Shown here: positions 1 through 64,000 of the stretch, piece by piece | How positions within the stretch are numbered: the first letter of the stretch is position 1 | Layout: the number at the start of each line of letters is the position of its first letter | Assembly (NCBI GenBank): GCA_020881835.1 | Contig: CP052876.1 | Span: 62,001-126,000, forward strand | DNA length: 64,000 bases | Origin: Kineosporiaceae bacterium SCSIO 59966 | Lineage (GTDB): Bacteria; Actinomycetota; Actinomycetes; Actinomycetales; SCSIO-59966 | Direction of reading: 5' to 3' | Notes under the pieces: model-generated | What the model was told of the DNA's origin: nothing | Seen by the model: only the letters and a program-made list of their open reading frames with translations | Database searches by the model: none | Made by a program: the position numbers and the translations under genes

Positions 1-1
1 C

Positions 2-220
2 GCGGTGCTGCGCCGGCCTCTTCCCTACCGGCCAGCCATGTACGCGCCGTTGATCCTGCTGCACGTCTCGCTCGCCCTGCGCATCGCGGTCGGGGACCTG
101 GGCGACGTCGGCTCGGCCTGGCAGCTCGGGGGCCTGCTCAACGTCGTCGCCGTCCTGCTCTTCGTCGCGGTCGCCGTGTGGTCCGCCGCCACGGCCAACC
201 GTCCCCGGACGTCGTCGTGA
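2..220 (+). CDS. C-terminal fragment of an integral membrane protein
   Basis: The reading frame is open at the left edge of the window, so only the last 72 or so residues are present. They contain two hydrophobic segments, one around APLILLHVSLALRIAV and one around LLNVVAVLLFVAVAVW, which points to a polytopic membrane protein. The stop codon overlaps the GTG of the next gene as GTGA at 217-220, so the two are probably translationally coupled and may work together in nitrogen-oxide or respiratory metabolism. The layout resembles the end of NnrS- or oxidase-like membrane proteins, but the fragment is too short to assign a family. Confidence 0.6.
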   Translation, partial: AVLRRPLPYRPAMYAPLILLHVSLALRIAVGDLGDVGSAWQLGGLLNVVAVLLFVAVAVWSAATANRPRTSS

Positions 221-2742
221 GCCGTGCCGCCTGGCACCTGCGGACCGGTGCGGTCGTCGCGGCCTGGCTGCTCGCCCTCGTCGTCGTCGCCCTGGTCCAC
301 CCGTTCGTCCCGGCCGCGCGGTGGCTGCTGGTGCACCTGCTCGTGCTCGGCGCGGTGAGCAACGCCATCCTGATCTGGACCTGGCACTTCGCGGCGGCCC
401 TGCTGCGGCTGCCGACCGAGTCGCTGCGCCGAGGCCAGGGGCTGCGGCTCGTGCTGTTCAACGCGGGCGCGCTCGGTGTCGTCGTCGGCACGGTCACCGG
501 TGCCCGGGTCCTCGTGACGGCGGGCGCGGTGGTCGTCGCCGGGGTCTCCGGCTGGCACGCCACCGCGCTGCTGCGCCGGGCGCGGGCCGCGTTGCCGTCC
601 CGGTTCGGTGTGACCGTCCGCTACTACGTCGCCGCGGGCCTGGCCCTGCCCGTCGGGGCGGTGCTCGGGGTGCTGCTCGGCCGACCGGGGCTGTCCGATG
701 CCGGGCACGGTCGCCTCGTCGTCGCCCACGAGGTCGTCAACCTGCTCGGCTGGGTGGGGCTGACCGTCGTCGGCACGCTCGTCACCCTGTGGCCGACGAT
801 GCTGCGCACCCGGGTCGCGGACGGCGCAGAGCGCGCCGCCCGGCGGGCCCTGCCGGTGCTCGTCGGCGGGGTCGCCGCTGCGGCGGCTGCGGCCCTGGCC
901 GGCTCGCTCGTCCTCGCCGCGGTCGGCGTGCTCGTCGTCCTCGCCGGCGTCGTCGCGGTTGCCGTCCCGCACGCCGAGGAGGTGCGCCGTAAGGCGCCGG
1001 TCGAGCTGCCGACCGCCTCCGTGCTCGCCGGGATGCTGTGGCTGGCCGGGTCGCTCGTCGTCCTCGCGGTCGGGCTGGCGACCGCGGGGGACTGGGCCGT
1101 CGCCGGTGAGCGGGCCGGTGCGCTGACCGCGCCGCTGCTGGCGGGGTTCGCCGCCCAGGTGCTGCTCGGCGCGCTCAGCTACCTCGTCCCGGTGGTGCTC
1201 GGCGGCGGGCCGTCCGTGCAGCGGGCGACCTCGACGCTGCTCGGACGTTCCGGCTGGGCCCGGCTCACCGCTGCCAACGCCGGTCTGCTGCTCGCCGTCC
1301 TCCCGGTGCCGAGCCTCGTGCGAGTCGTGCTCTCCGTCGTCGTCCTCGTCGCGCTCGGGTCCGCCCTGCCCCTGCTCGTGGGCGCCGTCCTGCTCGCCCG
1401 CCGGCTGCGCGGGGCGCCGCCGCAGCCTGCCGGTCCGCAACGGCACCCGACCGCCCAGCGCCGACTGGGCATGGCTGCCGCCGGCCTCGCCGTGGTCCTC
1501 GCCGGCACGGCCGGCGGCGTGGCGCTCGACCCCGCAGCCGCCGGCATCCCGCTCACCACCGCCTCCCCCGCGGCCGGTGCCGCCCCGGCCGGGGAGACCG
1601 GCCGGACGACGACGGTCACCGTCCGGGTCGAGGGGATGCGGTACGTGCCGGACGTCGTCGAGGTGCCCGCCGGGGACCGGCTCGTCGTCGTCCTCGACAA
1701 CACCGGCGACGACCGGCACGACCTCGTCCTCGCCAACGGGGCCCGCAGCGACCGCGTCGGCCCCGAGGAGCGGACCCGCCTGGACGCCGGTGTCGTCACG
1801 GCGGACCTCGACGGGTGGTGCTCCGTCGCCGGGCACCGGCAGATGGGCATGGTGCTGACCGTCCGCGCCGTCGGGGACCTCGACGTGCAGGCCGACCCGG
1901 GACCGGCCTTCGACCCCTACGACCCGCGGCTCGACCCCGCACCGGCCGGCGCGGTGCACGAGGTAACCCTCCTCGTCCGGGAGGTCGAGCGGGAGGTCGC
2001 CCCCGGCGTCCGGCAGACGCTCTGGACCTTCGGCGGGACGGCGCCCGGACCGACGCTGCGCGGCCGGATCGGTGACGTCTTCGACGTCACCCTCGTCAAC
2101 GACGGGAGCATCGGCCACTCGATCGACTTCCACGCCGGTGCGCTCGCGCCCGACCGGCCGATGCGGACGATCCAGCCGGGGGAGTCCCTGCGCTACCGGT
2201 TCACCGCCACCCGGGCCGGCATCTGGATGTACCACTGCTCGACGGCGCCGATGTCACTGCACATCGCCAACGGCATGTTCGGCGCCGTCGTCATCGACCC
2301 GCCGGACCTGCCGCAGGTCGACCAGGAGTACGTGCTCGTGCAATCCGAGTACTACCTCGGGCCGCAGGGCGGGGTGGCGGACGCCGACCGGGTCGCCGCC
2401 GAGCGACCGGACCTCGTCGTGTTCAACGGGTACGCGAACCAGTACGACCGGGAGCCGCTGACCGCCCGGGTGGGGGAGCGGGTGCGGGTGTGGGTGCTGG
2501 CGGCTGGTCCGCAGCGGGGCAGTGCGTTCCACGTCGTCGGCGGGCAGTTCGACACGGTGTGGTCCGAGGGCGACTACCGGCTGCGGCCGGGTCCGGGCGG
2601 GGCGCAGGTCCTGGCTCTTGCCCCGGCGCAGGGCGGCTTCGTCGAGCTGGAGCTACCCGAGCCAGGCCGCTACCCGTTCGTCACGCACGCCATGGTGGAC
2701 GCCGAGCGCGGCGCGCACGGCGTCCTGGAGGTGGTGCCGTGA
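217..2742 (+). CDS. nirK: Membrane-anchored three-cupredoxin copper nitrite reductase-like protein
   Basis: About 841 residues. Residues 1 to about 440 form many hydrophobic helices. They are followed by a small cupredoxin domain (about 460-555, with RHDL and a C-x3-GHRQM-type copper site) and then a two-domain multicopper oxidase region (about 575-841). That region has the pattern of NirK copper ligands: HSIDFHA (His634, Asp637, His639), YHCS (His673, Cys674), LHIANGM, FHVVGGQ (His772) and THAMVDAE (His824). This favours NO-forming nitrite reductase over laccase. The protein is far longer than classical NirK because of the membrane module and the extra cupredoxin, which may pass electrons to the type 1 site internally. 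The start at 217 is chosen for its GTGA overlap with the upstream gene; GTG at 178 is an alternative. Other multicopper oxidase activity cannot be excluded. Confidence 0.75.
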   Translation: MSRAAWHLRTGAVVAAWLLALVVVALVHPFVPAARWLLVHLLVLGAVSNAILIWTWHFAAALLRLPTESLRRGQGLRLVLFNAGALGVVVGTVTGARVLVTAGAVVVAGVSGWHATALLRRARAALPSRFGVTVRYYVAAGLALPVGAVLGVLLGRPGLSDAGHGRLVVAHEVVNLLGWVGLTVVGTLVTLWPTMLRTRVADGAERAARRALPVLVGGVAAAAAAALAGSLVLAAVGVLVVLAGVVAVAVPHAEEVRRKAPVELPTASVLAGMLWLAGSLVVLAVGLATAGDWAVAGERAGALTAPLLAGFAAQVLLGALSYLVPVVLGGGPSVQRATSTLLGRSGWARLTAANAGLLLAVLPVPSLVRVVLSVVVLVALGSALPLLVGAVLLARRLRGAPPQPAGPQRHPTAQRRLGMAAAGLAVVLAGTAGGVALDPAAAGIPLTTASPAAGAAPAGETGRTTTVTVRVEGMRYVPDVVEVPAGDRLVVVLDNTGDDRHDLVLANGARSDRVGPEERTRLDAGVVTADLDGWCSVAGHRQMGMVLTVRAVGDLDVQADPGPAFDPYDPRLDPAPAGAVHEVTLLVREVEREVAPGVRQTLWTFGGTAPGPTLRGRIGDVFDVTLVNDGSIGHSIDFHAGALAPDRPMRTIQPGESLRYRFTATRAGIWMYHCSTAPMSLHIANGMFGAVVIDPPDLPQVDQEYVLVQSEYYLGPQGGVADADRVAAERPDLVVFNGYANQYDREPLTARVGERVRVWVLAAGPQRGSAFHVVGGQFDTVWSEGDYRLRPGPGGAQVLALAPAQGGFVELELPEPGRYPFVTHAMVDAERGAHGVLEVVP

Positions 2743-2770
2743 CCGGAATGCCGGCGACCGGGCTACCGTT

Positions 2771-2798
2771 GGCGGTGGTTGAATGTCTAACCACTGCC
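2771..2798 (+). promoter_or_regulatory. Inverted repeat between the nirK-like gene and pirin
   Basis: Ten-base arms GGCGGTGGTT and AACCACTGCC flank an 8-base loop (GAATGTCT), with one G-T mismatch. It lies just before the pirin ribosome site. It could be an operator (the inner TTGAATGTCTAA is nearly symmetric) or a terminator for the upstream operon. No T-tract follows. Confidence 0.4.
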
Positions 2799-2812
2799 GG
2801 AAGGGGCCTGCC

Positions 2813-3796
2813 GTGCCCGCGATCACCGTTCCTGATCTCACCGTGCTGCCCCGGTTGCCGCGGGTCGACCGCAGCGTGCTCACCGAGCGGCCCGTCCGCT
2901 CGGTGACGACCGCGCCCGACGGGTTGGAGGGCGAGGGCTTCCCGGTCCGGCGTGCGTTCGCCGGCGTCGACCTGCGCGACCTGGACCCGTTCATCCACAT
3001 GGACCAGCTGGGCGAGGTGGAGTACGCCGCGGGCGAGGCGAAGGGCACCCCGTGGCACCCGCACCGCGGTTTCGAGACCGTCACCTACATCCTCGACGGG
3101 ACGTTCGAGCACGCCGACTCCGAGGGCGGCGGCGGCGTGATCACGAACGGGGACACCCAGTGGATGACCGCTGGCAGCGGGCTGCTGCACATCGAGCGGC
3201 CGCCGGAGGAGCTGGTGCTCAGCGGCGGGCTGTTCCACGGCGTCCAGCTGTGGGTGAACCTGCCACGGGCCCAGAAGATGGCCCAGCCGCGCTACCAGGA
3301 CCTGCGCGGGAACGAGTCGGCTCTGGTCAGCTCGGACGACGGCGGTGCGCTGGTCCGGGTCATCGCCGGTGACCTCGGCGGCCACCGCGGGCCCGGGGTG
3401 ACGACGACTCCGATCACGATGGCGCACGCCACGGTGAGTCCGGCCGCCCGGCTGGAGACGGCCTGGCCGCCGGACTTCAACGCGCTCGTCTACGTGCTCG
3501 CCGGGCAGGGCACGGTCGGCCCGCAGGGCCACCGGATCCGCAAGGGCCAGCTCGCCGTCCTCGGCGCCGGTGGGGCGCTGTCGGTCGCCGCGGCCCCGAC
3601 CCAGCCGCAGGCCGAGCCGAACCTCGAGGTGCTGCTGCTCGGCGGCCGGCCGATCCATGAGCCGGTCGCCTGGGCCGGGCCGTTCGTGATGAACACCCGC
3701 GCCGAGGTGGTCCAGGCGTTCGAGGACTTCCAGGCCGGCCGCCTCGGCCGGGTCCCGGCCGTGCACGGCGCGCCGACGTCCGTCGTCGAGGGCTGA
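2813..3796 (+). CDS. Pirin family protein
   Basis: About 327 residues with the bicupin pirin fold. The N-terminal cupin carries HPHRGFETVTYI, whose histidines and glutamate bind metal in pirins, followed by GDTQWMTAGSGLLHIE, another pirin hallmark. The C-terminal cupin has the usual degenerate sequence. Family members are iron-binding regulators or quercetin 2,3-dioxygenases; the substrate or partner here is unknown. The start at GTG 2813 is preferred because GGAAGGGG lies six bases upstream; an ATG at 2783 lies inside the inverted repeat and has no ribosome site. The gene appears to be its own transcription unit. Confidence 0.85.
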   Translation: MPAITVPDLTVLPRLPRVDRSVLTERPVRSVTTAPDGLEGEGFPVRRAFAGVDLRDLDPFIHMDQLGEVEYAAGEAKGTPWHPHRGFETVTYILDGTFEHADSEGGGGVITNGDTQWMTAGSGLLHIERPPEELVLSGGLFHGVQLWVNLPRAQKMAQPRYQDLRGNESALVSSDDGGALVRVIAGDLGGHRGPGVTTTPITMAHATVSPAARLETAWPPDFNALVYVLAGQGTVGPQGHRIRKGQLAVLGAGGALSVAAAPTQPQAEPNLEVLLLGGRPIHEPVAWAGPFVMNTRAEVVQAFEDFQAGRLGRVPAVHGAPTSVVEG

Positions 3797-3972
3797 CGCG
3801 ACAACGTATCCACCGTGCTGGGTCGCCGCGGCCCGGGCTCGGCTGCAGCGCTCGTCCTCTGGCTGCACGTGCTCCCCTCGCGGAGGAGGATGGACGTCGC
3901 CCGGGTCGAGCACGCAGCGATCACCTCGGCCCGTCGCGCAGACGTCCACCGTCGACTGTTCGGAGGGACTCA

Positions 3973-4689
3973 GTGATCGACTACTCGACGTTGATCCAGA
4001 CAGCAGGAGCGCGGGCGAACGCTGCCGACAGCAACGAGGCACGGCAGGCGGTGGAGGCGGTCGTCACCGTCGTCGCACTGGCGCTGGACGACGACGAGCG
4101 GGGGCGGTTGGCCGACGTCCTGCCCGGTGCGCTCCGCGGCGCCGCAGCACTCCCGGGTCCGGCCACACCGGTGGCCAGCAGTGCGGCCCTGGTGCGCACG
4201 GTGAGCGAGCGGAGCGGCTGCCCGGCTGAACGGGCCCGCTTCTACACCCAGGCCGTGCTCGCCACCGTGGCCGACGCCGAGCCCGAGGTGGCGGAGCTGA
4301 TCGCCCGGCGGCTACCGGACGGCCACGACCTGTTCTCACCGATCGACCAGGGAGTCACCGCTCGGGGGTCCGGGGTACCCACCCGGCAGAGCCCCCGCAT
4401 TCTCGACCGAGACGAGATCGCCCGACAGCTGGACGGACTGACCGGATGGGAGGGTGACGAGCTCCGGCTGCGGAGAACCGTGGTGCTCCCGCCGGACCGG
4501 GTGCGGCCGCTCCGTGACGCCGTCGGTCGTGTCGAGCGGGAGCTGGACCATCACGCACGAGTCACGCAGGACCAGGGAGCGGTCACGTTCGAGGTCTGGA
4601 CGCACTCCCTCGACCGCGTGACCGACATGGACGTGGAACTCGCCCGCAGGATCAACAGGGCGGTGGAGGAGATCGGCGCATCGGGATGA
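3973..4689 (+). CDS. DUF2267 domain fused to pterin-4a-carbinolamine dehydratase-like domain
   Basis: 238 residues in two parts. Residues 1-125 look like DUF2267: a helical region with LADVLPGALRG and a repeat ending ARRLPDGHDLFSPI. Residues about 140-235 match pterin-4a-carbinolamine dehydratase: ILDRDEIARQLDGLTGWE, then ELDHHARV and TDMDVELARRINRA. The HH pair and the D-ELA helix are where the catalytic histidines sit in PCD. PCD recycles oxidised pterin cofactor after aromatic amino acid hydroxylation, or acts as a transcription coactivator. A GGAGGG site precedes GTG 3973. The fusion partner suggests a regulatory or moonlighting role, and no pterin-dependent hydroxylase is seen nearby. 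Confidence 0.75.
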   Translation: MIDYSTLIQTAGARANAADSNEARQAVEAVVTVVALALDDDERGRLADVLPGALRGAAALPGPATPVASSAALVRTVSERSGCPAERARFYTQAVLATVADAEPEVAELIARRLPDGHDLFSPIDQGVTARGSGVPTRQSPRILDRDEIARQLDGLTGWEGDELRLRRTVVLPPDRVRPLRDAVGRVERELDHHARVTQDQGAVTFEVWTHSLDRVTDMDVELARRINRAVEEIGASG

Positions 4690-4789
4690 CGCCGCCGCGT
4701 CTGCGGTGACGACACCCACGGCGGCCCCGCTGCTCAGGTCGGTGGCGCGTTCCACGACACCGACCGGTGCACTGTGCCACGGTGTGCCC

Positions 4790-6037
4790 GTGACCAGCAC
4801 AGATGCGATCGCCGCCGACGGACTGCGGGTCCTCCGGCTCTGCAGTGTCTTCGAGCCCGCGCCCGACCCCAGCCGCCGACTGGGCGAAGAGCTCGACGGC
4901 CGCACCGCCGGGTTCGACCCCGTCGGCGGGATGCAGAACCACACCGCGGTGCTCACCCGCTACCTGGACGCCCGAGGCGTCGCACAGACCGTCCTGACCT
5001 CCCGGCTCGCCGGGCCCCGTGGGACGACTCGGCTGGGCGCGGGCGCGCTGGTGGTCCGGGTCGGCCTGCCGGTCCGGTTTCTGCGCCAGTTCTGGGCTCT
5101 CGCGGCGCTGCCGGCCGCGCTGCGACGGCGGTCGGGGGTCGACGTCGTCCACGCTCACCAGGGGGAGGACCTCGCCGTCCTGCCACTGGCCTGGCTGGCC
5201 GCCCGCCGGCACCGGTGCCCGCTGGTGGCGACCGTTCACTGCAGCGTGCAGCACACCCTGCGCGGACGCGGCCTGCGGGCCCTACTGCTGCACCGGCTCG
5301 GCGGGGCGGTCGAGCGGGCGACCCTGCGCCGGGCCGACGCGGTCGTCGTCCTCACCACGCGGGCGCGGGCGGGCTTGCTGGCCGACGGGATCGCCGCGGA
5401 GCGCGTCCACGTCATCCCTTCCGGCTTCGACCCCTCGATCTTCGCGGCCCCGGCCGACCGGCCACCGGAGCGAGCCGGCGGCCTGCGGATCGGCTACGTC
5501 GGGCGGCTGGCCCCGCAGAAGCGGCCGGACCTCGTGGTGCAGGCGTTCACGCGGATGGCCCAGCCGGCGCAGCTGGTGGTGGTGGGGGACGGCCCCGAGC
5601 GCTCGCGCGTCGAGTCGCTGGTGGCCGACAGCCCCGCCCGCGACCGGATCAGCCTGTCGGGGTTCGTCCCGCACGACGCGATCCCCGGTGTTCTCGCCGG
5701 GCTGGACGTCCTGGTGCTCCCGTCCGCCTACGAGGAGATGGGGTCGGTCCTGGTCGAGGCGATGGCCACCGGCCTGCCGGTCGTGGCCAGCAACGTCGGC
5801 GGCATCCCCGAGGTCGTGGGGGACGGCGAGACGGGGCTGCTGGTCCCCCAGGGTGACGTCGACGCGCTCGCGGCGGCCCTCGACCGGCTGGTCGCCGACG
5901 ACGAGCTGCGGGGCCGCCTCGGCCGGGCGGCCCGCGCCCGGGCCGCGGCGTACGCCTGGCCGGAGCTGTCGTCCCGGGTGGCCGGCGTCTACGCCGCGGT
6001 CTCGGGGCGGGCGGCAGTGTCCTCGGCCCGCCGCTGA
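4790..6037 (+). CDS. Glycosyltransferase family 4 protein
   Basis: About 415 residues with the GT-B fold. The N-terminal domain has GGMQNH, typical of the acceptor-side glycine loop, and VDVVHAHQGEDL. The C-terminal nucleotide-sugar domain has GYVGRLAPQKRPD (about residue 235), VVVGDGPERSRVE and the E-x7-E motif in EEMGSVLVEAMATG (about residue 315), followed by SNVGGIPEVVGDGETG. Retaining enzymes of this type add hexoses to lipids, mycothiol precursors or polysaccharides; the acceptor is not evident. Starts at 4706 or 4784 are possible. GTG 4790 is chosen because residues upstream of it look non-conserved. The gene stands alone and ends before a convergent intergenic repeat. Confidence 0.85.
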   Translation: MTSTDAIAADGLRVLRLCSVFEPAPDPSRRLGEELDGRTAGFDPVGGMQNHTAVLTRYLDARGVAQTVLTSRLAGPRGTTRLGAGALVVRVGLPVRFLRQFWALAALPAALRRRSGVDVVHAHQGEDLAVLPLAWLAARRHRCPLVATVHCSVQHTLRGRGLRALLLHRLGGAVERATLRRADAVVVLTTRARAGLLADGIAAERVHVIPSGFDPSIFAAPADRPPERAGGLRIGYVGRLAPQKRPDLVVQAFTRMAQPAQLVVVGDGPERSRVESLVADSPARDRISLSGFVPHDAIPGVLAGLDVLVLPSAYEEMGSVLVEAMATGLPVVASNVGGIPEVVGDGETGLLVPQGDVDALAAALDRLVADDELRGRLGRAARARAAAYAWPELSSRVAGVYAAVSGRAAVSSARR

Positions 6038-6125
6038 GGCCGAGGCGACTGCTTGTCCTCGGCGACGGGGCCGCCGACCCGGCCGCGGTCGGTTGTGGTG
6101 GCGGCACACGTGATGGCGGTACGAG

Positions 6126-6148
6126 GGTGGCGGGATTGCATGATCACG
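6126..6148 (+). repeat. 23-bp dispersed intergenic repeat, copy 1
   Basis: GGT followed by GGCGGGATTGCATGATCACG, then a G-rich tract with GGGGGG. It sits between the convergent glycosyltransferase and paaE genes. Confidence 0.85.
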
Positions 6149-6191
6149 AACAGGGGGGAGGAGGGATCACGGTGGAGGGGGGTTCCGCGGG

Positions 6192-7343
6192 TCAGGCGTC
6201 GAAGTCGAGGACCACCTTCGGGGTCGTCGGCACCGACTGGCACGCCAGCCGGAAGCCGGCGGCGATCTCGGCGTCCTCGAGGGCGTAGTTGCGGGCCATC
6301 TCCACCTCACCCTCCACCACCTTGCAGCGGCAGGTGCCGCACACGCCCCCCTTGCACGCGTACGGGGCGTCGTTGCGGACGGCGAGGGTCGCGTCGAGGA
6401 TCGAGCCCTCCTCGGGCATCGGGAACGTCGTCGTCCGCCCGGCCAGCCGGACGGTCACCTCGCTGCCCGACTCCTCGCCGTCCAGGCTGACCCGACGGGT
6501 CATCCGCGGCGCCTCGCCCTCGACGTGGAAGAGCTCGAGGTGGATGTCGGGCTTGGGCACGCCGCGCTCGACGAGCGTGGCGTGCACCTGCTGGACCAGG
6601 GCGTAGGGACCGCACAGCAGCCACTCGTCGACGTCGTCGGGGGGCAGCAGGGTGTCCAGCAGGCTGTGCAGCTTCTCCTCGTCGATGCGGCCGTGGAGCA
6701 GGTCGGCGTCCTGCCACCACTCGCGGGACAGCACGTGGACCAGCTGGAGGCGGTCGGGGTAGCGGTCCTTGAGGTCGGCGAGCTCCTCGAGGAACATCAC
6801 CGACGCGGTGGTCCGGTTGCCGTAGACGAGGGTGAACCGGCTGGCCGGCTCTGTCTCCAGCACCGTGCGCAGGATCGACATGACGGGCGTGGTCCCGCTG
6901 CCCGCGACGACGGCGGCGTAGTGCTTGGCGTTCGCCGGGTCGACGGCGACGCCGAACCGGCCGGCGGGCGGCATCACCTCAAGGGTGTCGCCGACCTGCA
7001 GGCCGGTGCTGACGTGCCCGGAGAACAGCCCGCCCTCCAGGCGCTTGACCGCGACCCGCAGCCGGTGCTCGGACGGCGCCGAGCAGATCGAGTACGAGCG
7101 GCGGACCTCCTCGCCGTCCAGGTGCGCGCGCAGGGTGAGGTGCTGGCCCGGGGTGAACGCGAACACGTCGGCGAGGTCGTCGGGCACGTCGAACGACACC
7201 GCGACGGCGTCGTCGGTCAGCTGCTCGATCTGGGAGACCCGCAGCGGGTAGAAGGTGCTGTGCCCGCGGGAGGCCGCCACCTGCTGGTGCGTCGAGGTGG
7301 TGCCGGCCTCGTCCGTCACGTCGCCGCTCACCTCAGTCGTCAC
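6192..7343 (-). CDS. paaE: Phenylacetyl-CoA epoxidase reductase subunit PaaE
   Basis: About 383 residues. An N-terminal ferredoxin-reductase module binds FAD (RRSYSICSAP) and NAD(P)H (GSGTTPVMSILRTVLE), and a C-terminal plant-type 2Fe-2S ferredoxin domain has the ligands in CKGGVCGTCRCKV plus a later Cys in LACQSVP. It passes electrons from NADPH to the PaaA di-iron centre during epoxidation of phenylacetyl-CoA. It is the last gene of the paaABCDE operon. GTG 7343 is chosen because GAGGGG lies just upstream and the N-terminus then begins near the usual place; it starts 11 bases after the paaD stop. Confidence 0.95.
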   Translation of the reverse strand: MTTEVSGDVTDEAGTTSTHQQVAASRGHSTFYPLRVSQIEQLTDDAVAVSFDVPDDLADVFAFTPGQHLTLRAHLDGEEVRRSYSICSAPSEHRLRVAVKRLEGGLFSGHVSTGLQVGDTLEVMPPAGRFGVAVDPANAKHYAAVVAGSGTTPVMSILRTVLETEPASRFTLVYGNRTTASVMFLEELADLKDRYPDRLQLVHVLSREWWQDADLLHGRIDEEKLHSLLDTLLPPDDVDEWLLCGPYALVQQVHATLVERGVPKPDIHLELFHVEGEAPRMTRRVSLDGEESGSEVTVRLAGRTTTFPMPEEGSILDATLAVRNDAPYACKGGVCGTCRCKVVEGEVEMARNYALEDAEIAAGFRLACQSVPTTPKVVLDFDA

Positions 7344-7354
7344 GTCGGGGCCCC

Positions 7355-7849
7355 TCAGATCGCCTTGAAGTGGTCGAACGGCTCGGAGCAGGCGCGGCAC
7401 TGCCACAGCGCCTTGCACGCGGTCGAGCCGAAGTGCGACAGCTCTCGGGTGTCGAGGGAGCCGCAGTGCGGGCAGCGCACCGACAGGGTGACCGGGACCG
7501 CCCCGCCGGCCCGGCGGCGTCCGGGTGGGGCGATCCCGTACTCGGCGAGGCGCCTCTTGCCCTCGTCCGTCATCCAGTCCGTCGTCCACGCCGGGGACAG
7601 CACGGTGCGGACCTCGACGTCGGCGAACCCGTTGCGCCGCAAGGCGTCCACGACGTCGGTGCGGATGGTGTCCATCGCCGGGCAGCCCGAGTAGGTGGGC
7701 GTGATGGTGACGACGACGCGCCCGTCCTCGGTGACCTCGACGTCCCGCAGCACGCCGAGGTCGGCGATGGTGAGGACGGGTACCTCCGGGTCGGCCACCT
7801 CACCGGCCACCCGGCGGGCCGTCTGCGCGCGGGACGTCGCCGTCCTCAC
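7355..7849 (-). CDS. paaD: Phenylacetyl-CoA epoxidase maturation protein PaaD
   Basis: About 164 residues. The first two thirds form a MIP18/DUF59-type domain (VPVLTIADLGVLRDVEV, then PTYSGCPAMDTI), the class linked to iron-sulfur cluster assembly. The C-terminus has a zinc-ribbon-like set of cysteines (CPHCGS ... CKALWQCRAC), as in longer PaaD proteins. It is required for an active epoxidase but is not a catalytic subunit. Its GTG overlaps the paaC stop as GTGA (7846-7849), which indicates translational coupling within the operon. Confidence 0.93.
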   Translation of the reverse strand: MRTATSRAQTARRVAGEVADPEVPVLTIADLGVLRDVEVTEDGRVVVTITPTYSGCPAMDTIRTDVVDALRRNGFADVEVRTVLSPAWTTDWMTDEGKRRLAEYGIAPPGRRRAGGAVPVTLSVRCPHCGSLDTRELSHFGSTACKALWQCRACSEPFDHFKAI

Positions 7850-8631
7850 CAGGTCGCCCCGGGGTGCGAACGGTGCAGGTGCTGCATCTCGGCCAGCAGG
7901 TACCCGAGGTGCTCGGTGTGGACGCCGTCGCGACCGCCGAGCGGCAGCCGCCGGCTCGGCTCGGGCACGGCGAGAGTCGCCGCGGAGACGACGGGGGTGA
8001 CGGTGTGCTCCCACTCGGCGCGCAGGGACGCCGGGTCGACGGCGACGCCGTCCTCCAGCAGCCCCTCGGGGACCCACGAGCCGTCGAACAGCTCCGGGAC
8101 GTACGGCCAGACGGCGGCGAGACCGGCCTGCATCCGCCGGTGGCTCTCCGACGTGCCGTCGCCGAGCCGGATCACCCAGGACGACGCGTGCTCGAGGTGG
8201 TAGGAGACCTCCTTGACGGCCTTGCCGGCGACCGCGGCGAGCCGCTCGTCGGCGGATCGCTCGAGCCGCCGGTACAGCGCCTGGGCGTAGGCGGAGAAGA
8301 CGAGCAGCCGCGCCATGGTCACGGCGAAGTCACCGTTGGGCAGCTCCACCAGCTGGACGTTGAGGACGTCGCGCTCCTCGCGCAGGTAGGCCAGGTCGTC
8401 CTCGTCGCGGCCGGCACCCTCGACCTCGCCGGCGTAGGTGAGCAGCATCCGGGCCTGACCGAGCAGGTCGAGCCCGATGTTGGCGAGCGCGACGTCCTCC
8501 TCCAGCTCAGGGGCGTGCGCGATCCACTCGGCGCAGCGGTGCGAGAGCACGAGCGCGTCGTCGCCGAGGGACAGCGCGTACCGGGCGAGATCGGGCAGCG
8601 CCCGGGTCGCGGGGGTGGCCCGTGCGCTCAC
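7846..8631 (-). CDS. paaC: Phenylacetyl-CoA epoxidase structural subunit PaaC
   Basis: About 261 residues, an all-helical ferritin-like protein (YALSLGDDALVLSHRCAEWI, IGLDLLGQARMLLTYAGEVEG, EVSYHLEHASSWVIRLGDGT). PaaC is the non-catalytic partner that forms the heterodimer and heterotetramer with PaaA. The GTG start overlaps the paaB stop by four bases. The conserved sequence runs close to the full length of known PaaC proteins, and nothing suggests damage. Confidence 0.95.
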   Translation of the reverse strand: MSARATPATRALPDLARYALSLGDDALVLSHRCAEWIAHAPELEEDVALANIGLDLLGQARMLLTYAGEVEGAGRDEDDLAYLREERDVLNVQLVELPNGDFAVTMARLLVFSAYAQALYRRLERSADERLAAVAGKAVKEVSYHLEHASSWVIRLGDGTSESHRRMQAGLAAVWPYVPELFDGSWVPEGLLEDGVAVDPASLRAEWEHTVTPVVSAATLAVPEPSRRLPLGGRDGVHTEHLGYLLAEMQHLHRSHPGATW

Positions 8632-8972
8632 AGGTGCGGCACCCCCTCGGGGATGTCGTAGAACGTCGGGTGCCGGTACACCTTGTCCGCCGCCGGGTCG
8701 AAGAACGCGTCTTTCTCGTCCGGGCTGCTGGCGGTGATCTGCGCGGCCGGCACCACCCAGATGCTCACCCCCTCGCTGCGGCGGGTGTACAGGTCGCGGG
8801 CGTTCTGCAGGGCGAGCTGGGCGTCCGGGGCGTGCAAAGACCCGACGTGCTGGTGGCTCAGGCCGCGGCGCGGCCGGACGAACACCTCCCACAGCGGCCA
8901 GTCCCGGCGGGCGGCGTCCGGGGCCTGGGCGACGTCCGGGGCCTGAGCGGCGTCCGGGGTGCCGGTGCTCAC
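8628..8972 (-). CDS. paaB: Phenylacetyl-CoA epoxidase subunit PaaB
   Basis: About 114 residues. The core ([27 protein letters not shown], then [21 protein letters not shown]) matches PaaB, the small subunit that bridges PaaAC units in the multicomponent monooxygenase. The first 20 residues are extra and repetitive, built from [12 protein letters not shown] units encoded by an 18-bp tandem triplication at 8911-8964. The GTG start overlaps the paaA stop as GTGA. Confidence 0.93.
8911..8964 (-). repeat. 18-bp tandem triplication inside paaB
   Basis: Three consecutive 18-bp units (8911-8928, 8929-8946, 8947-8964) sharing CGTCCGGGG, in frame near the start of paaB. They encode the repeated PDxAQA residues. 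Copy number may vary between strains. Confidence 0.85.
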
Positions 8973-9988
8973 GCGACCACCGCCTGCGGGTCGGCGGCCT
9001 GCTTGGCGGCGTAGGCGGCGGCCTCGCGGACCCAGGCCCCCTCCTCGTGCGCGGCCCGCCGGGTCTGCAGCCGCTCGGCGTTGCACGGGCCGTTGCCCTT
9101 GAGCACGTCGTAGAACTCGTCCCAGTCGATGGCCCCGAACCGCCAGTGGCCGGACTCCTCGTCGAAGCGCAGCTCGGGGTCCGGCAGAGTGAGTCCCAGC
9201 ACCTGCGCCTGCGGGACGGTCATGTCGACGAAGCGCTGACGCAGCTCGTCGTTGGAGTGGCGCTTGATGCCCCACGCCATCGACTGGGCGCTGTTCGGGG
9301 ACTGGTCGTCCGGGGGGCCGAACATCATCAGCGACGGCCACCACCACCGGTCGACGGCGTCCTGCGCCATCTGCTTCTGCTCCGGTGTGCCGTGGCTGAG
9401 GGTGTGCAGGATCTCGAAGCCCTGGCGCTGGTGGAAGGACTCCTCCTTGCAGATCCGCACCATCGCCCGGCCGTAGGGACCGTACGAGCAGCGGCACAGC
9501 GGCACCTGGTTGACGATGGCGGCGCCGTCGACGAGCCAGCCGATGGCGCCCATGTCGGCCCAGGTGAGCGTCGGGTAGTTGAAGATCGACGAGTACTTCT
9601 GGCGGCCGGTGTGCAGGAGGTCCAGCAGCTCGGCGCGGTCGACCCCGAGGGTCTCCGCGGCGCTGTAGAGGTAGAGGCCGTGGCCGGCCTCGTCCTGGAC
9701 CTTCGCCATGAGGATCGCCTTGCGGCGCAGGCTGGGGGCTCGCGTGATCCAGTTGCCCTCGGGCTGCATCCCGATGATCTCCGAGTGCGCGTGCTGGGCG
9801 ATCTGGCGGATCAGGGTCTTGCGGTAGCCCTGCGGCATCCAGTCCCGTGGCTCGATCCGCTCGTCGGCCGCGATCAGGCGGTCGAACTCCGCCTGCAGGG
9901 CCGCGTCCTCCTCCGAGGACGGCGCAGCGGGCGCGGCGACCCCCGACGGGCGCTGGTCCGGCTGCTCACCGAAGTCGTTGCCGTACAC
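8969..9988 (-). CDS. paaA: Phenylacetyl-CoA epoxidase catalytic subunit PaaA
   Basis: About 339 residues, the di-iron oxygenase subunit that epoxidises the ring of phenylacetyl-CoA. Hallmarks are [61 protein letters not shown] with the EAGH iron ligand pair, and [11 protein letters not shown] with the second E-x2-H set. The start at GTG 9988 is supported by GGAGGG four bases upstream; GTG 10000 is an alternative adding four residues. The gene heads the operon, and a TetR-type palindrome (10013-10030) lies just upstream, so phenylacetyl-CoA probably induces the operon through the adjacent regulator. Confidence 0.96.
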
Positions 9989-10012
9989 GAGACCCTCCAC
10001 GTGTCTGCTCCA

Positions 10013-10030
10013 ACCGACCGAACGGTCGGT
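10013..10030. promoter_or_regulatory. PaaR-type operator upstream of paaA
   Basis: Palindrome ACCGACCG-AA-CGGTCGGT, the form bound by many TetR regulators. An almost identical palindrome precedes the thiolase gene at 10876-10893, and the TetR gene lies between them. Confidence 0.8.
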
Positions 10031-10078
10031 TCCCAGGATGCGGGAGGGACCTGCGCACCGTCAACCGGAGCCCGCGGC

Positions 10079-10128
10079 GTCCGGGGCTGTCGGTGTCCGG
10101 GGCCTGTCGGTGTCCGGCGCCCGTCGCG
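10079..10128. repeat. 16/17-bp tandem triplication between paaA and paaR
   Basis: Units at 10079-10094, 10095-10111 and 10112-10128 share GTCCGGGGC and TGTCGGT; the third is diverged. It lies upstream of paaA and past the end of the regulator gene. Confidence 0.7.
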
Positions 10129-10141
10129 CGGCGCACGTGGC

Positions 10142-10795
10142 TCAGCGGCGCAGGCCGTCGAAGGCGATGCGGACGACGGCGTCCCCGAGCTCCTTCGGCC
10201 CCAGCCCGTGGTGACCGGTGGCTGCCGGAGCCACGTGCGGAGAGCCGGAGGGCCGGTACCACTCGACCAGCGAGTTGATCATCCCGAACAGCAGCCGGGT
10301 GACCACCGCGGGGTCGACGTCGTCCCGGACGTCGCCGTCCGCGGCCGCCTCGACGACGAGCGCGGCCACCGTCCGGTCGAACTCCCGGCGGCGCTCCAGC
10401 GCCCAGCGCTCGGTCTCGGTGTTGCCGTGCACCCGCAGCAGCAGGGTCACGTAGGGCAGCCGCTCGACGAGCACCGCCACCGTGCGGCGCACGACGTGCT
10501 CCAGGCGGTCGATGGCCCGCCCGGTGCTGGCCTGCGGCTCGGCGAGGACGTCGAACAGCGGCCCGACGGCGCGCTCCAGCGCCGTGCGCAGCAGCTGCTC
10601 CTTGCTGGCGATGTGGTGGTAGAGCGACGACTTGGACAGCCCGGACGCGCGGGACAGGTGCTCCATCGACGTCCCGTCGTAGCCGCGCTCGATGAACACG
10701 GTGACGGCGACGTCGAGCACGGAGTCGGCGTCGTGCCGGCGCCGGCCAGGGTGCCGCTCACCGGCTCCCGCCGGCGGGGCGGGCATCTGCGACAC
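10142..10795 (-). CDS. paaR: TetR/AcrR family regulator of phenylacetate catabolism (PaaR)
   Basis: About 217 residues. The N-terminal helix-turn-helix is clear: DSVLDVAVTVFIERGYDGTS, then HLSRASGLSKSSLYHHIASKEQLL. The C-terminal helical domain would bind the effector. It is flanked by the paaA-E operon and the thiolase-paaK operon, and each divergent promoter region carries the same palindrome, so it most likely represses both until phenylacetyl-CoA accumulates. The start at GTG 10795 follows GGGAGG at good spacing; ATG 10786 is the alternative. Its identity as PaaR rests on context and the shared operators. Confidence 0.88.
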   Translation of the reverse strand: MSQMPAPPAGAGERHPGRRRHDADSVLDVAVTVFIERGYDGTSMEHLSRASGLSKSSLYHHIASKEQLLRTALERAVGPLFDVLAEPQASTGRAIDRLEHVVRRTVAVLVERLPYVTLLLRVHGNTETERWALERRREFDRTVAALVVEAAADGDVRDDVDPAVVTRLLFGMINSLVEWYRPSGSPHVAPAATGHHGLGPKELGDAVVRIAFDGLRR

Positions 10796-10814
10796 GGGCG
10801 GCCTCCCGCAGGGG

Positions 10815-10857
10815 TTGATGGTCCAGGCTTGATGGTCCAGGCCTTGATAGTGCACGG
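10815..10857. repeat. 14-bp tandem repeat between paaR and thiolase
   Basis: TTGATGGTCCAGGC occurs twice head to tail (10815-10828, 10829-10842), followed by a diverged third unit starting TTGATAGTGCACGG at 10844. It lies in the divergent promoter region beside the PaaR-type operator. Confidence 0.75.
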
Positions 10858-10875
10858 GCCGACCGGCAGCATAGG

Positions 10876-10893
10876 ACCGACCGTTCGGTCGGA
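10876..10893. promoter_or_regulatory. PaaR-type operator upstream of thiolase gene
   Basis: ACCGACCG-TT-CGGTCGGA, the same palindrome as upstream of paaA. It lies between the divergent paaR and thiolase genes and could serve both. Confidence 0.8.
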
Positions 10894-10927
10894 TGCCAGC
10901 ACACTCGGGAGAGAGGACTGCCCGCCC

Positions 10928-12130
10928 ATGCCAGAGGCCTTCCTCGTGGACGGGGTCCGCACGCCCGTCGGTCGGTACGCAGGCGCGCTGTCCTCCGTGC
11001 GCCCGGACGACCTGGCCGCCCACGTCCTGCGCGAGCTGACCGCTCGGCACCCGGACGTCGACTGGGAGGCCCTCGACGACGTCGTCCTCGGCTGCGCCAA
11101 CCAGGCGGGGGAGGACAACCGGGACGTCGCGCGGATGGCGCTGCTGCTCGCCGGCCTGCCCGAGACCGTCAGCGGGACCACCGTCAACCGGTTGTGCGGT
11201 TCCGGCGCCGACGCGCTGGCCGTCGCCGCCCGGAGCATCCGCGCCGGGGAGGCCGACCTCGTCCTGGCCGGCGGGGTCGAGTCGATGAGCCGGGCCCCGT
11301 TCGTCATGGCCAAGGCGCAGAGCGCGTTCGACCGGCGCGCCGAGGTCCACGACACGACGATCGGGTGGCGGTTCGTCAACCCCGTGCTCGAGGAGCGCTT
11401 CGGTACCGACTCCATGGGCGAGACCGCGGAGAACGTCGCCGCCGAGTTCGGGGTCTCCCGTGAGGACCAGGACGCCTACGCCCTGCGCTCCCAGGAGCGG
11501 GCGGCGGCCGCGCAGGCGTCCGGGCGGCTGGTCCGCGAGATCGTCCCCGTCCCGGTCCCGCAGCGCCGGGGCGACCCGGTCCTCGTCGACACCGACGAGC
11601 ACCCGCGGCGGACGAGCCGGGAGGCTCTGGCCGCGCTGCGGCCCGCGTTCCGCGAGGGCGGCACGGTGACCGCGGGCAACTCCAGCGGCGTCAACGACGG
11701 GGCCGCGGCGCTGCTCGTCGCGTCGGAGGCGGCGGTCGAGCGCTTCGGCCTGCAGCCGCTGGCCCGGGTCGTCGGTGCCGCCACGGCCGGTGTGCCGCCG
11801 CGGATCATGGGCATCGGCCCGGTGCCTGCGAGCCGTCGCCTGCTCGACCGGCTCGGCCTGACCGTGGCGGACCTGGACGTCGTCGAGCTCAACGAGGCCT
11901 TCGCGGCGCAGGTGCTCGCGGTGCTGCGTCAGCTGGGGATCCCGGACGACGCCGAGCACGTCAACCCCAACGGTGGCGGTATCGCCCTCGGGCACCCGCT
12001 CGGGATGACCGGCGCCCGGCTCGCCCTCACCGCGGCCACCGAGCTCGCCGTCCGGGACGTGCGGCGGGCGCTGGTCACGATGTGCGTGGGCGTCGGCCAG
12101 GGCATCTCGGTCCTGCTCGAGCGCACCTGA
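10928..12130 (+). CDS. paaJ: Thiolase of the phenylacetate pathway (3-oxoadipyl-CoA thiolase type)
   Basis: 400 residues, an acetyl-CoA acyltransferase. The nucleophile cysteine is in TTVNRLCGSGADAL (about residue 90), followed by GGVESMSRAPFV. The C-terminal active-site blocks are NEAFAAQVL, NPNGGGIALGHPLGMTGAR (base histidine) and CVGVGQG (second cysteine). In this setting it should cleave 3-oxoadipyl-CoA, and 3-oxo-5,6-dehydrosuberyl-CoA, at the end of phenylacetate breakdown. The ATG at 10928 is preceded by GAGAGAGG. It is cotranscribed with paaK 78 bases downstream. The sequence alone does not separate it from PcaF or other acyl-CoA thiolases. Confidence 0.9.
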   Translation: MPEAFLVDGVRTPVGRYAGALSSVRPDDLAAHVLRELTARHPDVDWEALDDVVLGCANQAGEDNRDVARMALLLAGLPETVSGTTVNRLCGSGADALAVAARSIRAGEADLVLAGGVESMSRAPFVMAKAQSAFDRRAEVHDTTIGWRFVNPVLEERFGTDSMGETAENVAAEFGVSREDQDAYALRSQERAAAAQASGRLVREIVPVPVPQRRGDPVLVDTDEHPRRTSREALAALRPAFREGGTVTAGNSSGVNDGAAALLVASEAAVERFGLQPLARVVGAATAGVPPRIMGIGPVPASRRLLDRLGLTVADLDVVELNEAFAAQVLAVLRQLGIPDDAEHVNPNGGGIALGHPLGMTGARLALTAATELAVRDVRRALVTMCVGVGQGISVLLERT

Positions 12131-12152
12131 CCCACCTCGTCGTCCCAGCCCG

Positions 12153-12199
12153 CCGTCCGAAGAACTCTCGCCCCGCCGTCCGAAGAACCGTCCGAAGAA
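12153..12199. repeat. 12-bp CCGTCCGAAGAA repeat before paaK
   Basis: Three exact copies at 12153-12164, 12176-12187 and 12188-12199; the last two are adjacent. The final copy runs into the AAGGAG ribosome site of paaK. Confidence 0.85.
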
Positions 12200-12208
12200 G
12201 GAGACCCC

Positions 12209-13513
12209 GTGAAGGACCTCAGCCCGCAGCCCGGTGACCTCGAGCCGATCGAGACCGCGTCGGTGGACGAGCTGCGCTCGCTGCAGCTCGAGCGGCTGAG
12301 GTGGAGCCTGCGGTACTCCTACGACAACGTCCCGCACTACCGGGCGGCGTTCGACAACGCCGGCGTGCACCCCGACGACCTGCGCTCCCTGGAGGACCTC
12401 GCCCGGTTCCCGTTCACGACCAAGCAGGACCTGCGGGAGAACTACCCGTTCGGGATGTTCGCCGTCCCCCAGGAGCAGGTGAGCCGGATCCACGCGTCGT
12501 CCGGGACCACGGGCCGGCCGACCGTGGTCGGCTACACCGCCAACGACATCCGCACCTGGGCGCACGTCATGGCGCGCTCGATCCGCGCCTCCGGGGGCCG
12601 GCCCGGTGACAAGGTGCACGTCGCGTACGGCTACGGCCTGTTCACCGGCGGTCTGGGCTCGCACTACGGCGCCGAGGCGCTCGGCTGCACCGTCATCCCG
12701 ATGTCCGGGGGGATGACCGAGCGGCAGGTCATGCTCATCGGCGACTTCAAGCCCGACATCATCATGGTGACGCCGTCGTACATGCTCGCGATCATCGACG
12801 AGATGGAGCGGCAGGGCGTGGACCCGGCGTCGACCTCGTTGAAGATCGGCATCTTCGGCGCGGAGCCGTGGACGGACGACATGCGCCGGGAGATGGAGCA
12901 GCGCCTGGACATGCACGCGCTCGACATCTACGGGCTGTCCGAGGTGATGGGGCCCGGTATCGCGATCGAGTGCGTCGAGACCAAGGACGGCCTGCACATC
13001 TGGGAGGACCACTTCTACCCGGAGGTCATCGACCCGGTGACCGGGGAGGTGCTGCCGGACGGCGAGGAGGGCGAGCTGGTCTTCACGACACTCACCAAGG
13101 AGGCGACCCCCGCCATCCGGTACCGGACCCGCGACATCACCCGGCTGCTGCCGGGTACGGCCCGCACCATGCGGCGGATGGAGAAGGTCACCGGCCGCAC
13201 CGACGACATGATCATTCTGCGTGGGGTGAACCTCTTCCCCACCCAGATCGAGGAGCTCATCCTGCGCACGCCGGCCCTCTCTCCCCACTTCCAGTGCTGG
13301 CTGTCGCGGCCCGGGCGGATGGACGAGATGACGGTCAAGGTCGAGCGGCGTCCGGACGCCGACGCGGACGTCGCAGCCCGCGCCGGGGAGGAGCTGCGGC
13401 ACCTCGTCAAGAGCACGATCGGGGTGACGGTGGGCGTGGAGGTTCTCGAGCCCGAGGGCATCGAGCGGTCGGTGGGCAAGATGCGCCGGATCGTGGACCA
13501 GCGCCCGCGCTGA
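12209..13513 (+). CDS. paaK: Phenylacetate-CoA ligase PaaK
   Basis: 434 residues, the usual length. The AMP-binding signature is SSGTTGRPTVVGYT, followed by YGLFTGGLGSHYGAEALGCTVIP and IYGLSEVMGPGIAIECVE, both characteristic of PaaK. The C-terminal domain has TGRTDDMIILRGVNLFPTQIEE. It activates phenylacetate to phenylacetyl-CoA with ATP, the entry step for PaaABCE. GTG 12209 follows an AAGGAG site. The gene ends 5 bases before a strong hairpin. Enoyl-CoA hydratase, isomerase and ring-opening genes (paaG, paaF, paaZ, paaH) are not in this window. Confidence 0.96.
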   Translation: MKDLSPQPGDLEPIETASVDELRSLQLERLRWSLRYSYDNVPHYRAAFDNAGVHPDDLRSLEDLARFPFTTKQDLRENYPFGMFAVPQEQVSRIHASSGTTGRPTVVGYTANDIRTWAHVMARSIRASGGRPGDKVHVAYGYGLFTGGLGSHYGAEALGCTVIPMSGGMTERQVMLIGDFKPDIIMVTPSYMLAIIDEMERQGVDPASTSLKIGIFGAEPWTDDMRREMEQRLDMHALDIYGLSEVMGPGIAIECVETKDGLHIWEDHFYPEVIDPVTGEVLPDGEEGELVFTTLTKEATPAIRYRTRDITRLLPGTARTMRRMEKVTGRTDDMIILRGVNLFPTQIEELILRTPALSPHFQCWLSRPGRMDEMTVKVERRPDADADVAARAGEELRHLVKSTIGVTVGVEVLEPEGIERSVGKMRRIVDQRPR

Positions 13514-13518
13514 CGGCG

Positions 13519-13563
13519 GACGACGAGAGGCCCCCGGCACGGTGCCGAGGGCCTCTCGTCGTC
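13519..13563 (+). terminator. Hairpin terminator after paaK
   Basis: Fifteen-base perfect arms GACGACGAGAGGCCC (13519-13533) and their complement (13549-13563) with a 15-base loop. It lies between the convergent paaK and SRPBCC genes, so it may act in both directions. No clear T-tract. Confidence 0.75.
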
Positions 13564-13581
13564 GGGTGACGAAACCGCAGG

Positions 13582-14058
13582 TCAGTGGTGGACCTCACCG
13601 CTCGGCTTGACCTCGCCGCGCCAGGCGCCGGTCTCGGTGCCACGCGACTCGATGAACTTCTTGAACCGGTCCAGGTCGCCCTGGGCCCGCCGGTCGACGA
13701 TGTTCAGCAGGTCACCGGCCTTCTCCACGACGCCCTCGGGCTCGTACTCCAGGCGCAGGGTGATCTGCGTGGAGCCGGGGTTGCCCGGGTCGGTCCGGAA
13801 CAGCACCGTGCCGTCGTTCTTCGTGCCCGCGAGCGAGCGCCACGTGATCCGCTCGTCGGGGGTCTGGTCCACGATCTCGGCGTCCCACTCCCGGGTGACA
13901 CCGGCGATCTCGGCCTTCCAGTGCAGGCGCTTGTCGTCGAGCTGCTGGACGGACTCGACGCCCTCCATGAACTCGGGGAACGACTCGAACTGCGTCCACT
14001 GGTCGTAGGCGGTGCGGACGGGGACGTCCACCGTGACCGTCTTCTCGACCGTGCTCAT
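13582..14058 (-). CDS. SRPBCC (START/polyketide cyclase-like) family protein
   Basis: 158 residues. The N-terminus VEKTVTVDVPVRTAYDQWTQFESFPEFMEGV and the middle WKAEIAGVTREWDAEIVDQTPDERITWRSLAG are typical of the cyclase/dehydrase branch of the SRPBCC fold, which encloses a hydrophobic pocket. Members of this branch in actinobacteria are usually of unknown function and often stress-linked. ATG 14058 follows AGGAG, so a longer start at 14082 is not needed. It stands alone. Confidence 0.8.
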   Translation of the reverse strand: MSTVEKTVTVDVPVRTAYDQWTQFESFPEFMEGVESVQQLDDKRLHWKAEIAGVTREWDAEIVDQTPDERITWRSLAGTKNDGTVLFRTDPGNPGSTQITLRLEYEPEGVVEKAGDLLNIVDRRAQGDLDRFKKFIESRGTETGAWRGEVKPSGEVHH

Positions 14059-14129
14059 GAGTGCTCCTCTCATCGGGTGCACTCACCGGGCTACCCCGGC
14101 CGGCGTCGTCCTACACGTGGCCCGGACGG

Positions 14130-15389
14130 TCACTCCGGCGGGTCGCCGACGATGACGTTGAGGCTGCCCGGCCAGGCGAGGTAGCGGACCGACAGGTTCG
14201 TCATCGTCGCCAGCCGGTTGCGGTTGCCGATGAGCGTGACGATGTGCAGCACGACCCAGGCGATCCAGGCCACGAACCCGCCGAACCGCGGTCCCCAGGG
14301 CAGCTGGACGACGGCCGCCGTCCGGCCGATCGTGGCCATGATGCCCCTGTCCCGGTAGGAGAAGGGCTCTGTCGTCTCACCGGCCAGCAGTCGCCGGATC
14401 TGCTCAGCGGCGTGGCGTCCCTCCTGGATCGCGGGCTGGGCCAGCTGCGGCGGCGGCTCGCCGTCCGCGGGAGCCGCAGCGTCGCCGACGGCGAACACCC
14501 GGTCGTGGCCGACCACCCGCAGGTCCGGCTCGACGAGGATCCGCCCTCCCCTGCCCTGGGGCAGTCCCCAGTCGCGGACGTCGTCGGCCACCTTGACCCC
14601 CGTGGCCCAGACGGTGGCCGCGCAGGCCAGCTCCTCGCCGTCCGAGAGGCGCACGCCGTCCGGCCGGACCTCCTCGACGGCGGTGCCGAGACGCAGCTCG
14701 ACGCCACGGCGGCGCAGCTCCCGAGCGGTGTAGCGCTGGAGCCGCGGGACGAACGGGGCCAGCAGGCTGTCGGTCATCTCCACGAGCACGACGCGGGCTC
14801 GCGCCGGGTCGACCTCCGGGTAGGCGACCGGCAGGGCGGCGTTTCGCAGCTCGGCGAGGGCGCCGGCCATCTCCACACCGGTCGGTCCGCCCCCGACGAC
14901 GACCGTGACCGGCTCCTTCGCCTCGGGACGGCCTTGGGCGAACAGCTCCAGGTTCGCCAGGACAGCGTCACGGACCCCGATCGCCTCGCGACGGGAGTAG
15001 ATGGTCCGTGCGTTCTGCTCGGCGCCGGGCACACCGAAGAAGTTCGCCGTCACCCCCGGGGAGAGCACCAGGGCGTCGTAGCGTTCACGGGTGCCGTCGG
15101 CGCACAGCACCTGGCGTCCGGCGGTGTCCAGCCCCGTGACGGCCGTGCGGCGGAACCTCACGTTGCGGTAGCGCCCGCTGTAGGCGCGCAGTGCGAAGGT
15201 GACGTCTCCAGGGTTCAGGCCCCCGGTGGCGACCTGGTACAGCAGTGGCTGGAAGGTCGTGTACGGGTTGCGGTCGAGGAGCAGGACGTCGACGTCGTCC
15301 CGGCTCAGCTCACGGACGGCGGCCAGCCCGGCGAAGCCCCCGCCGACCACGACGACGCGGGGCCGGGCAGCGGCGGGGGCGGTCGACAT
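14130..15389 (-). CDS. ndh: Type II NADH dehydrogenase (NDH-2)
   Basis: About 419 residues. FAD-binding RVVVVGGGFAGLAAVREL at the N-terminus, NAD-binding VTVVVGGGPTGVEMAGAL in the middle, and the FAD motif VFAVGDAAAP followed by QLAQPAIQEGRHAAEQI. The C-terminal hydrophobic stretch GGFVAWIAWVVLHIVTLIG and nearby residues match the membrane-attachment region of NDH-2. It oxidises NADH and reduces the quinone pool without pumping protons. The ATG lies six bases after the OsmC stop, so the two are probably cotranscribed. A related flavoprotein role such as sulfide:quinone reductase is less likely because no extra cysteines are seen. Confidence 0.88.
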   Translation of the reverse strand: MSTAPAAARPRVVVVGGGFAGLAAVRELSRDDVDVLLLDRNPYTTFQPLLYQVATGGLNPGDVTFALRAYSGRYRNVRFRRTAVTGLDTAGRQVLCADGTRERYDALVLSPGVTANFFGVPGAEQNARTIYSRREAIGVRDAVLANLELFAQGRPEAKEPVTVVVGGGPTGVEMAGALAELRNAALPVAYPEVDPARARVVLVEMTDSLLAPFVPRLQRYTARELRRRGVELRLGTAVEEVRPDGVRLSDGEELACAATVWATGVKVADDVRDWGLPQGRGGRILVEPDLRVVGHDRVFAVGDAAAPADGEPPPQLAQPAIQEGRHAAEQIRRLLAGETTEPFSYRDRGIMATIGRTAAVVQLPWGPRFGGFVAWIAWVVLHIVTLIGNRNRLATMTNLSVRYLAWPGSLNVIVGDPPE

Positions 15390-15394
15390 GGTGC

Positions 15395-15829
15395 TCAGGG
15401 CAGGAGCTGGGCGTCGAGGGTGCGCTCGGTACCGGCCAGGGCCTTGTTGACCGGGCACGTCTCGTGGGCGAGCGCGGCCAGCTCGGCGAACCGGGCCTCG
15501 TCGACGCCGTCGACCTTCGCGCGGATCCGAGAGGCGGCGGTGGTGATGGCCAGTCCCCCGTCGACCCGGTCGACCGTGACGTCCGCGGTGACCTCGAGGG
15601 ACTGCGCGGTCAGGTCGTTCCTGCCGAGCACGCCGGAGAAGTTCATCGCCAAGCACGAGGAGAGTGCGGCGGCGATGAGCTCCTCGGGGCTGGTGCTGCC
15701 CTCGGGCTCGCCGACGCGCCGCGGGAAGGTCACGTCGAAGCCGGTGGCGCCGGAGGAGGTGAGCTCGACGCGACCGGATCCTTCCTGCAGGGAACCGTGC
15801 CAGCGGGTGGTGGACGTGCGAGTAGCCAT
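15395..15829 (-). CDS. OsmC family peroxiredoxin-like protein
   Basis: 144 residues. It carries both OsmC cysteines: AAALSSCLAMNFSGVL and HETCPVNKALAGT. The ends TRTSTTRWHGSLQEGSGRVEL and TFPRRVGEPEGSTSPEELI resemble the OsmC branch rather than Ohr; a separate Ohr gene is at 52441. These proteins reduce organic hydroperoxides with thiols such as mycothiol or lipoyl cofactors. GGAGACGAG precedes ATG 15829. Confidence 0.88.
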   Translation of the reverse strand: MATRTSTTRWHGSLQEGSGRVELTSSGATGFDVTFPRRVGEPEGSTSPEELIAAALSSCLAMNFSGVLGRNDLTAQSLEVTADVTVDRVDGGLAITTAASRIRAKVDGVDEARFAELAALAHETCPVNKALAGTERTLDAQLLP

Positions 15830-15900
15830 CTCGTCTCCAGTGGTCTCGGTGGAACGTCGGTCACCGAGCACGCTAGGTCGGGTCGACGCCCCCCGCCAGA

Positions 15901-15923
15901 GGTGGCGGGATTGCATGATCACG
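15901..15923 (+). repeat. 23-bp dispersed intergenic repeat, copy 2
   Basis: GGT plus GGCGGGATTGCATGATCACG, followed by CTTGGCGGGGGCGG. It lies between the minus-strand osmC gene and the minus-strand gene at 15954. Confidence 0.85.
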
Positions 15924-15953
15924 CTTGGCGGGGGCGGCGTCGTCCGGGGTCCC

Positions 15954-16427
15954 TCAGCCAGCGACGAGCTCCCGGACGGCACCGGCCGCCCGCTCGGCTG
16001 CCGTGACCCGCTCTGCCGCGTCCCGCCGGTCCGCCGCGTCCCGCCCGTCCGCCGCGGCTGATCGCAGCGCGACCCGGCACATCGCCGCCGCCTCGGCCGC
16101 CTGCGCGGCCAGGGCGCCTGCCCGGGAGAGCCGCCGGTGCAGGTCCGGTGCGCGTCCGTCCGGGCCTCGCGGGACGTCGAGTCCCGAGCTCGGCGCCTGC
16201 GCCTGAGCCCGGACGCACACAGCGCGCACGATGTCGAGCGACTCGGCGAGGGACGCGCCGACGAGCTCCAGCCGGTCGCGCTCCGGACCGGGGGGTACCG
16301 GCTCGATCACCTGGTGGAACCGGTCGACGGCTCGGCGGAACCGGTCGTGCGCCCGCCGCCACACCCCGTCACCGAGGGGGTCGGGTTCGCGGCGTCGGAA
16401 CAGCCGTCCCCGGAGCGACATCGTCAC
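15954..16427 (-). CDS. Hypothetical helical protein downstream of the proteasome activator
   Basis: About 157 residues, mostly charged and alanine-rich helix. The N-terminus is basic (RGRLFRRREPDP), the middle has DRLELVGASLAESLDIVRAVCVRAQ, and the C-terminal half is very rich in A, R and D (AAADGRDAADRRDAAERVTAAERAAG), probably a coiled coil. No signal peptide or known motif. It starts 46 bases after the end of the GQYL proteasome activator and reads in the same direction, so a link to protein turnover is possible but unproven. Confidence 0.65.
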   Translation of the reverse strand: MTMSLRGRLFRRREPDPLGDGVWRRAHDRFRRAVDRFHQVIEPVPPGPERDRLELVGASLAESLDIVRAVCVRAQAQAPSSGLDVPRGPDGRAPDLHRRLSRAGALAAQAAEAAAMCRVALRSAAADGRDAADRRDAAERVTAAERAAGAVRELVAG

Positions 16428-16472
16428 CGGCCCCGCGTCGTCCGCACCCGTTCGTCCTGTGTGAGAGGCCTC

Positions 16473-17060
16473 TCAGAGGTACTGACCGGTGCCGTGCTGC
16501 GGAACGGGCCGCTGGTCGGGCTGGGGCTGACCAGGCATCCCCGGCGGCTGCGGGTGACCCGGCAGGGCGCGGCGCAGCTGCTCGAGCTGGGCTCGCGCCG
16601 CCATCTGCTGGGCGAACAGCGCGGTCTGGATGCCGTGGAAGAGGCCCTCCAGCCAGCCGACGAGCTGGGCGTGCGCGATCCGGAGCTCGGCGTCCGTAGG
16701 AGTGCTCTCCTCGGCGAACGGCAGGGTGATCCGGCGCAGCTCCTCGACCAGCTCGCCCGACAGGGCCTGCTCGAGCTCGGCGATCGAGCGCTCGTGCACC
16801 TCCGCGAGCCGGGCGCGCCCGGCCTCGTCCAGGGGGGCGTTGCGGATCTCCTCGAGCAGCTGCTTGACCATGCTGCCGATCCGCATCACCTTGGCCGGCT
16901 GCTCGACCATCCCGGCGATGTCGCCGGCCTCGTCGTCACCGTCGACGACGCCCATGCCCTGCGGGGTGACGACCACGACCCGCTGCTGGTCGTCGTCCGC
17001 CGGCGTACCGGGAGGGACCTGCGGCTGGGACTGCTTCGGCTGCTCGGTCATGCCCTCCAT
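16473..17060 (-). CDS. bpa: Bacterial proteasome activator (Bpa/PafE, DUF2587)
   Basis: About 195 residues. The core VEQPAKVMRIGSMVKQLLEE, ERSIAELEQALSGELVEELRR and LRIAHAQLVGWLEGLFHGIQTALFAQQMAARAQLEQ matches the four-helix bundle of mycobacterial Bpa/PafE. The protein ends in HGTGQYL, the conserved C-terminal hook that docks in the alpha-ring pockets of the 20S proteasome and opens its gate without ATP. Its presence implies a proteasome elsewhere in the genome. The PQP- and GQPQPDQ-rich segment before the tail is a flexible linker. Start at 17060 or 17051 (both ATG). Confidence 0.95.
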   Translation of the reverse strand: MEGMTEQPKQSQPQVPPGTPADDDQQRVVVVTPQGMGVVDGDDEAGDIAGMVEQPAKVMRIGSMVKQLLEEIRNAPLDEAGRARLAEVHERSIAELEQALSGELVEELRRITLPFAEESTPTDAELRIAHAQLVGWLEGLFHGIQTALFAQQMAARAQLEQLRRALPGHPQPPGMPGQPQPDQRPVPQHGTGQYL

Positions 17061-17131
17061 CCTGCCCCCTGGTTCGCCGCCGCGCCGTCCGGGTGGGGGC
17101 GCCGGTCCGGGGTGCGAAAGACTGACCGACC

Positions 17132-18220
17132 GTGGACTCCGCAGAGCACGACCGGACGCCGACCGGGCCGAGCCGTTCCGGCACGGGGGCAGACCTGCCT
17201 CCGGGGTGGACGGCCGGTCGTCCCGTCCCGCGGGACGTCGACGACCTGTTCCGGGTCGCTGCCGCCCACGACCGGTCCGGGCTGGGCAGGCCGACGACGA
17301 CACCGGAGTCGGTCGCCGCCCGTGTCGTCGGCCCCGGGGCGCAGACCCGGGAGCACTGCGTCGTCCGGGACCCTGCGGGCGTCATCCGGGCCTGGGGGGA
17401 GGTGCACGACCGGGCCGCCGGCCGCACCGTCGTCGCCGTCCTCGTGGACCCGGGGCTCGTGGACCCCGGCCCGGCCGGTGCCGAACCGGACGACGGGACC
17501 GCCGACCGGGTCGCAGCCTTCCTGTTCGACTGGGCCGAGCAGCAGGGTCGTCGCCTGGCGCTCGAACGTGGCCTGGAGGCGACGCAGCTCGACGCCGGTG
17601 CGTTCGCCGGCGACGACCGCCAGCACCGGTGGCTGACCGCCGCCGGCTACGTGCACGTGCGGACGTGGTGGCAGATGTCCCGTCCGGTGGAGGCCGCCGA
17701 GGCCGCGGCCGACGCCTTCCCCCCGCCTGGCGAGGGGATCACCGTGCGTCAGGTCGTCCGGGACGACGGCACGCCGGACGAGCGCGACCTGCGGGCCGTG
17801 CACGACGTCCTGGAGGCCGCGTTCACCGACCACTTCAACTACCACGAGGAGACGTTCGACGAGTTCGTCACCCGTCAGCAGCAGGAGGTGGGTCACGCCT
17901 GGGACCACTGGTGGCTGGCTGAGCTCGAGGACGGTGAGCCCGTCGGTGCGCTCGTCGGGGAGGTCTCGGCCGGCGCGGACGGGCAGCCCGACGGCAGCTA
18001 CGTCGCGTACCTCGGGGTGACCAGTGCCGCGCGCGGACGGGGAGTGGCGCGGTCCCTGCTGCACGCCCTCATCAGCGACGCCGCGGCCCGCGGCCGGGAC
18101 CGGGTCGGTCTCGAGGTCGACGCCGACTCACCGACGGGCGCGGTCGGTCTCTACCAGTCCATGGGCTTCCGCACGCGCTACGTCACCGAGTCGTGGCACC
18201 GTGACCTCGTCGTCCGCTGA
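17132..18220 (+). CDS. GNAT family N-acetyltransferase with two GNAT domains
   Basis: 362 residues in two tandem GNAT halves. The first (about 30-185) lacks an obvious acetyl-CoA loop. The second has YLGVTSAARGRGVARSLLHAL, the R-x2-G-x-A acetyl-CoA loop, and DADSPTGAVGLYQSMGFR, the typical motif B. The double architecture resembles MshD mycothiol synthase, but such pairs are common in actinobacteria and the substrate cannot be read from sequence. GTG 17132 has no clear ribosome site, so a leaderless transcript is possible. It is divergent from the proteasome activator. Confidence 0.8.
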   Translation: MDSAEHDRTPTGPSRSGTGADLPPGWTAGRPVPRDVDDLFRVAAAHDRSGLGRPTTTPESVAARVVGPGAQTREHCVVRDPAGVIRAWGEVHDRAAGRTVVAVLVDPGLVDPGPAGAEPDDGTADRVAAFLFDWAEQQGRRLALERGLEATQLDAGAFAGDDRQHRWLTAAGYVHVRTWWQMSRPVEAAEAAADAFPPPGEGITVRQVVRDDGTPDERDLRAVHDVLEAAFTDHFNYHEETFDEFVTRQQQEVGHAWDHWWLAELEDGEPVGALVGEVSAGADGQPDGSYVAYLGVTSAARGRGVARSLLHALISDAAARGRDRVGLEVDADSPTGAVGLYQSMGFRTRYVTESWHRDLVVR

Positions 18221-18268
18221 CGGCCCGTACCACCGAACAGCCAAGGACCGCCGAGGAGGAGCCAACAG

Positions 18269-18748
18269 GTGACGAGCGAGGAGCTGGCGCAGCAGGTCGC
18301 CGAGCAGGCGATGGAGCAGGGGCTCACGGTGGCCACCGCGGAGTCCCTGACCAGCGGCCAGGTGGCGGCCCGCCTCGGCGCCGCGCCGTCGGCGTCCACC
18401 TGGTTCCGCGGGGCCGTGGTGGCCTACGCACCGGAGGTGAAGTTCTCCGTCCTCGGCGTGCCCGAGGGTCCCGTGATCACCGAGGAGTGCGCGCGGACCA
18501 TGGTCGCGTCCGTCGCCCGTCTCCTCGGCGCCGACCTGGCCGTCGCGCTGACCGGGGCCGGGGGCCCGGACGAGGAGGAGGGGGAGCCGCCGGGCACGGT
18601 GTGGTTCGCCGTCCTGGCCCACGGGCGGGTGCACGCCGAGAAGCAGCGGTTCGACGGTGACCCGCCGCAGGTGGTGGAGGCGACCACCGAGCACGCGCTG
18701 CGGCTCCTGCTCGAGCACGCCCGGGTCGCCGGGGGGGCCGCCGCATGA
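18269..18748 (+). CDS. CinA-like nicotinamide-nucleotide amidohydrolase (PncC)
   Basis: 159 residues, the stand-alone CinA C-terminal domain. Hallmarks are LTVATAESLTSGQVAARLG (catalytic serine and lysine region), FRGAVVAYAPEVKFSVLGVP and ADLAVALTGAGGP. It deamidates nicotinamide mononucleotide in pyridine nucleotide recycling. A GAGGAGG site precedes GTG 18269. The stop overlaps the next gene by four bases, so the two are coupled. Confidence 0.88.
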   Translation: MTSEELAQQVAEQAMEQGLTVATAESLTSGQVAARLGAAPSASTWFRGAVVAYAPEVKFSVLGVPEGPVITEECARTMVASVARLLGADLAVALTGAGGPDEEEGEPPGTVWFAVLAHGRVHAEKQRFDGDPPQVVEATTEHALRLLLEHARVAGGAAA

Positions 18749-19962
18749 CCGGGACGCTCGACGTCGCCGCCGTCCGCGCCCGGTACCCGGCGCTGGCGGA
18801 CGGCTCGGCCTACCTGGACGGCGCGGCAGGCACCCAGGTGCCGACCTCGGTCATCGACGCCGTCGCCGGCGCCTGGCGGGCCGGGATCGGCAACCACGGC
18901 GGCGCCTTCGCGGCGTCCCGGCGCTCGGACGAGCTGACCGCCGCAGCGCGCCTGGCCGTCACCGACCTCGTCGGCGGGCCGTCCCCGGACGGCGTCCTGC
19001 TGGGGCCGAACATGACGACGATGACCTACCGGGTCGCGAACGCGCTCGCGGCGACCTGGGGCCCGGGTGACGAGGTCGTCCTCACCCGGCTGGACCACGA
19101 CGCCAACGTGCGCCCCTGGGTCCAGGCGGCGGCGCGGGCCGGGGCGAGCGTCCGGTTCGCCGACCCGGTGCTGCCGTCCCTGGACCTGCCGGTCGACGCG
19201 TTCGCCGACCTCGTCGGCCCACGGACCCGGCTGGTCGCGGTCACCGCCGCGAGCAACGTCGTCGGCACCCGCCCGGACGTGCGGGCGATCGCCGACCTGG
19301 CCCACGAGCACGGCGCACTCGTCTACGTCGACGGCGTGCACGCCACCCCCCACGGGCCGGTCGACATGGCCGCCCTGGGCGCCGACGTCTACGCGACGAG
19401 CTCCTACAAGTGGTCCGGGCCGCACCTCGGCGCCCTGGTCGCCGACCCGGCCCTGTGGGAGGAGCTGCACCCGGACAAGCTCGCGTCGTCCCCGGACGAG
19501 GTGCCCTACCGGTTCGAGACCGGCACACCACCGTTCGCCCAGCACGCCGGTCTCGCCGCGGCCGTCGAGCACCTGGCGGGCCTGCCGGTCACCCCCGCAC
19601 CGGGCGGGACCCGCCGGCAGCGGCTGCTGGCGACGATGGCCGCCGTCGAGGCGTTCGAGACGGACCTGCTCGGCGTCCTGCTCGACGGCCTCGCCGCGAT
19701 GCCGCACGTCCACCTCATCGGCTCCCCGGCCCGGCGAACCGCGACCGTGTACCTCACCGTCGACGGGTGGACGCCGCAGCAGGTCGCCGAGCACTGCGCC
19801 GCCGCTCAGGTCAACGTGTGGGCCGGGCACATGTACGCGTGGGAGCTCACCGGTCTGCTGGGGATCCGGGACTCCGGGTCCGCCGTCCGGGCCGGTCTCG
19901 TGCACTACAACGACCGGTCGGACGTCGACCGCCTGCTCGCCGCGCTCGGGGACCTCGGCTAG
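18745..19962 (+). CDS. Cysteine desulfurase-like class V aminotransferase
   Basis: 405 residues, PLP-dependent. It has YLDGAAGTQVPTSVIDA and GNHGGAFAASRRSDEL at the N-terminus, the VDGVHATPHGPVDMAALGADVYATSSYKWSGPH block with the PLP lysine at about residue 222, and FETGTPPFAQHAGL. This is the SufS/CsdA-like subfamily often labelled cysteine desulfurase-like. I see no conserved active-site loop cysteine of the IscS type, so its true substrate may differ. ATG overlaps the CinA stop. Confidence 0.8.
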   Translation: MTGTLDVAAVRARYPALADGSAYLDGAAGTQVPTSVIDAVAGAWRAGIGNHGGAFAASRRSDELTAAARLAVTDLVGGPSPDGVLLGPNMTTMTYRVANALAATWGPGDEVVLTRLDHDANVRPWVQAAARAGASVRFADPVLPSLDLPVDAFADLVGPRTRLVAVTAASNVVGTRPDVRAIADLAHEHGALVYVDGVHATPHGPVDMAALGADVYATSSYKWSGPHLGALVADPALWEELHPDKLASSPDEVPYRFETGTPPFAQHAGLAAAVEHLAGLPVTPAPGGTRRQRLLATMAAVEAFETDLLGVLLDGLAAMPHVHLIGSPARRTATVYLTVDGWTPQQVAEHCAAAQVNVWAGHMYAWELTGLLGIRDSGSAVRAGLVHYNDRSDVDRLLAALGDLG

Positions 19963-19963
19963 C

Positions 19964-20941
19964 TCAGACGGTCAGCACGATCTTGCCGACGTGGCTGCTG
20001 GACTCAAGCAGCGGGTGGGCCTCCGCGGCGTCCGCCAGCGGCATCCGGGTGTGGACGACGGGGCGGACGTCCCCGGACTCCAGCAGCGGCCACACGTGCT
20101 CGCGCACCGCCGCGACGATGGTGGCCTTCTCCGCGGCCGGCCGGGCGCGCAGCGACGTGGCGATGACCGCGGCGCGCTTGGCGAGGAGGGTGCCCAGGTC
20201 GAGCTCGGCCCGGCGTCCGCCCTGCAGGCCGATGACGACGAGGCGGCCGTTGGTCGCCAGGACCTCGACGTTGCGTCCCAGGTAGGCCGCCCCCATGTTG
20301 TCCAGGACGACGTCCGCCCCGTGCCCGTCGGTGGCCTCCCTCACGCGCTCGACGAAGTCCTCCTGCCGGTAGTCGACGAGGACCTGAGCGCCCAGGTCCC
20401 GGCAGCGCTCGAGCTTCTCCGGGGTGCCCGCGGTGACGGCGACCCGGGCGCCCACGGCGCGACCCAGCTGGATCGCCATCGTGCCGATGCCCGATGACCC
20501 GCCGTGCACGAGCAGTGTCTCGCCCGGCTGCAGGCCCGCGGTCATGAACACGTTGGACCAGACCGTGCAGACGACCTCGGGCAAGGCCGCGGCGTCGACG
20601 AGGTCGACCCCCGCCGGCACCGGCAGCACCTGGCCGGCCGGGACGACGACCTGCTCGGCGTAGCCGCCGCCGGACAGCAGGGCGCACACCTCGTCGCCGA
20701 CGCTGAACCCGTCGACGCCCTCGCCGACCTCGGTGACGCGCCCGGAGCACTCCAGACCGGGGTACGGCGACGCGCCCGGCGGCGGGGGGTAGTGCCCCCG
20801 TCGCTGCATGACGTCGGCCCGGTTCACCGCGGTCGCGGCCACGGCGATGCGGACCTCACCGGGCCCGCACGCCGGGGCCTCGACCTCCTGCAGCTCCAGG
20901 ACGTCGGCGTCACCGGGCTCCCGGATCACCACTGCGCGCAC
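19964..20941 (-). CDS. NAD(P)H quinone oxidoreductase, PIG3/QOR type
   Basis: 325 residues, a zinc-free medium-chain dehydrogenase. It shows NRADVMQRRGHYPPPPGASPYPGLECSG, GGYAEQVVVPAGQVLPVP, and the NADPH loop HGGSSGIGTMAIQLGRAVGARV. The absence of the catalytic zinc cysteines fits the quinone oxidoreductase branch. It reduces quinones with NADPH in the cytosol. It converges on the preceding aminotransferase gene with only one base between stops, and its 5' side faces a run of intergenic repeats. Confidence 0.9.
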   Translation of the reverse strand: MRAVVIREPGDADVLELQEVEAPACGPGEVRIAVAATAVNRADVMQRRGHYPPPPGASPYPGLECSGRVTEVGEGVDGFSVGDEVCALLSGGGYAEQVVVPAGQVLPVPAGVDLVDAAALPEVVCTVWSNVFMTAGLQPGETLLVHGGSSGIGTMAIQLGRAVGARVAVTAGTPEKLERCRDLGAQVLVDYRQEDFVERVREATDGHGADVVLDNMGAAYLGRNVEVLATNGRLVVIGLQGGRRAELDLGTLLAKRAAVIATSLRARPAAEKATIVAAVREHVWPLLESGDVRPVVHTRMPLADAAEAHPLLESSSHVGKIVLTV

Positions 20942-20975
20942 ACCCCCGACCCTAGCCCCCGCCCCCCGACCCCCC

Positions 20976-20998
20976 CGTGATCATGCAATCCCGCCACC
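20976..20998 (-). repeat. 23-bp dispersed repeat, copy 3 (first of a 38-bp-spaced trio)
   Basis: Complement of GGT plus GGCGGGATTGCATGATCACG, with a G-rich tract on its 3' side on the minus strand. Confidence 0.9.
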
Positions 20999-21013
20999 CC
21001 CCGCACGCCCCCC

Positions 21014-21036
21014 CGTGATCATGCAATCCCGCCACC
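21014..21036 (-). repeat. 23-bp dispersed repeat, copy 4 (second of trio)
   Basis: Identical 23 bp starting exactly 38 bases after copy 3, separated by a 15-base C-rich spacer. Confidence 0.9.
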
Positions 21037-21051
21037 CCCCCGCGACCCACC

Positions 21052-21074
21052 CGTGATCATGCAATCCCGCCACC
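21052..21074 (-). repeat. 23-bp dispersed repeat, copy 5 (third of trio)
   Basis: Identical 23 bp starting exactly 38 bases after copy 4. All three lie in the divergent region upstream of the quinone reductase and mobA-like genes. Confidence 0.9.
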
Positions 21075-21118
21075 CTGGCGTGCACCTGCCGAGGCCGTGC
21101 GTGGGCGACACTGGTGGC

Positions 21119-21757
21119 ATGCCGAGACGGGTCACTTCGTGGGAGGGGTGCGCGGTCGTCGTCCTCGCGGGCGGCCGGTCACGCCGCATGGGGCACGACA
21201 AGCTCGCGGACACTCTCGCCCCCGCCGCCGGCACCACCGGCCCGTTCACCGTGCTCGACGCCGTCCTCGCCGGCGTCCCGGACGACGTGGAGGTCGTCGT
21301 CGTCGGACCGTCCCGGTCCACCGCCCGCCCGGTCCGCACGACCCGTGAAGATCCTCCGGGCAGTGGTCCGGCCGCCGGGGTGGGCGCCGGGGTGCGTGCC
21401 CTCACCGGAACCCCTGCACACGTCGTCGTGCTCGCCGGTGACGCCCCGTTCGGACCGGCTGCCGTCCCCGCGCTTCTCGCAGCCCTGCGCCGTGACCCGC
21501 ATGCGGACGTGGCGGTCGCAGCCCCGCCGGACGGCCCGCCGCAGCCGCTGCTCGCCGTCTACCGGCGCGAGGCGCTGGCCCGGACGACGACCGGCCAGCT
21601 CCTCCACCGACCTGCTCGGGCGCTGATGGACCACCTCGCGGTCGTCGTCGTCCCGGTCGCCCAGGAGGCGACCCTGGACGTCGACACCCCGGCGGACCTC
21701 GAGGCGGCCCGGCGAGCGGCGCGCGCTCGGCTGAGAGGGGAGAGCGTGCGCGCCTGA
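21119..21757 (+). CDS. Nucleotidyltransferase, MobA-like molybdenum cofactor guanylyltransferase
   Basis: 212 residues. The N-terminal signature VVVLAGGRSRRMGHDK is the nucleotide-binding loop of MobA-type enzymes. Later come AHVVVLAGDAPFG and a C-terminal TLDVDTPADLEAA, the usual metal-binding DxD-P block. It would transfer GMP to molybdopterin, or act on a related sugar nucleotide. No other molybdopterin genes are in the window, which leaves the substrate open. ATG 21119 is chosen; any upstream extension would run into the repeat. Confidence 0.8.
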   Translation: MPRRVTSWEGCAVVVLAGGRSRRMGHDKLADTLAPAAGTTGPFTVLDAVLAGVPDDVEVVVVGPSRSTARPVRTTREDPPGSGPAAGVGAGVRALTGTPAHVVVLAGDAPFGPAAVPALLAALRRDPHADVAVAAPPDGPPQPLLAVYRREALARTTTGQLLHRPARALMDHLAVVVVPVAQEATLDVDTPADLEAARRAARARLRGESVRA

Positions 21758-21784
21758 GGTCCGGCGGGTGGGCGGAACTGTGGC

Positions 21785-21847
21785 CACAGAATGCTGCGCT
21801 CGTCCCGGCCTGGCCGGCGTGTTGCGCCACCAACCCAGCATTCCGCG
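21785..21847 (+). repeat. 63-bp inverted-end element, copy A
   Basis: Begins CACAGAATGCTG and ends CAGCATTCCGCG, so the right end is slightly decayed. Most of its length matches, in opposite orientation and with identical length, the element at 30220-30282. Confidence 0.85.
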
Positions 21848-21867
21848 AGCTGGTCGGTGGTCAGTGG

Positions 21868-21890
21868 GGTGGCGGGATTGCATGATCACG
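21868..21890 (+). repeat. 23-bp dispersed repeat, copy 6
   Basis: GGT plus GGCGGGATTGCATGATCACG, followed by a G-rich tract. It lies 20 bases after the 63-bp element. Confidence 0.9.
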
Positions 21891-21919
21891 GCGGGGCAGG
21901 GGTGGGCGGGGGTGTGCAG

Positions 21920-21942
21920 GGTGGCGGGATTGCATGATCACG
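21920..21942 (+). repeat. 23-bp dispersed repeat, copy 7
   Basis: Same orientation as copy 6, 52 bases further on. It is followed by five-, five-, four- and four-base G runs up to 21967. Confidence 0.9.
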
Positions 21943-22008
21943 GCGGGGGTGGGGGTGGGGTGAGGGGCAAGGGCGACACGCCCAGCTGGACTGCTCCGAT
22001 CGGGTGAA

Positions 22009-22022
22009 CCGCACCGGTGCGG
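22009..22022. promoter_or_regulatory. Perfect palindrome upstream of cvnA
   Basis: CCGCACCGGTGCGG, 14 bp, about 95 bases before the cvnA start. It could be a regulator site or a small hairpin in the leader. Confidence 0.4.
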
Positions 22023-22117
22023 CCGGTCGTCACCGTCAATAGAGCCCGGAGCCGGCCCGAAGCAGAGAGGAACCGCGGCACTGCGTCGCGGGCGGTTTCT
22101 CGAGCGGAAGGTCGCCC

Positions 22118-25100
22118 ATGCTGCGCAACACCGGCATCAGGTCGAAGATCCTGGCGGTCCTTGCACTGCCTGTGCTCGTCCTGCTGCTCGCAGCCACCGT
22201 CATCTCCGTCGGTGCCCTCACCGACGCGCGCCGGGCCGTGCAGGTCGAGTCCCTCGCGGGCCAGGCACCGGGGCTGACCACGCTCGTCCGTGGCCTGCAG
22301 GCCGAGCGGGCGCTCAGCATGCAGGTGATGGCCGGTGACACGAGCGCCGAGCCCGCGCTGCAGGAGGTCCGCGCCCAGGTCAGCGAGGGCATCGAGATGG
22401 TCCGCGCCGGCGTGGGCACGGTCGAGCTCGACCTGCTCGACGAGGCCGCCGCCAGCGGCGTCGCCGCGTCCGCCGCCGCCCATGACGACGTCGACGTCCT
22501 GCGCCGGCAGATCGACGGCTCCGCACTGTCCCCGACGCTCGCCTACGACCGCTACACCGACGCGATCGCGGCGGACGTCGCGCTCCCCGGCCGGATCGGC
22601 GACGCCGTCGACGACCGGGCGCTCGCCGACATGCTCACCACGTACACCGCGACCGAGCAGCTGGCCGAGCTCGTCACCGTGGAGCGCGACCTGGTCGCCC
22701 CCGCCGTCGCCGCGGGGGTGATGTCACCGGAGCTGCAGTCCCGGGTCGCTGACCTGATCGCCCGCCAGGACGTCGTCCGTGACCAGGCGACCGAGCTCGC
22801 CGAGAGCGTCGGCGTCCGGGTCCCGACCACCGGGTACGCCCTGCAGATGGCCCGGCAGAAGACCGTCGAGGACGCCGACGGCGTGCTGGAGAACATCGAC
22901 CCGGCCACGTGGCAGCGGGCCGCCGAGACCGAGGTCGCCTCGCTCGGCGCGGTCGAGGCCGAGCTCGCTGAGCTCGCCGCCGCGCGCAGCGCGACCCTCG
23001 CCGACGACGCACGGACCTGGGCGATCCAGGTGGGGGCCGGCACGGCGCTGCTCGTCGTCGTCCCGGTGCTGCTGGCGCTGCTGCTCTCCCGCAGCATCAC
23101 CGGTCCGCTGCGGCGGCTCACCGACGCCGCCGGCGAGATCCGGCGTGAGCTGCCGACGATGGTCGAGCGGATGCAGACCCCGGGCGAGGGCCCGGGTCTG
23201 ACGCTGCCGGAGATCCCGGTGACCTCCCGGGACGAGGTGGGCCGGCTCGCCGCCGCGTTCAACGACGTCAACAGCACGACCGTGCAGGTCGCCCAGGAGC
23301 AGGCCGCGCTCCGTGGGTCGATCGCGGCGATGTTCGTCAACGTCGCCCGCCGCGACCAGGTCCTGCTCTCCCGCCAGCTCGCGTTCATCGACCAGCTCGA
23401 GCGCACCGAGGACGACCCGCGCACGCTGGAGAACCTGTTCCGGCTCGACCACCTCGCCACCCGGATGCGTCGCAACGCCGAGTCGCTGCTCGTGCTCGCG
23501 GGTATCGACACCGGCCGTCGCCTGCGCCGTCCGATGCCGCTGTCGGACGTCGTCCGCACCGCGACGTCCGAGATCGAGCACTACGAGCGGGTCGACCTCG
23601 TGCTGCAGGCCGACCCGCCGATGGTCGGGCACGTCGCCCTCACGGCCGCCCACCTGCTCGCTGAGCTGCTGGAGAACGCGACGAACTTCTCCGACCCCGG
23701 CACCCGGGTCGTGGTGAGCACGGCGGCCGGCCCGCGCGGCGTCGTCGTCAGCATCGCCGACGAGGGCCTGGGGATGTCCGCGGAGGAGATCGCCGAGGCG
23801 AACGCCCGGATCGCCGAGCCACCGGTCGCCGAGGTCGTCGGCGCCCAGCGCCTCGGGTTCTTCGTCGTCGGACGCCTCGCCCGCCGCCTCGACGCGACCG
23901 TCTCGCTGGAGCCTGGGACCGAGCGGGGCACCGTCGTGCGCGTCGACCTGCCCACGGCGCTGTTCGTGCCCGGGTCGGTCGCCGAGGTCCCGGAGCCGGA
24001 CGGCGACGAGGCGCCACCGGCTCACGACCTGACCCCGGCTGGACTGCCTGCCCGGGTCGAGCCGGCGCCGCTGGGGTCCCCCGCTCCGGACGCCGAGCCG
24101 GCCCCGGACAGGCCTCGCACCGACGCAGGCCTGCCCCGTCGCGGCAGCGGCCTGCCCCTGCGGCAGCCGTCGATCGAGCCGTCCTCCCTGGCAGTGACGG
24201 CACCGGACGACGTGACGGCACCTCACGACGTGACGGCACCGGACGACGTACCCGAGGCCGTGCCGGATCCCTCGCCGGTCTCCCGTGGCGGGCTGTTCAG
24301 CTCCTTCCGTCCGCGTCGCCCCGGTGAGGCGTCCCAGACCGGCGCGGACGAGGTGCCGACGAACGGCCACACCCGCGCGCCGGCCCACCGGCAGCACGCC
24401 GCGGAGCCGGACGCCCAGCAGCCCGTCGAGCAGGAGCCGGTCGAGCAGCAGCCGGTCGCGCCCCAGCCCGAGGCCGCGCAGACGCCCGAACCCCAGCCCG
24501 AGCCCCAGCCCCAGCCCCAGCCCGAGCCCGAGCCCGCGCCCCAGCCCGAGCCTGAGCCCCAGCCTCATCTGGCGGCACCCGCCCTGGACATCCTGCCCAA
24601 GCGGGCCACGCTGCGCCGCCGGCAGTCGCGGGGCTTCCTCGGACGTCGCGGGGTCGCCCAGCCGTCCACCGTCGTCCCGGTCACTCGCCGGGAGATGCGG
24701 AACCTCGAGCAGGCGCTGAGCACCGCGGACTCCCCAGGCGAGCCGGTCGGCGCGTACGTCCCTCGGCACCAGCCTCCAGCGCGCCCGCGGGACGACGCCG
24801 CGGCGCGCGACCGGGAGGCGCCGACGCCGGACGGCGCCCCGGCCGCCCAGCGACCTGAGCCCGTCCCTGCGCCGAGCAGCCTGTTCGGCGTCCCGCCGCA
24901 GGCGGCGGATCGCGCCGAGTCCCCGGCTCCGGTGCCCGAGCCGGTCGGCTCCGGCGTTCGCGCGGCCGGTCGGGTGGCCCTGCCCGTGCCCGGCGACGGC
25001 CCGATCCCGTTGCCGACGCGGCCGGCACCCGGCCCCGCGACGTCCACCGACGGTGGGTCCGACGTCCTGCGGGAGCGGTCGGCGCTGGCCTCCGAGGCGC

Positions 25101-25429
25101 TGACCGAGCTGAGCCGACTGTCCGCCTACACCCCCGCCGCCGTCGACAGCAAGCCGCCGGCGACCCTCACCCGGCGCACCCCGGCCGCCAGTCCGGCCGC
25201 CCAGGTGGCGGTGCCGCGACCGGCCGCCGCACGCCGTCCGGGCCGTGACGCCGCCGACGTCCGCTCGATGCTCGCCGGCTTCCAGGCCGGGGTGAACCGC
25301 GGGCGCACCGACCCGGCGGGTCCACCTTCGCCGAACGGCGACCAGCCGGCTACCGACCAGCCGGCCACCGACCCGTCCCCGACCGCCCCGACGACCGACA
25401 CCGCCAGCACGACCGGAGGACAAGCGTGA
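22118..25429 (+). CDS. cvnA: Nitrate/nitrite-sensing-domain sensor kinase, CvnA
   Basis: 1103 residues. A transmembrane helix (about 8-30), an extracytoplasmic all-helical NIT-type sensor (about 50-295), a second membrane helix (about 302-325) with a HAMP region, then a kinase core with LDHLATRMRRNAESLL, the N box LLAELLENATNFS (about 515), DEGLGMS and GFFVVGRLARRL. The last 450 residues are disordered and rich in proline and glutamate, with a triple VTAPDD repeat and a QPEPQPQPQ tract. CvnA starts the conservon cascade with a roadblock protein and a small GTPase instead of a response regulator. GGAAGG precedes ATG 22118. Its stop overlaps cvnB by four bases. Confidence 0.93.
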   Translation: MLRNTGIRSKILAVLALPVLVLLLAATVISVGALTDARRAVQVESLAGQAPGLTTLVRGLQAERALSMQVMAGDTSAEPALQEVRAQVSEGIEMVRAGVGTVELDLLDEAAASGVAASAAAHDDVDVLRRQIDGSALSPTLAYDRYTDAIAADVALPGRIGDAVDDRALADMLTTYTATEQLAELVTVERDLVAPAVAAGVMSPELQSRVADLIARQDVVRDQATELAESVGVRVPTTGYALQMARQKTVEDADGVLENIDPATWQRAAETEVASLGAVEAELAELAAARSATLADDARTWAIQVGAGTALLVVVPVLLALLLSRSITGPLRRLTDAAGEIRRELPTMVERMQTPGEGPGLTLPEIPVTSRDEVGRLAAAFNDVNSTTVQVAQEQAALRGSIAAMFVNVARRDQVLLSRQLAFIDQLERTEDDPRTLENLFRLDHLATRMRRNAESLLVLAGIDTGRRLRRPMPLSDVVRTATSEIEHYERVDLVLQADPPMVGHVALTAAHLLAELLENATNFSDPGTRVVVSTAAGPRGVVVSIADEGLGMSAEEIAEANARIAEPPVAEVVGAQRLGFFVVGRLARRLDATVSLEPGTERGTVVRVDLPTALFVPGSVAEVPEPDGDEAPPAHDLTPAGLPARVEPAPLGSPAPDAEPAPDRPRTDAGLPRRGSGLPLRQPSIEPSSLAVTAPDDVTAPHDVTAPDDVPEAVPDPSPVSRGGLFSSFRPRRPGEASQTGADEVPTNGHTRAPAHRQHAAEPDAQQPVEQEPVEQQPVAPQPEAAQTPEPQPEPQPQPQPEPEPAPQPEPEPQPHLAAPALDILPKRATLRRRQSRGFLGRRGVAQPSTVVPVTRREMRNLEQALSTADSPGEPVGAYVPRHQPPARPRDDAAARDREAPTPDGAPAAQRPEPVPAPSSLFGVPPQAADRAESPAPVPEPVGSGVRAAGRVALPVPGDGPIPLPTRPAPGPATSTDGGSDVLRERSALASEALTELSRLSAYTPAAVDSKPPATLTRRTPAASPAAQVAVPRPAAARRPGRDAADVRSMLAGFQAGVNRGRTDPAGPPSPNGDQPATDQPATDPSPTAPTTDTASTTGGQA
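24194..24247 (+). repeat. 18-bp tandem triplication inside cvnA
   Basis: Three 18-bp units (24194-24211, 24212-24229, 24230-24247) beginning GTGACGGCACC, encoding VTAPDD, VTAPHD, VTAPDD in the disordered tail. Confidence 0.85.
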
Positions 25430-25878
25430 CCACGATGAGCACCGAGGCAGCCAACTTCAGCTGGCTTCTCGACAACTTCGTCAAGAGCGTGCCCGGCGTC
25501 CGCCACACCCTCGTGGTGTCGGCCGACGGCCTGCTCATGGCCATGTCCGACGACCTCGACCGGACCCGCGGCGACCAGCTGTCCGCGATCGTGTCGGGGA
25601 TGTCGAGCCTCACCCGCGGTGCGGCCCGTCAGCTCGACGCCGGCGAGGTGCGCCAGGCGATCGTCGAGATGGACGAGTACTTCATGTTCCTCATGGCGAT
25701 CTCCGACGGTTCCGTGCTCGCCACGATGGCCGACTCCAGCTGCGACGTCGGGCTCATCGGCTACGAGATGGCCATGCTCGTCAGCCGCACCGAGGCGACC
25801 CTGACCCCACAGCTGGTCTCGGAGATGCGCTCCCGCCTGCCGGTCCACGGCAGCACCCGCGCGCCGGTGATGGGGTGA
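25426..25878 (+). CDS. cvnB: Roadblock/LC7 domain protein, CvnB
   Basis: 150 residues. FSWLLDNFVKSVPGVRHTLVVSADGLLMAMSDDLDR and LSAIVSGMSSLTRGAARQLDAGEVRQAIVEMDEYFMF are the roadblock/LC7 fold, a regulator of Ras-like GTPases. In conservons it links the CvnA kinase to the CvnD GTPase. The GTG start overlaps the cvnA stop as GTGA, and cvnC follows after seven bases. Confidence 0.95.
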   Translation: MTTMSTEAANFSWLLDNFVKSVPGVRHTLVVSADGLLMAMSDDLDRTRGDQLSAIVSGMSSLTRGAARQLDAGEVRQAIVEMDEYFMFLMAISDGSVLATMADSSCDVGLIGYEMAMLVSRTEATLTPQLVSEMRSRLPVHGSTRAPVMG

Positions 25879-25885
25879 GGACGGC

Positions 25886-26290
25886 GTGAGACACGTCGAC
25901 GACCCGCCCGGGCACCTGGGGCCCGGCGAGGACCCTTCCGTCGAGGAGGAGACCTACGCGGTGCGGCCCTACGCCGTCACCGGCGGCCGGACGGCGTCCG
26001 CCTCCACCCAGATCCCGGTCGAGGCGCTCGTCCAGGCGCTCGCCGAGCCCGACGTCACGATGACGCCGGAGAAGCGGCGCATCGTCGAGCTCACGCAGCA
26101 CCAGTACCTGTCCGTCGCCGAGCTCTCGGCGCACCTGCGATTGCCGGTACCGGTGGTCCGGATCGTCCTGGGCGACCTCACGTCGTCCGGGTCGGTGCGG
26201 GTCCACGGGACGTCCCGGTCCGACGGCTACACCCCCGCAGCCACCCTCAGCGTCCTGGAGAGTGTTCTCAATGGCATTTCCTCGCTCTGA
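25886..26290 (+). CDS. cvnC: DUF742 protein, CvnC
   Basis: 134 residues. The DUF742 core is VRPYAVTGGRTAS, IVELTQHQYLSVAELSAHLRLPVPVVRIVLGDL and SVLESVLNGISSL, which reads as a winged helix. In conservons it is the third component, sitting between the roadblock protein and the GTPase. GTG 25886 is used. Its end overlaps the start of cvnD by 20 bases, which favours translational coupling. Confidence 0.93.
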   Translation: MRHVDDPPGHLGPGEDPSVEEETYAVRPYAVTGGRTASASTQIPVEALVQALAEPDVTMTPEKRRIVELTQHQYLSVAELSAHLRLPVPVVRIVLGDLTSSGSVRVHGTSRSDGYTPAATLSVLESVLNGISSL

Positions 26291-26909
26291 CGTCGCCTCC
26301 GCCGTGCCGGCGCAGGCCGCTCAGCCGGGTGGCGCCGGGACCCCGGACGGCCCGGACGCCGCGCCCACCGTGGTCAAGATCGTGGTCGCCGGCGGGTTCG
26401 CCGTCGGCAAGACGACGTTCATCGGCTCCATCTCCGACATCGAGCCGCTGACCACCGAGGCGCCGATGACCGAGCACTCCCTCGGCATCGACGACGCCGG
26501 CGGGGTCACCGACCGCAAGACGACGACGACCGTCGCGATGGACTTCGGCCGGATCGCGCTGCCGGGCAACCTGTGGCTCTACCTGTTCGGCACGCCCGGC
26601 CAGGACCGGTTCCTGTTCATGTGGGACGACCTGGTGCGCGGCGCCATCGGGGCGGTCGTGCTCGTCGACACCGAGCGGCTCGAGCAGTGCTTCCCCGCGG
26701 TGGACTACTTCGAGGCCCGCGCGATCCCGTTCGTCGTCGCGGTGAACTGCTTCGACGGCATCGCCCGGCACTCCCTGGACGACGTCCGCGAGGCGCTCGC
26801 CGTCCCCGCCCACGTGCCGATGGTCTACACCGACGCTCGCTCCCGTGGGGCGACCAAGCAGGTCCTCGTCACCCTCGTCCAGCTGGCGATGCAGCGCCTC
26901 ACGGCCTGA
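26271..26909 (+). CDS. cvnD: Small GTPase/ATP-GTP-binding protein, CvnD
   Basis: 212 residues. G1 loop VVAGGFAVGKTTFIGSIS, switch region TTTVAMDFGRIAL, G3-like LFGTPGQDRF and G4-like VNCFDG. These are the features of the Ras-like GTPase of conservons, which acts as the switch of the complex. ATG 26271 is preferred because GGAGAG lies eight bases upstream; GTG 26262 would add three residues. A possible hairpin follows at 26929. Confidence 0.93.
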   Translation: MAFPRSDVASAVPAQAAQPGGAGTPDGPDAAPTVVKIVVAGGFAVGKTTFIGSISDIEPLTTEAPMTEHSLGIDDAGGVTDRKTTTTVAMDFGRIALPGNLWLYLFGTPGQDRFLFMWDDLVRGAIGAVVLVDTERLEQCFPAVDYFEARAIPFVVAVNCFDGIARHSLDDVREALAVPAHVPMVYTDARSRGATKQVLVTLVQLAMQRLTA

Positions 26910-26928
26910 GCCCTGACCCGGTGGAGTG

Positions 26929-26947
26929 TCCGGACCGGACGTCCGGA
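26929..26947. terminator. Small hairpin between cvnD and cysK
   Basis: TCCGGAC and GTCCGGA arms with a five-base loop. It could end cvnABCD transcription or be an operator for cysK. Confidence 0.3.
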
Positions 26948-27006
26948 ATGTGAGACAGCGCCCCTGCGGGGAAGCCTGCCGCGGCGACGGGCTGTTGGGT
27001 GTGATC

Positions 27007-27936
27007 GTGCGCATCTATGACGACGTGACCCAGGTAGTCGGCCGGACCCCGCTCGTGCGGCTCAACCGTCTCACCGAGGGGTGCGGCGCCACCGTCGCCG
27101 CCAAGCTCGAGTTCAGCAACCCCGGAGGCAGTGTCAAGGACCGGATCGGGGTCTCCATGATCGAGGCCGCTGAACGCTCGGGCCAGCTGCGCCCGGGCGG
27201 CACCGTCGTCGAGGCGACGAGCGGCAACACCGGCATCGCCCTGGCCATGGTCGGTGCCGCCAAGGGCTACCGGGTCGTGCTGACGATGCCCGAGACGATG
27301 TCCAAGGAGCGCCGGGCGCTGCTGCGTGCCTTCGGAGCCGAGCTCGTCCTCACCCCCGGCAGCGAGGGGATGAAGGGGGCGGTCGCCAGGGCCGAGGAGA
27401 TCGGCGCCCGGGACAACGCCGTGCTGGTCCGCCAGTTCGCGAACGAGGCCAACCCCGAGGTGCACCGGCGGACCACCGCCGAGGAGATCTGGGCCGACAC
27501 CGACGGCCAGGTGGACGTCGTGGTGGCCGGTATCGGCACCGGCGGGACGATCACCGGTGTGGGGCAGGTCCTCAAGGAGCGCAAGCCGTCGGTGCGGATG
27601 GTCGCCGTCGAGCCGGCCGAGTCCCCGATCCTCACCGGTGGGCAGCCCGGCCCGCACAAGATCCAGGGGATCGGGGCGAACTTCGTCCCGGAGATCCTCG
27701 ACACCGGCATCTACGACGAGGTCGTGGACGTCGACGCCGACACCGCGGTCGAGTGGGCCCGCCGGTCCGCCCGGGAGGAGGGCCTGCTCGTCGGACTGTC
27801 CTCCGGCGCCGCACTGGCGGCCGCCGTCCAGGTCGCCCGCCGGGAGGAGAACACCGGCAAGCTCGTCGTCGTCGTCATCCCCTCCTTCGGTGAGCGCTAC
27901 CTGTCCACGGTCCTGTACAGCGACCTCATGGACTGA
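27007..27936 (+). CDS. cysK: Cysteine synthase A (O-acetylserine sulfhydrylase)
   Basis: 309 residues. [22 protein letters not shown] is the usual N-terminus and fixes the start at GTG 27007, although GTG 27001 is also in frame. The PLP lysine is in [11 protein letters not shown], the substrate loop is [10 protein letters not shown], and the glycine-rich PLP phosphate loop is [12 protein letters not shown]. It makes cysteine from O-acetylserine and sulfide. The serine acetyltransferase gene follows 10 bases later, so the two should form an operon and a cysteine synthase complex. Confidence 0.96.
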
Positions 27937-27946
27937 CCCGGTGCAC

Positions 27947-28540
27947 ATGAACCGTCCTCCGGCCGTCGCGCCGGTCCGGCTGGGCTGGCGGCGGCGACTG
28001 GCCGAGGACCTGCGCACCGCTGCCAGCCGGGATCCCGCGGCCCGTTCGCGCGTCGAGCTCGTCCTGGCCTACCCCGGGCTGCACGCCCTGTGGCTGCACC
28101 GGGTGGCGCACCGGATGTGGGCGAGCCCCGGCCTGCGGCTCGCCGCCCGGGTGCTCTCGCACCTCAACCGGGCGCTCACCGGCATCGAGATCCACCCCGG
28201 CGCGGTCATCGGCCGCCGCTTCTTCATCGACCACGGGATGGGCGTCGTCATCGGCGAGACCGCCGTCGTCGGTGACGACGTCATGCTCTACCACGGGGTC
28301 ACCCTCGGCGGCCGCAGCTCGAGCCGCGGCAAGCGGCACCCGACCCTGGAGGACGGGGTGACCGTCGGCGCGGGGGCCCGGATCCTCGGGAACATCACCG
28401 TCGGGGCCGGGGCCCAGGTGGGCGCGAACGCGGTCGTCGTCAAGGACGTGCCGCCGGGTGCCGTCGTCGTCGGCATCCCCGGCCGGGTCCGGGGCACCGG
28501 CGGCGGCGAGGACCTCGTCGACCCGGCCCTGCTCATCTGA
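27947..28540 (+). CDS. cysE: Serine O-acetyltransferase
   Basis: 197 residues, the short actinobacterial form. The hexapeptide left-handed beta helix is clear ([19 protein letters not shown], then [39 protein letters not shown]). H in FIDHG and [12 protein letters not shown] are the active-site histidines of this family. The C-terminus ends PALLI; an Ile tail is what docks into CysK in the cysteine synthase complex. Directly downstream of cysK. Confidence 0.95.
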
Positions 28541-28571
28541 GCCGCGGCAGCCGGGAATAAATCGGGGCCGG

Positions 28572-28598
28572 CTGGCACTCTAGAGGTACGAGTGCTAG
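28572..28598. promoter_or_regulatory. CIRCE element (HrcA operator) upstream of hsp20
   Basis: CTGGCACTC-N9-GAGTGCTAG, 15 of 18 bases identical to the CIRCE consensus TTAGCACTC-N9-GAGTGCTAA. A possible promoter (-35 TGGCAC at 28573, -10 TAGTTT at 28596, 17-base spacer) is embedded in it, so bound repressor would block it. Confidence 0.85.
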
Positions 28599-28677
28599 TT
28601 TGGCGCTCGCAAACTTCTGCCACAACTGTTCGGGCCGTCGCGCCCGCGGCGGCCTCGTGGACGAGGAGGTGGTTGTT

Positions 28678-29145
28678 GTGGCCCTGACCTTTGACCCCTT
28701 CCGTGAGATGGACCGGTTGGCGAGCCAGCTCATCGGCGCCACCACGACGGCGACGCGTGCGCCGCGCTGGATGCCGATGGACCTGTACCGCTCCGGTGAC
28801 CACTTCGTCATGAACGTCGACCTGCCCGGGGTGGACCCCGGCTCGATCGACCTGCAGGTCGACGGCAACACGCTCACTGTGCGCGCCGAGCGCACCCTGC
28901 ACCCCGAGGACGCGCAGTGGCTCGCCCAGGAGCGGCCGGCCGGCACGTTCATGCGCCAGCTCAACCTCGGTGACGGCCTCGACATCGACAACATCCACGC
29001 CAGTTACGAGCACGGCGTCCTGTCGCTGACCATCCCGGTCGCCGAGCAGGCCAAGCCGCGCCGGATCGCCGTGGACGTCAAGAAGGACGGCGCCTCTGAG
29101 GCGGTCGGCGAGGCCCCGCTCAAGGGCGAGGTGACCGCCGGCTGA
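28678..29145 (+). CDS. Hsp20/alpha-crystallin family small heat-shock protein
   Basis: 155 residues. The alpha-crystallin domain runs from MPMDLYRSGDHFVMNVDLPGVDPGSIDL through NTLTVRAERTL to EHGVLSLTIPVAEQAKPRRI, including the conserved GVLSLTIP. It is an ATP-independent holdase chaperone. GTG 28678 follows a strong GAGGAGGT site, so the 26-residue longer reading is unlikely. The CIRCE element upstream predicts heat induction through HrcA. Confidence 0.95.
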   Translation: MALTFDPFREMDRLASQLIGATTTATRAPRWMPMDLYRSGDHFVMNVDLPGVDPGSIDLQVDGNTLTVRAERTLHPEDAQWLAQERPAGTFMRQLNLGDGLDIDNIHASYEHGVLSLTIPVAEQAKPRRIAVDVKKDGASEAVGEAPLKGEVTAG

Positions 29146-29160
29146 TCCCCGACGGGGACG

Positions 29161-29180
29161 CCGCCGCTGAATGGCGGCGG
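29161..29180 (+). terminator. Hairpin after hsp20
   Basis: CCGCCGC and GCGGCGG arms with a short loop, 16 bases after the hsp20 stop and before the convergent PAC2 gene. No T-tract. Confidence 0.55.
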
Positions 29181-29215
29181 ACCCCCGCCGGAACGGTATC
29201 CAGGACGCCGACCCC

Positions 29216-30151
29216 TCAGTCGCCGAGCTCGCGGAGGAACCTCTCCACGTCGGCGGCGAGGGCGTCGGCGTCCGGCATCTCGTCCTCCGGCAGCGACGGG
29301 CCCATCAGCCCGGGCCCGCCCAGTGTGCGGCCGGAGACGATCGCGTCGTACTGACGCTCCAGGCCGCGCACCGCCTCGAGCGTCTCGGCCGAGTCGGCCA
29401 CCTGCGCGTCGACCTGCGCGAGGACCTCCGCACCGGCCGCCCGCAGCTTCTCTGTCGGGAGCTCAACCTCGACCAGGTCTGACAGCGCCTCCAGGAGCGC
29501 GACCGCCGCCGGCGGGAACTCCGCGGCTGCGAGGTAGTGCGGGACGTGGGCGGTGAAGCCCACGGTGGGGTGGCCCCACTGACCGAGCCTCAGTTCCAGC
29601 ATGGCCCCGACGTGCCCGGGGACCTGGACGTCACCGATCCAGCGGGGACGTCCGGCGATGAGCTCGCGGTCGCTGGCGTGTGCGGTCAGCCCGACCGGCC
29701 GGGTGTGCGGTGCGGCCCACGGAACGCCGTGCAGACCCACGGTGAGCCGGACGCCGAGCTGCTCGACGAGCATCCGGACCGAGAGCGCGAACCGCTCCCA
29801 CTGGGTATCCGGCTCCGGACCGGCGAGCAGGTACAGCAGCGAGCTGTCGGGCAGCCGCAGCTCGTGCACGACGAGCTCGGGCACGTCGACGGACGTGTAC
29901 CGGTCGGCGGAGAACGCCATCCGTGGCCGGCGGGAGCGGTAGTCGAGCAGCTGGTCGACGTCGAACCGGACGACGAGCCGGTGCGGCAGCTGGTCGAGCA
30001 GGTGGGCCGCGGCGAGGGAGGCCGCCGAGCCGGCGTCGACGAACCCGTCGAGGACGTGCACGAGAACCGGCGCCGCCGGCACCTGGTCCGGCGTGCGCCG
30101 CGAGACGTCGGCAACGAGTTCGAAGAGCTCCTCGGGTGGCAGCACGCCCAC
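29216..30151 (-). CDS. PAC2 family protein
   Basis: 311 residues. VLVHVLDGFVDAGSAASLAAAHLLDQL and LPDSSLLYLLAGPEPDTQWERFA, together with TVGLHGVPWAAPHTRP, are the PAC2 (proteasome assembly chaperone) fold seen in many actinobacteria. The archaeal and eukaryotic namesakes help build the proteasome; the bacterial role is not settled. GTG 30151 is selected because GGGAG lies just upstream and sequence before it overlaps an intergenic repeat. The C-terminal region is acidic and helical. Confidence 0.85.
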   Translation of the reverse strand: MGVLPPEELFELVADVSRRTPDQVPAAPVLVHVLDGFVDAGSAASLAAAHLLDQLPHRLVVRFDVDQLLDYRSRRPRMAFSADRYTSVDVPELVVHELRLPDSSLLYLLAGPEPDTQWERFALSVRMLVEQLGVRLTVGLHGVPWAAPHTRPVGLTAHASDRELIAGRPRWIGDVQVPGHVGAMLELRLGQWGHPTVGFTAHVPHYLAAAEFPPAAVALLEALSDLVEVELPTEKLRAAGAEVLAQVDAQVADSAETLEAVRGLERQYDAIVSGRTLGGPGLMGPSLPEDEMPDADALAADVERFLRELGD

Positions 30152-30219
30152 ATTCTCCCACCGCGGGGAAGGCCCGGAGTCGTCCCGCTGCGTTGACCCC
30201 CCGGCCGTGCCGTCCGGCT

Positions 30220-30282
30220 CACAGAATGCTGGGTTGGTGGCGCGACACGCCGGACGAGCCGTGCTGAGCGCAGCATTCTGTG
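30220..30282 (-). repeat. 63-bp inverted-end element, copy B
   Basis: Perfect 12-bp inverted ends CACAGAATGCTG and CAGCATTCTGTG. Its complement aligns without gaps to the copy at 21785-21847. It lies in the divergent region between the PAC2 gene and mazE. Confidence 0.9.
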
Positions 30283-30299
30283 GCGGAGGCCCACAGTAG

Positions 30300-30320
30300 T
30301 ACCGCGGTAGCATTGCGGTA
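30300..30320. promoter_or_regulatory. Inverted repeat at the mazE start
   Basis: TACCGC-N9-GCGGTA, with the last A being the first base of the mazE ATG. A TAGCAT -10-like hexamer lies inside at 30308. This fits autoregulation by the antitoxin on a leaderless transcript. Confidence 0.55.
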
Positions 30321-30550
30321 TGAAACTCAGCGTCAGTCTGCCCGAGGAGGATGTGGCCATCCTCGACGAGTTCGCCCGCGCCGCCGGCCTCCCCTCGAGG
30401 TCGGCCGCGTTGCACCACGCTGTCCGCATGCTCCGTCTGCCCGACCTGGAGCAGGACTACGAAGCGGCCTGGCGCGAGTGGGATGTATCAGGCGACCACG
30501 AGGCGTGGAGCGTGACCGTGGCAGACGGAATCGCCGATGCTGCGCGGTGA
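30320..30550 (+). CDS. mazE: Ribbon-helix-helix antitoxin (MazE-like)
   Basis: 76 residues. The N-terminus [38 protein letters not shown] is a ribbon-helix-helix DNA-binding domain. The acidic C-terminus ([21 protein letters not shown]) would wrap and neutralise the toxin. It overlaps the toxin gene by 14 bases. The inverted repeat at its start suggests it represses its own promoter. Base composition is a little less GC-rich than neighbours, as often seen for mobile toxin-antitoxin pairs. Confidence 0.88.
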
Positions 30551-30884
30551 GATTCGGCTCGTCGACCTAGATCCTGTGCGCGGGAGTGAGGCCAACAAGC
30601 GACGTCCGGCGGTGATCGTCAGCAACGACCGAGCGAACTCCACGGCGGCGCGCCTCGGACGCGGAGTGGTCACCGTCGTACCGGTTACCGGTAACACCGA
30701 CCGGATCTTCCCGTTCCAGGCACTGCTGCCGGCAGCTGCGACCGGCCTGCAGCAAGACTCCAAGGCTCAGGCCGAGCAGGTCCGCTCGGTCGCAGTCGAG
30801 CGGGTCGGCGCGGTCGTCGGCCGTGCACCCGCTGACGTCATGGTGCAGCTGGACGACGCACTGCGTCTCCACCTGCAGCTGTGA
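30537..30884 (+). CDS. mazF: MazF/PemK family endoribonuclease toxin
   Basis: 115 residues. [34 protein letters not shown] has the G-E-I-R, D-x-x-P-x-x-G-S-E and RPAVIVSND features of Maz[18 protein letters not shown] and [17 protein letters not shown] complete the fold. It cleaves mRNA at short sequence motifs and is held inactive by MazE. Its last residues and stop codon lie in the first unit of a 17-bp tandem repeat. Confidence 0.92.
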
Positions 30885-30925
30885 CCACGTCGCAGCTGCG
30901 ACCACGCCGCAGCTGTGACCACATC
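30875..30925. repeat. 17-bp tandem triplication at the mazF end
   Basis: Units 30875-30891, 30892-30908, 30909-30925 based on GCAGCTGTGACCAC; the first holds the mazF stop codon. Confidence 0.85.
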
Positions 30926-30968
30926 GGCCGACGTCCGGGGTGATCTCCCGGCGCGTTAACGTCTCGCC

Positions 30969-32156
30969 ATGGAGGACGTGATCGTCGTCGGCGGCGGCAT
31001 CGTCGGGCTGGCGACCGCGTGGCGGCTGCTGCAGGCCCGCCCCGCCGACTCCGTCGTCGTCCTGGAGAAGGAGACCGAGGTCGGCCGGCACCAGAGCGGG
31101 CACAACAGCGGGGTCATCCACTCCGGCGTCTACTACCAGCCCGGCAGCCTCAAGGCCCGCCTGTGCCGCGCGGGGCTGCGGGCGACGAAGGACTTCTGCC
31201 GCGACCACGGCATCCCGCTCGCCACCCCGGGCAAGCTCGTCGTCGCCACCTCCGACGACGAGGTGCACCGGCTGCGGGCGCTGCGCGAGCGGGCGACGAC
31301 GAACGGCCTGACCACCGAGTGGCTGGGCGCTGGCGAGCTGCGCAGGCGTGAGCCGGCCATCGCCGGGCGGGCCGCGATGCTCGTCCCCGAGACCGGGGTC
31401 ACCGACTACCGGGCGGTGACCCGGACGCTGGCCAGGCTCGTCGCCGACGCCGGCGGGCGGGTGCTGACGGGTGCCGCGGTGACGTCGGTCCACGAGACCC
31501 GGGACGCCGTCACCGTGGTCGCCGGCGGGCAGGTGCACCGCGCCCGCCGGCTCGTCGTCTGCGCCGGCCTGCAGGCGGACCGGCTGCTGCGGCTGGCCGG
31601 GGTGGAGCCGGACTTCCGGGTCGTACCGTTCCGCGGGGAGTACTACCGGGTCGCCCCGCAGCGGGCCGAGCAGATCCGTCACCTGGTCTACCCGGTGCCG
31701 GACCCGCGGCTACCCTTCCTCGGCGTCCACGTCACCCCCGGCGTGGACGGCTCGGTGACGGTGGGACCTAACGCCGTCCCGGGCCTGGCCCGCGAGGGGT
31801 ACCGCAAGGGGCAGGTGGTGTGGCGGGACGCCGTCGACGCCCTCGGCTACCCGGGCACCTGGCGGCTGGCCCGGCGGCACTGGCGCTCCGGGCTGGCGGA
31901 GGCACGCAACTCGCTGTCCCGCCGCGGCTACCTGGCCGCCGTGCGCCGCTACTGGCCCGACCTCACCGTGGAGGACCTGCTGCCGCACGAGGCGGGCATC
32001 CGGGCCCAGGCGGTGCGGCACGACGGCACCCTGGTCGACGACTTCCTGCTCCGGCGCACCGGCCGGTCCCTGCACGTCTGCAATGCTCCGTCGCCGGCCG
32101 CGACGTCGGCGCTGCCCATCGCCGACCTCGTCGTCCAGCGCCTGCTGGCGGACTGA
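30969..32156 (+). CDS. lhgO: L-2-hydroxyglutarate oxidase
   Basis: 395 residues, an FAD-dependent DAO-family enzyme. VIVVGGGIVGLATAWRLL binds FAD, and VGRHQSGHNSGVIHSGVYYQPGSLKARLC is diagnostic for LhgO/L2HGDH. VVPFRGEYYRVAP and the C-terminal HVCNAPSPAATSALPI are also typical. It oxidises L-2-hydroxyglutarate to 2-oxoglutarate and passes electrons to the quinone pool. ATG 30969 sits close to the probable promoter. It stands alone. Confidence 0.93.
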   Translation: MEDVIVVGGGIVGLATAWRLLQARPADSVVVLEKETEVGRHQSGHNSGVIHSGVYYQPGSLKARLCRAGLRATKDFCRDHGIPLATPGKLVVATSDDEVHRLRALRERATTNGLTTEWLGAGELRRREPAIAGRAAMLVPETGVTDYRAVTRTLARLVADAGGRVLTGAAVTSVHETRDAVTVVAGGQVHRARRLVVCAGLQADRLLRLAGVEPDFRVVPFRGEYYRVAPQRAEQIRHLVYPVPDPRLPFLGVHVTPGVDGSVTVGPNAVPGLAREGYRKGQVVWRDAVDALGYPGTWRLARRHWRSGLAEARNSLSRRGYLAAVRRYWPDLTVEDLLPHEAGIRAQAVRHDGTLVDDFLLRRTGRSLHVCNAPSPAATSALPIADLVVQRLLAD

Positions 32157-32198
32157 CCGCGAGCAGGCCGCCCAGAACCCGGCTCCTGGGCGGGCAGG

Positions 32199-33311
32199 TC
32201 AGGGCACCCGCAGGATCCGCACCGGGTCGCGGTAGGCCGCCCGCAGCGCAGGCGGCACGGCCGCGACCAGCGCTGCGATCACCGCCAGCGTGGCCACCGC
32301 GACCGTGAACGCGACGCCCGGCAGGGCACCGGCGAGGCGCCAGTCGAGAAGCAGTCCGACGAGGACCCCGAGCAGCGCGCCGGTCACCGAGCAGAGGCCC
32401 ACCTGGAGCAGCACATGCACGAGGATCCCGGTCCGGGTCGCACCGAGAGCCCGCCGCCGGCCGTGGTCGCGGGCCCGCTGGGCGACGGCGCCGAACTGGG
32501 TGACGGTGATGAGCACCATCCCGGCGGCGAGCACCACCCACACCAGCCGCCGGCTGGTCTGCGCCAGCTGCGACCCGATGACGTCCTGCAGCCGGGCGAG
32601 GCTGCCCTGTGTGGTGACGGTGAGCTGGTTCGGGTCCTGCGCGACGAGCACCGCGGTCGCGGCGCGGGCGAGGTCCTCGACGTCCCGGACGGTGGCGACG
32701 CTGATCATGATCGTGCGGACGGTCTCCCCGCGCGCGGGCTCGTCGTGGACGAGGACGCTGTCGCCGAGGCCGGCGAGCGGGCCGGTGGCGGTGAACGTGC
32801 CGACGACCGGGGCGTGCGAGGTGGGGGAGGCGACGCCGCCGACCGGTTCGAGCAGGCCCAGTCGCGTCATCGCGCCGGCGTCGACGAGCGCGTCGCCGGC
32901 GCGGGGGGCGCGGTAGGCCGCGGTCTGCAGGCCGGGCGGCCAGGAGCCGTAGACCCGGCGGGCCGGCACGGCGGCCCCGCTCGGGACGGCGGGGTTGGTG
33001 ACGTCGAACGCCTGCCCGAGCCCGATGACCCACTCGACGCCGTCGAGAGCCGCGACGGCAGGCACGCTCACGGCGCTGACCCGGGCCCGGTCCTGGTCGT
33101 CCGTGAGGGTGATCAGTCGTCCCGCCGGGGAGTCGATCTCGGACAGCACCCGGCGTTCGGAGGCGACGGTCTGCCCCGTCGTGGCCAGGATGGCCGCGGT
33201 GACACCGGCGACGACGAGCGCGGACACGGCACTCGCGACGCGCTGTCCCCGGACGGCGAGCACGGCGTCCCGCGCCGCCGTGACCGCTGCGCCGAGGGCG
33301 GAGGGCCTCAT
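32199..33311 (-). CDS. FtsX-like ABC exporter permease
   Basis: About 370 residues. One N-terminal membrane helix (VASAVSALVVAGVTAAIL), a long extracytoplasmic domain, and three C-terminal helices (LVWVVLAAGMVLITV, ILVHVLLQVGLCSVTGALLGVLVG, VAFTVAVATLAVIAALVAAVPP). This is the MacB/FtsX topology of mechanotransmission exporters rather than a channel importer. It overlaps the ATPase gene by four bases (ATGA). With the upstream ATPase, adaptor and lipoprotein it forms an exporter operon whose cargo is unknown. Confidence 0.8.
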   Translation of the reverse strand: MRPSALGAAVTAARDAVLAVRGQRVASAVSALVVAGVTAAILATTGQTVASERRVLSEIDSPAGRLITLTDDQDRARVSAVSVPAVAALDGVEWVIGLGQAFDVTNPAVPSGAAVPARRVYGSWPPGLQTAAYRAPRAGDALVDAGAMTRLGLLEPVGGVASPTSHAPVVGTFTATGPLAGLGDSVLVHDEPARGETVRTIMISVATVRDVEDLARAATAVLVAQDPNQLTVTTQGSLARLQDVIGSQLAQTSRRLVWVVLAAGMVLITVTQFGAVAQRARDHGRRRALGATRTGILVHVLLQVGLCSVTGALLGVLVGLLLDWRLAGALPGVAFTVAVATLAVIAALVAAVPPALRAAYRDPVRILRVP

Positions 33312-33976
33312 CCCTCGATCAGCACCTGGTCGTCGGCGCCGGCCGCCCGGGCCCGGTCGTGGGTGGCCACCACGACGGTGGCGCCGTCGCGGGCGGCAGC
33401 GTGCAGGGCGTCCCAGACGACGTCGGCGGAGTCGGCGTCCAGGTTGCCGGTGGGTTCGTCGGCGAGGATCACGGCGGGGTTCTTGACCAGTGCCCGGCAC
33501 AGCGCGATCCGCTGCGCCTGGCCACCGGAGACCTCCCCCGGTCGGTGCCGGGCCCGGTCCGCGACCCCGAAGCGCTCCATCAGCCGGATGCCTCGCGTGG
33601 CCGCCTCACGCTCCGGCATCCCGGCGATGGTGCCTGCCTCGGTGACGTTGGCGAGGGCCGTGCGGGAGGGGTCCAGGACGGCGTCCTGGAAGACGAACCC
33701 GATCTGGCTGGCCCGCAGCGCGGACCGCTCGGCGTCCCGCCACCGCGTCACGGGCACCCCGTCCCAGCGCACCGTCCCGGCGGTGGGGGTGAGCATCAGA
33801 CCGATGACGTAGAGCAGGGTGGACTTGCCGGACCCGGAGGGGCCGGTGACGGCCGTCAGCGCTCCGGCGCGGAACTCCTTCGAGATCCCGGCCAGCACCG
33901 GGGCAGCCGACTGCCGGTAGCCGAACGACAGCTCGTGGACGGCGAGCCGGGCCGGGGGTGCCGTGGGGGCCGTCAC
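33308..33976 (-). CDS. ABC transporter ATPase, MacB/LolD type
   Basis: 222 residues. Walker A is GPSGSGKST, the Q loop is FVFQDAVLDPSRTALANV, the signature is VSGGQAQRIALCRALVKNP, Walker B is VILADEPTGNLD and the H loop is VVATHD. DEPTGNLD is characteristic of the LolD/MacB exporter branch. GTG start overlaps the adaptor stop by four bases. Confidence 0.93.
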   Translation of the reverse strand: MTAPTAPPARLAVHELSFGYRQSAAPVLAGISKEFRAGALTAVTGPSGSGKSTLLYVIGLMLTPTAGTVRWDGVPVTRWRDAERSALRASQIGFVFQDAVLDPSRTALANVTEAGTIAGMPEREAATRGIRLMERFGVADRARHRPGEVSGGQAQRIALCRALVKNPAVILADEPTGNLDADSADVVWDALHAAARDGATVVVATHDRARAAGADDQVLIEG

Positions 33977-35097
33977 GGCCGGTCCTGCAGCAGCCGGACC
34001 CGGTCCCCGACGTCGACCCCCGACACGACGCTGCGGCCGTCTGCAGAGGCCAGGACGTCGACCGGCACCCGGGTGCCGTCGGTGAGCCGGACGCCGGTGC
34101 CGCCGTCGGGCCCGGTGGTGATCGCCGCGGTCGGGACGGTGGGTCCCTCGGTGGGCGGGACGACGTACAGGTCCGCCGTGTACATCGACTCCTCCGCGAC
34201 GGGCACGACGTCGGCGCAGGTCTCGCCGCACAGCGCCGTGCCGTCGGGTGCCGTGAGCGTCAAGGAGACCTCCCCCGGTGGGACGGCGGTCGTGGAGGCC
34301 ACCACGCCGTCCCAGACCTGCTCCTCCTCCGGGCCGTAGCTGACCCGCACCGGAGCGGACAGCGGGACCAGGTCGGCCTGGTCCCGCACCAGGGTGACGG
34401 TGAACTCCGGAGGCCCGGTCACGGCCAGCACCGCCGACCGGCCGGTCTCGACAGCGGCGCCGACCTCCAGGTCCGGGTCGACGAACACGGCGGTCGGCAG
34501 CTCGGGGAGAAACACCAGGTCGCCGCGCCGGACGACGCCGTCCGGGGTGGTGCCGACCTGTCGTTGCCAGCGCCGGACGGCCTGGTCCGTCGTCTCGGTG
34601 AAGGCGGCGTTGGGGGTGCCGGTGAACAGTCCCTGGTCGCGCAGGAAGCCCTCGAGCTGCTCCACGTCGGCGCCGGTCGCTCCGATGCCGATGTCCCGGA
34701 AGGCCGGGACCGCTCCTGCTGCGGCCACCGCCGGTCGCAGGTCCACCGTGTACAGCACCGTCCCGGCGTCCACGGTGCTGCCGGGGGAGACGTCCACCGA
34801 GGTCAGGGTGCCGGTGTGGCCGTTGACTCCGGCCGGTCGAAAGGGCCAGGACGCCGAGGCCGCGTACGTGACGGCCTGCTCCACGGTGCCCAGCTCGACC
34901 TCGACGTCGATGGTCGGCAGGTCCTCCTCGGGCACCGACGGCGGATCGGTGGTGACACCGGCCGCCCACCAGCCCGCGCCGAACAGCAGCGCCCCCGACA
35001 CGGCCCAGACCAGCGCCGCCGTCCGCAGCCGCAGGGGCCGGGAGACCGAGGTGTGCAGGGTCGCCGTCGCCGCGTCGTCCGGGTCCGGCGCCGTCAC
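33973..35097 (-). CDS. Exporter adaptor protein with a peptidoglycan-binding domain
   Basis: About 374 residues. One N-terminal membrane anchor (ALVWAVSGALLFGAGWWAAGV), then a lipoyl/barrel-sandwich segment of HlyD-type adaptors (GHTGTLTSVDVSPGSTVDAGTVLYTVD), into which a PG_binding_1 domain is inserted (IGATGADVEQLEGFLRDQG, then RRWQRQVGTTPDGVV). The rest is beta-rich and ends TDGTRVPVDVLASADGRSVVSGVDVGDRVRLL, the membrane-proximal domain. In Gram-positives this design links an ABC exporter to the cell wall. GTG 35097 overlaps the lipoprotein stop. Confidence 0.83.
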   Translation of the reverse strand: MTAPDPDDAATATLHTSVSRPLRLRTAALVWAVSGALLFGAGWWAAGVTTDPPSVPEEDLPTIDVEVELGTVEQAVTYAASASWPFRPAGVNGHTGTLTSVDVSPGSTVDAGTVLYTVDLRPAVAAAGAVPAFRDIGIGATGADVEQLEGFLRDQGLFTGTPNAAFTETTDQAVRRWQRQVGTTPDGVVRRGDLVFLPELPTAVFVDPDLEVGAAVETGRSAVLAVTGPPEFTVTLVRDQADLVPLSAPVRVSYGPEEEQVWDGVVASTTAVPPGEVSLTLTAPDGTALCGETCADVVPVAEESMYTADLYVVPPTEGPTVPTAAITTGPDGGTGVRLTDGTRVPVDVLASADGRSVVSGVDVGDRVRLLQDRP

Positions 35098-35675
35098 GGG
35101 GCGACGTCCCGGGGGTCCGGGTCCGGGCACGCCGCCACCGCTGCGGCGGCGTCACCGCCGGAGTCGTACACGGCCTGCATCGGCAGCCAGGCCGGTTCGT
35201 CGGAGGTGTAGGTCTCGATCCACACCTCGCGGGAAGGCGCGGGCGTCACCGGGTAGCCGGCGCGGCGCAGGCACTCGGCCTGCTCCAGGCTCAGGTCGTA
35301 CAGACCGCTGAGCGTGTCCGGTGTCAGCGACGGCGCCCGTGGTGGGAGGCCGACCCGTTCGATGCACTCACGGTCGAGTCCGACGCCCTCGGCCACCGGA
35401 CGGTCCGGGCTGGAGCCGTTGTCGATCCCTCGGCCGTCGACCGGTGCCGACGCCGGCAGGCCCTCGGACCGGGCGCACTCGATGAACGCGTCCTGCCACT
35501 CGGCGAACAAGCCGTCGTACTGCTCGTACGTCGTCGCGGTGGCCTGCGACGTGGGCGGCGCGCTGCGGTCCGGGCCGTCCGGCTCGTCGGGGTCGGCAGC
35601 ACAGCCAGCCACCAGGCTCACGCCGGCCGCCAGCACCAGGGCGGACGTGGTGCGCGGTGTGTGCCAAAGCCGCAT
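35094..35675 (-). CDS. Lipoprotein of the exporter operon, function unknown
   Basis: 193 residues. The signal peptide ends in LVAGC, a clean lipobox, so the mature protein is anchored outside the membrane. It contains four further cysteines (FIECARSEG, DRECIERVG, AECLRRAGY, VAACPDP), which may form two disulfides. The repeated short C-x2/3-R helices suggest a small helical domain. It is the first clear gene of the operon with the adaptor, ATPase and permease, and may be an accessory or substrate-binding part. No family recognised. Confidence 0.75.
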   Translation of the reverse strand: MRLWHTPRTTSALVLAAGVSLVAGCAADPDEPDGPDRSAPPTSQATATTYEQYDGLFAEWQDAFIECARSEGLPASAPVDGRGIDNGSSPDRPVAEGVGLDRECIERVGLPPRAPSLTPDTLSGLYDLSLEQAECLRRAGYPVTPAPSREVWIETYTSDEPAWLPMQAVYDSGGDAAAAVAACPDPDPRDVAP

Positions 35676-35681
35676 GTGGTG

Positions 35682-35801
35682 TCAGCCCCCTGCGTAGCAG
35701 CCCGTCGAGACGCTGGTGTACCAGTCGGTGACGTCGGCGCGCCAGTAGCCGCCCAGTGCCCGTGCCGGCGTGCAGGCGTGCTCGGCCAGCGGATACGGCA
35801 C
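35682..35801 (-). CDS. Possible 39-residue gene or gene remnant upstream of the lipoprotein
   Basis: A short frame from GTG 35801 to TGA 35682, ending six bases before the lipoprotein ATG. Almost every third codon position is G or C, and the translation (ending RADVTDWYTSVSTGCYAGG) looks protein-like. It begins 16 bases from tRNA-Ser, and its frame stays open into the complement of the tRNA, so it may be the tail of a gene that was cut off. It could equally be chance within the tRNA promoter region. Confidence 0.3.
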   Translation of the reverse strand: MPYPLAEHACTPARALGGYWRADVTDWYTSVSTGCYAGG

Positions 35802-35816
35802 ACTGGCCCCACTCCG

Positions 35817-35909
35817 GGAGGGCTGTCCGAGTGGCCGATGGAGGCGGTCTTGAAAACCGCTAGGGCGGTACCCAACCCGTCCTCAAGGGTTCGAATCCCT
35901 TGCCCTCCG
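35817..35909 (+). tRNA. tRNA-Ser (anticodon UGA)
   Basis: Acceptor stem GGAGGGC pairs with GCCCTCC; discriminator base G. The anticodon loop CTTGAAA between GCGGT and ACCGC gives UGA. It has the long variable arm expected for serine and the T arm GGGTTCGAATCCC. CCA is not encoded. Confidence 0.96.
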
Positions 35910-35916
35910 CGTGTCG

Positions 35917-36486
35917 TCAGCCACCGGCCCCGCCGACGTCGATGTCCTGCGACCCGGCGGGAAGGCCGTCCCGGTCCGCCTCTGCGACCGGCAGGCACGG
36001 GCCGAGCACCGAGACGAGCAGCAGCGGCAGGTCCGGGTAGGCGCTGAGGCTGACGTCGACGTCGGCGAGCGGGCCACCCACCCGCCGGCGGCCGGTCAGG
36101 TCCTCGATGTCGCCGGGCGTCCAGCCGGTTTCCTCGGCCACTGCGGCGGCAACGTCGTCGAGCAGCTCTCCGGACGACGACCCGGACGGCGCGTCGAGTC
36201 GGGCCTGTGCGGCGTACTGCCAGGCAGACGCGTCGTCCGTGCACGTCGTCCACGAGCCCGACGCTCCGGCGGGGGTGAACCCGCGACCGGCGGCCGCCGC
36301 CACCACGTCCCGGGTGCGGTCCCGGACGACGTCCCCGGTCGCCCGTACCTGATCGAGGTCGACCGTGTCCTCGGCACCCACGGACTGCTCCTGTCCCTCC
36401 GGCTCTGCGGCAGGCTCGCCCGGTCCGGCGCATGCACCGAGCAGCACGGCACTCGCCAGCAGGGCGGGCCCGCGGAACCTTCTCAC
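35917..36486 (-). CDS. Lipoprotein of unknown function
   Basis: 189 residues. Signal peptide RRFRGPALLASAVLLGACAG with a lipobox at LLGAC. The mature part is acidic at first (EPEGQEQSVGAEDTVDLDQV) and then has RDRTRDVVAAAAGRGFTPAGASGSWTTCTDDAS and a helical LLDDVAAAVAEETGWTPGDIEDL. One further cysteine pair could form a disulfide. The GTG overlaps the stop of the gene at 36483. It is the last of a three-gene set with a hydrolase. Confidence 0.75.
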   Translation of the reverse strand: MRRFRGPALLASAVLLGACAGPGEPAAEPEGQEQSVGAEDTVDLDQVRATGDVVRDRTRDVVAAAAGRGFTPAGASGSWTTCTDDASAWQYAAQARLDAPSGSSSGELLDDVAAAVAEETGWTPGDIEDLTGRRRVGGPLADVDVSLSAYPDLPLLLVSVLGPCLPVAEADRDGLPAGSQDIDVGGAGG

Positions 36487-37085
36487 CTCGGGTCCCCCGG
36501 CCGTGCGCCCCACCCCAGCACGACCGACGTCCGGCGCAGGGCCGTGACCGCCGCCCCGACCTCGACGGGCGCCGACGCGACCGTGACGTCCCAGGGCTGC
36601 GCGGGTCCCCACCCGACGACCTCGACCGTTGCGGGGCGTCCCTCGCCGCCGCGGACGCCGGTCAGCCGGGTCCCGCTCCCGCCGACCGATCGGGTGGCGA
36701 CTTCCCACCCGCGGGCCTGCAGCCGGACGGCGACGCGGGCGACGGCGCCCGCTGCCTCGTCTGGGCCTGACGCCACGATGTCGGCGTGGCTGGCTTCGGG
36801 TCCCGAGCGGGCGCGGACCCGGGCCCGCACCCGGCCGGGGCCCTCGCCGTCCCAGGAGTGGCGGACCTCGCCCGGGACGGGCCGTCCGTCTCCGACGACC
36901 GGCCAGAGCTCCTCGAGCACGGCGAGCGCCTCCTCCCGCGCGGCCGCCGCACGCTCGGCGGCGGCGTCGGCTCTGACCGGCGGTACGTCGGCGTCCCCGG
37001 CTCTGGCCGCGTCCGCGGGCAGCAGGACGACCGGCACGTCCGGCCGGAGTCGTCGGAACTCGTCGAAGAAGGGGTCGGCGGTCAC
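36483..37085 (-). CDS. Hypothetical protein between hydrolase and lipoprotein
   Basis: About 200 residues, no signal peptide or membrane segment. The N-terminus is FFDEFRRLRPDVPVVLLP, followed by an alanine/glutamate helix and then a beta-rich region (RVRARVRARSGPEASHADIVASG, VARVAVRLQARGWEVATRSVGG). It is coupled by four-base overlaps to genes on both sides, so it should act with the hydrolase and lipoprotein. No family recognised. Confidence 0.7.
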   Translation of the reverse strand: MTADPFFDEFRRLRPDVPVVLLPADAARAGDADVPPVRADAAAERAAAAREEALAVLEELWPVVGDGRPVPGEVRHSWDGEGPGRVRARVRARSGPEASHADIVASGPDEAAGAVARVAVRLQARGWEVATRSVGGSGTRLTGVRGGEGRPATVEVVGWGPAQPWDVTVASAPVEVGAAVTALRRTSVVLGWGARPGDPR

Positions 37086-38635
37086 GGGGCGTGGCTCCGT
37101 TCGGTGGGGGTCCGATCCTCCTCCGGCTCGTCGGAGGTGCGCCACCACGGGTCCGTGCGGTGCTCGGCGGGGACGACGTCGTCGTCGCGGCCGGTGACGA
37201 TGCTGGCGAGGTTGTGCAGCGACTCCGACCCGGGGCGGAAGTACTGGGTGTGGTCGTGCACCGTCGGAGCCTGGCTGCGGTCGGTGAGCCCGGCCTGAAT
37301 CCGGCGGGCACCGAAGTCGTCCTCGGCTGGGTCGTCGCCGAGACCGAGCCCCCCGAGGCTGCCGAGGTTCGCCCACCCGTTGCCGCCGAGGTAAGTGACG
37401 TAATCGGTGCTGGCGCTGCCCACCCAGACCCGGTCGGCGCCGACCCCGAGGTCCTCGGCGTGGTCGGCGTTCGCCCCCGCGCCCGGCGATCCGATGAGGA
37501 CGATGTCGTCCGCGTCGTAGCCGACGTCGGTGGCGCCGCGCGCGGCCGTGGTGCTGCCGTAGCTGTGGCCGATGACGGTGAGGTGAGGCCGGTCCTCACC
37601 GCGGCTGGCGAGGTACCCGGTGACGTCGCGGGCTAGCAGGGCGCCGCCGTCGCGCGCCCGGCTCTCCCCGGCGACCGTGACGCTGTTCCAGTCGGACGGC
37701 GCGTCGTAGCCGATCCAGACCAGGCCGGCCGTCGCCGTGCGAGGGTCGGCGAACCGGGCCTCCCGGTAGAGGTTGACGGCGTTGTCCACGTTGCCGGCCA
37801 GACTGCCGTGCACGGTGGTCGTCAGCCCAGGAACGGTGAAGGCCACAGTATCCGCCTCGGCCAGGTCGCCGACCGACAGCAGTACGCGACCGTCGCCTCC
37901 GAAGGCGTGCGGGCCGTAGCCGTACAACCGGGCGGTGAGCGGCTCGAGCGTCACCGGGTCCTCGGTTTCCTCGATCGCCGCGATCTCGTCGCGGACCGCC
38001 AGCGCGTTCGCCAGTGCGTCCTGCTGGGGGCCGGTCAGCCACCCGGTCTCACCGCGGGCCTGCAGCAGCGTGATGTCCCGGTCCAGCAGCAGCCGGTTGG
38101 CCTCGTCGCGGGCTCCGGCCGGGACGCCGTCGAGGGCGCCGACCACCTCAGGCAGGGTGGTGAGGGCGGCATCCCGCTCGGCGGCGGTGAGCGAGGCCCA
38201 CCAGCTGGCGGCCGCGTTAGGGGCCAGCTGAGCCAGGCCGTCGGCGCCTGTCCCCGCCCGCGCGAGGGCGATGTGCAGGGCCGGGTCCTGACCGCCCGTG
38301 GTAGCCAGCGCGCGGGCCGTCGCCTCGGCGCCGGCGTAGCGGCGCAACACAGCGGTGAACGCGTCTTCGGCCGCGAGGGTGTCCGCCCGCAGCAGCGCGC
38401 TGTCGGTGGCGAGCACCTCGACCTCGCCGCGCAGCCGTCGTGCCTCGTCCTGCAGGAGCGCGACGACGTCCGCCGTGACCTCTCCCGCGAGGGTGCACCG
38501 GGCCTCGTCGGCGAACGACGTGACCGCGAAGCGCAGCGTGACGTGCCGGTCGGCCAGCTCCTCACCGCGCCGCCGCAGCGACTCCAGGGCGTCGGCGTAG
38601 GCGTCAGCCGCGCTAGCCGCTGAGCGCAGCGCCAC
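37082..38635 (-). CDS. Alpha/beta hydrolase (DUF1023-like) with helical N-terminus
   Basis: About 517 residues. The N-terminal 220 residues are helical (AADAYADALESLRRRGEELAD ...), like the long hairpins of WXG100-related secreted proteins. The C-terminal half is an alpha/beta hydrolase with the nucleophile elbow VIGHSYGSTTAARG, upstream AGLVWIGYDAPSDWNSV and a late histidine in VHDHTQYF. It is probably an esterase or lipase acting on lipids or wall components. The start is uncertain: GTG 38635 is used, but a short frame (38613-38750) overlaps by 23 bases and may be its true N-terminus displaced by a frameshift. Confidence 0.75.
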   Translation of the reverse strand: MALRSAASAADAYADALESLRRRGEELADRHVTLRFAVTSFADEARCTLAGEVTADVVALLQDEARRLRGEVEVLATDSALLRADTLAAEDAFTAVLRRYAGAEATARALATTGGQDPALHIALARAGTGADGLAQLAPNAAASWWASLTAAERDAALTTLPEVVGALDGVPAGARDEANRLLLDRDITLLQARGETGWLTGPQQDALANALAVRDEIAAIEETEDPVTLEPLTARLYGYGPHAFGGDGRVLLSVGDLAEADTVAFTVPGLTTTVHGSLAGNVDNAVNLYREARFADPRTATAGLVWIGYDAPSDWNSVTVAGESRARDGGALLARDVTGYLASRGEDRPHLTVIGHSYGSTTAARGATDVGYDADDIVLIGSPGAGANADHAEDLGVGADRVWVGSASTDYVTYLGGNGWANLGSLGGLGLGDDPAEDDFGARRIQAGLTDRSQAPTVHDHTQYFRPGSESLHNLASIVTGRDDDVVPAEHRTDPWWRTSDEPEEDRTPTERSHAP

Positions 38636-38750
38636 CGCACCGGACGTCGTCCGCGCAGTCCGGGATGACGATCGCGGTCTCCTGCCATCCCAAGGCGAGT
38701 GAGGCCAGCTCGGCCATGGCGACGGCGAACCCACCCGTAACGCTCTCCAT
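38613..38750 (-). CDS. Short frame upstream of the hydrolase, possible displaced N-terminus
   Basis: 45 residues starting MESVTGGFAVAMAELASLAL. It overlaps the hydrolase frame by 23 bases in another phase. The sequence reads as a natural helical beginning for the hydrolase (GGAAL then SAASAADAYADAL in the next phase), so a one-base shift or sequencing error is a real option. Otherwise it is a small coupled gene. Confidence 0.45.
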   Translation of the reverse strand: MESVTGGFAVAMAELASLALGWQETAIVIPDCADDVRCGGAALSG

Positions 38751-38840
38751 CGGTGCCCCCGGGGATCGTCTCTGTGCCGGAGAGTACCCGCGATGGGACA
38801 CGGCGTCACCGGTCGCGGCTCTGGCGGAGAGATGGAGACC

Positions 38841-38852
38841 GAGCGTACGCTC
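38841..38852. promoter_or_regulatory. Perfect 12-bp palindrome upstream of the CPVCN membrane protein gene
   Basis: GAGCGTACGCTC, 30 bases before the GTG at 38883, in the divergent region facing the hydrolase cluster. A possible operator. Confidence 0.35.
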
Positions 38853-38882
38853 CGTGTCCGGACAACTCGTGGAGGAGTTCTC

Positions 38883-39350
38883 GTGCGCACCTGGAGCACC
38901 CGTCGGTGGGTGGCCGCCGCCGTCGGCGCGGTGGCGACCGTGCTCGTCGTCGCCGTCCCGACCGACCTCATCGACACGCCGGTCTTCGGCCGGGAGGTCC
39001 CGCCGACGTGGTGGTCCTGGCCGGTGCTGATCGTGGCGGCGGTGCTGTCGGGCCTGCTGCTGGCGACCTACGTGCGTGAGCCCACCGACGGGGACGCGGA
39101 CGTCGAGGACGTCGCCGCGAGCCGGGCCGGCGGCGCCGGGGGCCTGCTGACCTTCTTCGCCGTCGGCTGCCCGGTGTGCAACAAGATCGTCCTGCTCGCT
39201 CTCGGCACGACCGGGGCGATGCAGTGGTTCGAGCCGATCCAGCCGGTGCTCTCGGTGCTCGCGATCGGCCTGCTCGGCTGGGCCCTGCGCCGCCGGCTGC
39301 AGTCCGCGACCAGCTGTCAGGTGCCGGCGGCGACCGCGCCGAGGGTGTAG
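38883..39350 (+). CDS. Small membrane protein with a CPVCN motif
   Basis: 155 residues. Three hydrophobic segments (WVAAAVGAVATVLVVAVPT, WWSWPVLIVAAVLSGLLLATYV, VLSVLAIGLLGWAL) and a C-P-V-C-N motif after FFAVG. The CxxC next to a helix suggests thiol redox or metal handling in the membrane, in line with the nearby persulfide, DsbA-like and CcdA genes. GTG 38883 follows GGAGGAG. Its 3' end overlaps the convergent GntR gene by 34 bases. No family name recognised. Confidence 0.7.
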   Translation: MRTWSTRRWVAAAVGAVATVLVVAVPTDLIDTPVFGREVPPTWWSWPVLIVAAVLSGLLLATYVREPTDGDADVEDVAASRAGGAGGLLTFFAVGCPVCNKIVLLALGTTGAMQWFEPIQPVLSVLAIGLLGWALRRRLQSATSCQVPAATAPRV

Positions 39351-40093
39351 CCGGCCGAGGTCCACGCGGCAGTCACCGACCACCGGTCGGCCCGGATCGC
39401 CGTCCGGCGCAGCTCGACCGGGCGCTCGCCGGCGCCGGTGGCCCGCTCGACGGTCCTGCGCTCGACGACGAACACCGGCACGTCGGCGGGGACGGCGAGC
39501 AGCTCCCGCTGGGCGTCGGAGGGGCAGACCGACCCGATCCGCTCGGCGCCACCGGTGACCCGGACGCCGCAGCGCGTCGCGAGCTCGTCGTACAGGGCGG
39601 CCCGGGTGAAGTCGGCGTCGAGCAGCGGGCCGGCGACGTCCCCGGGCAGCCAGACCGCGTCGTGGGCCAGCGGGACGCCGTCGGCGTAGCGCAGCCGCTC
39701 GAGGTGGAACAGCTCCGCGTCGGCGGGCAGCCCCAGCAGGCCGGCGACCTCGGCGGAGCGGACCAGCCCCTGGTGCAGGGTGTCGCTGCGCTGCTCGAGC
39801 CCGGCCTCCTCGACCGCCCGGACCAGCGAGTAGAGGGCGCCGAGCGGCTGCTCGACCACCGTGCGCCGCACGCTCGTGCCGCGGCCCCGGGCGGAGTCGA
39901 TGACGCCGTCGTCGCGCAGCCGGCGCAACGCCTCCCGGACGGTGTGCCGCGACACGTCGTAGGCGGCCGTCAGCTCGTGCTCGCCGGGGAAGGCGTCGTC
40001 GAACTCTCCCGCGCCGGCCCGGCGCAGCAGGTCGCGGTGCAGCTGCGCCCACAGCGGCAGCGGTGAGGTGCGGTCGAGCCGCGAGCGGCTCAC
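39317..40093 (-). CDS. GntR/HutC family transcriptional regulator
   Basis: 258 residues. Winged helix LPLWAQLHRDLLRRAGAGEF and GEHELTAAYDVSRHTVREALRRLRDDGVIDSARGRGTSV at the N-terminus; a C-terminal UTRA effector domain (LERLRYADGVPLAHDAVWLP, LYDELATRCGVRVTGGAERI). GTG 40093 overlaps the TauE stop by four bases, so the two are cotranscribed. A likely target is the inverted repeat at 41037-41056 in the divergent promoter region, which holds a GT-N4-AC core. Confidence 0.88.
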   Translation of the reverse strand: MSRSRLDRTSPLPLWAQLHRDLLRRAGAGEFDDAFPGEHELTAAYDVSRHTVREALRRLRDDGVIDSARGRGTSVRRTVVEQPLGALYSLVRAVEEAGLEQRSDTLHQGLVRSAEVAGLLGLPADAELFHLERLRYADGVPLAHDAVWLPGDVAGPLLDADFTRAALYDELATRCGVRVTGGAERIGSVCPSDAQRELLAVPADVPVFVVERRTVERATGAGERPVELRRTAIRADRWSVTAAWTSAGYTLGAVAAGT

Positions 40094-40959
40094 CGCTCGG
40101 AGGCCACCGGCTCGGCCGGTGCCGCTGCGGGCGCCGGGCGGCGACGACGGCCGCGCAGCACGACCACCACCGCGGCACCGGCGACGAGAGCCGCGGCGAC
40201 GCCACCGACCAGCCAGCCCAGCTCCTGGCCGAGGATGACCGTGGCCATGACGAGCACGAACCAGCCGAAGCCTTTGCGCAGGTGCTCCGGGTGGACCCGG
40301 CTCACCAGCCGGCCGCCGAGGACGCTGCCGACGACGGCCGCTGCGGTGACCATGGCCGCCAGCGTCCAGTCGATCTGCACGCTGGCCAGGTAGCCGGCGA
40401 ACCCGGCCGCGGACTTCATCGCGATGACGACCAGCGAGGTCCCCACGGCCACCGGCATCGGCAGCCCGCCGAGCAGGGCCAGGGCCGGCACGACGAGGAA
40501 GCCGCCACCGGCCCCGACCAGGCCGGTGACGAGCCCGACCACCGTGCCGTCGAGCAGGATCCGCCCGAGCGGGAGGCGGTGGGAGGCGGCGTCCGCGTCG
40601 ACGTTCTTGCGGCCGCGGAGCATGGCGATGGCGGTGGCGACCATCATCACCGCGAAGGCGAGCAGCAGGATGCGTCCTGGGATCAGCTCCGCGAGCCGCC
40701 CGCCGGCGTAGGCGCCGACCATCCCGGCCAGCCCGAACAGGATGCCGGTGCGCCACTGCACCCTCCCGGCCCGGGCGTGCGACACCGCAGCCGCGGCGCT
40801 GGTCACCCCGACGACGAGCAGCGACAGCGCGATGGCCTCCTTGGCGGGCAGGCCGGTGACGTAGACGAGCAGCGGGACGGTAAGGATCGACCCGCCGCCA
40901 CCGAGCAGTCCGAGGGACAGGCCGATGAGGACGGCGAGGACGACGGTCAGCGCGATCAC
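40090..40959 (-). CDS. TauE/SafE family sulfite/sulfonate exporter-like permease
   Basis: 289 residues with eight or so membrane helices. It has the two-fold TauE/SafE repeat: GLSLGLLGGGGSILTVPLLVYVTGL and VVGLVTGLVGAGGGFLVVPALALLGGLP. It likely exports sulfite, thiosulfate or a related anion. Being divergent from a persulfide dioxygenase, which makes sulfite from persulfide, it fits a role in sulfite removal. GTG 40959 follows GAGAGG. Confidence 0.9.
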   Translation of the reverse strand: MIALTVVLAVLIGLSLGLLGGGGSILTVPLLVYVTGLPAKEAIALSLLVVGVTSAAAAVSHARAGRVQWRTGILFGLAGMVGAYAGGRLAELIPGRILLLAFAVMMVATAIAMLRGRKNVDADAASHRLPLGRILLDGTVVGLVTGLVGAGGGFLVVPALALLGGLPMPVAVGTSLVVIAMKSAAGFAGYLASVQIDWTLAAMVTAAAVVGSVLGGRLVSRVHPEHLRKGFGWFVLVMATVILGQELGWLVGGVAAALVAGAAVVVVLRGRRRRPAPAAAPAEPVASER

Positions 40960-41036
40960 GGGCAGGGCCTCTCGTGCGAAAAGTCTGTCGTCAGAGTGCG
41001 GACGAGGGGGTGCTGTGGGAGACTGTACGTCAAAGT

Positions 41037-41056
41037 CCGAATGTCCGTACATTCGG
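41037..41056. promoter_or_regulatory. Perfect inverted repeat in the TauE/persulfide dioxygenase divergent region
   Basis: CCGAATGT-CCGT-ACATTCGG, 8-bp arms with a 4-bp spacer. It lies 77 bases upstream of the TauE start and 102 upstream of the dioxygenase start, and so could control both. A probable site for the linked GntR or another sulfur-responsive regulator. Confidence 0.65.
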
Positions 41057-41158
41057 CATCCGCTCATCGCGAGAGCGAGCCGCCCCGCGACCGAGCCGCG
41101 GACAGCTGACCCACACCGAGCACCGGAGCCGGGGCTCCGGGGAACCGGGAGGACACAG

Positions 41159-42523
41159 ATGGACGTCGTCGTCCTGGAGACCCCTCCGCTGGGGGACCGC
41201 AGCTACCTCATCCACGACGGGAGCGTCGCCCTCGTCGTTGACCCCCAGCGTGACCACGACCGGATGGAGGCCGCCGCCCGCGATGCCGGCGTCCGGATCA
41301 CCCACGTCGCCGAGACGCACCTGCACAACGACTACCTGACCGGTGGCCTGGCCCTGGCCCGGACGGTAGGCGCCGAGTACCTCGTCGACGCCGACGACGA
41401 GGTCGAGTACAAGCGCACCGGCGTCCGGGACGGCGACGTCTTCGACGTCGGCGAGCTCGAGGTGCTCGTCGTCGCCACCCCCGGGCACACCCACCACCAC
41501 GTGTCCTACGTCGTCCGCCACGGCGGCCAGGAGGCGGTGTTCTCCGGCGGGTCGTTGCTGTACGGCTCGGTGGGCCGCACGGACCTCATCGCCCCGGCGG
41601 ACACCGAGCCGCTGACCCGCCACCAGTACCGGTCCGCGCGCCGCCTCGCCGAGGTCGCCGGGGACGCCGCGCAGCTGTACCCCACCCACGGGTTCGGGTC
41701 GTTCTGCTCGAGCGGCCCGGCGTCCGGCGCGCAGTGCTCGACCGTCGCCGAGCAGCGCCGGACCAACCACGTGCTCACCGACGACGACGAGGACCACTTC
41801 GTCCGAGAGCTCATCGCCGGACTGACGGCCTACCCGTCGTACTACGCGCACATGGGCCCGCAGAACCGCCGCGGTCCGGGCTCGCCCGACCTGTCCGTCC
41901 CCGAGCCCCTGGACGGCGCGGAGCTGGCCCGCCGGCTGGAGGCCGGCGAGTGGGTGGTCGACCTGCGCAACCGGGTGGCGTTCGCCAGCGAGCACCTGAA
42001 GGGGTCGGTGAGCTTCGAGTACGGGGACGGGTCGAGCTTCACCACGTTCCTCGGCTGGACGCTGCCGTACGGCGACCGGGTCACGCTCGTCGGGAGCCGC
42101 GAGGACGTCGAGAAGGCCGTCCGTGACCTGTCCCGGATCGGCATCGACGGCCCGGACGCCGCCCTCGGTGAGCGGCCGGCCGACCTCGCCCCCGGCGCGC
42201 CCACCGACACCATCCCGCGGGTCGGGTGGGCGGAGGTCGCCGAGGCCCTGAAGGCCGGCGGCGAGACCGTGCTGGACGTGCGGCGCGAGGACGAGTACGC
42301 CACCTCGCACGTCGAGGGCGCGGTGAACCTGCCGCTGCACGACCTGCTCACCCGCTACCGCGAGCTGCCCGAGGGCCGGCTGTGGGTGCACTGCGCGAGC
42401 GGCTACCGCAGCGGGGTCGCGGCCAGCCTGCTGCGCCGGCTCGGTCGCGACGTCGTCCAGGTCGACGCGGAGTACGACCAGGCCGGCTCCGCCGGCGTCC
42501 CGGTGGCCGCCGGGAACTGCTGA
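41159..42523 (+). CDS. Persulfide dioxygenase-like MBL hydrolase fused to rhodanese
   Basis: 454 residues. The N-terminal metallo-beta-lactamase domain has ETHLHNDYLTGG and TPGHTHHHVSY, the iron ligands of the ETHE1/Blh persulfide dioxygenase branch, then GRTDL and YPTHGFGS. The C-terminal 200 residues hold two rhodanese domains: the first (VVDLRNRVAFASEHLKGSVS) lacks a catalytic cysteine, and the second (LDVRREDEYATSHVEGAVN) has the active loop CASGYRS. The pair should oxidise glutathione- or mycothiol-type persulfide to sulfite and transfer sulfane sulfur. ATG 41159 follows GGGAGG. Confidence 0.9.
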   Translation: MDVVVLETPPLGDRSYLIHDGSVALVVDPQRDHDRMEAAARDAGVRITHVAETHLHNDYLTGGLALARTVGAEYLVDADDEVEYKRTGVRDGDVFDVGELEVLVVATPGHTHHHVSYVVRHGGQEAVFSGGSLLYGSVGRTDLIAPADTEPLTRHQYRSARRLAEVAGDAAQLYPTHGFGSFCSSGPASGAQCSTVAEQRRTNHVLTDDDEDHFVRELIAGLTAYPSYYAHMGPQNRRGPGSPDLSVPEPLDGAELARRLEAGEWVVDLRNRVAFASEHLKGSVSFEYGDGSSFTTFLGWTLPYGDRVTLVGSREDVEKAVRDLSRIGIDGPDAALGERPADLAPGAPTDTIPRVGWAEVAEALKAGGETVLDVRREDEYATSHVEGAVNLPLHDLLTRYRELPEGRLWVHCASGYRSGVAASLLRRLGRDVVQVDAEYDQAGSAGVPVAAGNC

Positions 42524-42585
42524 GGCGGCGCTGTCGTTGCGGCGGCGAGACCGATTTGACCGGACAACCACAGGAGCCTCTCCCG

Positions 42586-43425
42586 ATGTCGGACAGCCCC
42601 ACCCCGCCCGCACCCGCCGGCAGCGAGGCCGCGCGGGCCATGCGGTCCTCCGGACGCGGCTGGCTCGCTCCGCTCGTCGTCCTCCTCGCGGCCGGGGCCC
42701 TCGTCGTCGCGGCCCTGGTCGGCACCGGTGGCTCCGCCGGCGATACCGACGACACGGCGGCACCCGCGGCCTCGCCGTCCGAAGACGCCGACGCCGGGGC
42801 GGCCGACGACCAGGAGGCCGCCCCGGACGACGGGACCGACGAGCAGTCCGTCGACGAGGCCATCGCTGCCCTCGCCCACCGCGACGAGGGTGACCCGTAC
42901 GCCCTCGGGGACGTCGACGCCCCCGTCGTCATGATCGAGTGGTCGGACTTCCAGTGCCCGTTCTGCGGCCGGTTCGCCCGGGAGACGAAGCCCGAGCTCG
43001 TCGAGCAGTACGTCGAGGACGGCGTGCTCCGGATCGAGTGGCGCGACTTCCCCTACCTCGGTGAGGAGTCGCGGACGGCGGCACTGGCCGGACGGGCGGC
43101 CGCCGAGCAGGAGGCGTTCTGGGAGTTCCACGACGCCGTGTTCGCCCTGGAGGCCAGCCCCAACTCCGGGCAGCTCGACGCCGACCGGCTCGTCGAGGTC
43201 GCCGAGGAGCTCGGTCTGGACGGCGAGGCGTTCGCCGCGGCCATGGACGACCCGGCCAACGCCGAGGCCGTCGACGCCGACTTCACCGAGGGACAGATGC
43301 TCGGCATCACCGGCACCCCGACGTTCCTCGTCGGCACGCAGCCGGTCGTCGGCGCCCAGCCGCTGGAGGTCTTCCAGCAGGCGATCGAGGCCGCGGCCGC
43401 CGAGGCCGCCGACGCCGGCGAGTGA
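42586..43425 (+). CDS. Membrane-anchored DsbA-like thioredoxin-fold protein
   Basis: 279 residues. A membrane anchor (WLAPLVVLLAAGALVVAALVG) and an acidic low-complexity linker precede a DsbA-type domain: ALGDVDAPVVMIEWSDFQCPFCGRFARETKPEL with the active CPFC, and the cis-proline in GITGTPTFLVG. It faces outside and oxidises or isomerises thiols. CcdA follows with a four-base overlap and would supply reducing power. Confidence 0.9.
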   Translation: MSDSPTPPAPAGSEAARAMRSSGRGWLAPLVVLLAAGALVVAALVGTGGSAGDTDDTAAPAASPSEDADAGAADDQEAAPDDGTDEQSVDEAIAALAHRDEGDPYALGDVDAPVVMIEWSDFQCPFCGRFARETKPELVEQYVEDGVLRIEWRDFPYLGEESRTAALAGRAAAEQEAFWEFHDAVFALEASPNSGQLDADRLVEVAEELGLDGEAFAAAMDDPANAEAVDADFTEGQMLGITGTPTFLVGTQPVVGAQPLEVFQQAIEAAAAEAADAGE

Positions 43426-44309
43426 CCGGCGTGGACGTCGGGTTCGTCGCCGCCTTCGCCGGCGGGCTGCTCTCGCTGCTCAGCCCGTGCAGCGCCCTGC
43501 TGCTGCCCTCGTTCTTCGCCTACGCGTTCGCCCGGCCCACCGAGCTCGCCGTCCGGACGGGGCTGTTGTACCTGGGCCTGCTCGTCACGCTCGTGCCGCT
43601 CGGGGTCGGCTCGAGCCTGGCCTCCCGGCTGTTCTACGGCCACCGGGACACCCTCATCGACGTCGCCGGCTGGACGATCATCGCGATGGGGGTGCTGCTC
43701 GTGCTCGGCCGTGGCTTCACCGTGCCGGGTGTGGAGCGGCTCAGCGCCCGGGTGACCGCCTGGTCTGCCGGACGGCGCGGAGTGCTGCCCACCGTCGCGC
43801 TCGGCGCGGTGTACGGGCTCGCCGGGTTCTGCTCCGGGCCCATCCTCGGCGCCGTCCTCACCGTGTCCGCGACCTCCGGGTCACCCGTTACCGGCGGGCT
43901 GCTGCTGGCCGTGTACGCGCTCGGCATGGCGGCACCGCTGTTCGTGCTCGCCCTGGTGTGGGACCGGTTCTCGCTCGGCCGCCGCGGTTGGCTGCGCGGC
44001 CGGGAGGTCCGGGTCGGCCGGGTTCGCCTGCACACCACCCAGCTGCTGTCCGGCGTCCTCTTCGTCGTCATCGGCGTGCTCTTCCTGGCCTTCGACGGCA
44101 CCGCGGGGATCACCGGGGCGTTCGGCCTCGGGGACACCGTGGAGCTCGAGTTCGCGGCCCAGTCCTGGATCCGCTCGGTCGTCGACGCCCGGATCGACGT
44201 CGTCGTCCTCGTCGTGGTCGCGGTGGCCGCAGCCGTCGTCCTGGTCCGCCGGCTGCGCCGACGGGAACCGGCGGACGACGTCCCTGAGCGGGTCGACACC
44301 CGCCGCTGA
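43422..44309 (+). CDS. ccdA: CcdA-type thiol-disulfide membrane transporter
   Basis: 295 residues. The core LLSLLSPCSALLLPSFFAYAF holds the first of the two redox cysteines after a proline, and GLAGFCSGPILGAVLTVSA holds the second. Six helices as in CcdA, followed by an extra C-terminal helix (VDVVVLVVVAVAAAVVLV) and basic tail. It moves reducing equivalents from cytosolic thioredoxin to the outside, here probably to the overlapping DsbA-like protein. Confidence 0.9.
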   Translation: MTGVDVGFVAAFAGGLLSLLSPCSALLLPSFFAYAFARPTELAVRTGLLYLGLLVTLVPLGVGSSLASRLFYGHRDTLIDVAGWTIIAMGVLLVLGRGFTVPGVERLSARVTAWSAGRRGVLPTVALGAVYGLAGFCSGPILGAVLTVSATSGSPVTGGLLLAVYALGMAAPLFVLALVWDRFSLGRRGWLRGREVRVGRVRLHTTQLLSGVLFVVIGVLFLAFDGTAGITGAFGLGDTVELEFAAQSWIRSVVDARIDVVVLVVVAVAAAVVLVRRLRRREPADDVPERVDTRR

Positions 44310-44359
44310 GCCGGGCCGGGTTGAGTCTGCCGTTCGCTTGGGTGCATCATAGATACAAC

Positions 44360-45007
44360 ATGAGTCCAACAGGTTCGGGCAGCGCGACCGAGCGCGCCTA
44401 CACGCACGTCCGCGCCGGCATCCTCGACCAGACCTTCCCCGCAGGGGACCTGCTCACCGAGGGAGACCTCGCCGAGCAGGTCGGCGTCAGCCGCACCCCC
44501 GTCCGCGAGGCGCTGCTGCGGCTCGAGGCCGAGGGCCTCGTGCGGCTCTACCCCAAGCGGGGGGCGCTCGTCGTGCCGGTGACCCCGCGGGAGGCCGAGG
44601 AGATGCTCGAGGCCCGCTGCCTCGTCGAGCAGTGGGCGGCGCCCCGCGCCGTCCGGTCCGGCGGCGAGGCGCTGCGTGAGCGGCTCACCGTCCTCGTCGG
44701 CGAGATGCGCGCCGCCGTGGCAGCGGGTGACGCAGCTGCCGCGGCGGCCGCGGACCGGGCCTTCCACGAGGCGGTCGTCGAGTCCGCCGGCAACTCGATC
44801 CTGCACCGGCTCTACGTCTCCCTGCGGGACCGTCAGCTGTGCCTCAGTGCCGCGACCATGTCCGGCGACCCCGCCCGGGCCCGCGCCGCGCTCGCCGACC
44901 ACGAGGGGCTGCTCGAGGCGCTGGTCGCCGGCGACGCCGACCTCTTCGCGCAACGGACCGCCGCCCACCTGGCCACCGTCTCCGCGGCCGACCGAAACGC
45001 GTCGTGA
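44360..45007 (+). CDS. GntR/FadR (FCD) family transcriptional regulator
   Basis: 215 residues. AYTHVRAGILDQTFPAGDLLTEGDLAEQVGVSRTPVREALLRLEAEGLVRLYPKRG is a winged helix. The C-terminal FCD effector domain contains ADRAFHEAVVESAGN and HLATV-type metal ligands. A TAGATA hexamer at 44350 just before ATG 44360 suggests a leaderless transcript. It overlaps the MFS gene and probably controls it; the ligand is unknown. Confidence 0.9.
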   Translation: MSPTGSGSATERAYTHVRAGILDQTFPAGDLLTEGDLAEQVGVSRTPVREALLRLEAEGLVRLYPKRGALVVPVTPREAEEMLEARCLVEQWAAPRAVRSGGEALRERLTVLVGEMRAAVAAGDAAAAAAADRAFHEAVVESAGNSILHRLYVSLRDRQLCLSAATMSGDPARARAALADHEGLLEALVAGDADLFAQRTAAHLATVSAADRNAS

Positions 45008-46350
45008 CCGACTCGGCTCGCCGTCCCTCCCGGCTTGCACCGCAGGTGCCCCGCCAGGCCTGGGTCGTCTGGGGCGTCGGCGTCCTGGCCTACGTCGTCG
45101 CCGTGCTGCAGCGCACCTCCCTCGGCGTCGCCGCCCAGGACGCCGCCGAGCGGTTCGGCACGGGTGCCGGCGTCGTCAGCACGTTCGTCGTCGTCCAGCT
45201 GCTCGTCTACGCGCTGATGCAGGTCCCGGTCGGCGTGCTGCTCGACCGGTACGGCTCGCGCCGGCTGCTCATCGCCGGCCCCGCGCTGATGGCCGTCGGG
45301 CAGGGGCTGCTGGCGGTGGCCGGCTCGGTGCCGGAGGCGATCGCCGCGCGGGTACTCGTCGGCACCGGCGACGCGATGGTCTTCGTCAGCGTCCTGCGGC
45401 TCATCCCGGCGTGGTTCCCGGCCCGGCGCGCCCCGCTGATGACCCAGCTCACCGGCATCCTCGGCCAGCTCGGCCAGGTCGCCAGCGCCGTCCCGCTGGT
45501 GGCGATGCTGCGCGGGCCCGGGTGGGAGACAGCCTTCGCCGGCGCCGCGGCCCTCGCCGCAGGGTCCCTGCTGCTCGTCGTCCTCGCCCTGCGGGACCAG
45601 CCACCCGGCAGCGAGCCGCAGCGTCGCCGGCGCTCGGCGGCCGAGGTCCGCGGCGAGCTGCTCGCCGCCGTCCGTGAGCCGGGCAACCGGCTGGGCCTGT
45701 GGACCCACTTCACCGTCCAGTACGCCGGCCTGGTCTTCGTCCTGCTGTGGGGCTACCCGTTCCTCACCGCCGGGCACGGGCTGGCGCCGCAGACCGCGGC
45801 CGGCCTGCTCACCGCCATGGTGGCCGTCGGCGTGCTCGCCGGGCCCGTCCTCGCCCGGCTCACCGCCCGGCACCCGCTGTACCGCTCGAACCTCGTCCTG
45901 GGAGTCGTCGGCCTGACGGTCGCGGCGTGGACCGTCGTCCTCCTGTGGCCCGGGCCGGCGCCGCTGTGGGTGCTCGTCGGGCTCGTCGTCGTGCTGGCGG
46001 TCAACGGTCCGGCGTCGATGGTCGCGTTCGACTTCGCCCGGACCTTCAACCCGCCCACCCGGCTCGGCAGCGCCACCGGAGTCGTCAACGTGGGTGGCTT
46101 CGTCGCCTCCCTGCTCACGATCCTGGCCATCGGGGTCCTGCTCGACCTCGGGACGCCGTCCGGGCAGACCTACTCCCTCGGTGCCTTCAAGGCAGCGTTC
46201 GCCGTCCAGTACCTCGTCTGGGGAATCGGGGTACTCGGCATCCTGCGCAGCCGGCGGAGCGCACGCCGCCGGCTCGCCGAGCAGGGCACGGTGGTGCTGC
46301 CGCTGCACCAGGCGTGGCGCCGGCGGCGGACCCGGGCGCTCGCCGCCTGA
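45004..46350 (+). CDS. Major facilitator superfamily transporter
   Basis: 448 residues with 12 predicted helices. The MFS loop-2 motif is GVLLDRYGSRRLLIAG, preceded by LLVYALMQVPVG. It resembles the nitrate/nitrite-type or hexuronate-type group only in general layout, and the substrate is not evident. Its GTG start overlaps the stop of the FCD regulator as GTGA, so the two form a self-regulated pair. Confidence 0.88.
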   Translation: MTDSARRPSRLAPQVPRQAWVVWGVGVLAYVVAVLQRTSLGVAAQDAAERFGTGAGVVSTFVVVQLLVYALMQVPVGVLLDRYGSRRLLIAGPALMAVGQGLLAVAGSVPEAIAARVLVGTGDAMVFVSVLRLIPAWFPARRAPLMTQLTGILGQLGQVASAVPLVAMLRGPGWETAFAGAAALAAGSLLLVVLALRDQPPGSEPQRRRRSAAEVRGELLAAVREPGNRLGLWTHFTVQYAGLVFVLLWGYPFLTAGHGLAPQTAAGLLTAMVAVGVLAGPVLARLTARHPLYRSNLVLGVVGLTVAAWTVVLLWPGPAPLWVLVGLVVVLAVNGPASMVAFDFARTFNPPTRLGSATGVVNVGGFVASLLTILAIGVLLDLGTPSGQTYSLGAFKAAFAVQYLVWGIGVLGILRSRRSARRRLAEQGTVVLPLHQAWRRRRTRALAA

Positions 46351-46380
46351 GGCGGTGAGGGCCGTGCACGCTCGGCACGC

Positions 46381-48027
46381 TCAGCCGCAGACGTCCTCGA
46401 CGTCGACCGGCTCGGTCGGGTCGCTGGTGACGGTCGGCGTCGGGGTGGGGTTCTCCGCGGTCGAGCCGTCGTCGTCCGGGCCGGACGGCGTGGGGGTCCC
46501 AGGAGATGTCGTGATCTCACCCGGTGTCGGGCTAGTCGTCGGCTCCGGCCGGGGCTCGAGCGCGTCGGCCACGATCTCGTGCATGGCCTCGAAGTCCGGG
46601 TTCTCGGGCCTGATGACGTCCCGGTCGAAGGAGACGCTGCGGATGTGGGCGTCCTGCACCCGCAGGGCCAGCTCGACGAAGGCCTCGAGCTCGGAGCCGC
46701 GGACGTCGGTGAAGACGTTGCGCTCCGCCGATGACGCGAGCCGGGGGAAGGCCCGGGCGAGTCGGACCGGGTCGGCCTGCTCGGCGACCGCTGCGATGAG
46801 GCACTGCTGGCGGGTCATCCGGTCGTAGTCGTCCGAGCCTTCCCGGGAACGCGCGTACCACAGCGCGTGGTACCCGTCGAGGACCTGCGGACCGGGCTCG
46901 ATGTACCCCCTGATCGGGTACCGCTCGCCGGTGAGCAGGTTGGTCCCGCCCCCGATCGGGATCCGGCGGTCGACGGTCATCCGGATGCCGCCGATCGCGT
47001 CGATGACGTCCTCGAAGCCCTGGAGGTTGACGATCGCGTAGTAGTCCAGCGGGATCCCCAGGACGCCGCTGATCGCGTCGCGGGTCGCGCGCAGTCCGGG
47101 GTCGGTGACGCCGGGGAAGTGCTGCGGGTTGTCCTTCGCCCAGCCCCAGACCGCGTTGAGGTGGCAGTCGTTCTGCACGCACGTGCCCGGACCGGACGGG
47201 TGGAAGCCGTCGGGGAACAGCTCGGCCCCCACGCTGCCCGCGGCGAAGACCGGGCCCTCGAGGTTGCGGGGCACGCTGAACAGCACCGTCTCGCCGGAGG
47301 CGGTGTCGATGCTGGCCACGATCATCGTGTCGGTGCGGGTCCCGACTCGTCCGGGCCCGGCGTCCGAGCCGAGCAGCAGGACGTTCACCCGGGGCTCGTC
47401 CGCCCATGGGTCCTGCGCACCCACGTCCGGGGAGGCCAGGCCGCCCTTGCGTCCGTCGTCCTCGTCCTCGTCGAAGACGGTGAGGATGAGTGAGCGCTGG
47501 GTCAGCGCGTAACGAGCGGCCGTGGCCCCCGGGGCGGCGACCAGACCCACAAGGGCGGTGACGAGCAGGCCGCTCACCACCTGCTGAAGCACGGTGAGGC
47601 GGGTGCGGCGCAGCAGCAGGTGCCCGACGACGACGACGAGGGACCACGAGGCGGCGACGGCGACCGCGACCACGGCCGCCACGAGCAGCGCGTCGGGCCG
47701 GGTGGCGACCTGCAGCCCGAGTTCGGTGACGCCGCCGGCGGCGACGACGGCGCCGAGAGCCCCGACGGCCAGGAGGAAGAGCCCGAGGACCACTGCACCG
47801 CTGCGTCGCCGGCCGGCCGCGATGAGACCCGCACCGGGCAGCAGGGCGCCGAGGGCGGTGAGCACGGTCAGCCAGGTGAACCCCTGTCCGGCGTCGGTCG
47901 CGTGCCGGGCCTGGCCACCGGTGATCCGGACGCCGCGCCCAGAATGCCGGGCGTGCCGTGCGTTGGCCCGCGCGGCCTGGGCCCGGATGGTGCGCCGGGA
48001 GGGGTAGGCGACGGGTTCGCTGACCAA
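46381..48027 (-). CDS. LytR-CpsA-Psr (LCP) family protein
   Basis: 548 residues. Several N-terminal hydrophobic helices (WLTVLTALGALLPGAGLIAAG, AVVLGLFLLAVGALGAVVA, LLVAAVVAVAVAASWSLVVVVG, VVSGLLVTALVGLVAAPG) precede an LCP domain: VNVLLLGSDAGPGRVGTRTDTMIVASID with the catalytic arginine and aspartate, VLFSVPRNLEG and DYYAIVNLQGFEDVIDAIGGI. LCP enzymes ligate polymers to peptidoglycan. The tail is proline/threonine-rich. TTG 48027 is chosen because GGGAGGGGAG precedes it at good spacing. Confidence 0.88.
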   Translation of the reverse strand: MVSEPVAYPSRRTIRAQAARANARHARHSGRGVRITGGQARHATDAGQGFTWLTVLTALGALLPGAGLIAAGRRRSGAVVLGLFLLAVGALGAVVAAGGVTELGLQVATRPDALLVAAVVAVAVAASWSLVVVVGHLLLRRTRLTVLQQVVSGLLVTALVGLVAAPGATAARYALTQRSLILTVFDEDEDDGRKGGLASPDVGAQDPWADEPRVNVLLLGSDAGPGRVGTRTDTMIVASIDTASGETVLFSVPRNLEGPVFAAGSVGAELFPDGFHPSGPGTCVQNDCHLNAVWGWAKDNPQHFPGVTDPGLRATRDAISGVLGIPLDYYAIVNLQGFEDVIDAIGGIRMTVDRRIPIGGGTNLLTGERYPIRGYIEPGPQVLDGYHALWYARSREGSDDYDRMTRQQCLIAAVAEQADPVRLARAFPRLASSAERNVFTDVRGSELEAFVELALRVQDAHIRSVSFDRDVIRPENPDFEAMHEIVADALEPRPEPTTSPTPGEITTSPGTPTPSGPDDDGSTAENPTPTPTVTSDPTEPVDVEDVCG

Positions 48028-48168
48028 CGACGCTCCCCTCCCAGCAGGCCGGTGGGTGCACGACGCCACGGCGCACCGGCGGATGTCCGGCCCCATTCCA
48101 CCACGCCTGGGGGAGTCGGCCGCCTTTGGTCCGCGTCCGCCGGTCCGGCTAGGCTGGCCCGGCACCTT

Positions 48169-48259
48169 GGAGGCGTCGCCTAGTCCGGTCTATGGCGCCC
48201 GCCTGCTAAGCGGGTTTGGGGCTACAACCCCATCGCGGGTTCAAATCCCGCCGCCTCCG
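48169..48259 (+). tRNA. tRNA-Ser (anticodon GCU)
   Basis: Acceptor GGAGGCG pairs with CGCCTCC; discriminator G. The anticodon loop CTGCTAA between CCCGC and GCGGG gives GCU. Long variable arm and GGGTTCAAATCCC T arm. No encoded CCA. Confidence 0.96.
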
Positions 48260-48271
48260 CGGCACCACGAC

Positions 48272-48301
48272 GGGCCCGGCTCTCACCTGAGAGCCGGGCC
48301 C
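48272..48301 (+). terminator. Hairpin terminator after tRNA-Ser(GCU)
   Basis: Perfect 13-base arms GGGCCCGGCTCTC and complement around ACCT, 12 bases after the tRNA. Confidence 0.85.
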
Positions 48302-48319
48302 GCCCCGTGCGTCCCCCTT

Positions 48320-48342
48320 CGTGATCATGCAATCCCGCCACC
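48320..48342 (-). repeat. 23-bp dispersed repeat, copy 8 (left arm of inverted pair)
   Basis: Complement orientation. With copy 9 it makes a perfect 23-bp inverted repeat with a 17-base loop. Confidence 0.9.
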
Positions 48343-48359
48343 CCGGCCCAGCTCGTGCG

Positions 48360-48382
48360 GGTGGCGGGATTGCATGATCACG
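48360..48382 (+). repeat. 23-bp dispersed repeat, copy 9 (right arm of inverted pair)
   Basis: Plus orientation, followed by G runs to 48409, four bases before the pckG stop codon complement. Confidence 0.9.
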
Positions 48383-48412
48383 GGTGGGTCGTGCGGGGGG
48401 TGGGGTGGGACG

Positions 48413-50239
48413 TCAGTCCATGCCGAGACGGTGCTTGAGGCCGTCGAGCTCGGTCCACAGCATCGCCGGCAGGTGCTCGCCGAACTTCTCGAACCACTCC
48501 TGGATCTGCGGGACCTCCTGGCGCCACTCCTCGGGGTCGACGGTCAGGCAGATCCGCAGCTCCTCCTCGGTCAGGTCGAGCCCGTCGGTGTCGAGGGACT
48601 CCGGCGTCGGCACGTGGCCGATCGGCGTCTCGGTGGCCGCCGCACGCCCCTCGATGCGCTCGATGATCCACTTGAGCACACGCGAGTTCTCGCCGAAGCC
48701 GGGCCAGACGAAGTCGCCGTCCTCGTTCCGCCGGAACCAGTTGACGTAGAAGATCCTGGGGAGCTTCGCGACGTCCGCGTCCTTGCCCATCGAGATCCAG
48801 TGCTGGAAGTAGTCGCCCCCGTTGTAGCCGATGAAGGGGAGCATCGCCATCGGGTCACGACGGACGACGCCCACCTGGCCGGTCGCGGCGGCGGTGGTCT
48901 CCGAGGACAGGGTCGCCCCCATGAAGACGCCGTGCACCCAGTCCCGGGCCTCGGTGACGAGCGGGACCGTCGTCGCGCGTCGTCCGCCGAAGAGGATCGC
49001 CGAGATCGGGACGCCGCGGGGGTCGTCGTACTCGGGGGCGAGGATCGGGCACTGCTTGATCGGGGTGCAGTACCGGCTGTTCGGGTGCGAGCTCGGCTCG
49101 CCGGAGTCCGGCGTCCAGTCCTCGCCCTTCCAGGACCGGGCGTGGGCGGGCGGGTTCTCCATGCCCTCCCACCAGATGTCGCCGTCGTCGGTCAGCGCGA
49201 CGTTGGTGAAGATGCTGTTGCCGCGGTTGATGGTCTCGATCGCGTACGGGTTCGTCTTCTGGTTGGTGCCGGGGGCGACGCCGAAGAACCCGAACTCGGG
49301 GTTGACCGCGTAGAGCCGGCCGTCCTCGCCGAAGCGCATCCAGGCGATGTCGTCGCCCAGCGTCTCCACCTTCCACCCCGGGATGGTGGGTTTGAGCATC
49401 GCGAGGTTCGTCTTGCCGCACGCGGACGGGAAGGCGGCGGCGACGTAGTACGTCTGCTGCTCGGGGGAAGTGAGCTTGAGGATGAGCATGTGCTCGGCCA
49501 TCCAGCCCTCGTCGCGGGCCATCACCGACGCGATGCGTAGGGCGTAGCATTTCTTGCCGAGCAGGGCGTTGCCGCCGTACCCGGAGCCGTAGCTCCAGAT
49601 CGCCCGCTCCTCGGGGAACTGGGTGATGTACTTCGTGTCGTTGCACGGCCACGGTACGTCCTGCTGGCCGGGCTCGAGGGGGTAGCCGACGGAGTGCAGG
49701 GCCGGCACGAAGTCGGCGTCGAGCTCCTCCATCCGACGCAGCACGGTCTCGCCCATTCGAGCCATGATCCGCATCGACGTGACGACGTAGGCGGAGTCGG
49801 TGATCTCGACACCGAACATCGGCTCGGGTGCGTCGAGGTGGCCCATGACGAACGGGATGACGTACATCGTGCGGCCCCGCATGCACCCCCGGTAGAGCGC
49901 GGTCATGCGCTCCTTCATCTCGTCCGGGTCCATCCAGTTGTTCGTCGGACCGGCGTCCTTCTCCTCGCGGGAGCAGATGAACGTGCGGTCCTCGACCCGG
50001 GCGACGTCGGTCGGGTCGGACTGGGCGAGGAACGAGTTGGGCTTCTTCGTCAGGCGGGTGAACGTTCCGGTCTCGACGAGGAGGTCGGTGAGCCGCGTCC
50101 ACTCCTCCTCAGTGCCGTCGACCCAGTGGATGGCGTCGGGGGTCGTGAGGGCGGCGACCTCGGCGACCCACTCGGCGAGCCGGGGGTGGGTGGTCGGCCG
50201 GCCGGTGACCATGATGTCGGGAGAGGTGTCGGTGCTCAT
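48413..50239 (-). CDS. pckG: Phosphoenolpyruvate carboxykinase (GTP)
   Basis: 608 residues, full length for the GTP type. The P-loop region is [16 protein letters not shown] with the reactive cysteine, followed by [56 protein letters not shown] and [13 protein letters not shown] are also typical. It converts oxaloacetate to PEP, the first committed step of gluconeogenesis. ATG 50239 is used. Four 7-8 base boxes in the 100-190 bases upstream may regulate it. Confidence 0.97.
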
Positions 50240-50300
50240 GTCTCCTCCTGAGTCCTTCCGTGGTCGTCGTTGACCGGTCGTGGACCCGGGTAGGGGTCAC

Positions 50301-50323
50301 CCGCGGTCGGCTGTCGACCGCGG
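50301..50323. promoter_or_regulatory. Inverted repeat upstream of pckG
   Basis: CCGCGGTCG-GCTGT-CGACCGCGG, 9-bp arms, 62 bases upstream of pckG. Confidence 0.4.
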
Positions 50324-50332
50324 GACGCCCGG

Positions 50333-50430
50333 GTGTCGCTTTTCACCGTATCCCGCTGTCTCGCACAGCGACACCGCGAATGAGGGGCCCACTCGTGAAC
50401 TGGCTCACAAGCGACAACCCGCTGTCGCTT
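50333..50430. promoter_or_regulatory. Cluster of TGTCGCTT/AAGCGACA boxes upstream of pckG
   Basis: Full boxes at 50334-50341, 50409-50416 and 50423-50430 and a 7-base match at 50367-50373. Boxes 3 and 4 form a perfect inverted pair with a 6-base spacer, and boxes 1 and 2 a wider one. Probably repeated binding sites of one regulator. Confidence 0.5.
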
Positions 50431-50463
50431 CCTTGCGAAAGGCGTTGAGTTCTTGCGGGTTTG

Positions 50464-52101
50464 CTACTGGTAGGAGACAAAGACGGGGGCCGGTTCGACG
50501 TCCATGGTCTGCGCCGGCGTGAACGTCGGGCGGTCCTCGTCGTAGAAGTTCTTCCAGGCCCAGTGGACGTTGTCCGGGGCCCCGGTGCGCAGGGCGTTCC
50601 AGGTGGCGAACTTCTCTTGGGGGGTGCCGTTGCCGTCGGCGTGAATCGTGACCGCGAGCTCGTCTCGTGAGGTGTCGAGCAGCTCACGGTCCCTGATCAT
50701 CGAGAGCCGGAACTGGTGGAGCACGAGGACCTTCTGCGGCAGGGCGTGCTCGCGGGTCAGGTCCGCAAGCCAGGTGATGACGCCGTTGACCTCCTCGACG
50801 CTCACCGACCCGATCTGCGCCAGGTGCCGCTGCCCCGGCTGGAGCCGCCACTCGGGGTCGAGGGCGAGTCCGACGTGCGGCTCGACGAGCAGCTCCTTGT
50901 ACCGCTTGGCCTGGGTGAGGAAGTCGGTGGTCCCGGGCTGCAGGTCGAGGACGACGAGCATGCCCGCCTCACGAGCGGCGTCCACCCACGGGCGGAGCTC
51001 CTCGACTGTGGACTCACTCGACCAGTCGCCGTCGCGGCCGGGCTCGCTCGAGGCGACGGTGGTGATGATCTCGAAGGCCGGGACCACCGGGACGTCGGAC
51101 AGCTCGGCGTACTCGGCCGCCGTCCGGTGGGCACGGTCCACGGCCTCGTCCAGCGGCTGCTCTCCCATCACGCCGAGTGCGCTCGTGCCGGGGTGCCCGT
51201 AGAGCGCGACGACGCGCCGGTGCGGGAAGACGACCTGGCCTCCACCGGGCAGCTGGACGCCGGTCGCTGCGGTGGCCACCCGCGCCTCGACGGTGTCGAC
51301 GTCGCCGAACGCGTCGCCGAGCGCCAGTACGTGCGACGGCGGGTGCTCGGCGAGCTGGGCGATGGCATCGGGCTCGGTCCGCGGGTCGCCGTCCGGGAGC
51401 TCGAGCACGCGTGCCCCGGCCGCCGAGGCGGCGGCGACGGCGGTGGACGACCAGTCCGCGCCGTCGGTGAGGACGACGACGTCGCCCAGCGGCTCGGCGG
51501 CCGTCGTGGCCGGCAGGTCCGCCGGATCGGTGACGACCTCGGCGCCGGCGGCATGGACGGCGGCAGCGACGGTCTCGTGGTCCAAGGCTCCGGACGACGT
51601 GGGGCTCGGGGCGGTCGTTCGGCCAGAGCTCTGGGTGGACGTGGGAGCCGAGGCCGGCGTGGAGGTTGGCGTGGCTTCCGGAGGTCCCGGCTCGGCGAGG
51701 AGGACGCTCTCGGTGCCGAGGCGGTGGAGCTCGGCGGTCAGCTCGGCCGGGTCGGTGGCAGGGTGCAGCACCGGCGCGCCGCGATCCACGGCCGCCTCGA
51801 CGACTGCGGCGTCCGACGGCGCCGCGACGGCCATGACAGGAGCAGTCTCGAAGAGGTCACGGACCGTGGTGAGCGCCGCGCTGGCGGCGTCCTGGTCCGG
51901 GAGGACCGTCGTCGGCTCGGCGGGCGCACTCGTGTCGAACCGCGCCGGCTCGACGTGCAGGCCCGAGGTCGCCGGAGTGTCGGTTCCGTCGTTGGCTGCG
52001 GTTCGAGAGGCCGAGCCGCCGCCGTCCGTGCACCCCGCCAGCGCCACGGCGCCGGCGGCGAGACCGGCGGCGACGGTGGCGGGCAGGCGGCGGGAGGTCA
52101 C
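50464..52101 (-). CDS. Lipoprotein of unknown function with an extended C-terminal domain
   Basis: 545 residues. The signal peptide ends AVALAGC, a lipobox. The middle has two Rossmann-like segments reminiscent of cell-wall-binding repeats (ALTTVRDLFETAPVMAVAAPSDAAVVEAAVDRGAP ... LGDVVVLTDGADWSSTAVAAASAAGARVLEL) separated by a threonine/serine/proline linker. The C-terminal 280 residues are barrel-like (VVALYGHPGTSALGVMGE, VPAFEIITTVASSEPGRDG, GMLVVLDLQPGTTDF, HVGLALDPEWRL, QKVLVLHQFRLSMI), which looks like a TIM-barrel hydrolase fold of unknown substrate. It is monocistronic and cell-surface anchored. Confidence 0.75.
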   Translation of the reverse strand: MTSRRLPATVAAGLAAGAVALAGCTDGGGSASRTAANDGTDTPATSGLHVEPARFDTSAPAEPTTVLPDQDAASAALTTVRDLFETAPVMAVAAPSDAAVVEAAVDRGAPVLHPATDPAELTAELHRLGTESVLLAEPGPPEATPTSTPASAPTSTQSSGRTTAPSPTSSGALDHETVAAAVHAAGAEVVTDPADLPATTAAEPLGDVVVLTDGADWSSTAVAAASAAGARVLELPDGDPRTEPDAIAQLAEHPPSHVLALGDAFGDVDTVEARVATAATGVQLPGGGQVVFPHRRVVALYGHPGTSALGVMGEQPLDEAVDRAHRTAAEYAELSDVPVVPAFEIITTVASSEPGRDGDWSSESTVEELRPWVDAAREAGMLVVLDLQPGTTDFLTQAKRYKELLVEPHVGLALDPEWRLQPGQRHLAQIGSVSVEEVNGVITWLADLTREHALPQKVLVLHQFRLSMIRDRELLDTSRDELAVTIHADGNGTPQEKFATWNALRTGAPDNVHWAWKNFYDEDRPTFTPAQTMDVEPAPVFVSYQ

Positions 52102-52231
52102 CGGGGCAGGGTAGGTCGGTGGTCTTCGTTTGTCCGTTCGGCGGCAGGACGTCGACTCGCCGAGGGGCGGGCAGGTGTCGGCCTGGATTTCAGGGGCGCG
52201 CGGGAGTCGGGCTAGACTCGGCGCGCTCCAT

Positions 52232-52304
52232 GCGCCCGTAGCTCAACGGATAGAGCATCTGACTACGGATCAGAAGGTTGGGGGTTCGAGTCCCTCCGGG
52301 CGCG
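52232..52304 (+). tRNA. tRNA-Arg (anticodon ACG)
   Basis: 73 nt. Acceptor GCGCCCG pairs with CGGGCGC. The anticodon loop CTACGGA between TCTGA and TCAGA gives ACG, whose A is expected to be edited to inosine. T arm GGGGGTTCGAGTCCCTC. No encoded CCA. Confidence 0.97.
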
Positions 52305-52325
52305 CGTCGCGTTGAGACAGCGACA

Positions 52326-52365
52326 CAAGGCCTCTGACCAGCGGAAACGCCGGGCGGAGGCCTTG
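52326..52365 (+). terminator. Hairpin terminator after tRNA-Arg
   Basis: CAAGGCCTC and GAGGCCTTG, nine-base arms around a 22-base loop, followed by CTCGTTTC. Confidence 0.65.
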
Positions 52366-52440
52366 CTCGTTTCGCTGTGGACGGCGCCGCCAGCGCGCGG
52401 CCAGCCACCCTCTCATGGTGAGGCGGCGGTTGGCGGAGTC

Positions 52441-52863
52441 TCAGTCCTCGGCGACCCGCACGTCGACGTCGATGTTGCCGCGCGTGGCGTTGGAGTAGGG
52501 GCACATCTGGTGCGCCTGCTCGGCGAGGGCCACCGCCTCCTGGTGAGGCAGGTCGGGGATCGTCACCTCGAGCGTGACGGCCAGGCCGAAGCCTCCCTCT
52601 TCGCGTGGCCCGATGGCCACCCTGGCACCGACGGTCGATCCCTCGACCGACGTCTTCGCCTGCCTGGCAGCGCCCTGGAGCGCCGAGTGGAAGCAGGCGG
52701 CGTAGCCCGCGGCGAACAGCTGCTCGGGGTTGACGCCGCCACCGGGTCCGCCCATCTCCTTGGGGACGGCAAGATCGAACTCCACCTGCCCGTCGCTGGT
52801 GCGCACGTGACCGTTGCGACCGGCGCCGGTGGAGAGGGCCTCAACGGTGTAGAGGATCTCCAT
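52441..52863 (-). CDS. ohr: Organic hydroperoxide resistance protein (Ohr)
   Basis: 140 residues. The two redox cysteines are in FAAGYAACFHSALQGAA and HQMCPYSNATRGNIDVDV, and the start MEILYTVEALSTGAGRNGHVRTSDG is typical of Ohr. It reduces organic hydroperoxides using lipoylated proteins. It is distinct from the OsmC-type protein at 15395. No OhrR gene lies alongside. Confidence 0.94.
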   Translation of the reverse strand: MEILYTVEALSTGAGRNGHVRTSDGQVEFDLAVPKEMGGPGGGVNPEQLFAAGYAACFHSALQGAARQAKTSVEGSTVGARVAIGPREEGGFGLAVTLEVTIPDLPHQEAVALAEQAHQMCPYSNATRGNIDVDVRVAED

Positions 52864-53008
52864 CCCTGCAGCGTGCCACGTCCCGACGAGTGCGGCGAGA
52901 GCTCCCGTGGGATGCCTTGGTAGTCATCGAGGCGGCCGGGGGACGGTAGTGGCCCCACGGCGGCGCAAACCCTCCCCAGTGCGCAGACGTGGTGAGTGGG
53001 TGTGCGGG

Positions 53009-53731
53009 TCAGACCGAGCAGGAGCCGTCCTGGCAGCCGTCCCCGTCCTGCCGTCCGGTGCCGGTGGTCGCTCCGGCGCCGACCATCTGCAAGGGGTTGG
53101 CCTTGGCCCACGCCTGCTCCAGCGCCTGGCTGAACACCTCGACGGGCTGGGCCCCGGAGACGCCCACCGCCTCGGCGAGGACGAAGAACGGGACGCCCGT
53201 GGCGCCGTACGCCTGGGCCCGGGCGACGTCCTGGTGCACCGCGTCGGCGAACTCGTCCCCGGCGAGCACCTCGCGCACCCGGGCTTCCTCCAGGCCCACG
53301 TCGGTGGCCAGTCGGACGAGGGTGTCGTGGTCACCGATCTGCTCGCGCTCGGTGAAGTACCCGCGCATGAACCGCTCGTGCGCCGCACCGGCCAGCCCCT
53401 GCGTGGCGGCCAGGTGGATCAGCCGGTGGGCGTCGAAGGTGTTGCCCAGCCGGGCCTCCTCCAGGTGGTACTCCAGACCCACCTCTGCGGCCATCCGCTC
53501 GATACGCGCGTTCATCTGGCGGGCCTGCTCCAGGTCCGTGCCGTACTTGCGCGACAGGTGCTCGGTGGTGGTCTCGGTGCTCGTGGCGGGGGCGGTCCGG
53601 TCGAGCTGGAAGCTGTGCCACACGATCTCGACCTGGTCCCGGTGCGGGAACGACTCCAGTGCCTGTTCGAGGCGACGCTTGCCGATGTAGCAGAACGGGC
53701 AGACGACGTCGGACCAGATATCGATCTTCAT
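53009..53731 (-). CDS. DsbA family oxidoreductase (FrnE-like)
   Basis: 240 residues, cytosolic. MKIDIWSDVVCPFCYIGKRRLEQAL carries the active CPFC, and GATGVPFFVLAEAVGVSGAQP carries the cis-proline. This is the FrnE / 2-hydroxychromene-2-carboxylate isomerase-like branch. The C-terminus GRQDGDGCQDGSC has a C-x4-C pair, a second redox motif known in some FrnE proteins. Confidence 0.9.
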   Translation of the reverse strand: MKIDIWSDVVCPFCYIGKRRLEQALESFPHRDQVEIVWHSFQLDRTAPATSTETTTEHLSRKYGTDLEQARQMNARIERMAAEVGLEYHLEEARLGNTFDAHRLIHLAATQGLAGAAHERFMRGYFTEREQIGDHDTLVRLATDVGLEEARVREVLAGDEFADAVHQDVARAQAYGATGVPFFVLAEAVGVSGAQPVEVFSQALEQAWAKANPLQMVGAGATTGTGRQDGDGCQDGSCSV

Positions 53732-53809
53732 GTCCTGCGCAACCGCCGGCCGCACCGGGCCATTCCGGCTCGGTGGTAGACCTCGGTCCCGCGGCTAGGC
53801 TCTCCCGAC

Positions 53810-54730
53810 GTGAGCGAGCTTCAGGTCGAGGCCGCCGTCCCGCCAGCCGAGGACGCCGAGGTCACTGCCCGCTGGCAGCGTCTCGGCATCCCGGGGCTGG
53901 CCGACGTCCACACCCACTTCCTGCCGCCGCGGATGCTGCGCCGCGTGTGGGCGCACTTCGACGAGACGGGACCGCTCATCGGCCGGGCGTGGCCGATCAC
54001 CTACCGCTGGAGCGAGGCAGACCGGGTGGCGCACCTGCGCGCGCTGGGAGTCCGGCACTTCACCGCGCTGCCGTACGCTCACCGGCCCGGGATGGCGGTC
54101 GACCTCACCGAGTGGGCGCTGGAGTTCGCCGATCGGACGCCGGAGTGCGCGCCGTCCGCGACCTTCTTCCCCGAGCCCGGCGTGCTGGACTACGTGCGCT
54201 CGGCGCTCGACCGCGGGGCCGCCGTCTTCAAGGTGCACGTCCAGGTCGGGGGGTTCGACCTGCGCGACGAGGTGCTGGACGCCGTGTGGGGCGTCCTCGC
54301 GGAGGTCGGCGTCCCGGTCGTCATCCATGCCGGCAGCGGTCCAGTGCCTCGCGCGGGACTCACCGGACCGGAGCCACTCGCCGGGGTGCTGCGCCGGCAC
54401 CCGACGCTGACCGCCGTCGTCGCCCACATGGGGGCGCCGGAGTACGAGGGCTTCATCGAGATCGCCGAGCGGTACCCGCGCGTCCACCTGGACACCACGA
54501 TGGTGTTCACCGACTTCTTCGAGGAGACGGCGCCGTTCCCGCGCGCGCTGCTGCCCCGGCTCGCCGACCTGCAGGACCGGGTCGTGCTCGGGTCGGACTT
54601 CCCGAACCTCCCCTACCCGTACGCACACCAGCTGGAGGCGCTCGAGCGCCTCGAGATGGGAGACGACTGGCTGCGAGACGTGCTCTGGCACAACGGGTTC
54701 AGACTGATAGGGGCGTCAGCCGTGAGGTAG
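53810..54730 (+). CDS. Amidohydrolase family protein (amidohydrolase 2 type)
   Basis: 306 residues. GLADVHTHFLPPRML is the metal-binding H-x-H, followed by VPVVIHAGSGPVP and VVAHMGAPEYEGFIEIAERYPRVHLDTTM and the catalytic-aspartate block RVVLGSDFPNLPY. This is the TIM-barrel amidohydrolase 2 family, which includes hydrolases and decarboxylases; the substrate cannot be told. GTG 53810 is used. It stands alone. Confidence 0.88.
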   Translation: MSELQVEAAVPPAEDAEVTARWQRLGIPGLADVHTHFLPPRMLRRVWAHFDETGPLIGRAWPITYRWSEADRVAHLRALGVRHFTALPYAHRPGMAVDLTEWALEFADRTPECAPSATFFPEPGVLDYVRSALDRGAAVFKVHVQVGGFDLRDEVLDAVWGVLAEVGVPVVIHAGSGPVPRAGLTGPEPLAGVLRRHPTLTAVVAHMGAPEYEGFIEIAERYPRVHLDTTMVFTDFFEETAPFPRALLPRLADLQDRVVLGSDFPNLPYPYAHQLEALERLEMGDDWLRDVLWHNGFRLIGASAVR

Positions 54731-54841
54731 TGGGACCGGCCGTACGCTCACTGTCCCAGCGCAGGGCAGTCGGCGGCTCGTCGTCGACCACAGGGATCCG
54801 TGCCTTCGGCCTCTGGTCTGCGCCCGTGACCACACCGCACG

Positions 54842-57418
54842 ATGGCGCGGATGGGCGACGGCATCGACCTCCAGTCCGGCCTCTCCTCGACTGAGGCGGC
54901 GGCTCGGCGTGCTCGTGACGGCCCGAACCGGATGCCTGCGCCCCGCCGGACGAGCATGGTGCGCCGCTTTGCCGGCCAGCTCGTCCACTTCTTCGCGGTG
55001 ATGCTGTGGGCGGCTGGGGCGCTGGCGTTCGCCGCTGGTCTGCCGCAGCTCGGGGTGGCGATCTTCCTGGTCATCGTGGTGAACGCGGTCTTTGCGTTCG
55101 TCCAGGAGAGCCGGGCTGACCGGGCCGCGGAGCGGTTGCGGGAACTGCTGCCTCGTCGGGTGACGGTCAGGCGGGACGGCCGCCTGCAGGAGATTGACGC
55201 GGGAGAGGTCGTGGTCGGCGACGTGCTGGCCCTGGGGCCCGGGGACCGAGTGCCTGCTGATGCCACCGTGGTGGTGGCCCGCAACCTGCTCGTCGACACC
55301 TCCTCCCTCACCGGCGAGAGCGAGCCGTCACCGGTTGACGAAGGGACGCTGTACGCCGGCTGCTTCGTGGTGGAGGGCGAGTCCGACGCGGTGGTGACCG
55401 CCACCGGGGTATCGACGCGCCTGGCGGGCATCGCTCGTCTCACCGTGCAGACGCCGAGTCCGCCGAGCCCTCTGGCCCGGGAGCTGCACCGGGTGGTGCG
55501 GGCGATAGCGTCAATCGCCGTGGCCGTCGGTGGCGGCTTCTTCGTGCTCGCGCTCGTCCTGGGCGACTCGGCTTCGGACGGACTCGTCTTGGCCATCGGG
55601 GTGACCGTGGCCCTGGTCCCCGAGGCCCTGCTGCCGACCGTCACGTTGTCGCTGGCGTGGGGCGCCGAGCAGATGGCCAAGCGCGAGGTGCTCGTGCGGG
55701 AGCTGGAGGCAGTGGAGACGCTGGGTTCGACCACGTTCATCTGCACGGACAAGACCGGCACACTCACCCGCAACCAGATGACGGTGGTCGAGGCGTGGAC
55801 GCCGGGGGGCACGGCTGTGATCGACACGCCGGGCTACGAGCCCACTGCGACAGTGGTGCTCTCCAACCCCGGTGCCCGCCACGGTCTCGAGGTGCTGGCC
55901 CTGTCCGCGGTGCGCTGTTCGGCTGGGTACGTGCACCCGGTCGACGGCGGTTGGGCCCCCCACGGCGATCCGATGGAGGCAGCACTCGACGCCTTCGCCC
56001 GTCGCCTGGGACTCGACACGGACGACGACCGGACCAGCCACCGGCCGAGTGTCCGGTTCCCGTTCGACCCTCGCCGCCGGCGCATGTCGATCGTCATCGA
56101 CGACGAGGTGCTCGTCAAGGGCGCGCCCGACACGGTCCTACCCCTCTGCTCGGACGTCGAGGGCGCGGCGCAGGCGCTGACTGCGCTCACCGACAAGGGC
56201 CTGCGGGTTCTCGCGGTTGCCGGCAAGGCGACGGCCGGGTCGGCGCCGAGCTCGGCGGAAGACGCCGAAGCCGGTCTCTCGCTGATGGGCCTGGTGGCGA
56301 TGGAGGACCCGCCCCGCCCCGATGTCGCCGAGGCGATCGAGACCTGCCGCCGTGCCCGGATCAAGGTGGCCATGATCACTGGCGACCACCCGGCGACTGC
56401 TGCCGCTATCGCCACCCAAGTGGGCCTGCGCCGGCCCGACGACCCGGTTCTGTCCGGCGATGAGCTGCCCGCCGACGATCAGGTGCTCGGTGCACTGCTC
56501 GACCGGGACGGCCTCGTCGTGGCCAGGGTGTCGCCCGAGGACAAGCTTCGCATCGCTCGATCTTTGCGGGCCCGCGGCCACGTGGTGGCCATGACAGGCG
56601 ACGGGGTCAACGACGGCCCCGCCTTGCACGAAGCCGACATCGGGATCGCGATGGGCGCCTCGGGCACGGACGTGGCCCGCGAGGCCGCCGACCTGGTGCT
56701 CCTCGACGACCACTTCGCCACCATCGTTGCCGGCATCGAGCAGGGGCGGACGACGTTCGTCAACGTGCGCCGGTTTCTCACCTATCACCTCACCGACAAC
56801 GTCGCTGAGCTCGTCCCCTTCCTCGTCTGGGCTCTGTCGGGCGGGCACTTCCCCCTCGCCCTCGGCGTCCTGCAGATCCTCGCCCTCGACCTCGGCACCG
56901 ACACCCTCTCAGCCGTCGCGCTCGGCGCCGAACCCCCCGCCAGAGGGGTGCTCGAGCAGCCACCGGTGTCGGGCCCGCTGCTCAACCGGGCCGTCGCCCG
57001 CCGCGCCTTCGGTGTCCTCGGCCCCACCGAAGCGGCGATGTCGATGACGGCGTTCGTGGTGTCCTTCGCCGCCGCCGGATGGCGGCCCGGCGAGCCGTTC
57101 CCCGGCGGCGCGACCGCTGCTGCGGCCTCGGGGGCCGCGTTCATGACCGTCGTGCTCGCCCAGACGGCCAACGCGTTCGCCTGCCGGAGCTTCATCCACT
57201 GGCCCGGCGCCCTCGGGTGGACGACCAACCGGCTCCTGCCCCCCGCCATCTGCCTTGGGCTCGCGTTCTCGCTGCTCGTGCTGTTCGTGGAGCCCATTGC
57301 CAACGAGCTCGGGCACGCGGTACCACCGCTCGCCGGCTGGGTGATCGCCGTCCTGTCGGTTGGTGCTGTCCTCGCCGCGGACGCGATCGACAAGCGACGC
57401 CACCATCACCGACGCTGA
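54842..57418 (+). CDS. Cation-transporting P-type ATPase (P2-like)
   Basis: 858 residues. The phosphorylated aspartate is in CTDKTGTLTRNQ (Asp303). The actuator loop is DTSSLTGESEPSPV, the hinge is MTGDGVNDGPALHEADIGIAMG and the nucleotide site is VLVKGAPD. Transmembrane helix 4 has PEALLPTVTLSLA in place of the usual PEGLP, and helix 6 has LALDLGTDTLSAVALGAEPP, close to the Na/K- and Ca-ATPase groups. Ten or so helices. It probably moves Na+, K+ or Ca2+, but the altered helix 4 leaves the ion open. It stands between the conserved genes and the sulfatase island. Confidence 0.88.
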   Translation: MARMGDGIDLQSGLSSTEAAARRARDGPNRMPAPRRTSMVRRFAGQLVHFFAVMLWAAGALAFAAGLPQLGVAIFLVIVVNAVFAFVQESRADRAAERLRELLPRRVTVRRDGRLQEIDAGEVVVGDVLALGPGDRVPADATVVVARNLLVDTSSLTGESEPSPVDEGTLYAGCFVVEGESDAVVTATGVSTRLAGIARLTVQTPSPPSPLARELHRVVRAIASIAVAVGGGFFVLALVLGDSASDGLVLAIGVTVALVPEALLPTVTLSLAWGAEQMAKREVLVRELEAVETLGSTTFICTDKTGTLTRNQMTVVEAWTPGGTAVIDTPGYEPTATVVLSNPGARHGLEVLALSAVRCSAGYVHPVDGGWAPHGDPMEAALDAFARRLGLDTDDDRTSHRPSVRFPFDPRRRRMSIVIDDEVLVKGAPDTVLPLCSDVEGAAQALTALTDKGLRVLAVAGKATAGSAPSSAEDAEAGLSLMGLVAMEDPPRPDVAEAIETCRRARIKVAMITGDHPATAAAIATQVGLRRPDDPVLSGDELPADDQVLGALLDRDGLVVARVSPEDKLRIARSLRARGHVVAMTGDGVNDGPALHEADIGIAMGASGTDVAREAADLVLLDDHFATIVAGIEQGRTTFVNVRRFLTYHLTDNVAELVPFLVWALSGGHFPLALGVLQILALDLGTDTLSAVALGAEPPARGVLEQPPVSGPLLNRAVARRAFGVLGPTEAAMSMTAFVVSFAAAGWRPGEPFPGGATAAAASGAAFMTVVLAQTANAFACRSFIHWPGALGWTTNRLLPPAICLGLAFSLLVLFVEPIANELGHAVPPLAGWVIAVLSVGAVLAADAIDKRRHHHRR

Positions 57419-57630
57419 TTCCGGCAGGCGCGTCGACCCGCTGGCCGAGCCCCGCCTCGCCTGGGGCGTGGGTCAGCCTGCGCCGATGGGTCCGGGGCGA
57501 GACCCTTTTCGACGGCCCGGTCCCCGCAGTCGTCGTACTCGGACGACGGGTGGGGCCCTGCGGGCTCTGGTGCCGGCGACGGGGACGAACCGAGGCAGGG
57601 CGATACTGGGCCGGAGGAGGAAGGTTGGCG

Positions 57631-58038
57631 GTGACTGATCGGCCCAGCGAGGTTGAGGGGAGCGCTGACCGTCCGTGTGGCGCTCCTCCGGACCGCTTCG
57701 CCGGCGAGGCTGACGCTCGCCCGAGTGCTCTCCTGGTCATGGCCGAGTACGGCGTGGAGGATCCGGTGTGGGCCAGGCCGACGGGTCACGGCGGGCCTGT
57801 ACGACTCACCGACCTCGGTGTCACACCGCAACTCGTCAGTCGTCTCCGAGGGTGGAATGAGCAGTTTGAGAACCTCGCCGCGACGAACTTTGAGTGGGAG
57901 AGTCCCGAGGTGGAGGACGCCTGGATTCGTGAGGGCCTGAACCTGGCCTACGAGTTGCAGAACCAGCTTCCTGACATTGACATCAGCTACGCGCACGACG
58001 GGGACGGTCGTTCAGTGCGGGAACGGCGCGGACCGTGA
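57631..58038 (+). CDS. Hypothetical protein, acidic
   Basis: About 135 residues. After a variable N-terminus it has AEYGVEDPVWARPTGHGGPVRLTDLGVTPQL and RLRGWNEQFENLAATNFEWESPEVEDAWIREGLNLAYELQNQLPDIDISYAHDG, an acidic helical region. GGAGGAGG just upstream supports GTG 57631. I do not recognise a function. It converges on the formylglycine-generating enzyme gene. Confidence 0.65.
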   Translation: MTDRPSEVEGSADRPCGAPPDRFAGEADARPSALLVMAEYGVEDPVWARPTGHGGPVRLTDLGVTPQLVSRLRGWNEQFENLAATNFEWESPEVEDAWIREGLNLAYELQNQLPDIDISYAHDGDGRSVRERRGP

Positions 58039-58113
58039 CGAGGGCGCAACTGGCTGAGATTCTTCGACGCAGCACCGACATGGCCGGCTGGTCTCCACCG
58101 CGCCAGGCCCTGC

Positions 58114-59085
58114 CTACGCCCCGACGGTACGGAAGCCCCCGTTGGCCATGGACGAGTCCGGAGTGTTGGAGGAACGCGCGGCGTTCCGGTACCGGTTGCA
58201 GTACGAGTCGTGACAGAGGAACGAGCCGCCGCGCATGACCCGCGCGGTTCCCCTGTCAGGGCCCTGAGGCGCTACGGTCGGCGAGTTCTCGAAGTACCTC
58301 GGAGAGAACCAGTCGCTGCACCACTCCCACACGTTGCCGACCGTCTGCCACAAGCCGAACCCGTTCGGCGCGTAGGTGCGAACCGGTGCAGTGGTGAGGA
58401 AACCGTCTTCCTGGGTGTTCAGCACCGGGAACCGCCCCTGCCAGATATTGCATCGCCATTCATTTCCGTGTGGCGGTGCCAGGTCATTTCCCCACGGGTA
58501 GCGGGCTCCTTCGAGCCCTCCCCGGGACGCGTACTCCCACTCGGCCTCGGTCGGGAGTCGCCGGTTGGCCCACGCGCAGTATGCCTGTGCATCGTTCCAG
58601 CTGACGTGGACGACAGGGTGGTCCTCGCGCCCCTCGGTGCTGGACCGGCGCCCCTCGGGGTGCCGCCAGCTTGCGCCCCGGACGCCCAACCACCACGGAG
58701 TAGCTGGTGGCCGTCCGACGATGTCGTCAGGGTCAGCTGCCAGCGCCAGATGGAACACCGCTGAGTACCCGAACTGCTCGGCCTCGGTGACGTAGCCGGT
58801 GTCCTCGACGAAATGAGAGAACGCCTCGTTCGTCACGCTGGTGGCGTCGATGGAGAACGCCTCGAGCTCGACGCGGTGAACGGGTCGCTCTCCGTCGGAC
58901 GCGATCCCGTCACCGTGGTGGTCGCCCATCAAGAATGCGCCGCCAGGGACCGTCACCTGCTCAATCGCATGGATCCCACCGTCGCCGGTCGGCCGCGGGC
59001 CGCTCCGGGCCGGTGCCGTGAGCGTCTCGTGCGACCGCGACGGGGCGCAGCAGGCGGCGGGTGCACGACCCTCTCCGTCCGTCAC
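58114..59085 (-). CDS. Formylglycine-generating enzyme (sulfatase-modifying factor)
   Basis: 323 residues. The FGE-sulfatase fold is evident from VPGGAFLMGDHHGDGIASDGERPVHRVELEAFSID, EDHPVVHVSWNDAQAYCAWANRRLPTEAEWEYASRGG and NVWEWCSDWFSPRYF. The active region GGSFLCHDSYCNRYRNAAR has both copper-binding cysteines (about Cys291 and Cys296), and NGGFR follows at the end. It oxidises the cysteine of C-x-P-x-R sulfatases to formylglycine using O2. Base composition is less GC-rich than in the rest of the window (for example around 58441-58500), which suggests transfer. The sulfatase at 63653 is its likely client. Confidence 0.95.
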   Translation of the reverse strand: MTDGEGRAPAACCAPSRSHETLTAPARSGPRPTGDGGIHAIEQVTVPGGAFLMGDHHGDGIASDGERPVHRVELEAFSIDATSVTNEAFSHFVEDTGYVTEAEQFGYSAVFHLALAADPDDIVGRPPATPWWLGVRGASWRHPEGRRSSTEGREDHPVVHVSWNDAQAYCAWANRRLPTEAEWEYASRGGLEGARYPWGNDLAPPHGNEWRCNIWQGRFPVLNTQEDGFLTTAPVRTYAPNGFGLWQTVGNVWEWCSDWFSPRYFENSPTVAPQGPDRGTARVMRGGSFLCHDSYCNRYRNAARSSNTPDSSMANGGFRTVGA

Positions 59086-59220
59086 GGCTCACGTCCCCTC
59101 TAAGTACGTCGACCCGGCGACCTCGTGGCCGCGGTCACGGTGATGGGCGGACCTGTCGGGCAAGGAAGCAACCTCCCAGAGGCGTTCAAGCACTCCGAGC
59201 TTCGCCTCCGTGTCGTCGTA

Positions 59221-59232
59221 GGATCGGTCCAA
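59221..59232. promoter_or_regulatory. LacI-type operator between the FGE and lacI genes
   Basis: GGATCGGTCCAA differs by one base from GGATCGATCCAA found before the importer (60411-60422). It suggests autoregulation. Confidence 0.5.
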
Positions 59233-59281
59233 GCGGGCTGGCTCGTCAAGGAGCGCCCGGCCTTGGAGAGGCGACACGGCC

Positions 59282-60319
59282 TTGGACTCGACACGGACGC
59301 CGCGGCGGGTGACCCTTGCGGACGTAGCACGTCACGCAGGCTTCTCGCGGTCCACGGCGTCACTCGTCTTCCAGGACAGCCCGCTGGTGGCGACCGCGAC
59401 GAAGGCGGCGGTGCTCACCGCCGCGAAAGACCTCGGGTACGTGTACGACCGCCGTGCCGCCGCCCTGCGGACCCGGAAGAGTCACACGATCGGCTTGCTG
59501 ATCCCGGGTCTCGCGAACCCGTTCTTCGCTGCACTCGTTCAGGCGGTCGAGGAGCAGCTGAGCCCGTCAGGCTTCACCGTCCTGCTCGCCAACACACTCG
59601 AGAGCCCTGATCGGCAGATCGCTGTGCTGGAGACACTCCTGGAGTACCGGGTCGACGGTCTGCTCATCGTTCCAGCAATTGGCTCGGGTCCTGACGTCCT
59701 TCAACCGCTGGATCACTACGGCGTGCCCCACGTCCTGCTCACCCGAAGAATCGCCGGGGCAGCTGAGGGTGACTGGGTCGGTTCGGACGACCGTCGAGGG
59801 GGACAGCTGGCGGCCGAGCACCTGCTCGACCACGGCTGCCAGTCACTGGCCTACTTCGGCGGGCCGGTGGACACGTACGCACGCGCCACTCGGCACGACG
59901 CCTTTGCCGACACAGTTCTCACGGCCGGCGTGACGTTCGCCGAGGAGTGGTCTCAAGGCACCGAGACCTCCAGCTCGGCCGGTTATGAGGCGGCACGAGC
60001 GCTGCTGCAGTCCGGCCCGCCACCGGAGGGACTGGCGTGCCACAGCGACGCCATCGCCTTCGGTGCCATGCGCGCCCTACGGGATGCCGGCTGGTCAGTG
60101 GGAGAGCAGGTCCGAGTCATCGGCTACGACGACGTCGAGCACGCTAGGTCGTGGTCGCCGTCCGTCACCTCGATCTCCGTCTCCAGTGACGAGATGGGTC
60201 GCACGGCCGCCGCGCTGCTCCTTGAACGAATTGAGCGTCCCGGTCGCTCGGCGAGCGCACGAACCGCCGTCTTCACGCCCACACTGCAGCTCCGGGAGTC
60301 CTGCGGCGCCCACGCGTAG
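59282..60319 (+). CDS. LacI family transcriptional regulator
   Basis: 345 residues. VTLADVARHAGFSRSTASLVFQDSPLVATATKAAVLTAAKDLGYVYDRRAAALRTRKSH is the helix-turn-helix and hinge helix. The effector domain shows IGLLIPGLANPFFAALVQAVEEQ and VIGYDDVEHARSWSPSVTSISV. It stands between the sulfatase-modifying enzyme and the importer genes and should repress them until a sulfated sugar is present. TTG 59282 is used, with GGAGAGG ten bases upstream. Confidence 0.92.
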   Translation: MDSTRTPRRVTLADVARHAGFSRSTASLVFQDSPLVATATKAAVLTAAKDLGYVYDRRAAALRTRKSHTIGLLIPGLANPFFAALVQAVEEQLSPSGFTVLLANTLESPDRQIAVLETLLEYRVDGLLIVPAIGSGPDVLQPLDHYGVPHVLLTRRIAGAAEGDWVGSDDRRGGQLAAEHLLDHGCQSLAYFGGPVDTYARATRHDAFADTVLTAGVTFAEEWSQGTETSSSAGYEAARALLQSGPPPEGLACHSDAIAFGAMRALRDAGWSVGEQVRVIGYDDVEHARSWSPSVTSISVSSDEMGRTAAALLLERIERPGRSASARTAVFTPTLQLRESCGAHA

Positions 60320-60378
60320 CCCCCGCGGAGAGGACCTGGGCCCGCGAGCGCTCGCTGGACGAGACGCGGCCGAAGTCG

Positions 60379-60408
60379 TTGACAGGCTCCATGGTCGCCA
60401 CCTAGCGT
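60379..60408 (+). promoter_or_regulatory. Promoter of the importer-sulfatase operon
   Basis: -35 TTGACA (60379-60384), 18-base spacer, -10 TAGCGT (60403-60408). The predicted start falls inside the first LacI-type operator. Confidence 0.7.
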
Positions 60409-60422
60409 TCGGATCGATCCAA
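60409..60422. promoter_or_regulatory. LacI-type operator 1
   Basis: TCGGATCGATCCAA, immediately after the -10 box, placed to block transcription. Confidence 0.7.
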
Positions 60423-60439
60423 GGTGATGAGCATCACCT
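60422..60439. promoter_or_regulatory. Perfect inverted repeat beside the operator
   Basis: AGGTGATG-AG-CATCACCT, 8-bp arms, in the leader of the importer mRNA. Either a second regulator site or a short hairpin. Confidence 0.5.
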
Positions 60440-60506
60440 CAGGGCCCGCCGCGACGTCCGGGAAGCCGCTGAGCGAGTCACTGATACCGGCTGTATCCAC
60501 TGACGG

Positions 60507-60520
60507 TTAGATCGATCCAA
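60507..60520. promoter_or_regulatory. LacI-type operator 2
   Basis: TTAGATCGATCCAA, 98 bases after operator 1 and 12 bases before the ATG. Two sites at this spacing allow looping. Confidence 0.65.
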
Positions 60521-60531
60521 GGGAGAGTCAC

Positions 60532-61839
60532 ATGACACGTCGACCTTTCGCGCGGGTTGCACCAGCCGCTGCGGTCGGGCTGGGTGCCCTCGTAGCCCTG
60601 TCGGCTTGCGGCTCGGACGGCGCAGCCGAGTCTGACGGCGACGGCGACGGCGACGACGTCGCCGTCGACGAGATCGTGATCGCTACCGCCGAGACGCCGT
60701 GGCTGGCCAGCTATGAGGAGATGGCGGACCTCTACGAGGAGGAGACGGGGGTGAGGGTCACTATGCGGACCTTCCCCTTCGACGGTCTCCTCACGCAGCA
60801 GGCAAACGCCGCCCAGAACGGGTCGAACGCCTTCGACGTGTTCCAGCTCAACGAGCAGTGGGTCGGTCAGTTCTACGACAACCAGTGGGTCCAGCCGCTG
60901 CCAGAGGTCGACCCGGACTTCGCGTGGGACCCCAATCTCATCGAGTTCGACGGCGTCGGTCGGTGGGACGCCGAGAACCGGACCACGTCGGTGGACGGCG
61001 TGCCGTACGCGTTGCCGATCAACGGCAACATTCATGAGTTCATGTACCGGGCGGACCTGTACGACGAGCTCGGCCTCGAGGTACCGACGACCTGGGACGA
61101 GGTCATCGCCAACGGCGAGGCAGGCCTGGCCGGCGGTGTCGAGCACGGGTACGTGCTGCGTGGCAAGACGCCGACCTACGACTTCAGCGCAGTGCTCTTC
61201 TCCCACGGTGGGCGTTGGTTCGCTGGCGAGCAGGACGGTGACTGGACGCCTCAGGCGGACACGCCCGAGTTCCGGGCGGCGCTGGAGCAGTTCAAGGCGC
61301 TGGCCGAGATCGGGCCGGACGCACCGCAGACCGTCGCCCAGGCGGAGGCGACCTCGCTCATGCAGGGCGGGTCCGTCCTCCAGGCAACGCTCGTCTCAGC
61401 GGTTGCGGCGCCCCTGGAGGACGAAGGCGCCTCCACCGTGGCAGGGCAGATCGGTTACGCCGTCCTCCCCGGTCAGACGCCGGTCAGTGGCACGTGGACG
61501 GTCGGCATCCCCACCGGACTACCTGAGGAGCGCACCCAGGCTGCCTACGACTTCATCACCTGGCTCACCAGCCAGGAGACGATGCAGGCGTGGGCGGACG
61601 CGGGAGGCATCACGACGCGGACGGACGTCGACAGCGACCGCCCCGAGCTGCAGGTCATCATCGACTCCGCCGACATGATTCGCGGCGGACTGCGATACAC
61701 GTTCACACCGCTCATGCTCGAGGTCACGGACCCGACCATCGGTGAGTACCTCGCGGGCACGGTGTCGTTGGACGAAGCCGTCACCCGGATCCAAGACGGT
61801 TTGACCCGGGTGGTGGAGGAAGCCGGCTTCGGTTCATGA
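60532..61839 (+). CDS. Sugar ABC transporter substrate-binding lipoprotein
   Basis: 435 residues. The signal peptide ends LVALSACGSDG with a lipobox at LSAC. The mature protein begins with an Asp/Gly linker and then a family 1 extracellular solute-binding fold (IVIATAETPWLASYEEMADLYEEETGVRVTM, DVFQLNEQWVGQFYDNQWVQPLPEVDPDF, GVPYALPINGNIHEFMYRADLYDELGLEVPTTWDEVI). It captures an oligosaccharide outside the cell. It is followed by two permeases with overlaps; an ATPase is not seen and may be a shared MsiK-type subunit elsewhere. Confidence 0.93.
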   Translation: MTRRPFARVAPAAAVGLGALVALSACGSDGAAESDGDGDGDDVAVDEIVIATAETPWLASYEEMADLYEEETGVRVTMRTFPFDGLLTQQANAAQNGSNAFDVFQLNEQWVGQFYDNQWVQPLPEVDPDFAWDPNLIEFDGVGRWDAENRTTSVDGVPYALPINGNIHEFMYRADLYDELGLEVPTTWDEVIANGEAGLAGGVEHGYVLRGKTPTYDFSAVLFSHGGRWFAGEQDGDWTPQADTPEFRAALEQFKALAEIGPDAPQTVAQAEATSLMQGGSVLQATLVSAVAAPLEDEGASTVAGQIGYAVLPGQTPVSGTWTVGIPTGLPEERTQAAYDFITWLTSQETMQAWADAGGITTRTDVDSDRPELQVIIDSADMIRGGLRYTFTPLMLEVTDPTIGEYLAGTVSLDEAVTRIQDGLTRVVEEAGFGS

Positions 61840-62795
61840 CGGCGACGCCGACCAGTGTGGTCCCGACGGCCGTCGGCTCGCGCGGTGCCGGGCGCGCCGG
61901 CGGCGGTCGGGACCGCCGACGCCTCTCGGCCTTCAAGGTCCTGTCGCTGCTCCCGCTGATCCTCGTCCTGGTTCTGCTCGTGGGTTTCCCCATCGGGCAG
62001 ATGGTCTGGATGTCCTTTGGTGACGTGCGGCTCTCCGCAGGGGACCTCGTGTGGGAGTTCGCGGGCCTGGCCAACTACCAGCGGATGCTCGAGGACGAGA
62101 CCTTCCGGGTCTCGCTGTGGAACTCGCTCGTCTTCATCTTCTTCACCGTCCTGATCACGGTAGTGCTGGGCGTGGCGCTGGCCCTTGCCGCGGACCGTCT
62201 GGTCCGCGGTCAGAGGCTGATCCAGAACGTGCTCCTGTGGCCCGCCATCGTCGCGCCGGTCGTGATCAGTGTCGCGTGGCTGCTGATTCTCAGCCCGCAG
62301 GTGGGCCTGCTGAACAAGATCCTGACGTCGGTCGGCGCGTCCCCGCAGACCTGGCTGGGCGAGCCTGTCGGTGCGATGGCCAGCGTCATCGTCGTCGACG
62401 TCTGGCACTGGACGCCCATCGTCTTCCTGCTCATCTACACCGCGCTGCGTTCTCTGGACTCCTCCGTGCTCGAGGCGGCGAGCATCGACGGGGCGAGCTA
62501 CCTCGCCACCGTTCGCTACATCGTCCTGCCGCTGCTCACGCCGGCGATCCTCGGCGCGGTGGCCATTCGCGTGCTGATGGGAGTGAAGGTGTTCGACGAG
62601 ATGTACCTGCTGACCTTCGGGGGTCCGGGCACCGCGACGACCGTGATCAGCATCTACCTCAGGTCGGTGTTCTTCGAGTCCTTCCAGTACGGGTTCGGCT
62701 CCGCGCTCAGTGTCACCGTGGTCGTCCTCGTCCTCGTGACGCTGCTCGCCGTGCTCCTGGTCCGCCGCGTGGTTCGAGGTGTCCGTCATGCCTGA
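61836..62795 (+). CDS. Sugar ABC transporter permease (MalF type)
   Basis: 319 residues with six helices after a cytosolic N-terminus. The EAA loop is SVLEAASIDGASYLATVRYIVLPLLTPAIL, the docking site for the ATPase. PFGGPGTATTV-like GGPGTATTVISIYL near the end is typical of MalF-type subunits. The ATG overlaps the stop of the binding protein gene. Confidence 0.93.
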   Translation: MTATPTSVVPTAVGSRGAGRAGGGRDRRRLSAFKVLSLLPLILVLVLLVGFPIGQMVWMSFGDVRLSAGDLVWEFAGLANYQRMLEDETFRVSLWNSLVFIFFTVLITVVLGVALALAADRLVRGQRLIQNVLLWPAIVAPVVISVAWLLILSPQVGLLNKILTSVGASPQTWLGEPVGAMASVIVVDVWHWTPIVFLLIYTALRSLDSSVLEAASIDGASYLATVRYIVLPLLTPAILGAVAIRVLMGVKVFDEMYLLTFGGPGTATTVISIYLRSVFFESFQYGFGSALSVTVVVLVLVTLLAVLLVRRVVRGVRHA

Positions 62796-63630
62796 TCAGA
62801 CCGTGCACAACCGTCATGGCTCGTGGCTCGTGCGCATTCTCCTCGGAGCTGCGGTCGTCTGGACCGTCGTCCCGATCCTGTGGCTGCTGCTCATCGCCTT
62901 TCAGCGCCCTCGGGCGATCGTCTCGCCGGGCTGGACCTTCGACTTCTCGCTGGCCAACTTCGAGGAGGTGTTCGGCCCGCGCGAGGTGTACGGCGCGCAG
63001 GTCCTCAACAGCGTCATCCTGGTGGTGGTCTCAACCTCAGTCACGCTGGTCATCGCGGCCTTCGCCGCCTACAGCCTCAGCCAGCTGCACTGGTCTCGGC
63101 GGACAGTCGCGCTCGTTCTCGCGGGCGCCGGTCTGCTCCAGGTGATCCCGCCGATGACACTGGTCCCGGGGTTGTTCGCGACCCTGCAGACCATCAACCT
63201 GAACGGCACGCTCACCGGCTTGATCCTGCTGAACATCGTGTTCAACCTGCCGTTCGCCGTCATCCTGATCAAGTTCTACTTCGACACGTTGCCCGGCGAG
63301 CTGCGGGAGTCGGCCGCGATCGACGGTGCCAGCGAGTTCATGACCTTTCGCAAGATCATGCTCCCTCTCGCGGCGCCCGGAGTTGCGTCCGTGGCGGTGT
63401 TCACCGCCATTCAGGTCTGGAACGAGTTCCTCTTCGGTCTTGTGTTCACCGCCGGCGGGCGGGAGGCCCCGATCACCGTGGGCATCGCCACACTGATTCA
63501 GCCGCAGGAGATCAAGTTCGGGCCCATGGCTGCGGTCGGTGCCGTCACCGCCATCCCCATCATCCTTCTCGCAGTCATCGCGAACCGCCAGATCGTCGCC
63601 GGGCTGACACGCGGCGCGGTCAAGGGCTGA
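62788..63630 (+). CDS. Sugar ABC transporter permease (MalG type)
   Basis: 280 residues. RESAAIDGASEFMTFRKIMLPLAAPGVASVAVF is the EAA loop, preceded by NIVFNLPFAVILIKFYFDTLPG, and AIQVWNEFLFGLVFT is typical of MalG. It pairs with the preceding permease. ATG 62788 follows GAGGTG; the gene overlaps its neighbour by eight bases. Confidence 0.93.
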   Translation: MPDQTVHNRHGSWLVRILLGAAVVWTVVPILWLLLIAFQRPRAIVSPGWTFDFSLANFEEVFGPREVYGAQVLNSVILVVVSTSVTLVIAAFAAYSLSQLHWSRRTVALVLAGAGLLQVIPPMTLVPGLFATLQTINLNGTLTGLILLNIVFNLPFAVILIKFYFDTLPGELRESAAIDGASEFMTFRKIMLPLAAPGVASVAVFTAIQVWNEFLFGLVFTAGGREAPITVGIATLIQPQEIKFGPMAAVGAVTAIPIILLAVIANRQIVAGLTRGAVKG

Positions 63631-63652
63631 CTACCACTAGCCAGGAGAGTTC

Positions 63653-64000
63653 ATGACGAACCCGCTGCCGAACGTCGCCCTGATCCACTGCCACGACCTT
63701 GGCGACTGGCTCAGCTGCTACGGGTGGGACGGGGTGCCCAGTCCTCACCTTCAGGAGTTCGCCGACAACGCGATCGTGTTCGACAAGGCCTTCGCCACGG
63801 CCCCGCTGTGCACGCCGGCGCGCGCCTCGCTGTTCACCGGCCGCTTGCCGCACTCCAACGGGCTCATGGGGCTCGCCCATCAGGGCTGGCGGTACCGCAG
63901 CGGCGTCGTCACCCTGCCGGAGCTCCTGTCGAAGGCCGGCTACCGCACGACCCTGCTGGGCCTGCAGCACGAGGACCTGGACGCTCGCGTGCTCGGCTAT
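63653..64000 (+). CDS. Type I (formylglycine-dependent) sulfatase, N-terminal part
   Basis: The first 116 residues are present and the gene continues past the window. NVALIHCHDLGDWLSCYG is the N-terminal metal-binding region of type I sulfatases in its HDLG variant. TAPLCTPARASLFTGRLP contains the C-x-P-x-R motif (Cys53, Pro55, Arg57) whose cysteine becomes formylglycine. TLPELLSKAGYRT follows as usual. AGGAGAG precedes ATG 63653. It should remove sulfate from a glycan imported or bound by the upstream ABC system, after activation by the FGE at 58114. Confidence 0.93.
   Translation, partial: MTNPLPNVALIHCHDLGDWLSCYGWDGVPSPHLQEFADNAIVFDKAFATAPLCTPARASLFTGRLPHSNGLMGLAHQGWRYRSGVVTLPELLSKAGYRTTLLGLQHEDLDARVLGY

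Follow-up and report, generated by a model that had tools for sequence, protein, structure and literature searches.

A tandem repeat array with C-rich spacers between divergent genes is probably a duplicated arm from a palindromic miniature element that is dispersed in its genome and has relatives in other actinobacteria

The window analyzed here, a 64-kb stretch of a single-contig actinobacterial genome, carries three plus-strand copies of a 23-bp sequence, CGTGATCATGCAATCCCGCCACC, hereafter called A, at 20976–20998, 21014–21036 and 21052–21074. A sequence-only reading had reported three copies starting at 20976, 21014 and 21052 with an exact period of 38 bp and 15-base, C-rich spacers, and exact matching confirmed both the copies and the spacers. 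Tandem Repeats Finder delimited the array at 20955–21075 (plus strand, period 38, 3.2 copies, score 191), with C-rich spacers and outer flank. The divergent setting described in that reading was likewise found: a gene for a zinc-type quinone reductase/alcohol dehydrogenase on the minus strand, starting at about 20932–20941, and a gene for a MobA-like NTP transferase on the plus strand (21119–21757) flank the array, both assigned by Pfam.

Next, we searched for further copies in the window. A 16-base core of A occurred 9 times with at most 2 mismatches, compared with 0 in 100 dinucleotide shuffles, so a chance origin of the core is excluded. The six copies outside the array comprise two single repeats on the minus strand, at 6126–6148 (with convergent genes on either side) and 15901–15923; two minus-strand repeats of period 52, at 21868–21890 and 21920–21942, beyond the mobA-like gene and facing the first array; and an inward pair starting at 48320 on the plus and 48360 on the minus strand. 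The minus-strand singles and the period-52 pair were located by core match. A second repeat, termed B and reading ACAGAATGCTG…CAGCATTCYG, lies 3′ of the mobA-like gene on the plus strand (21786–21848), as defined by an alignment of 38 copies and by 114 genome copies. The order at the locus is +AAA, mobA-like gene, +B, −AA, which may represent either a composite split by an ordinary gene or two halves flanking it. No Rfam match was found in 20900–22100, and no intrinsic terminator, that is, a G+C-rich stem followed by a T run, in 20900–22150. In one frame the repeat reads GTG ATC ATG CAA TCC CGC CAC, so that open reading frames starting with MIMQSRH appear at window positions 21053 and 21889; MIMQSRH is a false protein start, and database proteins beginning with it would be mis-called starts. 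Beyond the locus, at 22118–26909, a sensor kinase gene with NIT, HAMP and HATPase regions (by Pfam) is followed by three small genes, in an order that we take to be that of a conservon.

The whole genome (3,095,448 bases) contained 415 copies of the A 23-mer at up to 2 mismatches, 201 forward and 214 reverse, and the reversed control gave 0. Its exact 18-base core was present in 168 copies on each strand. Degenerate copies were few: a looser search allowing 3 mismatches over 18 bases gave 435 copies, compared with the 415 obtained when 2 were allowed over 23. We then read 864 kb of the genome closely, consisting of the window and 40 further stretches (41 in all). These held 73 arrays of one to five direct copies, from which unbiased densities cannot be taken because the first 20 stretches were mostly picked for holding copies. 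Of these arrays, 69 were clear of called genes and 4 overlapped them. An information profile showed a sharply bounded unit, with about 2 bits at each of 23–24 positions and mostly less than 0.5 bits in the flanks, except for two C's at −7/−6 (1.2 bits). Genome-wide, the A strand was 55–60% C outside and between the units. Thus, the ordered array of a conserved 23-bp unit with C-rich, unconserved spacers perceived in the single locus is real.

Periods in these arrays (n = 72) spanned 23 to 92 and showed no helical phasing; 37 was the commonest (18 times), and 38 occurred in 7. As to whether the period would be met elsewhere, arrays do recur at other loci, but each has its own local period. Spacers were 81% identical inside one array and 29% identical across arrays, which points to local tandem duplication as the origin of the 38-bp period. 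The arrays would then have grown by such duplication while the 23-bp unit stayed conserved. The likeness of the C-rich, 15-base spacers within an array also bears out the earlier judgment that this is not a CRISPR.

Arrays neighboring each other within 1 kb were inward-facing in 23 cases and outward-facing in none. The usual composite was +A…B…−A, with B often between two facing arrays. B is a repeat of fixed length, 63 nt, reading ACAGAATGCTG…GGCGTGTCGCGCC…CAGCATTCTG, and 38 copies aligned without an indel. The genome contains about 114 copies, and counts in 393 other genomes did not exceed background. The B arms paired in 95% of cells, and covariation in the B hairpin did not exceed that of shuffles. 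The second B of the window (30219–30281, minus strand) formed a stable hairpin as DNA (z −3.5) with no A in its gap. It lies 68 bp from a gene whose end is on the 30151 side, and B therefore also occurs without A.

Folding was then analyzed together with gene context. The inward A pair at 48320–48382 lies directly after the PEPCK gene (3′ end at 48413, by Pfam) and forms a long perfect hairpin; folded as DNA, 48300–48400 reached −46.5 kcal/mol (z −9.1). The +AAA array at 20976 folded weakly alone (z −1.5), and single A arms, at 0 to −0.9 kcal/mol, were no more stable than their shuffles, indicating that one arm has no internal hairpin. The 67 intergenic arrays were distributed over convergent (24), codirectional (36) and divergent (7) gaps, compared with background gaps of at least 60 bp numbering 17, 130 and 49, respectively. 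In the host genome, and likewise in six further genome sets, arrays were over-represented in convergent gaps (Fisher P 2e-4 and 8e-5) and under-represented in divergent ones; counted by gap, the convergent enrichment in the host genome had a P of 2e-4. The setting of the array at 20976 is the least typical, because so few arrays occupy divergent gaps compared with convergent ones. A gene's 5′ end was faced by 26 of the 67 arrays. Host-genome gaps of up to 260 bp carrying A were structured in 14% of cases, which is not above other gaps, so that the relatives give better support for a hairpin role than the host genome does.

Among 296 sampled genomes of the class, the exact 18-mer was found only in the host genome, apart from one relative (G305), which has several sub-families. 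One exact copy was also present in an Actinomycetales metagenome contig, in a row with the variants CGTGATCATGCAGTTCCGCA and CGTGATCTTGCACTTCCGCA. Two exact matches in viral contigs turned out to be one phage stretch with a single partial core and were discarded as chance. The end common to a wider family is GTGATC[AT]TG, and inward pairs of the form GTGATC[AT]TG…CA[AT]GATCAC were present in 46 of the 394 genomes searched in the class, against 0 for the control. They were concentrated in a small number of genomes and patchy within genera, sister genomes having none (81 vs 0, 43 vs 0 and 34 vs 0). Among the listed pairs, the length was constant for each genome group (39, 51, 54 or 59 bp), and the inner sequence differed by group. 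By its ends and layout, the 23-mer of the host genome (G000) appears to belong to this wider family. Of the 24 arm pairs in the 59-bp family, 14 had changed on both sides, and compensatory changes filled 55 cells compared with a shuffle mean of 21, with 0 of 500 shuffles as high; for the 51-bp family, most measures gave no covariation beyond that of shuffles. Some 17 head-to-tail units of 22 bp, reading GTGATCATGCAGCCGCTCGGCC, were seen at G028:C9:47885-48267, in an array much longer than those observed in the host genome. When G093 was compared with G046, no element was found at eight flanks and two synteny breakpoints, these genomes being too diverged for clean empty sites. The two G093 arrays traced on both flanks sit at synteny breakpoints, of which one looks like an inversion (L077 and L180, compared with L200/L202 and L197/L205 of G046), as expected if arrays recombine.

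Turnover of the elements was followed in two sister species of one genus, G148 and G248, whose inner sequences are GTGATCATGCACGTTCGCCC and GTGATCATGCACGCCAGC[CG]C, respectively. In comparable syntenic gaps, five G148 elements were absent from G248 and four were shared; in the reverse direction, six G248 elements were absent from G148 and four were shared. The shared gaps were the same four both ways, and each carried the two different inner sequences. Elements have thus been gained or lost by single species, and their inner sequence has changed in place. One element was a clean insertion between genes that overlap as TGATG (stop/start) in the empty site of the other species. Target-site duplications were inconsistent in length, with possibly 2 bp at one clean site and possibly 8 bp at another. 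At seven syntenic gaps without the element, the sister species had another strong hairpin (z −2.6 to −5.9). Other palindrome families, namely inward arrays of TTCCGCCAC and hairpins of CACCATTCGCGCTAC…, were seen filling gaps where the sister has a GTGATC element (G148/G248: L146 at about 10100, L165 at about 12000, L151 and L292). Arrays of G248 were also seen followed by a conserved module of their own, TGGGGAGGATCACTGCA…GGGGCACC…GGGGTGCCACCGCGCC, which is a counterpart of B with a different sequence (L066-L070 and L287). In both species, elements commonly began 20 bp or less from a stop codon. In the relatives, strongly structured gaps without an element made up 61–68% of convergent, 15–23% of codirectional and 7–10% of divergent gaps, and 62–78% of the codirectional gaps with an element were strongly structured.

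From these results, we consider that the array at 20976 is probably one arm, duplicated in tandem, of a palindromic miniature element that is scattered through the genome. In its ancestral form the unit would have been [C-rich lead]-GTGATC[AT]TG-(genome-specific inner sequence)-loop-(its complement)-CA[AT]GATCAC-[G-rich tail], and the inner sequence of the host genome is CAATCCCGCCACC. Arms would have been duplicated in place to give one to five direct copies, many units holding the 63-bp B between facing arrays. Units would have spread through intergenic gaps over evolutionary time, as presence and absence in the sister species show for the relatives and as presumably happened in the host genome, and they would have been retained mostly at gene ends, where at many sites the unit may serve as a hairpin at the 3′ end of mRNA. 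Such a role cannot apply to the array at 20976, because it lies between divergent genes. This array is one-sided, its nearest facing arm lies beyond the mobA-like gene, and it folds poorly alone; for these reasons, we regard it as most probably half of an element that was left behind, presumably without a function. The family as a whole is best read as mobile-like palindromic miniature elements, REPIN-like without the REPIN transposase family, which are concentrated at gene 3′ ends and plausibly act there as hairpins. We infer that mobility caused their distribution.

An account in which nothing moves is possible, if on the unlikely side. It holds that the elements are 3′-end hairpins, working as bidirectional terminators or mRNA stabilizers, that are selected in place and homogenized by gene conversion. 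The closeness of elements to stop codons in the relatives, the other strong hairpins at the seven element-free syntenic gaps and the frequency of strong hairpins in convergent gaps generally would all fit. However, it does not explain the presence of elements in one species only, including the clean insertion at an overlapping gene pair, or copy numbers that differ greatly inside genera. Moreover, the region 20900–22150 has no T-run terminator, and more than a third of the intergenic arrays point toward a gene's 5′ end.

We are more doubtful that the 23-mer is the site of a sequence-specific DNA-binding protein, such as a nucleoid organizer, regulator or roadblock, with arrays as cooperative platforms and an inner sequence that co-evolves with the protein. 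The sharp unit of 23–24 bp amid unconserved flanks, the near absence of degenerate copies, the strictly inward orientation and the concerted inner-sequence change at the gaps shared by the sister species are compatible with this account. The cooperative binding sites favored by the sequence-only reading keep this much, as the conserved unit would suit a binding site, but the special period ascribed to them is not supported, given the range from 23 to 92 produced by local duplication and the lack of helical phasing. Compensatory changes in the 59-bp family indicate that the palindrome, and not one arm, is conserved, and most arrays avoid the divergent gaps in which promoters lie.

It appears very improbable that this is a true REPIN system with a RAYT (Y1) transposase as its driver. 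The family does share the REPIN layout (PMC3116915), being made of extragenic, high-copy, hairpin-forming inverted doublets of about 20–25 bp in lineage-specific families. However, REPINs depend on the Y1 (RAYT) transposase (PMC3116915), and Y1_Tnp (PF01797) had no match in the host genome or in G248, G148, G093, G305, G028, G034 and G102, which speaks against a Y1 transposase as the driver in these element-bearing genomes; furthermore, the single arm has no internal hairpin, whereas REPs are palindromic. Other movers were also considered. DUF222/HNH (13E12) genes, present in 44 of 59 relatives, had no visible link to the repeat, and no autonomous element was seen in the 864 kb of sampled stretches. 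Genes between facing arrays in these stretches were ordinary, one being MobA-like and another, judged by eye, shikimate-kinase-like. The idea of an element carrying mobA as cargo was dropped because the second enclosed gene resembles shikimate kinase, so that both are ordinary neighbors.

That the repeats are iterons, as first guessed, or a local operator of the quinone reductase and mobA promoters is hardly tenable: direct repeats of constant 38-bp period in a divergent gap would suggest it, but the 415 copies are dispersed over unrelated loci (which refutes a locus-specific version), only 4 of 73 arrays touch genes, the period varies by array, most arrays lie outside promoter gaps, and no replication gene was seen beside the array at 20976.

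Returning to the mobile-like miniature elements preferred above, we propose tentatively, and with somewhat less than even confidence, that actinobacteria may harbor an undescribed superfamily whose GTGATC[AT]TG ends are constant, while its inner sequence is genome-wide and changes fast. The superfamily would be spread by an enzyme other than that of REPINs and would turn over in place at gene ends, where palindrome families would swap while a hairpin stays. If this is true, a patchy family of short palindromes with recognizable ends and no known mover runs through a large bacterial class. It would be a new example in which to study the spread of short repeats and the joint sequence change of hundreds of scattered copies. 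Sister pairs with shared positions but different inner sequences make the question of joint change testable.

In the open-licence papers searched, the core sequence occurred in none, shorter cores gave only unrelated primer-like matches, and no description of an actinobacterial REP or REPIN surfaced. GTAG/CGTC-tagged palindromic repeats are treated in a survey of prokaryotic short palindromic repeats, whose text contains no occurrence of GATC, GTGATC, actinobacteri or Streptomyces (PMC3733652). Like REPINs and REPs (PMC3116915), the present elements are short and extragenic, exceed 100 copies, form hairpins as inverted doublets, vary in inner sequence by lineage and show signs of spread. The inverted hairpin doublets that characterize REPINs are found in the family but not in the one-sided array at 20976. 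Unlike REPINs, the elements occur without a RAYT/Y1 transposase, their single arm is not palindromic as REPs are, they share the terminal motif GTGATC[AT]TG, and their arms are tandemly duplicated in the host genome. Similar to MITEs, they are small and non-coding, with terminal inverted repeats, a patchy spread and one clean insertion, but no parent transposon was identified in the sampled stretches and target-site duplication was inconsistent. BOX elements and the mosaic elements of Neisseria (dRS3/RS) are modular, in that copies of a short unit, varying in number, surround another conserved module. A and B are not known to be related in sequence to either. The A and B repeats of the host genome nevertheless resemble this modular BOX/dRS3 plan, with B as the second module, in a different phylum.
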